A stretch of 13,984 nucleotides of DNA, taken from Nitrospinota bacterium. Lineage in GTDB: Bacteria > Tectomicrobia > Entotheonellia > J063. The first letter of the stretch is position 1. The number at the start of each line of letters is the position of its first letter. The translations under genes and the position numbers were made by a program. The stretch spans positions 1-13,984 of the forward strand of contig RFHZ01000257.1 of NCBI GenBank assembly GCA_003696125.1. The letters run 5' to 3'. Below the pieces are notes generated by a model. The model worked only from the letters and a program-made list of their open reading frames with translations, was not told the DNA's origin and ran no database searches. Shown piece by piece: positions 1 to 13,984 of the stretch.

Positions 1-36
1 CGCCGGAGGTCGCGAGTTCGAGTCTCGTCGGCCCCG
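1..36 (+). tRNA. tRNA-Asp (GUC), 3' part only
   Basis: This is the 3' end of a tRNA gene cut by the window start. The T-arm is visible as stem GCGAG (12-16), loop TTCGAGT (17-23) and stem CTCGT (24-28). The 3' acceptor strand CGGCCCC is at 29-35 and the discriminator G at 36. The preceding bases give the 3' anticodon stem and an AGGTC variable loop (7-11). A C at position 38 of the loop followed by GCCGG, with a G discriminator, fits bacterial tRNA-Asp, and the T-arm closely resembles E. coli tRNA-Asp. The anticodon itself lies outside the window, so the identity rests on resemblance. No CCA follows the discriminator, so the end must be added after transcription. Confidence 0.85.
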
Positions 37-41
37 TGTCT

Positions 42-77
42 AGCCCTTTGGCAGTGATGCTGAAGGGCTTTTTCTTT
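42..77 (+). terminator. Rho-independent terminator of the tRNA transcript
   Basis: A hairpin with outer arms AGCCCTT (42-48) and AAGGGCT (63-69), and an inner GCA/TGC pairing (51-53 with 58-60), is followed by TTTTTCTTT. It sits six bases after the tRNA discriminator and should end the tRNA transcript. Any expression of the next gene would need read-through or a start between 70 and 110. Confidence 0.85.
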
Positions 78-115
78 CTGGGAATACCTGGACCTATCGA
101 CAGGGGGAAGTTCAC

Positions 116-778
116 TTGCATCCTATCTTTTCACGTCCCTTTGGCATCTTTGATCTGGACCACACCATCTTCAACCAGCGTATCCTCCTGAAGCGTAACT
201 TCGGCCGCTTCTTCCAACGCACCTACGGCATCCCTCCTCAGGTCAGCATGCGCCTGTTCGACACAGCGGGTCATCTCCCCCTGGAAGAGCGGTTTCGCCT
301 GGTGTTGCAACAACACCGGCACTCCACCTCCTCTCTCTCCCAGGATCTTGCTCGCTTCTGGGAACTGGTGGCAGCGGATCGGCCGGTGGTATATGAAGCG
401 GCACGGGAGGTGCTACAGCTCTGCCGAAACAGAGGGATCGTCCTCTTTGGTACCACTGACCTGTCGGAAGAGGTGATGCAACAGAAGCTGGTCACTACCC
501 GTTTAGATTCGCTCTTCTCCCGGGTATGCGGTCAAGAGACCGGTCCCAAAGGGCTTCCCCATCTCACCGTTTTCGCCCAGACCGTCTCCCTCCCCCTCTC
601 CTCGTTTATCGCACAGGCATTCTATGTGGTGGGAAATCTGAAAGACCTGGCCATCGCTCGTGCCCAGGGCATCTATAGTGTCGGTATTGCCCATACGGTC
701 TCTCCAGATGACCTGCGGCAGCATGGCGCCGATCAGGTACATTCCTTTATCGGGATTTTACTGCAGGACCAGACCTGA
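116..778 (+). CDS. HAD-superfamily hydrolase (putative phosphatase)
   Basis: A 220-residue protein of the haloacid dehalogenase superfamily, cytoplasmic, most likely a small-molecule phosphatase related to phosphoglycolate phosphatase-like enzymes. Motif I is FDLDHT with nucleophile D13 and acid D15. A helical cap region follows. Motif II is FGTT (T113 or T114), motif III is K145, and motif IV is VVGNLKD with D177. Motif IV has N174 where many relatives carry a first aspartate, a common variation. The start is TTG at 116, chosen because GGGGGAAG (103-110) lies five bases upstream and motif I then falls at residue 13, as is usual. It follows tRNA-Asp and its terminator with no good promoter visible. 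Its TGA abuts the TAA of the convergent endonuclease-helicase gene. The substrate cannot be predicted. Confidence 0.85.
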   Translation: MHPIFSRPFGIFDLDHTIFNQRILLKRNFGRFFQRTYGIPPQVSMRLFDTAGHLPLEERFRLVLQQHRHSTSSLSQDLARFWELVAADRPVVYEAAREVLQLCRNRGIVLFGTTDLSEEVMQQKLVTTRLDSLFSRVCGQETGPKGLPHLTVFAQTVSLPLSSFIAQAFYVVGNLKDLAIARAQGIYSVGIAHTVSPDDLRQHGADQVHSFIGILLQDQT

Positions 779-3700
779 TTAGGAGAAGAGGGAGAGTTGC
801 GTAGGAGCAGGAGGACCGCTCTCCCGCTGCAGCACCGTTTTGCGCAGGAGATGAGAAGGAATTTCTGCCACAAAGCGGGAGGGGGGACGACGGGTGGTCA
901 CACCAAACAGGGTTCGGGTGGCAGATGAGGTGAGGATCAACCTATCCTGTGCCCGGGTAATCCCGACATAAAAGAGCCGCCTCTCTTCGGCCAGATCACT
1001 CGACAATCCCTGCAGACGGCAAGGAAAGATCCCCTCTTCCAGTCCGGTGATAAACACCACCGGGAATTCGAGTCCCTTGGCGGCGTGGAGAGTCATCAAG
1101 GCTACCGCTTCTATCCGCTCATCGTAAACGGTACCGCTCGCCTGCTGTTCGAGATAGGTGGCAAACGCAACGAGGTCCTTCCCGAAAGCGCTGGCCAGCC
1201 GGAGCAATCGTTGTGCCCCTGCCTGCTCGGTATCGATCCCCAGATAGGCCATGGCAGGAGCTAAGGCTACTTCTATCCCCTGAACGGCGCTCTTCTCCTG
1301 AAAACACCGGAGATGGTCCTGCAGTTCCCTGAGCTTCTCCCGCGTCCTGGAGGGAAGCTCGATCTGGGCCGCAGCATGAAAGAAGTCGGAATAGCGAAGA
1401 GGGAGTTCCCGTTCCATCTTGCGCAGGGTAACGGGACCGATTCCCTGGAGTCTTCCCAGCAAGAAGAGATGTTCTGGGGCTGCAGGATCTACCGCTGCCC
1501 GGATCCAGTGGTACGCACTCCTGATAGCCGGGGTGAGAAAAAAGGGGGTAACCCCTACCACCTGAAAGGGGATGCCATGTCTTTCCAGGGTCTCACCCAA
1601 CACCTGGGCCTGTAAGGAGAGACGGTAGAGGATGGCCATATCCTTAAAGCTCCTCTCCCTGGGTTCCTCCTCACCACCACGGCCACTATCAATCGAAAAG
1701 TGGCTGATTCCCCCTACCAGTTCCTCGATGCGGCGAACAATCAGCTCTGCTTCTGCCTGGGGGGTAGGAGTCAGATAGTGCTCGATCAGAGAGGATCGGT
1801 TTCGTTGCGGCACCAGGATGGACTCTCCTTGTTGAGAGTTATGGCTGATAACGGCTGTTGCTGCGTCTAAAATAGTCGGGGAAGACCGGTAATTACGAGT
1901 CAGGGTCAGGGTCTGTGCTCCACACTCCTCGGCAAAGCGATAGAAGAACCGAAGATCTGCTCCGCGAAAGCCGTAAATCGCCTGATTGGGATCCCCAATG
2001 GCAAACACACCGGCCTTTTCTGCCAGAGTCTTCACCAAGCGGTATTGAGCGGCGTTGAGATCCTGGAATTCATCGACAAACACGTAGTCTATGGCCTGGC
2101 ATACCTCCTGTCGAAAGGCCGGCTCTGTGGAGAGGCGATGGCTGAAAAAGGGGAGGACAGCTTCCAGATCGATTCCGTGCTCTTCTTCCAGGGCGGCGAG
2201 GTAGCGTTGAACAGCCGGGGAGGGCACACGCCGCTCCCCTTCTTCCCCTGTAGAAAGCAGGTGAAAATAGGCAGAAATCTCCTCACTGAGGGCACGGAGG
2301 GCACTCTGGTCGAGTTCCGGGAAACGGCTCTTCAATACCAGCAGCCGGCCCTCTTCCCCCACCACGACCAGGTCAGGCTGTTCTTTGCGTAGCCAGTGCA
2401 GGCAAAAATGGTGGAACGTTCCGACCAACACCTCTTGAGCCAGAGGACCGAGTGCCTGCCTCAGTCGCTCTCGCACCTCTTCGGCCGCTCGATTGGTAAA
2501 GGTGATGGCCACCACACGGGCAGGAGAAACCTGGCCGGTAGCAAGGAGATGGACCAGCCTGGCAATCAGGGTAAACGTCTTCCCGGTTCCGGGTCCAGCA
2601 GAAACGAGGAGATGGCGGGCAGTGCTGGCGACTGCTTCTGCCTGTTCAGGATTCAGACGGCCTTGGGGTACCGCTTCCCCAGAAGGTAAAGGAGCAGGTT
2701 TAGCAGGAGGGAGGAGGGAGGAGGCAGCAGATTGAACCGTCTCTGCTTCCGTCTTGCCCTGTGGGAAGAGGCTGATCTGTCCCAGGAGGGTATCCAGCTC
2801 TCCTGGGGCGAAGACGGTGATCTTTCCGAAGGTCCCGTCATACCCAGGGACTCGATGCACCGTTCCGGCTCGAATGCGTCGGATCGCCTCTCCCAGCAGA
2901 GGAGAATATCGCTGCGAGAGGTCTTCCAGGGGGGTTTGCAGCAGCACATTGTACTCGGAACCAAAGAGGTTGATCACCCGGGTATATTCGCTTAAAACCC
3001 GTTTACTCTCCGGACCGGTACGCATGATCTCTCCCAGCACTTCGGGAAGGGGGATGAGAGAGTGGAAGCCGGGGTCTCCCTCTGGATAGTAAGGAGTTTC
3101 TCGGTCGGCCAACTCCCGCACCCGGTGCATCACGCCGATGGTGAGGGGTCGTTGACAGACCGGACAGAGGCCGTTATACTGGCGTGTCTCTTCTGGCGCG
3201 AGGCACACCTGGCACTTGCGGTGGCCATCCAGGTGGTACTTCCCCTCTTCCGGGAAGAACTCGATGGTCCCCAGAAAACCTTTAGACGGCTCTCTTAGTG
3301 CCTCGCGCAGGGAGAAAAAGTCGAAGCCGGTGGCAAAGCGATTCGCTTCCCGTCCCAGTTTGGCCGGTGAGTGGGCATCAGAATTGGAGATCAGGGTAAA
3401 CCGGTCCAAAGCAGAGACCAGACGATTCATGTCCGGATCTGAAGAGAGGCCGGTCTCCAGGGCAAAGATATGCCCGGTGAGATCGGCAAAGCACTCCTCA
3501 AGTGAGTCGAAGCCGGATTTTGATCCCAAGACCGAAAACCAGGGGGTCCAGACATGGGCAGGTACCAGGAATCCCTCTGGTGTGGTTTCCAGGAGGATTT
3601 CCAGCAGGTCACGAGAATCGAGCCCCAGAATAGGACGACCATCTGATTCGATGTTCCCGATGCTGGCCAGCCGGGCATTGAGTCGTTCAACCGATGCCAA

Positions 3701-4042
3701 ATCCGGGACGAACAAGACATGGTGCACCTTGCGGACCTTCTGGTCTTTCTTATAGATGGTGCTGATCTCCACGGTAAGGACGAAGCGGACCGGTATCGCT
3801 TCGGGAGAGGTGTCGGGGAGTCCAGGCGGGACGTTTTCGTTCTTAAGCCGGAAAAAACCGGGCTCTGCCGGCTGCAGGTGTTCCTTGAGATGGGCTAACC
3901 ACTGGGGATGAGTGAAGTCACCGGTTCCTACCACGTGGATACCCTTCATCCGGGCCCAGGCAAACAGGCCGGCCAGGTCCCCCTTCTTGCTGGTGGCCCG
4001 GGAAAAAGGAGAATGGAGATGGAGATCGGCGATATACTGCAT
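779..4042 (-). CDS. Fusion of endonuclease Q-like PHP nuclease and UvrD/Rep-family helicase
   Basis: 1087 residues in two parts. Residues 1-425 match the EndoQ-type PHP family, which nicks DNA 5' of deaminated bases. Visible metal-binding motifs are DLHLHS (H8, H10), GDFTH (D42, H45), VEIS (E92), PAHVW (H163) and NSDAHSP (D222, H224). A four-cysteine zinc site follows (C277, C280, C293, C296). Residues 427-461 are a Pro/Ala-rich linker. Residues 462-1070 are a complete SF1A helicase: Q motif NPEQ (464), Walker A GPGTGKT (483-489), ITFTNRA (513), DEFQD (657-661), GDPNQAIYGFRG (683), NYRS (717), TLHAAKGLEF (984) and VGITRAQDR (1026). QISLF (422-426) and QLSLF (1082-1086) look like sliding-clamp-binding motifs. 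It starts six bases after the guaA stop with GGGAG inside the end of guaA, so it is probably cotranscribed. No key residue appears lost. Enzyme activity is inferred. Confidence 0.92.
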   Translation of the reverse strand: MQYIADLHLHSPFSRATSKKGDLAGLFAWARMKGIHVVGTGDFTHPQWLAHLKEHLQPAEPGFFRLKNENVPPGLPDTSPEAIPVRFVLTVEISTIYKKDQKVRKVHHVLFVPDLASVERLNARLASIGNIESDGRPILGLDSRDLLEILLETTPEGFLVPAHVWTPWFSVLGSKSGFDSLEECFADLTGHIFALETGLSSDPDMNRLVSALDRFTLISNSDAHSPAKLGREANRFATGFDFFSLREALREPSKGFLGTIEFFPEEGKYHLDGHRKCQVCLAPEETRQYNGLCPVCQRPLTIGVMHRVRELADRETPYYPEGDPGFHSLIPLPEVLGEIMRTGPESKRVLSEYTRVINLFGSEYNVLLQTPLEDLSQRYSPLLGEAIRRIRAGTVHRVPGYDGTFGKITVFAPGELDTLLGQISLFPQGKTEAETVQSAASSLLPPAKPAPLPSGEAVPQGRLNPEQAEAVASTARHLLVSAGPGTGKTFTLIARLVHLLATGQVSPARVVAITFTNRAAEEVRERLRQALGPLAQEVLVGTFHHFCLHWLRKEQPDLVVVGEEGRLLVLKSRFPELDQSALRALSEEISAYFHLLSTGEEGERRVPSPAVQRYLAALEEEHGIDLEAVLPFFSHRLSTEPAFRQEVCQAIDYVFVDEFQDLNAAQYRLVKTLAEKAGVFAIGDPNQAIYGFRGADLRFFYRFAEECGAQTLTLTRNYRSSPTILDAATAVISHNSQQGESILVPQRNRSSLIEHYLTPTPQAEAELIVRRIEELVGGISHFSIDSGRGGEEEPRERSFKDMAILYRLSLQAQVLGETLERHGIPFQVVGVTPFFLTPAIRSAYHWIRAAVDPAAPEHLFLLGRLQGIGPVTLRKMERELPLRYSDFFHAAAQIELPSRTREKLRELQDHLRCFQEKSAVQGIEVALAPAMAYLGIDTEQAGAQRLLRLASAFGKDLVAFATYLEQQASGTVYDERIEAVALMTLHAAKGLEFPVVFITGLEEGIFPCRLQGLSSDLAEERRLFYVGITRAQDRLILTSSATRTLFGVTTRRPPSRFVAEIPSHLLRKTVLQRESGPPAPTQLSLFS

Positions 4043-4048
4043 AAGCGT

Positions 4049-5845
4049 CTACTCCCACTCAATCGTTGCCGGAGGTTTGTTGGTGACATCATAGAAGACC
4101 GCATCGATGCCGGGCAGGGTCAGCAACCGGTGAGCAAGCTGGATGACAAGAGGTCCGGGCAACTTCGCATATTCGGCAGTCATCCCGTCCAGAGAGCTTA
4201 CCGGCCGCAGGGCGATCGATTCACCGACTTCTATGCGTAGAGGAAGCAAGACAACCGGACATTGCCAGATACGCGACTGCCAGTCGTGCTCCTGGAGAAA
4301 CTCGTTCACCATCCTGTCTGCCTGCCGGAGAAGATCGAGCCGTGCCCGGGTGACTTCGGCCCTGATAACTCGCATATCCCTGAGCCGTTTCCCCTGTCGT
4401 GCCTGCACCAGGTACGCCACCCGGTTTACCGTCGGAATCGTGTTGGTGATGTCTGTAGAAACATCCTCGAGTTTTTCCAGAGAGCCCTGCCCGCTGATCA
4501 GCACCAGGTCGGTATAGCTGCGATAATCTCCCTGCACTCCAACGGTCTTGAGGGGGGCGAGAGCCCCCTCCATCCCGTAAGTCTGACAGAGGGAGGAGAG
4601 GTCGGCAGGAAAACGCAAAGGGGCCTCCTCCCGGGAACAGAGACAGCGGATGGCCAGTCCTGGCCCGGGGAAGGGATGTCTCCAGACGATGGCCGGGGGG
4701 AGTCCGAGCTGGAGTCCGATCTCCCGCACCTCATCCTTATAGAACTCGACCAGGGGCTCGAGGATCTTCCCCTGCTGCATGAGTTCCTGGACTATATCCA
4801 CCCGGTTATGATGCGTCTTGATGACGGCGGCATGGGCACTGCCTCCCGATTCTATGGTATCCGGATAGATCGTCCCCTGGCCCACCAGCCACTCTTCTCC
4901 CGGCTGGTAGATCTGCTGAAGACTCCTCTCCTGAACCTCCAGGAACTTGCGGCCGATCCGCACCCGTTTCTCCTCAGGTTCATATACCCCGTGCAGGGCC
5001 GCGATAAATTCGGCACTGGCATCGAGGATATGGACACTGTCGAGGATACCGAGTCGCCGGAAGGTCTCCTGCAACATCTCTGTTTCCCCTTGCCGCATAA
5101 ACCCGGTATCCACGTACAGCCCGACCACCCGATCCCCTCCCAGAGCCTTTACGCAGAGGGTAAAGGCGACCGTAGAATCGACCCCGCCACTGATCAGGAA
5201 GAAGACCTTCTTCCTTTCCCCCTTCTCCCGGATGGTGGCCAGGAGACGAGGAATGGTCTGCTTCGGGTCCCAGTCGGACTGACACCGGCAGATGGTGAAG
5301 ACGAAGTTTCTGAGGATCTGCTGGCCGGAGACGGTATGGACAACCTCAGGGTGGAATTGGAGGCCATAGATCCGGGCCTGGGGGTTTGCCATGGCTGCCA
5401 CTGGACAGTCGGGAGTAGACGCCAGCACCTTAAAGGCAGGGGGAGGGGTCTCGACCACATCAGAATGGCTCATCCACACCGTTTCACAGGCATCTAATCC
5501 CTCCAAAATCGTTTCCCGCTGCTGAACGGCGAGATGCGCCAGCCCATACTCCTTGACCTCTCCAGGAGTCACCTTCCCCCCGAGCACCTGGGCGAGCAAC
5601 TGGTGTCCATAGCAGATACCCAGGATCGGGACTCCCAGGGAGAAGAGCCGCCTATCCATGGTGGGACTCGCCGGGGCATACACGCTATGGGGGCCCCCTG
5701 AAATAATAATCCCTCGCACTCCGGCCAGCGCTTCCCAGGGGGTATCGATCTCCTTGATCTCTGTATAGACCCCCATGTCCCGGATGCGCCGGGCGATCAG
5801 GTGACAGTACTGACCACCCGCATTTAAGACGACGATTTGACTCAT
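4049..5845 (-). CDS. guaA: GMP synthase (glutamine-hydrolysing), long form
   Basis: Converts XMP to GMP using glutamine and ATP, the last step of de novo GMP synthesis, in the cytoplasm. The glutaminase domain (about 1-190) has GICYGHQ with nucleophile C78 and FHPE with H165 and E167. The ATP pyrophosphatase domain has the P-loop SGGVDS (219-224) and HPFPGPGLAIR (390-400). The C-terminus ends with the family signature KPPATIEWE. The protein has 598 residues against about 510-525 for the usual bacterial form. The extra length lies after residue 400, where a first subdomain with LKTVGVQGDYRSY (432-444) and NRVAYLV precedes a second (about 500-598). This resembles the two-subdomain dimerisation region of animal GMP synthase. 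ATG is preceded by AGAGGG. It heads an operon with the downstream endonuclease-helicase. Confidence 0.96.
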   Translation of the reverse strand: MSQIVVLNAGGQYCHLIARRIRDMGVYTEIKEIDTPWEALAGVRGIIISGGPHSVYAPASPTMDRRLFSLGVPILGICYGHQLLAQVLGGKVTPGEVKEYGLAHLAVQQRETILEGLDACETVWMSHSDVVETPPPAFKVLASTPDCPVAAMANPQARIYGLQFHPEVVHTVSGQQILRNFVFTICRCQSDWDPKQTIPRLLATIREKGERKKVFFLISGGVDSTVAFTLCVKALGGDRVVGLYVDTGFMRQGETEMLQETFRRLGILDSVHILDASAEFIAALHGVYEPEEKRVRIGRKFLEVQERSLQQIYQPGEEWLVGQGTIYPDTIESGGSAHAAVIKTHHNRVDIVQELMQQGKILEPLVEFYKDEVREIGLQLGLPPAIVWRHPFPGPGLAIRCLCSREEAPLRFPADLSSLCQTYGMEGALAPLKTVGVQGDYRSYTDLVLISGQGSLEKLEDVSTDITNTIPTVNRVAYLVQARQGKRLRDMRVIRAEVTRARLDLLRQADRMVNEFLQEHDWQSRIWQCPVVLLPLRIEVGESIALRPVSSLDGMTAEYAKLPGPLVIQLAHRLLTLPGIDAVFYDVTNKPPATIEWE

Positions 5846-5909
5846 GATCCCTCTACCTCTTCTTACCTCGTTGTATCCCGATGATCGAGATCGGCTTTTG
5901 TTTTCTCTT

Positions 5910-5938
5910 ACTATACGTCATACCAGGGCTGTACTCAA
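5910..5938 (-). promoter_or_regulatory. Sigma-70-type promoter for guaA and the nuclease-helicase gene
   Basis: Read on the minus strand, TTGAGT (5938-5933) and TATAGT (5915-5910) are separated by exactly 17 bases. That is four of six and five of six matches to the consensus hexamers. Transcription would start near 5903, giving a leader of about 58 bases before the guaA ATG. I see no guanine riboswitch core in that short leader. Confidence 0.7.
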
Positions 5939-5977
5939 CCCCATCCAGGCGCTTCTGGGAGAAAGTATCTCTGCCTA

Positions 5978-6076
5978 GGGAATTTTTCCCCCTATAACAG
6001 GGCATTTTCCCCTCCCCCTCTCCGGTATCAGCCGGATAGGCCTCTCCCCTTTTCCACCGTATACTGATAGTGGAAA
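5978..6076 (+). promoter_or_regulatory. Inverted repeats and weak promoter elements upstream of the small membrane protein gene
   Basis: The 282-base divergent region between guaA and the small membrane protein gene holds several symmetric elements. These are GGGAA/TTCCC (5978-5990), TCCGG/CCGGA around TATCAG (6021-6036), and perfect seven-base arms TTTCCAC (6051-6057) and GTGGAAA (6070-6076). Candidate -10 boxes are TATAAC (5993-5998) and TATACT (6060-6065). The second lies inside the TTTCCAC/GTGGAAA repeat, as a repressor operator would. Neither has a convincing -35 box, so an activator may be needed. This is pattern reading only. Confidence 0.35.
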
Positions 6077-6127
6077 GAGAGGAGAGCTAGAGGAGAGAGT
6101 CTAACGGAGAGAAAGGAGGAGAAAATC

Positions 6128-6427
6128 ATGACTCGTTATCATGGAGGAGAGAGGGTTAAGGCAGGTTATTACTGGAACATCTCTCGCTGGGAAATCGTCA
6201 CCGTTCCCCCACCAGGAGGAGTACTCCCTGGAGAGCATGCCTCCTATCTTCGGCTTCCCCTTCTTCTGGTGGCACTGTTCGCCCCGCTCATCGGTGGACT
6301 GTATGTGATCTTCCTGCCCTTCATCGGTTTTGCCATGCTCTTGAGCTTTGCCGCTAAAGAGCTCTTCTCCCTTGTCCACAGGCTGGTGAGCCGCCTGCTA
6401 ACCAAACCGGATACGGTGGAAGAGTAA
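6128..6427 (+). CDS. Small membrane protein of unknown function
   Basis: A 99-residue protein that I cannot assign to a characterised family. A polar N-terminus (1-38) contains aromatic-rich YYWNISRWE (14-22) and a Pro/Gly stretch, PPPGGVLPG (27-35). A hydrophobic segment from about 41 to 76, long enough for two close transmembrane helices, contains FAPLIGGLYVIFLPFIGF. A basic helix (81-92) and an acidic end follow. The start is well supported: AAGGAGG (6113-6119) lies eight bases before ATG. It is a single-gene unit between divergent guaA and convergent response-regulator genes, followed by a terminator-like hairpin. The amino acid pattern, the strong ribosome site and the TM segment argue that it is a real gene. 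An inner-membrane accessory role is possible but unsupported. Confidence 0.75.
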   Translation: MTRYHGGERVKAGYYWNISRWEIVTVPPPGGVLPGEHASYLRLPLLLVALFAPLIGGLYVIFLPFIGFAMLLSFAAKELFSLVHRLVSRLLTKPDTVEE

Positions 6428-6431
6428 ACTG

Positions 6432-6465
6432 AAGGGGGAGGAAGATCCCCTTTTGGCTCCTCCCT
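6432..6465 (+). terminator. Terminator-like hairpin between convergent genes
   Basis: Two mutually exclusive hairpins occur. AAGGGG (6432-6437) pairs with CCCCTT (6447-6452), followed by TTTT counting the stem end, which would serve the plus strand. GGGAGGA (6436-6442) pairs with TCCTCCC (6458-6464). The 38-base gap between the membrane protein gene and the response-regulator gene is where termination is expected in both directions. The T tract is short, so strength is uncertain. Confidence 0.5.
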
Positions 6466-7110
6466 CTATGCAATGATACGTCGTTGTATGGCGAACTTAA
6501 CCAGCTCGGCTCTATTATGGATGCCGAGCTTTTCCATCAGATGGGCCCGGTGGCCCATGGCCGTCTTTACACTGATACCCAGGATGGTGGCGATCTCCTT
6601 ATTCGTCTTCCCCTCGGCCACCAGCTTCAACACCTGTTTCTCCCGGTCAGTCAAGGTCTCATAAGGGTCTTCTGGTGGGGAAGGAGCCCTGCCCAGATAC
6701 CCTTCAACGACCGCAGGGGCCACATCGGGATGGAGGAAGGTTCCTCCCTGGGCCACCGCCCTGATGGCGGCAACGAGTTCGGTTCCTGCCGCCCGTTTTA
6801 ATACATACCCAGAGACACCGGCTTTGAGGAAACGGTACAGGTACTCACGGTTGTCGTATTGGGTAAGGATCAGGATTTTGAGTTCGGGAAAGCGCTTCTT
6901 GAGTTCTAATGTGGCTTCCAGTCCTCCGAGACCGGGCATGGCGATGTCCATCAGCACGATGTCTGGCCGACATGTTTGCACCCGTTCGATCGCCTCTCTT
7001 CCGTCCGCCGCCTCTCCCACCACCTCCAGGTCATCATAGGCGGAGAGCAAGGCCTTGATCCCCTCCCGGAAGAGGGCATGATCATCGGCAATAAGCAGCT
7101 TGATCGGCAT
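6466..7110 (-). CDS. NarL/FixJ-family response regulator
   Basis: A 214-residue cytoplasmic transcription regulator. The receiver domain (about 3-120) has acidic D9 and D10, phosphoacceptor D55 in LMDIAMPG, T83 and K105, all the residues needed for phosphorylation. A LuxR-type helix-turn-helix occupies about 150-211 (LTDREKQVLKLVAEGKTNKEIA, then a recognition helix near 180-190). It begins within the stop codon of the upstream kinase gene (TGATG overlap), so the two are translationally coupled and certainly a cognate pair. As the last gene of the cytochrome operon, its target is likely that operon or other respiratory genes. It lacks the AAA+ domain needed to activate sigma-54, so it cannot itself drive the sigma-54-like site at 10902-10918. 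Confidence 0.95.
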   Translation of the reverse strand: MPIKLLIADDHALFREGIKALLSAYDDLEVVGEAADGREAIERVQTCRPDIVLMDIAMPGLGGLEATLELKKRFPELKILILTQYDNREYLYRFLKAGVSGYVLKRAAGTELVAAIRAVAQGGTFLHPDVAPAVVEGYLGRAPSPPEDPYETLTDREKQVLKLVAEGKTNKEIATILGISVKTAMGHRAHLMEKLGIHNRAELVKFAIQRRIIA

Positions 7111-8966
7111 CAGAGCCCTCCTCCCTTTCTTCCCTCTCTTAGCGGGACCTCTACGTGAACCCGGGTCCCTCTCCCCGGTGCCGACTGGATAACGAGGTTC
7201 CCCTCCAAGAGGGCTGCCCGTTCCTGCATCCCCAGGATTCCTAACCCCTGGCCTCCCTGACCGGCCTGTACCACCTGCTCCGGCTCGAACCCTTTTCCAT
7301 CATCTTCTATCTGGAGGCAGACGCTTTTTTCGTTGAAGGCGATCACCACCCTGACACTCTCCGCATCGGCGTGTCTGGCGATATTGGAGATGGCCTCCTG
7401 CCCGATCCGGAACAGGGTGGTCTCCACTTCCGGGGGGAGTCTTCGCTCCACACCGGTGACGGTAAAGGAGAGATCGATGCCCAGAGACTCGAGATGGCGC
7501 TCTGCCGACCATCGCAGGGCTGAGGAAAGCCCCAGATCGTCCAGGAGGGAAGGACGCAGATCAAAGATCAGGCGATGGACACTGTCTAAGGTTCTATCGA
7601 CCATCTCCTTCATGCGATAGAGGTGCTCTTTCAGCCTGTCTGGAGCAGTGGCAACACCGGTCTCCAGAGATACCAGGAGGGTGGCCAGGGCCTGGCTGGT
7701 CTCATCGTGCAGTTCTCGAGCGATCCTCTTTCGCTCCTCTTCTTGAGCCGTGATCACCTTTTTCAACAGCTCCCCTCGTATCTCCTCCTTGCTTTGGAGT
7801 TCCCGATAGAGCCTCTCCAGCTCTTGTGTCCGTTCCTGCACCCGTTTCTCTAAATCCCTTTTCCCTTCGGCAATGGTGGCCAAAGAGTCCTGCAAGGCCA
7901 GGCGCATCTGGTCAAAAGTGTAGGCCAGCCGGCCGATTTCATCCTCACCCAAAGCGGGAATCGGTTCATCAAGATTCCCCTGGGCGATACGCTGGGCCGC
8001 TTGTGTCAAGACTCCCAGAGGCCTGGTAACGCTCCTCGCCACTCCCCAGGCAAAGAGAAGGGACAGGAGTACGGTCAGGGTCCCGATGAGGAAGAGGCGC
8101 TGTCTTATGAGCAGCACAGAGGCCAGGGCCTCCTTCTCTGCCTGGCGGATGCTCACTCCCCAGGGAGCAACCCGTAGTGGAGCAAAGGCGATGACCTCAC
8201 GCTCCCGCTCCGGGACTCCCCCCTCCTCATGGCAACTATGGCAGGTTCCCACCACCGATCTCTTCTCCTGGATCAAGCGCCTTAAGAAACGACCGTGATC
8301 ACTCTTCTGAAAGGTACGTCCTTTACGGGTCGAAGCGAGCACGATCCCCTGGCCATCTACCAGTTCCAGGTAGGTGGTGTCCCCGAGGCGAAGCGGGTGC
8401 AGGAGGGAACGGAAGCGAGAACTCTCCGGATCCAATTCTCCCCCCACTACCCCGACCAGCTTCCCCCGCCAATCTCTTACCGGCACCACGGCATAGATCT
8501 TCCTTCCGCCAGGAACCAGATTCGAGACTTCCGGCTTTCCCGAGGCCAGGGCCTGCCGGATCAAAGGGAGCTTCCCCGGCTCTGGTAGTGACAAGGACCG
8601 CTGTGGTTCGCTCCAGACCCGCTTCCCTGTCTGGTCCAGGAGGAAGATTCCCCCGGTAAAAATAGAGCGGAGGAAGGCCTCGCGCAGTGATGCCCTCAGC
8701 GGGGCAATATCCTCCTCCCCGATTCCTGCCCGGGCTTCCAGGGCAACATTTTGCAGGAGGATCAAATTGGCCTGCAGCACATAGTCCAGGTGATCAGCCA
8801 CGGCCCGGGCCAGGCCCTGGCGTTCAGAGAGGACGCGAGCAGAGATCTCCTTGCTCTCCCAGAGGCTGGAGAGGCGCAAGGCAGCGGCCAGGACAAGCAT
8901 ACCTGTCCCGATCAGGAAGGTGATACGCCAGTGCAGGCTCCGACGGAGGAAACGAAACGGATTCAT
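7110..8966 (-). CDS. Sensor histidine kinase with periplasmic Cache-like domain and c-type haem motif
   Basis: A 618-residue inner-membrane kinase. TM1 is about 13-31, and a periplasmic region of about 250 residues with Cache-like features follows (for example GGIFLLDQTGKRVW near 105-118 and APLRVAPWGVSIRQAE near 262-277). TM2 is about 285-311, then HAMP (about 308-362) and a coiled coil (about 363-410). The HisKA_3 helix has phosphoacceptor H420 in RIARELHDE. The HATPase domain has N528, DDGKGF (555-560) and GQGLGILGM (572-580). CHSCH (242-246) is a canonical haem c attachment site on the periplasmic side, so the sensor probably binds one covalent haem. That suggests sensing of redox state or of a gas such as NO, O2 or CO (inference). 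It lies 12 bases after the cytochrome b gene and overlaps its response regulator. Confidence 0.94.
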   Translation of the reverse strand: MNPFRFLRRSLHWRITFLIGTGMLVLAAALRLSSLWESKEISARVLSERQGLARAVADHLDYVLQANLILLQNVALEARAGIGEEDIAPLRASLREAFLRSIFTGGIFLLDQTGKRVWSEPQRSLSLPEPGKLPLIRQALASGKPEVSNLVPGGRKIYAVVPVRDWRGKLVGVVGGELDPESSRFRSLLHPLRLGDTTYLELVDGQGIVLASTRKGRTFQKSDHGRFLRRLIQEKRSVVGTCHSCHEEGGVPEREREVIAFAPLRVAPWGVSIRQAEKEALASVLLIRQRLFLIGTLTVLLSLLFAWGVARSVTRPLGVLTQAAQRIAQGNLDEPIPALGEDEIGRLAYTFDQMRLALQDSLATIAEGKRDLEKRVQERTQELERLYRELQSKEEIRGELLKKVITAQEEERKRIARELHDETSQALATLLVSLETGVATAPDRLKEHLYRMKEMVDRTLDSVHRLIFDLRPSLLDDLGLSSALRWSAERHLESLGIDLSFTVTGVERRLPPEVETTLFRIGQEAISNIARHADAESVRVVIAFNEKSVCLQIEDDGKGFEPEQVVQAGQGGQGLGILGMQERAALLEGNLVIQSAPGRGTRVHVEVPLREGRKGGGL

Positions 8967-8978
8967 GACCCTCTCGTT

Positions 8979-9692
8979 TCACTGTTTGAGCGATTCATAA
9001 TCCCCTTTGCTCTCTTGCTCCAGGAGGCGGGCGTACTCTAAGGGATGCTCTTTTTGCATGCGCTCTCGAGAGATCTTCCCGGTAAAGATACTCGCATCAA
9101 AAGGGAAAACATCGGGATTGAGATGCGCATTATAGATATGCCAGACGATCACCACCAGGAAGGCCAGGAGTCCTTCACTCGAGTGGGCAACCTTGGCGGC
9201 AGGGATGATCTGTCCCGGAAGGAAACGGGTAAAGAAGGTCGGGGAGTAGAGGATAAAACCGGTGATGATCATGACTATTCCCCCAAAAACGAGGCCGAGG
9301 TACTCGAATTTCTGCCGATAGTCGTACCGATCAAACCGGGCCTGTTCTTCTGAAATGCCTAGATAGTAACGCAACATGATGATCGCATCCTGAAAATCTT
9401 TCTTCGTAGGGATCATGTTGGGAGCCACCCTCTTTCCGACTATCGAGGCCAAAACGAGCCCCAGATGTTCAACGGCGACAAGGGCAAAGAGGATTCCAGA
9501 GAAAAGGTGCACCCAACGTACCCGGTCGATACCCCCTATCTGCAGGATGAGCCACTGGGCCCAGCCAGCCTCGAAGAACTTCTGAGGAAAGCCGGTCAGG
9601 GCGAGGATGAAGAAGAGTCCCATGACCAGGAAATGCTCAAGTCGCTGCCGCCCACTGAAGCGGATCACATACCCGTGTTTCTCCCGCCTCAT
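8979..9692 (-). CDS. Membrane b-type cytochrome (formate dehydrogenase gamma/HydB-like)
   Basis: A 237-residue integral membrane protein with four predicted helices at about 18-36, 58-85, 131-150 and 166-188. Histidines placed to bind two b haems are H20 in helix 1, H62 and H76 in helix 2, and H170 and H185 in helix 4, as in the Ni/Fe-hydrogenase and formate dehydrogenase b-subunit family. The C-terminal tail (190-237) is hydrophilic and charged. It should oxidise or reduce membrane quinone and exchange electrons with the nine-haem cytochrome encoded 14 bases upstream. No hydrogenase or formate dehydrogenase catalytic subunit is present in the window, so a stand-alone quinol:cytochrome c module is more likely than a dehydrogenase subunit. 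Subunit partnership is inferred from gene order. Confidence 0.85.
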
Positions 9693-9706
9693 TTCTCTCC
9701 TCCTCT

Positions 9707-10792
9707 CTATCGATTCACCACCACCCGCCAGATATGGAGCAGGATCTGGAGTCCCAGGCCCAGGACCACAAAGGGGATAAAAACCTGATAGAAGAGCTTC
9801 ACATAGTAGACGAGGGCAGCCCTCTGCGGGCTCGGATCATAATGGGAGAGCCAGGCAGCCGGAAAGTTCTCCGTCGCCTCTGGGTGACACTTCTGGCAGA
9901 CCCTGACCAGATTCGCCTTGATGACGGTAGATTGAGGGTCCCGAACCGGTAAGATGTTATGCACACCATGGCAATCGGTACAGACAGCGGTAAAGTTCTT
10001 CGGCGTAATCCGCTCTCTCTGGTACAGAGAGGCGGTCATGCCATGAAAATCTCTCAGGTAGGTTTGCAGGACATTGGTCGAGAGCCCATAGCGTGCCATC
10101 AGCTCCCTGTCTGCATGACATCCGGCACAGAGGGCAGGGGTTCTCAGATGAAACGTTGCTGTCCGCGGATCTTCGATGGCATGGGAGCGGTGGCAGTCGG
10201 TACACACCGGGACATCCCCGTTTCCCCCTTCCAGTAGAGCCTTTCCATGGACACTGCGGGCGTATTGCTGGTATATCGCCTGATGGCAACGGGAACAGGT
10301 CCTGGAAATCCGTGATCTGGGGACGTCTGGACTCACCACATCATGGGCTCCGTGGCAGTCTACGCACAAGGGGGCGTTGATGTCTCCCTGGGAGAGCACC
10401 AGGTAGTGGACGCTATCCAGGGTCCTGGTGTAGTTATCAAAGTGGCACCCCTTGCAGCTCTCATAGTAGGCCAGGGTGAACTCTCGCAGGTCTTTAAATT
10501 CCCTCTCCGGATGGGGATAATCCGCAATGTCGCTATGGCAATCCACACAGTGCAGTTTCTCTCCATGAACGGAGCGAGCAAAGCTCTCTCCATCCACGAA
10601 GAGGGAAAGCCTCTCCCCACTGGGTAGCGTTAGGTCTAACTCCTGGTCGCTGTGACAGTCGAGGCAGAACTCCACCTCGGGCAGCAGGGCAGCCGGCTCT
10701 GCCACCACTGTCGATAGCCAGACGAGGAAGAGAACGCCGCCGACCAGCCAGCCACGTCTCCCGCTTTTCTGCCCGTCCCTTTTGTCTTTCAC
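9707..10792 (-). CDS. Membrane-anchored nonahaem c-type cytochrome
   Basis: 361 residues with nine CXXCH haem sites starting at residues 43, 82, 113, 143, 166, 197, 222, 271 and 299. Additional histidines that could be distal ligands include H76, H129, H150, H182, H204, H250 and H278. A signal or signal-anchor segment lies at about 14-31. A C-terminal helix (about 334-356) would tether the protein to the periplasmic face of the inner membrane. The start is GTG, preceded by AAGGGGGAAG. The next gene encodes a b-type cytochrome. Nine c haems plus a dihaem b domain is the composition of Geobacter CbcL, a menaquinol oxidoreductase, where both parts are one polypeptide in the same order. It likely passes electrons from quinol to periplasmic carriers. 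The terminal acceptor is unknown. Confidence 0.92.
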
Positions 10793-10901
10793 CCTTTCTT
10801 CCCCCTTTCCACCTCTGGATACACTCCCTTCCCTTGTCGCTTCCCCTCTTTAATCCCCCCTCTGCCCTCGAACCTGCAGTGTGGTTCCTCTATAGAGAAC
10901 G

Positions 10902-10918
10902 AGCAACTTCCATACCAG
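10902..10918 (-). promoter_or_regulatory. Sigma-54-type promoter candidate for the cytochrome operon
   Basis: On the minus strand the sequence CTGGTATGGAAGTTGCT matches the -24/-12 pattern YTGGYACG-N4-TTGCW. The invariant GG (10916-10915) and GC (10904-10903) are separated by exactly 10 bases. The start would be near 10891, giving a leader of about 98 bases to the GTG of the cytochrome gene. No sigma-54 activator gene is present in the window. No convincing sigma-70 promoter for the operon was found in the same region. Confidence 0.55.
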
Positions 10919-11044
10919 AGGGTGCACCTTCCATGGCGGGTGGTTCATCTCCTGTAATCCCCTTCTTTTCTTGCTTCCGAGCCATCTGAGATACTCTTGC
11001 CTCTTCCCTTGCGACCCCTCTTTGTAGGAAAACAGCTACACCAA

Positions 11045-11085
11045 GGGGTATCATCTGAACCTTATACCCTCCAAACTCCGGTATA
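11045..11085. repeat. Three GGTAT-type inverted elements in the divergent control region
   Basis: GGGGTAT (11045-11051), TATACC (11063-11068) and GGTATA (11080-11085) alternate in orientation. The middle copy can pair with either neighbour, giving inverted repeats with 11-base and roughly 11-12-base spacers. They lie about 50-90 bases upstream of the alpha/beta hydrolase promoter and about 130-170 bases upstream of the sigma-54-like site, a usual distance for an activator site. The rest of the 432-base region from 10793 to 11224 holds these promoter elements and no gene I can support. Confidence 0.35.
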
Positions 11086-11131
11086 GCTGAGGGGGAAGGT
11101 GTCGGATTTTCTCTACCACCCTTGCCCCCTA

Positions 11132-11160
11132 TTGACCCTGCTGCCAAAATCTGCTACGGT
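11132..11160 (+). promoter_or_regulatory. Sigma-70-type promoter for the hydrolase/PHP/hotdog operon
   Basis: TTGACC (11132-11137) and TACGGT (11155-11160) are separated by 17 bases. TGC directly before the -10 box gives an extended -10 element. The start would fall near 11167, about 58 bases upstream of the supported ATG at 11225. Confidence 0.5.
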
Positions 11161-11224
11161 AAAGCGTGATCGATAATGTTCCCTTGCCGTCATGCACCGT
11201 ATTCATGCAGCAGGAGGCACCAAC

Positions 11225-12034
11225 ATGCCAGCCAAGTATGTGTACATCGACGATCTGCCCATCAACTACCTGCACACCGGTCAGACGACCCTCCCCGACG
11301 TCATTCCGGATCTGGGCAAAGGTGAGGTAGTCCTCTTTGTCCATGGAGCAGCGGGGGATGCCACCTTATGGCAACCGTATCTTGACTCCTTAGCCTCTCA
11401 GCATAGCCCCCTGGCCATCGATCTGCCCGGTCATGGCCGATCCGGGGGATGGGAAGGACTCAAATCGATCCCCGCTTATAGAGAACTGATCAGGAAGTTT
11501 GCCGAGCGCCTGTCGCTGCGCCCGTTCGTTCTCGTTGGGCACTCCATGGGTGGGGCGATTGCCCTGGATGTGGCCCTGCACTATCCGGACAGGCTGCGAG
11601 GTCTTGTGCTGATCTCAACCGGAGCCAGACTGCGGGTTGCCCCCCAGATTTTGGATGCCCTGAAAAGGGCCATGGAAGGAAAAGCACGTCTTACCTTTGA
11701 TCGGACTCCTTACTCTCCCCAGACCCCGGAGGAGACCATCCACCGGATCGAACGACTCCGGGCCTCCACCGATGTACGGGTCCAGTACTTCAACATGCGG
11801 GCGTGTGATGCCTTTGATGTCATGGACAAGCTCTCCCAGATTCAACTCCCTACCCTGGTATTATGCGGGAGGGATGATCTGCTCACCCCGGTGAAATACG
11901 CTGAATACCTGCAAAAGCAGATCCCCCATGCCCGGCTCGCTATCATCGACCGGGCCGGTCATTGGCTTCCCGCCGAACAGCCGCAGGCAACCCTGCAGGC
12001 TATGGAGGCTTTTCTCAAGAACCTCCATGGGTAA
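11225..12034 (+). CDS. Alpha/beta-fold hydrolase
   Basis: A 269-residue cytoplasmic hydrolase of the alpha/beta superfamily, with no signal peptide. Numbered from the chosen start, the oxyanion-hole HG is at 40-41 (FVHGAAGD), the nucleophile elbow GHSMGG has S107, the acid is D218 in GRDDLLTP, and the base is H246 in AGHW. The triad is complete. A cap region of about 130-195 would define the substrate. The frame is open from an earlier ATG at 11192. I chose 11225 because AGGAGG (11212-11217) lies seven bases upstream, and because 11192 has no ribosome site. It is first in an operon with a PHP phosphoesterase and two hotdog proteins, which hints at ester or thioester chemistry. The substrate is unknown. 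Confidence 0.88.
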   Translation: MPAKYVYIDDLPINYLHTGQTTLPDVIPDLGKGEVVLFVHGAAGDATLWQPYLDSLASQHSPLAIDLPGHGRSGGWEGLKSIPAYRELIRKFAERLSLRPFVLVGHSMGGAIALDVALHYPDRLRGLVLISTGARLRVAPQILDALKRAMEGKARLTFDRTPYSPQTPEETIHRIERLRASTDVRVQYFNMRACDAFDVMDKLSQIQLPTLVLCGRDDLLTPVKYAEYLQKQIPHARLAIIDRAGHWLPAEQPQATLQAMEAFLKNLHG

Positions 12035-12076
12035 CACACGGTAGGAAACGGGCAACAGAGAGAGGGACCAAGGCAC

Positions 12077-12739
12077 ATGATCATCGATCTCCATGTTCAT
12101 TCGGATATCTCTGATGACGGAATGGCTACGGCAGAAGCCTATCTGAAGTGGATCAGCCGGTTGCGCAGGCGCTACCACTTCGATGGAATCGTCTTTACCG
12201 AGCACCGGAGTTTCCGGCCGGCCAAAGAGTATGAAAAGCTCGGCCGGCAGTATGAAATCTTCATCGGTACCGGAATGGAAGCGGAAACCGACTGCGGGCA
12301 CTTCCTCCTGTACGGTGTCAATGAAAAACTGTTGCAGCGCTTTGATTTCTCTGATGTCCACCTCAGAGCGGAAGAGCTGATTAAAGAGACGATGGCCTTA
12401 GGGGGGATCGCCATTCCTTCTCATCCCGGTCGCCGGGTCATCGGATTTTGTGACTATATCGATAGTGGACAGGACTTCAGCGGAATCAAAGCCATCGAAC
12501 ATCTGAATGGGGGAAATAAGCCAGAAGAAAATCAGCGGGCCGAAGCGCTTATGCGTGCCCGCAACTATTTCGGTACCGGGGGGAGTGATGCGCACTTCGT
12601 CAGTGCGGTGGGCACCTACATGACCGCCTTCCAAAATCCTGTCCACAGCATGGAGGAATTAGTCGAGGAACTTTACAAGGGTGCTTATCGTGCCATTGCT
12701 CTTTCTGAAGCGGCCAGAGAGGAGGGGAACCCGTGGTAG
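12077..12739 (+). CDS. PHP-domain metal-dependent phosphoesterase
   Basis: 220 residues, a compact stand-alone PHP domain. Metal-site motifs are DLHVHS (H6, H8), TEH (E42, H43), GMEAE (E68), CGHF (H75), PSHP (H116), IEH (E141, H142) and GGSDAHF (D171, H173), so the full trinuclear-type set appears present. Relatives hydrolyse phosphoesters such as histidinol phosphate or short nucleotides. This protein lacks the longer length of histidinol phosphatases and the N-terminal context of polymerase PHP domains. It has no zinc-finger or C-terminal extension, unlike the other PHP protein in this window. It begins 42 bases after the hydrolase and overlaps the next gene by seven bases, so it is part of a coupled operon. 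The substrate is not predictable. Confidence 0.85.
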   Translation: MIIDLHVHSDISDDGMATAEAYLKWISRLRRRYHFDGIVFTEHRSFRPAKEYEKLGRQYEIFIGTGMEAETDCGHFLLYGVNEKLLQRFDFSDVHLRAEELIKETMALGGIAIPSHPGRRVIGFCDYIDSGQDFSGIKAIEHLNGGNKPEENQRAEALMRARNYFGTGGSDAHFVSAVGTYMTAFQNPVHSMEELVEELYKGAYRAIALSEAAREEGNPW

Positions 12740-13179
12740 AATTTGATCGCAGTGTCCTGGGTAAAGAGTTCTGTCTCGGAACCTTTCCGGTAACTCGAGA
12801 GCATATCCGGGAGTTTGCCGAGGCTGTGGGGGATCTGAACCCGTTGTACATCGACGAAGAGGCTGCGCAGCAGGGGCCGTACCAGGGGATCATAGCCCCC
12901 CCTATCTTTTACGACGTCTTCCGGGCCGAGGAAGCGACCCTTCCCGATCCTAAAGTCCAGTTTGGGAAGGTCTCCTTCAACGCCGGGCAACGGTGTGAGT
13001 TTTTCCGTCCCATACGACCGGGAGATACGATCACGGTCAAGACCAAGATCGTGGATGTGTATGAAAAGACCGGCCGCAGTGGTCCCCTGGTCTTTATCGT
13101 ACGGGAAACCTCGTATGAGAATCAACGGGGAGAGACGGTCCTGGTGGTACGCCAATCGATGGTACGACGGGAGGTTTGA
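12733..13179 (+). CDS. FAS1-like/MaoC N-terminal-type hotdog protein (HadA-like)
   Basis: A 148-residue single hotdog domain resembling the HadA type of hydroxyacyl-thioester dehydratase subunit. A helix containing EFAEAVGDLNPLYIDEEAA (28-45) precedes GIIAPPIF (52-59), and beta strands carry PIRPGDTITVKTKIVDVY (93-110). The hydratase-type pattern D-x-N-P-x-H-x-D reads DLNPLYID here, with Y39 in place of the catalytic histidine, as is common in this non-catalytic subunit class. The start is GTG at 12733, supported by GGAGGGG (12721-12727) and by translation overlapping the end of the PHP gene. It should pair with the next gene product, four bases downstream, as a heterodimer. A stabilising or substrate-tunnel role is likely by analogy with HadA. 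Confidence 0.85.
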   Translation: MVEFDRSVLGKEFCLGTFPVTREHIREFAEAVGDLNPLYIDEEAAQQGPYQGIIAPPIFYDVFRAEEATLPDPKVQFGKVSFNAGQRCEFFRPIRPGDTITVKTKIVDVYEKTGRSGPLVFIVRETSYENQRGETVLVVRQSMVRREV

Positions 13180-13183
13180 GAAG

Positions 13184-13624
13184 ATGGGAAAAGAGCTCTT
13201 CTTTGAAGATGTGGATATTGCCGATGAGATTCCCCCCCTTACCCGCACGCCGACCAAGGAACAGATCGCTGCTTTTGCCCGCGTGGTAAGGATTGCCGAC
13301 CGGCGATTCACCGATGAAGCCTACTCCCGCAGTTTGGGACTCGACACGATCATCGCCCCTGGAAACCTCCTGTTGGCTTTCCTCTCCCAGATGATTACAG
13401 ATTGGGCACCAGGGGCCTTCATCCGGCGTTTAGATGTCTCCTTTCGTGAAATCGTACGCTCTGGCGACACCATAACCTGCCGGGGGATAATCACGGAAAA
13501 GCATGAGCAGGAAGGGGAAAACCTCCTGGAATGTGATCTCTATATCGAAAACCAGCGAGGGGAAAGGCCGGTGGTGGGAAGTGGAACCATTGCCCTTCCC
13601 TCTCGCCGGAAATCCCGGCAATAG
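13184..13624 (+). CDS. MaoC-like hotdog protein (HadB-like) lacking usual catalytic residues
   Basis: A 146-residue hotdog protein resembling the catalytic partner HadB: IRRLDVSFREIVRSGDTITCRG (80-101) is the typical strand pattern, and GLDTIIAPGNLL (52-63) corresponds to GLDTAIAHGML. The expected D-x-N-P-x-H motif is replaced by IADRRFTDEA (37-46). In an ungapped alignment the aspartate becomes I38 and the histidine F42, so classical hydration or dehydration is doubtful. I chose ATG 13184 because GGGAGG (13169-13174) lies nine bases upstream and it follows the previous stop by four bases. The same frame is open further upstream to 12962 but overlaps the HadA-like gene. An ordinary dehydratase annotation would overstate what the sequence supports. 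Confidence 0.82.
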   Translation: MGKELFFEDVDIADEIPPLTRTPTKEQIAAFARVVRIADRRFTDEAYSRSLGLDTIIAPGNLLLAFLSQMITDWAPGAFIRRLDVSFREIVRSGDTITCRGIITEKHEQEGENLLECDLYIENQRGERPVVGSGTIALPSRRKSRQ

Positions 13625-13627
13625 CCT

Positions 13628-13715
13628 GTCCTCTTCTCCCTGCTTCTGCCCTCTCCCCGAGCCTGCCTGCTGTACCCTGACCGGCGAGAAGAGCAGGACA
13701 AAGGGAGCGATCCCT
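13628..13715. other. Possible folded region between convergent genes
   Basis: GTCCTCTTCTC (13628-13638) can pair with GAGAAG and AGGAC (13686-13699, with a three-base AGC bulge). A short hairpin, AGGGA-GCGA-TCCCT (13702-13715), follows. No T run suitable for intrinsic termination follows in either direction. The 129-base gap should terminate two converging transcripts, so the structure may contribute, but support is weak. Confidence 0.25.
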
Positions 13716-13753
13716 GGCGAGGGAAGGGCTTCTCCTTGGCTCAAGATTCTCCT

Positions 13754-13984
13754 TCAGGCATACACCGCCGGGTTCACCACACAGGCGGGATCCGGTTTGC
13801 CTCCTTCCAGGACGGTAACCACATTCTGAGCAGCCATCATGCCTGCCGCCTGCATCCCCTCGACGGAATACCCTGCCAGGTGTGAAGTCAGAACCACGTT
13901 CTCCAGGTGACGTAAGGCACTCTCTGCCAGGGGTTCTTTCTCAAACACATCCAGACCGGCACCGGCAATCCATTTTTCCTGCAA
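13754..13984 (-). CDS. D-2-hydroxyacid dehydrogenase (phosphoglycerate dehydrogenase-like), C-terminal part
   Basis: The last 76 or so codons of an NAD-dependent D-isomer-specific 2-hydroxyacid dehydrogenase. The start and nucleotide-binding domain lie beyond the window. Visible are IAGAGLDVFEKEPL, typical of the end of the NAD-binding domain, and NVVLTSHLAGYS, where the histidine corresponds to the catalytic base of the family (usually TPHIAG). A C-terminal helix follows. There is no ACT domain, so this may be a short-form dehydrogenase acting on phosphoglycerate, glyoxylate/hydroxypyruvate or a related 2-hydroxyacid. Which one cannot be told from the tail. The first residue in the window is probably an internal leucine, not a start. 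It converges on the HadB-like gene. Confidence 0.85.
   Translation of the reverse strand: MQEKWIAGAGLDVFEKEPLAESALRHLENVVLTSHLAGYSVEGMQAAGMMAAQNVVTVLEGGKPDPACVVNPAVYA

Follow-up and report, generated by a model that had tools for sequence, protein, structure and literature searches.

An EndoQ-like nuclease joined to a UvrD/PcrA-like helicase in one bacterial protein: a candidate clamp-tethered excision-repair enzyme

The window (the whole stretch of 13,984 nucleotides of DNA that was analysed) holds a single uninterrupted ORF running from 4042 to 779 on the minus strand, with an ATG start and 1087 codons plus stop (ORF list and translation). The unbroken 1087-codon frame of the original prediction was thus borne out, on the minus strand and with no internal stop; a plus-strand reading of 779-4042 was rejected, as it contains 14 stops. 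The encoded protein is made of two complete modules, an EndoQ-like module and a UvrD/PcrA-like SF1A helicase, with a disordered linker between them:

779..4042, minus strand: EndoQ-helicase fusion gene, 1087 aa, stop codon at 779-781 (ORF list and translation)
2771..4042, minus strand: EndoQ-like module, residues 1-424, with PHP catalytic, zinc and C-terminal domains (phmmer and AlphaFold)
2663..2770, minus strand: disordered linker, residues 425-460 (pLDDT below 50)
821..2662, minus strand: UvrD/PcrA-like SF1A helicase, residues 461-1074 (Pfam, phmmer and VIA-align)
4049..5845, minus strand: GMP synthase gene guaA (Pfam), 6 bases upstream of the fusion gene

Structure prediction of the full chain, which the original prediction had proposed as a check, recovered both the EndoQ and the UvrD/PcrA folds. 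In the AlphaFold2 model, built with 52 fusion sequences (mean pLDDT 87), the best match of residues 1-425 was 5zb8_B (Z 43.5, 389 aligned, rmsd 3.0; VIA-align), while residues 458-1071 matched UvrD 2is1 and PcrA 1qhg at Z of about 42. Foldseek agreed with VIA-align on the best structural matches of the EndoQ and helicase halves; the match lists of both programs were crowded with helicases, and other folds missing there carry no meaning. Two stretches with pLDDT below 50, residues 425-460 (the linker) and 1075-1087 (the tail), are predicted to be disordered, and the distance between the EndoQ and helicase domains across fusions has a median of about 65 residues. An assembly chimera was rejected, because about 100 independent loci show this architecture, each in a single ORF. 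Sequence, predicted structure and conservation thus support a fusion of a genuine EndoQ-like module and a complete UvrD-like helicase.

The residues of the EndoQ active site were numbered by mapping through an alignment to PfuEndoQ, the residue roles of which were taken from a review, and conservation was counted over 52 fusions:

4013..4027, minus strand: PHP motif I, D6-L-H8-L-H10 (D6 and H10 in 52/52, H8 in 51/52 fusions)
3767..3769, minus strand: E92, equivalent to PfuEndoQ E76, catalytic zinc ligand (alignment; 52/52 fusions)
3722..3724, minus strand: H107, equivalent to PfuEndoQ H84, catalytic zinc ligand (alignment, 52/52 fusions; PMC8307549)
3554..3556, minus strand: H163, equivalent to PfuEndoQ H139, catalytic ligand and base-pocket residue (alignment, 52/52; PMC8307549)
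3443..3457, minus strand: E196-T-G198-L-S200, equivalent to PfuEndoQ E167/G169/S171 (alignment; E196, G198 and S200 in 52/52; PMC8307549)
3371..3382, minus strand: SDAH motif, S221-H224 (S221, D222 and H224 in 52/52, A223 in 47/52)
3155..3214, minus strand: C4 zinc cluster, C277-x2-C280 ... C293-x2-C296 (from sequence; C280 in only 24/52 fusions)

Residues 5-410, searched as the module alone, matched residues 5-382 of PfuEndoQ (5zb8) with an E-value of 3.7e-53 (phmmer) and also matched 7k30, the identity to archaeal EndoQ being 32-33%. This similarity spans all domains and extends beyond the PHP fold, which answers the alignment to EndoQ proposed in the original prediction. All mappable EndoQ catalytic and pocket residues are conserved across the fusions (n=52). 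In PfuEndoQ the PHP residues are D6, H8 and H10 (PMC4357722); mutation of E76 (E76A), H84 or H139 abolishes activity, and the pocket formed by H139, G169 and S171 excludes T and A, with G169 and S171 keeping normal bases out (PMC8307549). As predicted, the PHP metal motifs are all there, and nine of their residues (D6, H10, E92, H107, H163, E196, S221, D222 and H224) are invariant. The C4 zinc site fared less evenly: it is complete in the window protein (C277, C280, C293 and C296), but its second cysteine is missing from many of the fusions. On the other hand, the window protein scored 167.4 bits against TIGR00375, the NCBIfam hypoth_equivalog for the EndoQ family, below the curated cut-off of 326.6 bits. 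Since that cut-off was reached by none of 290 sampled bacterial genomes, a sub-cut-off score is common to the sampled bacterial homologues and not specific to the window. By its sequence, the window protein is homologous to EndoQ though outside the NCBI TIGR00375 equivalog.

The second module carries the hallmarks of a full SF1A helicase, as the original prediction had claimed:

2576..2599, minus strand: helicase motif I, AGPGTGKT, residues 482-489 (A482, G485, G487, K488 and T489 invariant in 52 fusions)
2060..2077, minus strand: helicase motif II, VDEFQD, residues 656-661 (D657, E658, Q660 and D661 invariant in 52 fusions)
953..988, minus strand: helicase motif VI, EERRLFYVGITR, residues 1019-1030 (E1019, E1020, R1021, R1022, V1026, T1029 and R1030 invariant)

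Its Pfam domains lie far above their cut-offs (UvrD-helicase, 190 bits vs 23; UvrD_C, 160 vs 25.6), and the proposed alignment to UvrD/PcrA gave a match of residues 462-1080 to PcrA 1pjr with an E-value of 8e-84 (phmmer). Among the residues checked, K488, T489, D657, E658, Q687, R693, R719, E1019, E1020 and R1030 were invariant in the 52 fusions. However, the scores against the NCBIfam equivalogs were all below the cut-offs (pcrA, 352 vs 911; uvrD, 294 vs 1144; rep, 294 vs 951). The substrate details may thus differ from those of archaeal EndoQ, given that the protein falls below the cut-offs of TIGR00375 and of the PcrA, UvrD and Rep equivalogs alike; for the same reason automatic annotation would likely read "generic helicase", hiding a repair role.

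The match to PcrA (phmmer to 1pjr) stops at residue 659 of 724. After the helicase core a median of 18 residues is left in the fusions, while the stand-alone PcrA-like helicases of the same genome set (n=19) run on beyond it. The C-terminus of PcrA/UvrD is the part that binds RNA polymerase (PMC3797733). Thus the fusions have lost this RNA-polymerase-binding C-terminus, with a clamp motif in its place. The loss is a point that the original prediction had missed, as are two clamp-binding-like motifs:

2765..2779, minus strand: linker clamp-binding-like motif QISLF, residues 422-426
785..799, minus strand: C-terminal clamp-binding-like motif QLSLF, residues 1082-1086

The linker starts with GQISLF and the protein ends in PTQLSLFS; QISLF lies at the edge of a disordered stretch and QLSLF inside the disordered tail. 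Both resemble the bacterial sliding-clamp-binding consensus, QL[S/D]LF or QxxLF (PMC12309361). Scanning of the C-terminal 15 residues of 88 complete, distinct fusions for Q[LMI]x[LMIF][FLWIM] found the motif in 78 (vs 0.8% of shuffled tails and 0.6% of internal windows), and a looser QxxLF-type form was present in or near the linker in 55/88 (vs 7.5% of shuffles). The strict canonical QxxLF stands at the C-terminus in 54/88, and many of the others carry near variants such as QLRLI and QLRLL; none of the 19 PcrA-like helicases that stand alone in this genome set has the strict motif within its last 15 residues. Moreover, a QxxLF-type motif lies at the end of 24 of the 34 stand-alone EndoQ ORFs examined, which suggests that the linker motif derives from a former EndoQ C-terminus and that the final one goes with the helicase. 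Archaeal EndoQ binds PCNA, which stimulates it, by means of a PIP box at its C-terminus, and as early as 2016 bacterial homologues of EndoQ were reported to end in clamp motifs, among them a Desulfovibrio example which may or may not be a fusion (PMC4858679). Through QISLF and QLSLF, the fusion protein may thus bind the sliding clamp.

How common the fusion is was assessed in two ways. A genome scan gave at least 590 related stretches in species genomes, from which 80 loci were kept; 77 of these were tallied by origin as single-ORF fusions, spread over KSB1 and no fewer than 15 named phyla, although many of the records are metagenome bins and phyla resting on a single record need caution. Of 290 bacterial genomes sampled, mostly one per family, 79 had an EndoQ-type (TIGR00375) match, and 27 were verified as fusions. 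With 27/290 genomes and at least 15 phyla, the fusion is common in bacteria and no one-off curiosity, so that the phylogenetic survey that the original prediction proposed returned a wide spread. The 79 matches also run against its emphasis on archaea: by its occurrence here EndoQ is not mainly archaeal. Neither the 50,697 phage records nor the 72,556 plasmid records searched contained a match at 80% coverage of the protein, which agrees with a housekeeping gene on the chromosome. No published description of an EndoQ-helicase fusion was found in the literature searched; by that literature the fusion is undescribed as such, while both component enzyme families are known.

To place the fusion among its relatives, we used quick maximum-likelihood trees, which are unrooted. 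In the EndoQ-module tree (97 rows), all 63 fusions fall into one starred clade of 67 rows; a single split pair of genes belongs to it as well, as do two stand-alone copies and the EndoQ fragment G189, where the contig ends within the gene. In the helicase tree, a branch with full support separates all 19 stand-alone PcrA-like proteins from the fusions, none of which lies on the PcrA side. Two split gene pairs bear on the order of events: i) L022, from a Nitrospirae bin, sits just outside the fusion clade when placed by its EndoQ, and in the helicase tree its helicase attaches to the branch between the fusions and PcrA; its EndoQ has QGTLF-stop at the end, followed 9 bases on by the start of the helicase, in the same frame and with no linker; ii) L162 (G047), the pair inside the fusion clade, has a stop/start overlap (ATGA) with the genes in different frames. 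The L022 split might conceivably be a nonsense change in a fusion, as the frame is the same, yet there is no linker. In both pairs each protein ends in its own clamp-like motif, and such adjacent EndoQ and helicase genes, judged from their sequences, may form an independent link between the two activities. Neighbouring genes may thus have given rise to one fusion, followed by at least one later split.

We propose that the fusion is, rather probably, a clamp-tethered bacterial excision-repair enzyme that nicks 5' of a deaminated base and then peels back the lesion-bearing strand. The proposal draws on the architecture, the conserved active sites, the predicted folds, the conservation of the clamp motifs, the breadth of occurrence and the single EndoQ clade; nicking, unwinding, clamp binding, strand choice and coupling are what we infer from them. 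The enzyme would be tethered to the DNA sliding clamp, and its EndoQ module would locate a deaminated base (uracil, hypoxanthine or xanthine) or an abasic site and cut the phosphodiester bond 5' of the lesion, which would produce a nick with a 3'-OH and with the lesion on its 5' edge. The 3'-5' helicase would then load on the intact strand opposite the nick and travel 3'-5', a movement that would peel back the lesion-bearing 5' end into a flap to be removed and leave the 3'-OH for a polymerase on the same clamp. The tether would keep nuclease, helicase and polymerase at one site. The nick-then-unwind order of the original prediction would be geometrically sensible, and the clamp motifs appear to strengthen it. 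In archaea, strand displacement by a polymerase and flap cutting have been proposed to follow the EndoQ nick (PMC4858679). The flexible linker in the model is an observation that may count against a coupled enzyme.

Two other readings keep the repair role and change how the modules work together. The first, which we regard as unlikely, reverses the order: the UvrD part would act first on DNA (e.g., at forks behind the clamp) and expose single strands, which the EndoQ part would inspect and cut. Both single- and double-stranded DNA are reported substrates of EndoQ (PMC8307549), and the clamp motifs are compatible with a fork-associated scanner too; however, PfuEndoQ reads the lesion as a flipped-out base within a bent duplex (PMC11354406), and a cut in a strand that has been unwound in front of a fork would amount to a break. 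The second, also rather improbable, is that fusion merely keeps two separately acting enzymes at equal amounts and tethers them to the clamp together. The disordered linker and its length across fusions agree with this, as does the re-split gene pair L162/G047 within the fusion clade; against it, both active sites are retained across many phyla, and the split pairs remain adjacent and are not dispersed.

A role in anti-phage defence, in which the protein would cut uracil-containing or modified phage DNA and the helicase would help degradation, is very unlikely. An antiviral role beside repair has been suggested for bacterial EndoQ (PMC8307549), and the helicase half resembles GajB-type helicase models (PADLOC); but the GajB/RTasHel matches are restricted to this generic helicase half, the protein is absent at 80% coverage from the phage and plasmid records, and no recurrent neighbour gene emerged, although overlapping reading frames dominated that screen. 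No defence genes were found among the window genes scanned. PADLOC and the phage and plasmid collections gave the role no support. A generic PHP phosphoesterase joined to a helicase and devoid of EndoQ-type lesion specificity is hardly credible: the sub-cut-off TIGR00375 score (167 vs 326.6 bits) would allow it, but no sampled genome exceeds that cut-off, the match spans all EndoQ domains with a Z of 43.5 to 5zb8, and the pocket residues are invariant in the 52 fusions.

The candidate clamp-tethered repair enzyme can be set against several known systems. With PfuEndoQ and TkoEndoQ (PDB 5zb8, 7k30-7k33) it shares all domains, the mapped metal ligands and the base-pocket residues, and in each a clamp-binding motif follows the module, a PIP box in archaea (PMC4858679) and the QxxLF type in the fusion. 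Unlike the archaeal enzyme, which is stand-alone and about 400-424 aa long, the fusion adds a helicase and a second clamp motif at the C-terminus. Bacterial stand-alone EndoQs (e.g., L012 and L102) have the same module and no helicase, and that of Bacillus pumilus is reportedly active. With PcrA, UvrD and Rep (1pjr, 2is1 and 1uaa) the fusion shares a complete SF1A core at a structural Z of about 42; it differs from PcrA/UvrD in lacking the C-terminal RNA-polymerase-binding extension and in falling below the PcrA, UvrD and Rep equivalog cut-offs. Rolling-circle nickases and their helicases (RepD-PcrA, phiX174 A-Rep) may serve as a working analogy of a specific nick followed by a 3'-5' helicase: at such nicks PcrA and Rep, as 3'-5' helicases on the intact strand, displace the 5' end. 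In contrast to the fusion, those systems consist of separate proteins, make a covalent nick and serve replication, and their nickase is not homologous to that of the fusion.

In the literature consulted, the step after the EndoQ nick in archaea is a proposal, and the fused helicase is a candidate for the next step in bacteria, which one purified protein would make testable. If the proposal is true, deaminated bases in many bacteria could be removed on the sliding clamp with no glycosylase. Taken further, and with a likelihood somewhat short of even, the fusion may represent a widespread undescribed bacterial pathway, in which one clamp-tethered protein incises deaminated bases and strips the damaged strand, and which arose when an EndoQ gene fused with a neighbouring UvrD-like gene and the helicase exchanged its RNA-polymerase tether for a sliding-clamp tether.

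In the window, guaA and the fusion gene are likely co-transcribed. The linkage is not conserved, as no guaA match was found in the other loci searched, most with flanks of up to 6 kb; guaA as a pointer to purine (XMP/IMP-derived) lesions was rejected, since it adjoins the gene in the window only. Clustering of the neighbours brought out none that is universal; it was dominated by the fusion's own overlapping frames. UDG, EndoV and a separate PcrA-like helicase (G000:C608) are likewise encoded in the genome of the window, so the fusion enzyme would not be its sole route. Replacement of UDG by the fusion was rejected, with UDG in 24/27 fusion genomes; UDG was missing from 3/27 of them vs 8/263 others (Fisher p 0.07; post hoc, kinship ignored). 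Genomes with stand-alone EndoQ showed no deficit of EndoV, and in genomes with the fusion EndoV was rarer (4/27 vs 111/263 others, Fisher p 0.006, a comparison chosen post hoc and ignoring kinship).

At two related loci in other genomes, EndoQ and the helicase are encoded by separate, adjacent genes, and each protein of both pairs carries in its sequence a clamp-like motif of its own:

L022, 5577-8816: EndoQ gene and helicase gene, 9-base gap between them
L162, 2047-5024: EndoQ gene and helicase gene, ATGA overlap

Two other relatives are degenerate:

L163, G131:C44, ORF 782-4804, minus strand
L164, G267:C466, ORF 70-4296, minus strand

In the EndoQ part of both, SNAYSP replaces SDAHSP (the region of the conserved SDAH motif). 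In the helicase part DDYQD is present and motif III is broken; several QxxLF (sliding-clamp-binding-like) motifs lie within a long low-complexity linker. Judged from these sequences, L163 and L164 look like a catalytically dead, clamp-binding form found in one family.

Among the sampled bacterial genomes, EndoV was rarer in those with the fusion (4 of 27) than in the others (111 of 263; p 0.006, post hoc).

Within the window, the end of the fusion gene directly abuts the stop of a convergent gene (778/779), and a second PHP-domain protein is distinct from the EndoQ module. Other genes there include:

116-778, plus strand: HAD-family hydrolase (the convergent gene)
6466-10792, minus strand: genes for a multihaem cytochrome c, a cytochrome b561-type protein, a Cache/HAMP histidine kinase and a LuxR-type response regulator, apparently forming an operon
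12077-12739, plus strand: small PHP-domain protein (PF02811 and PHP_C PF13263)
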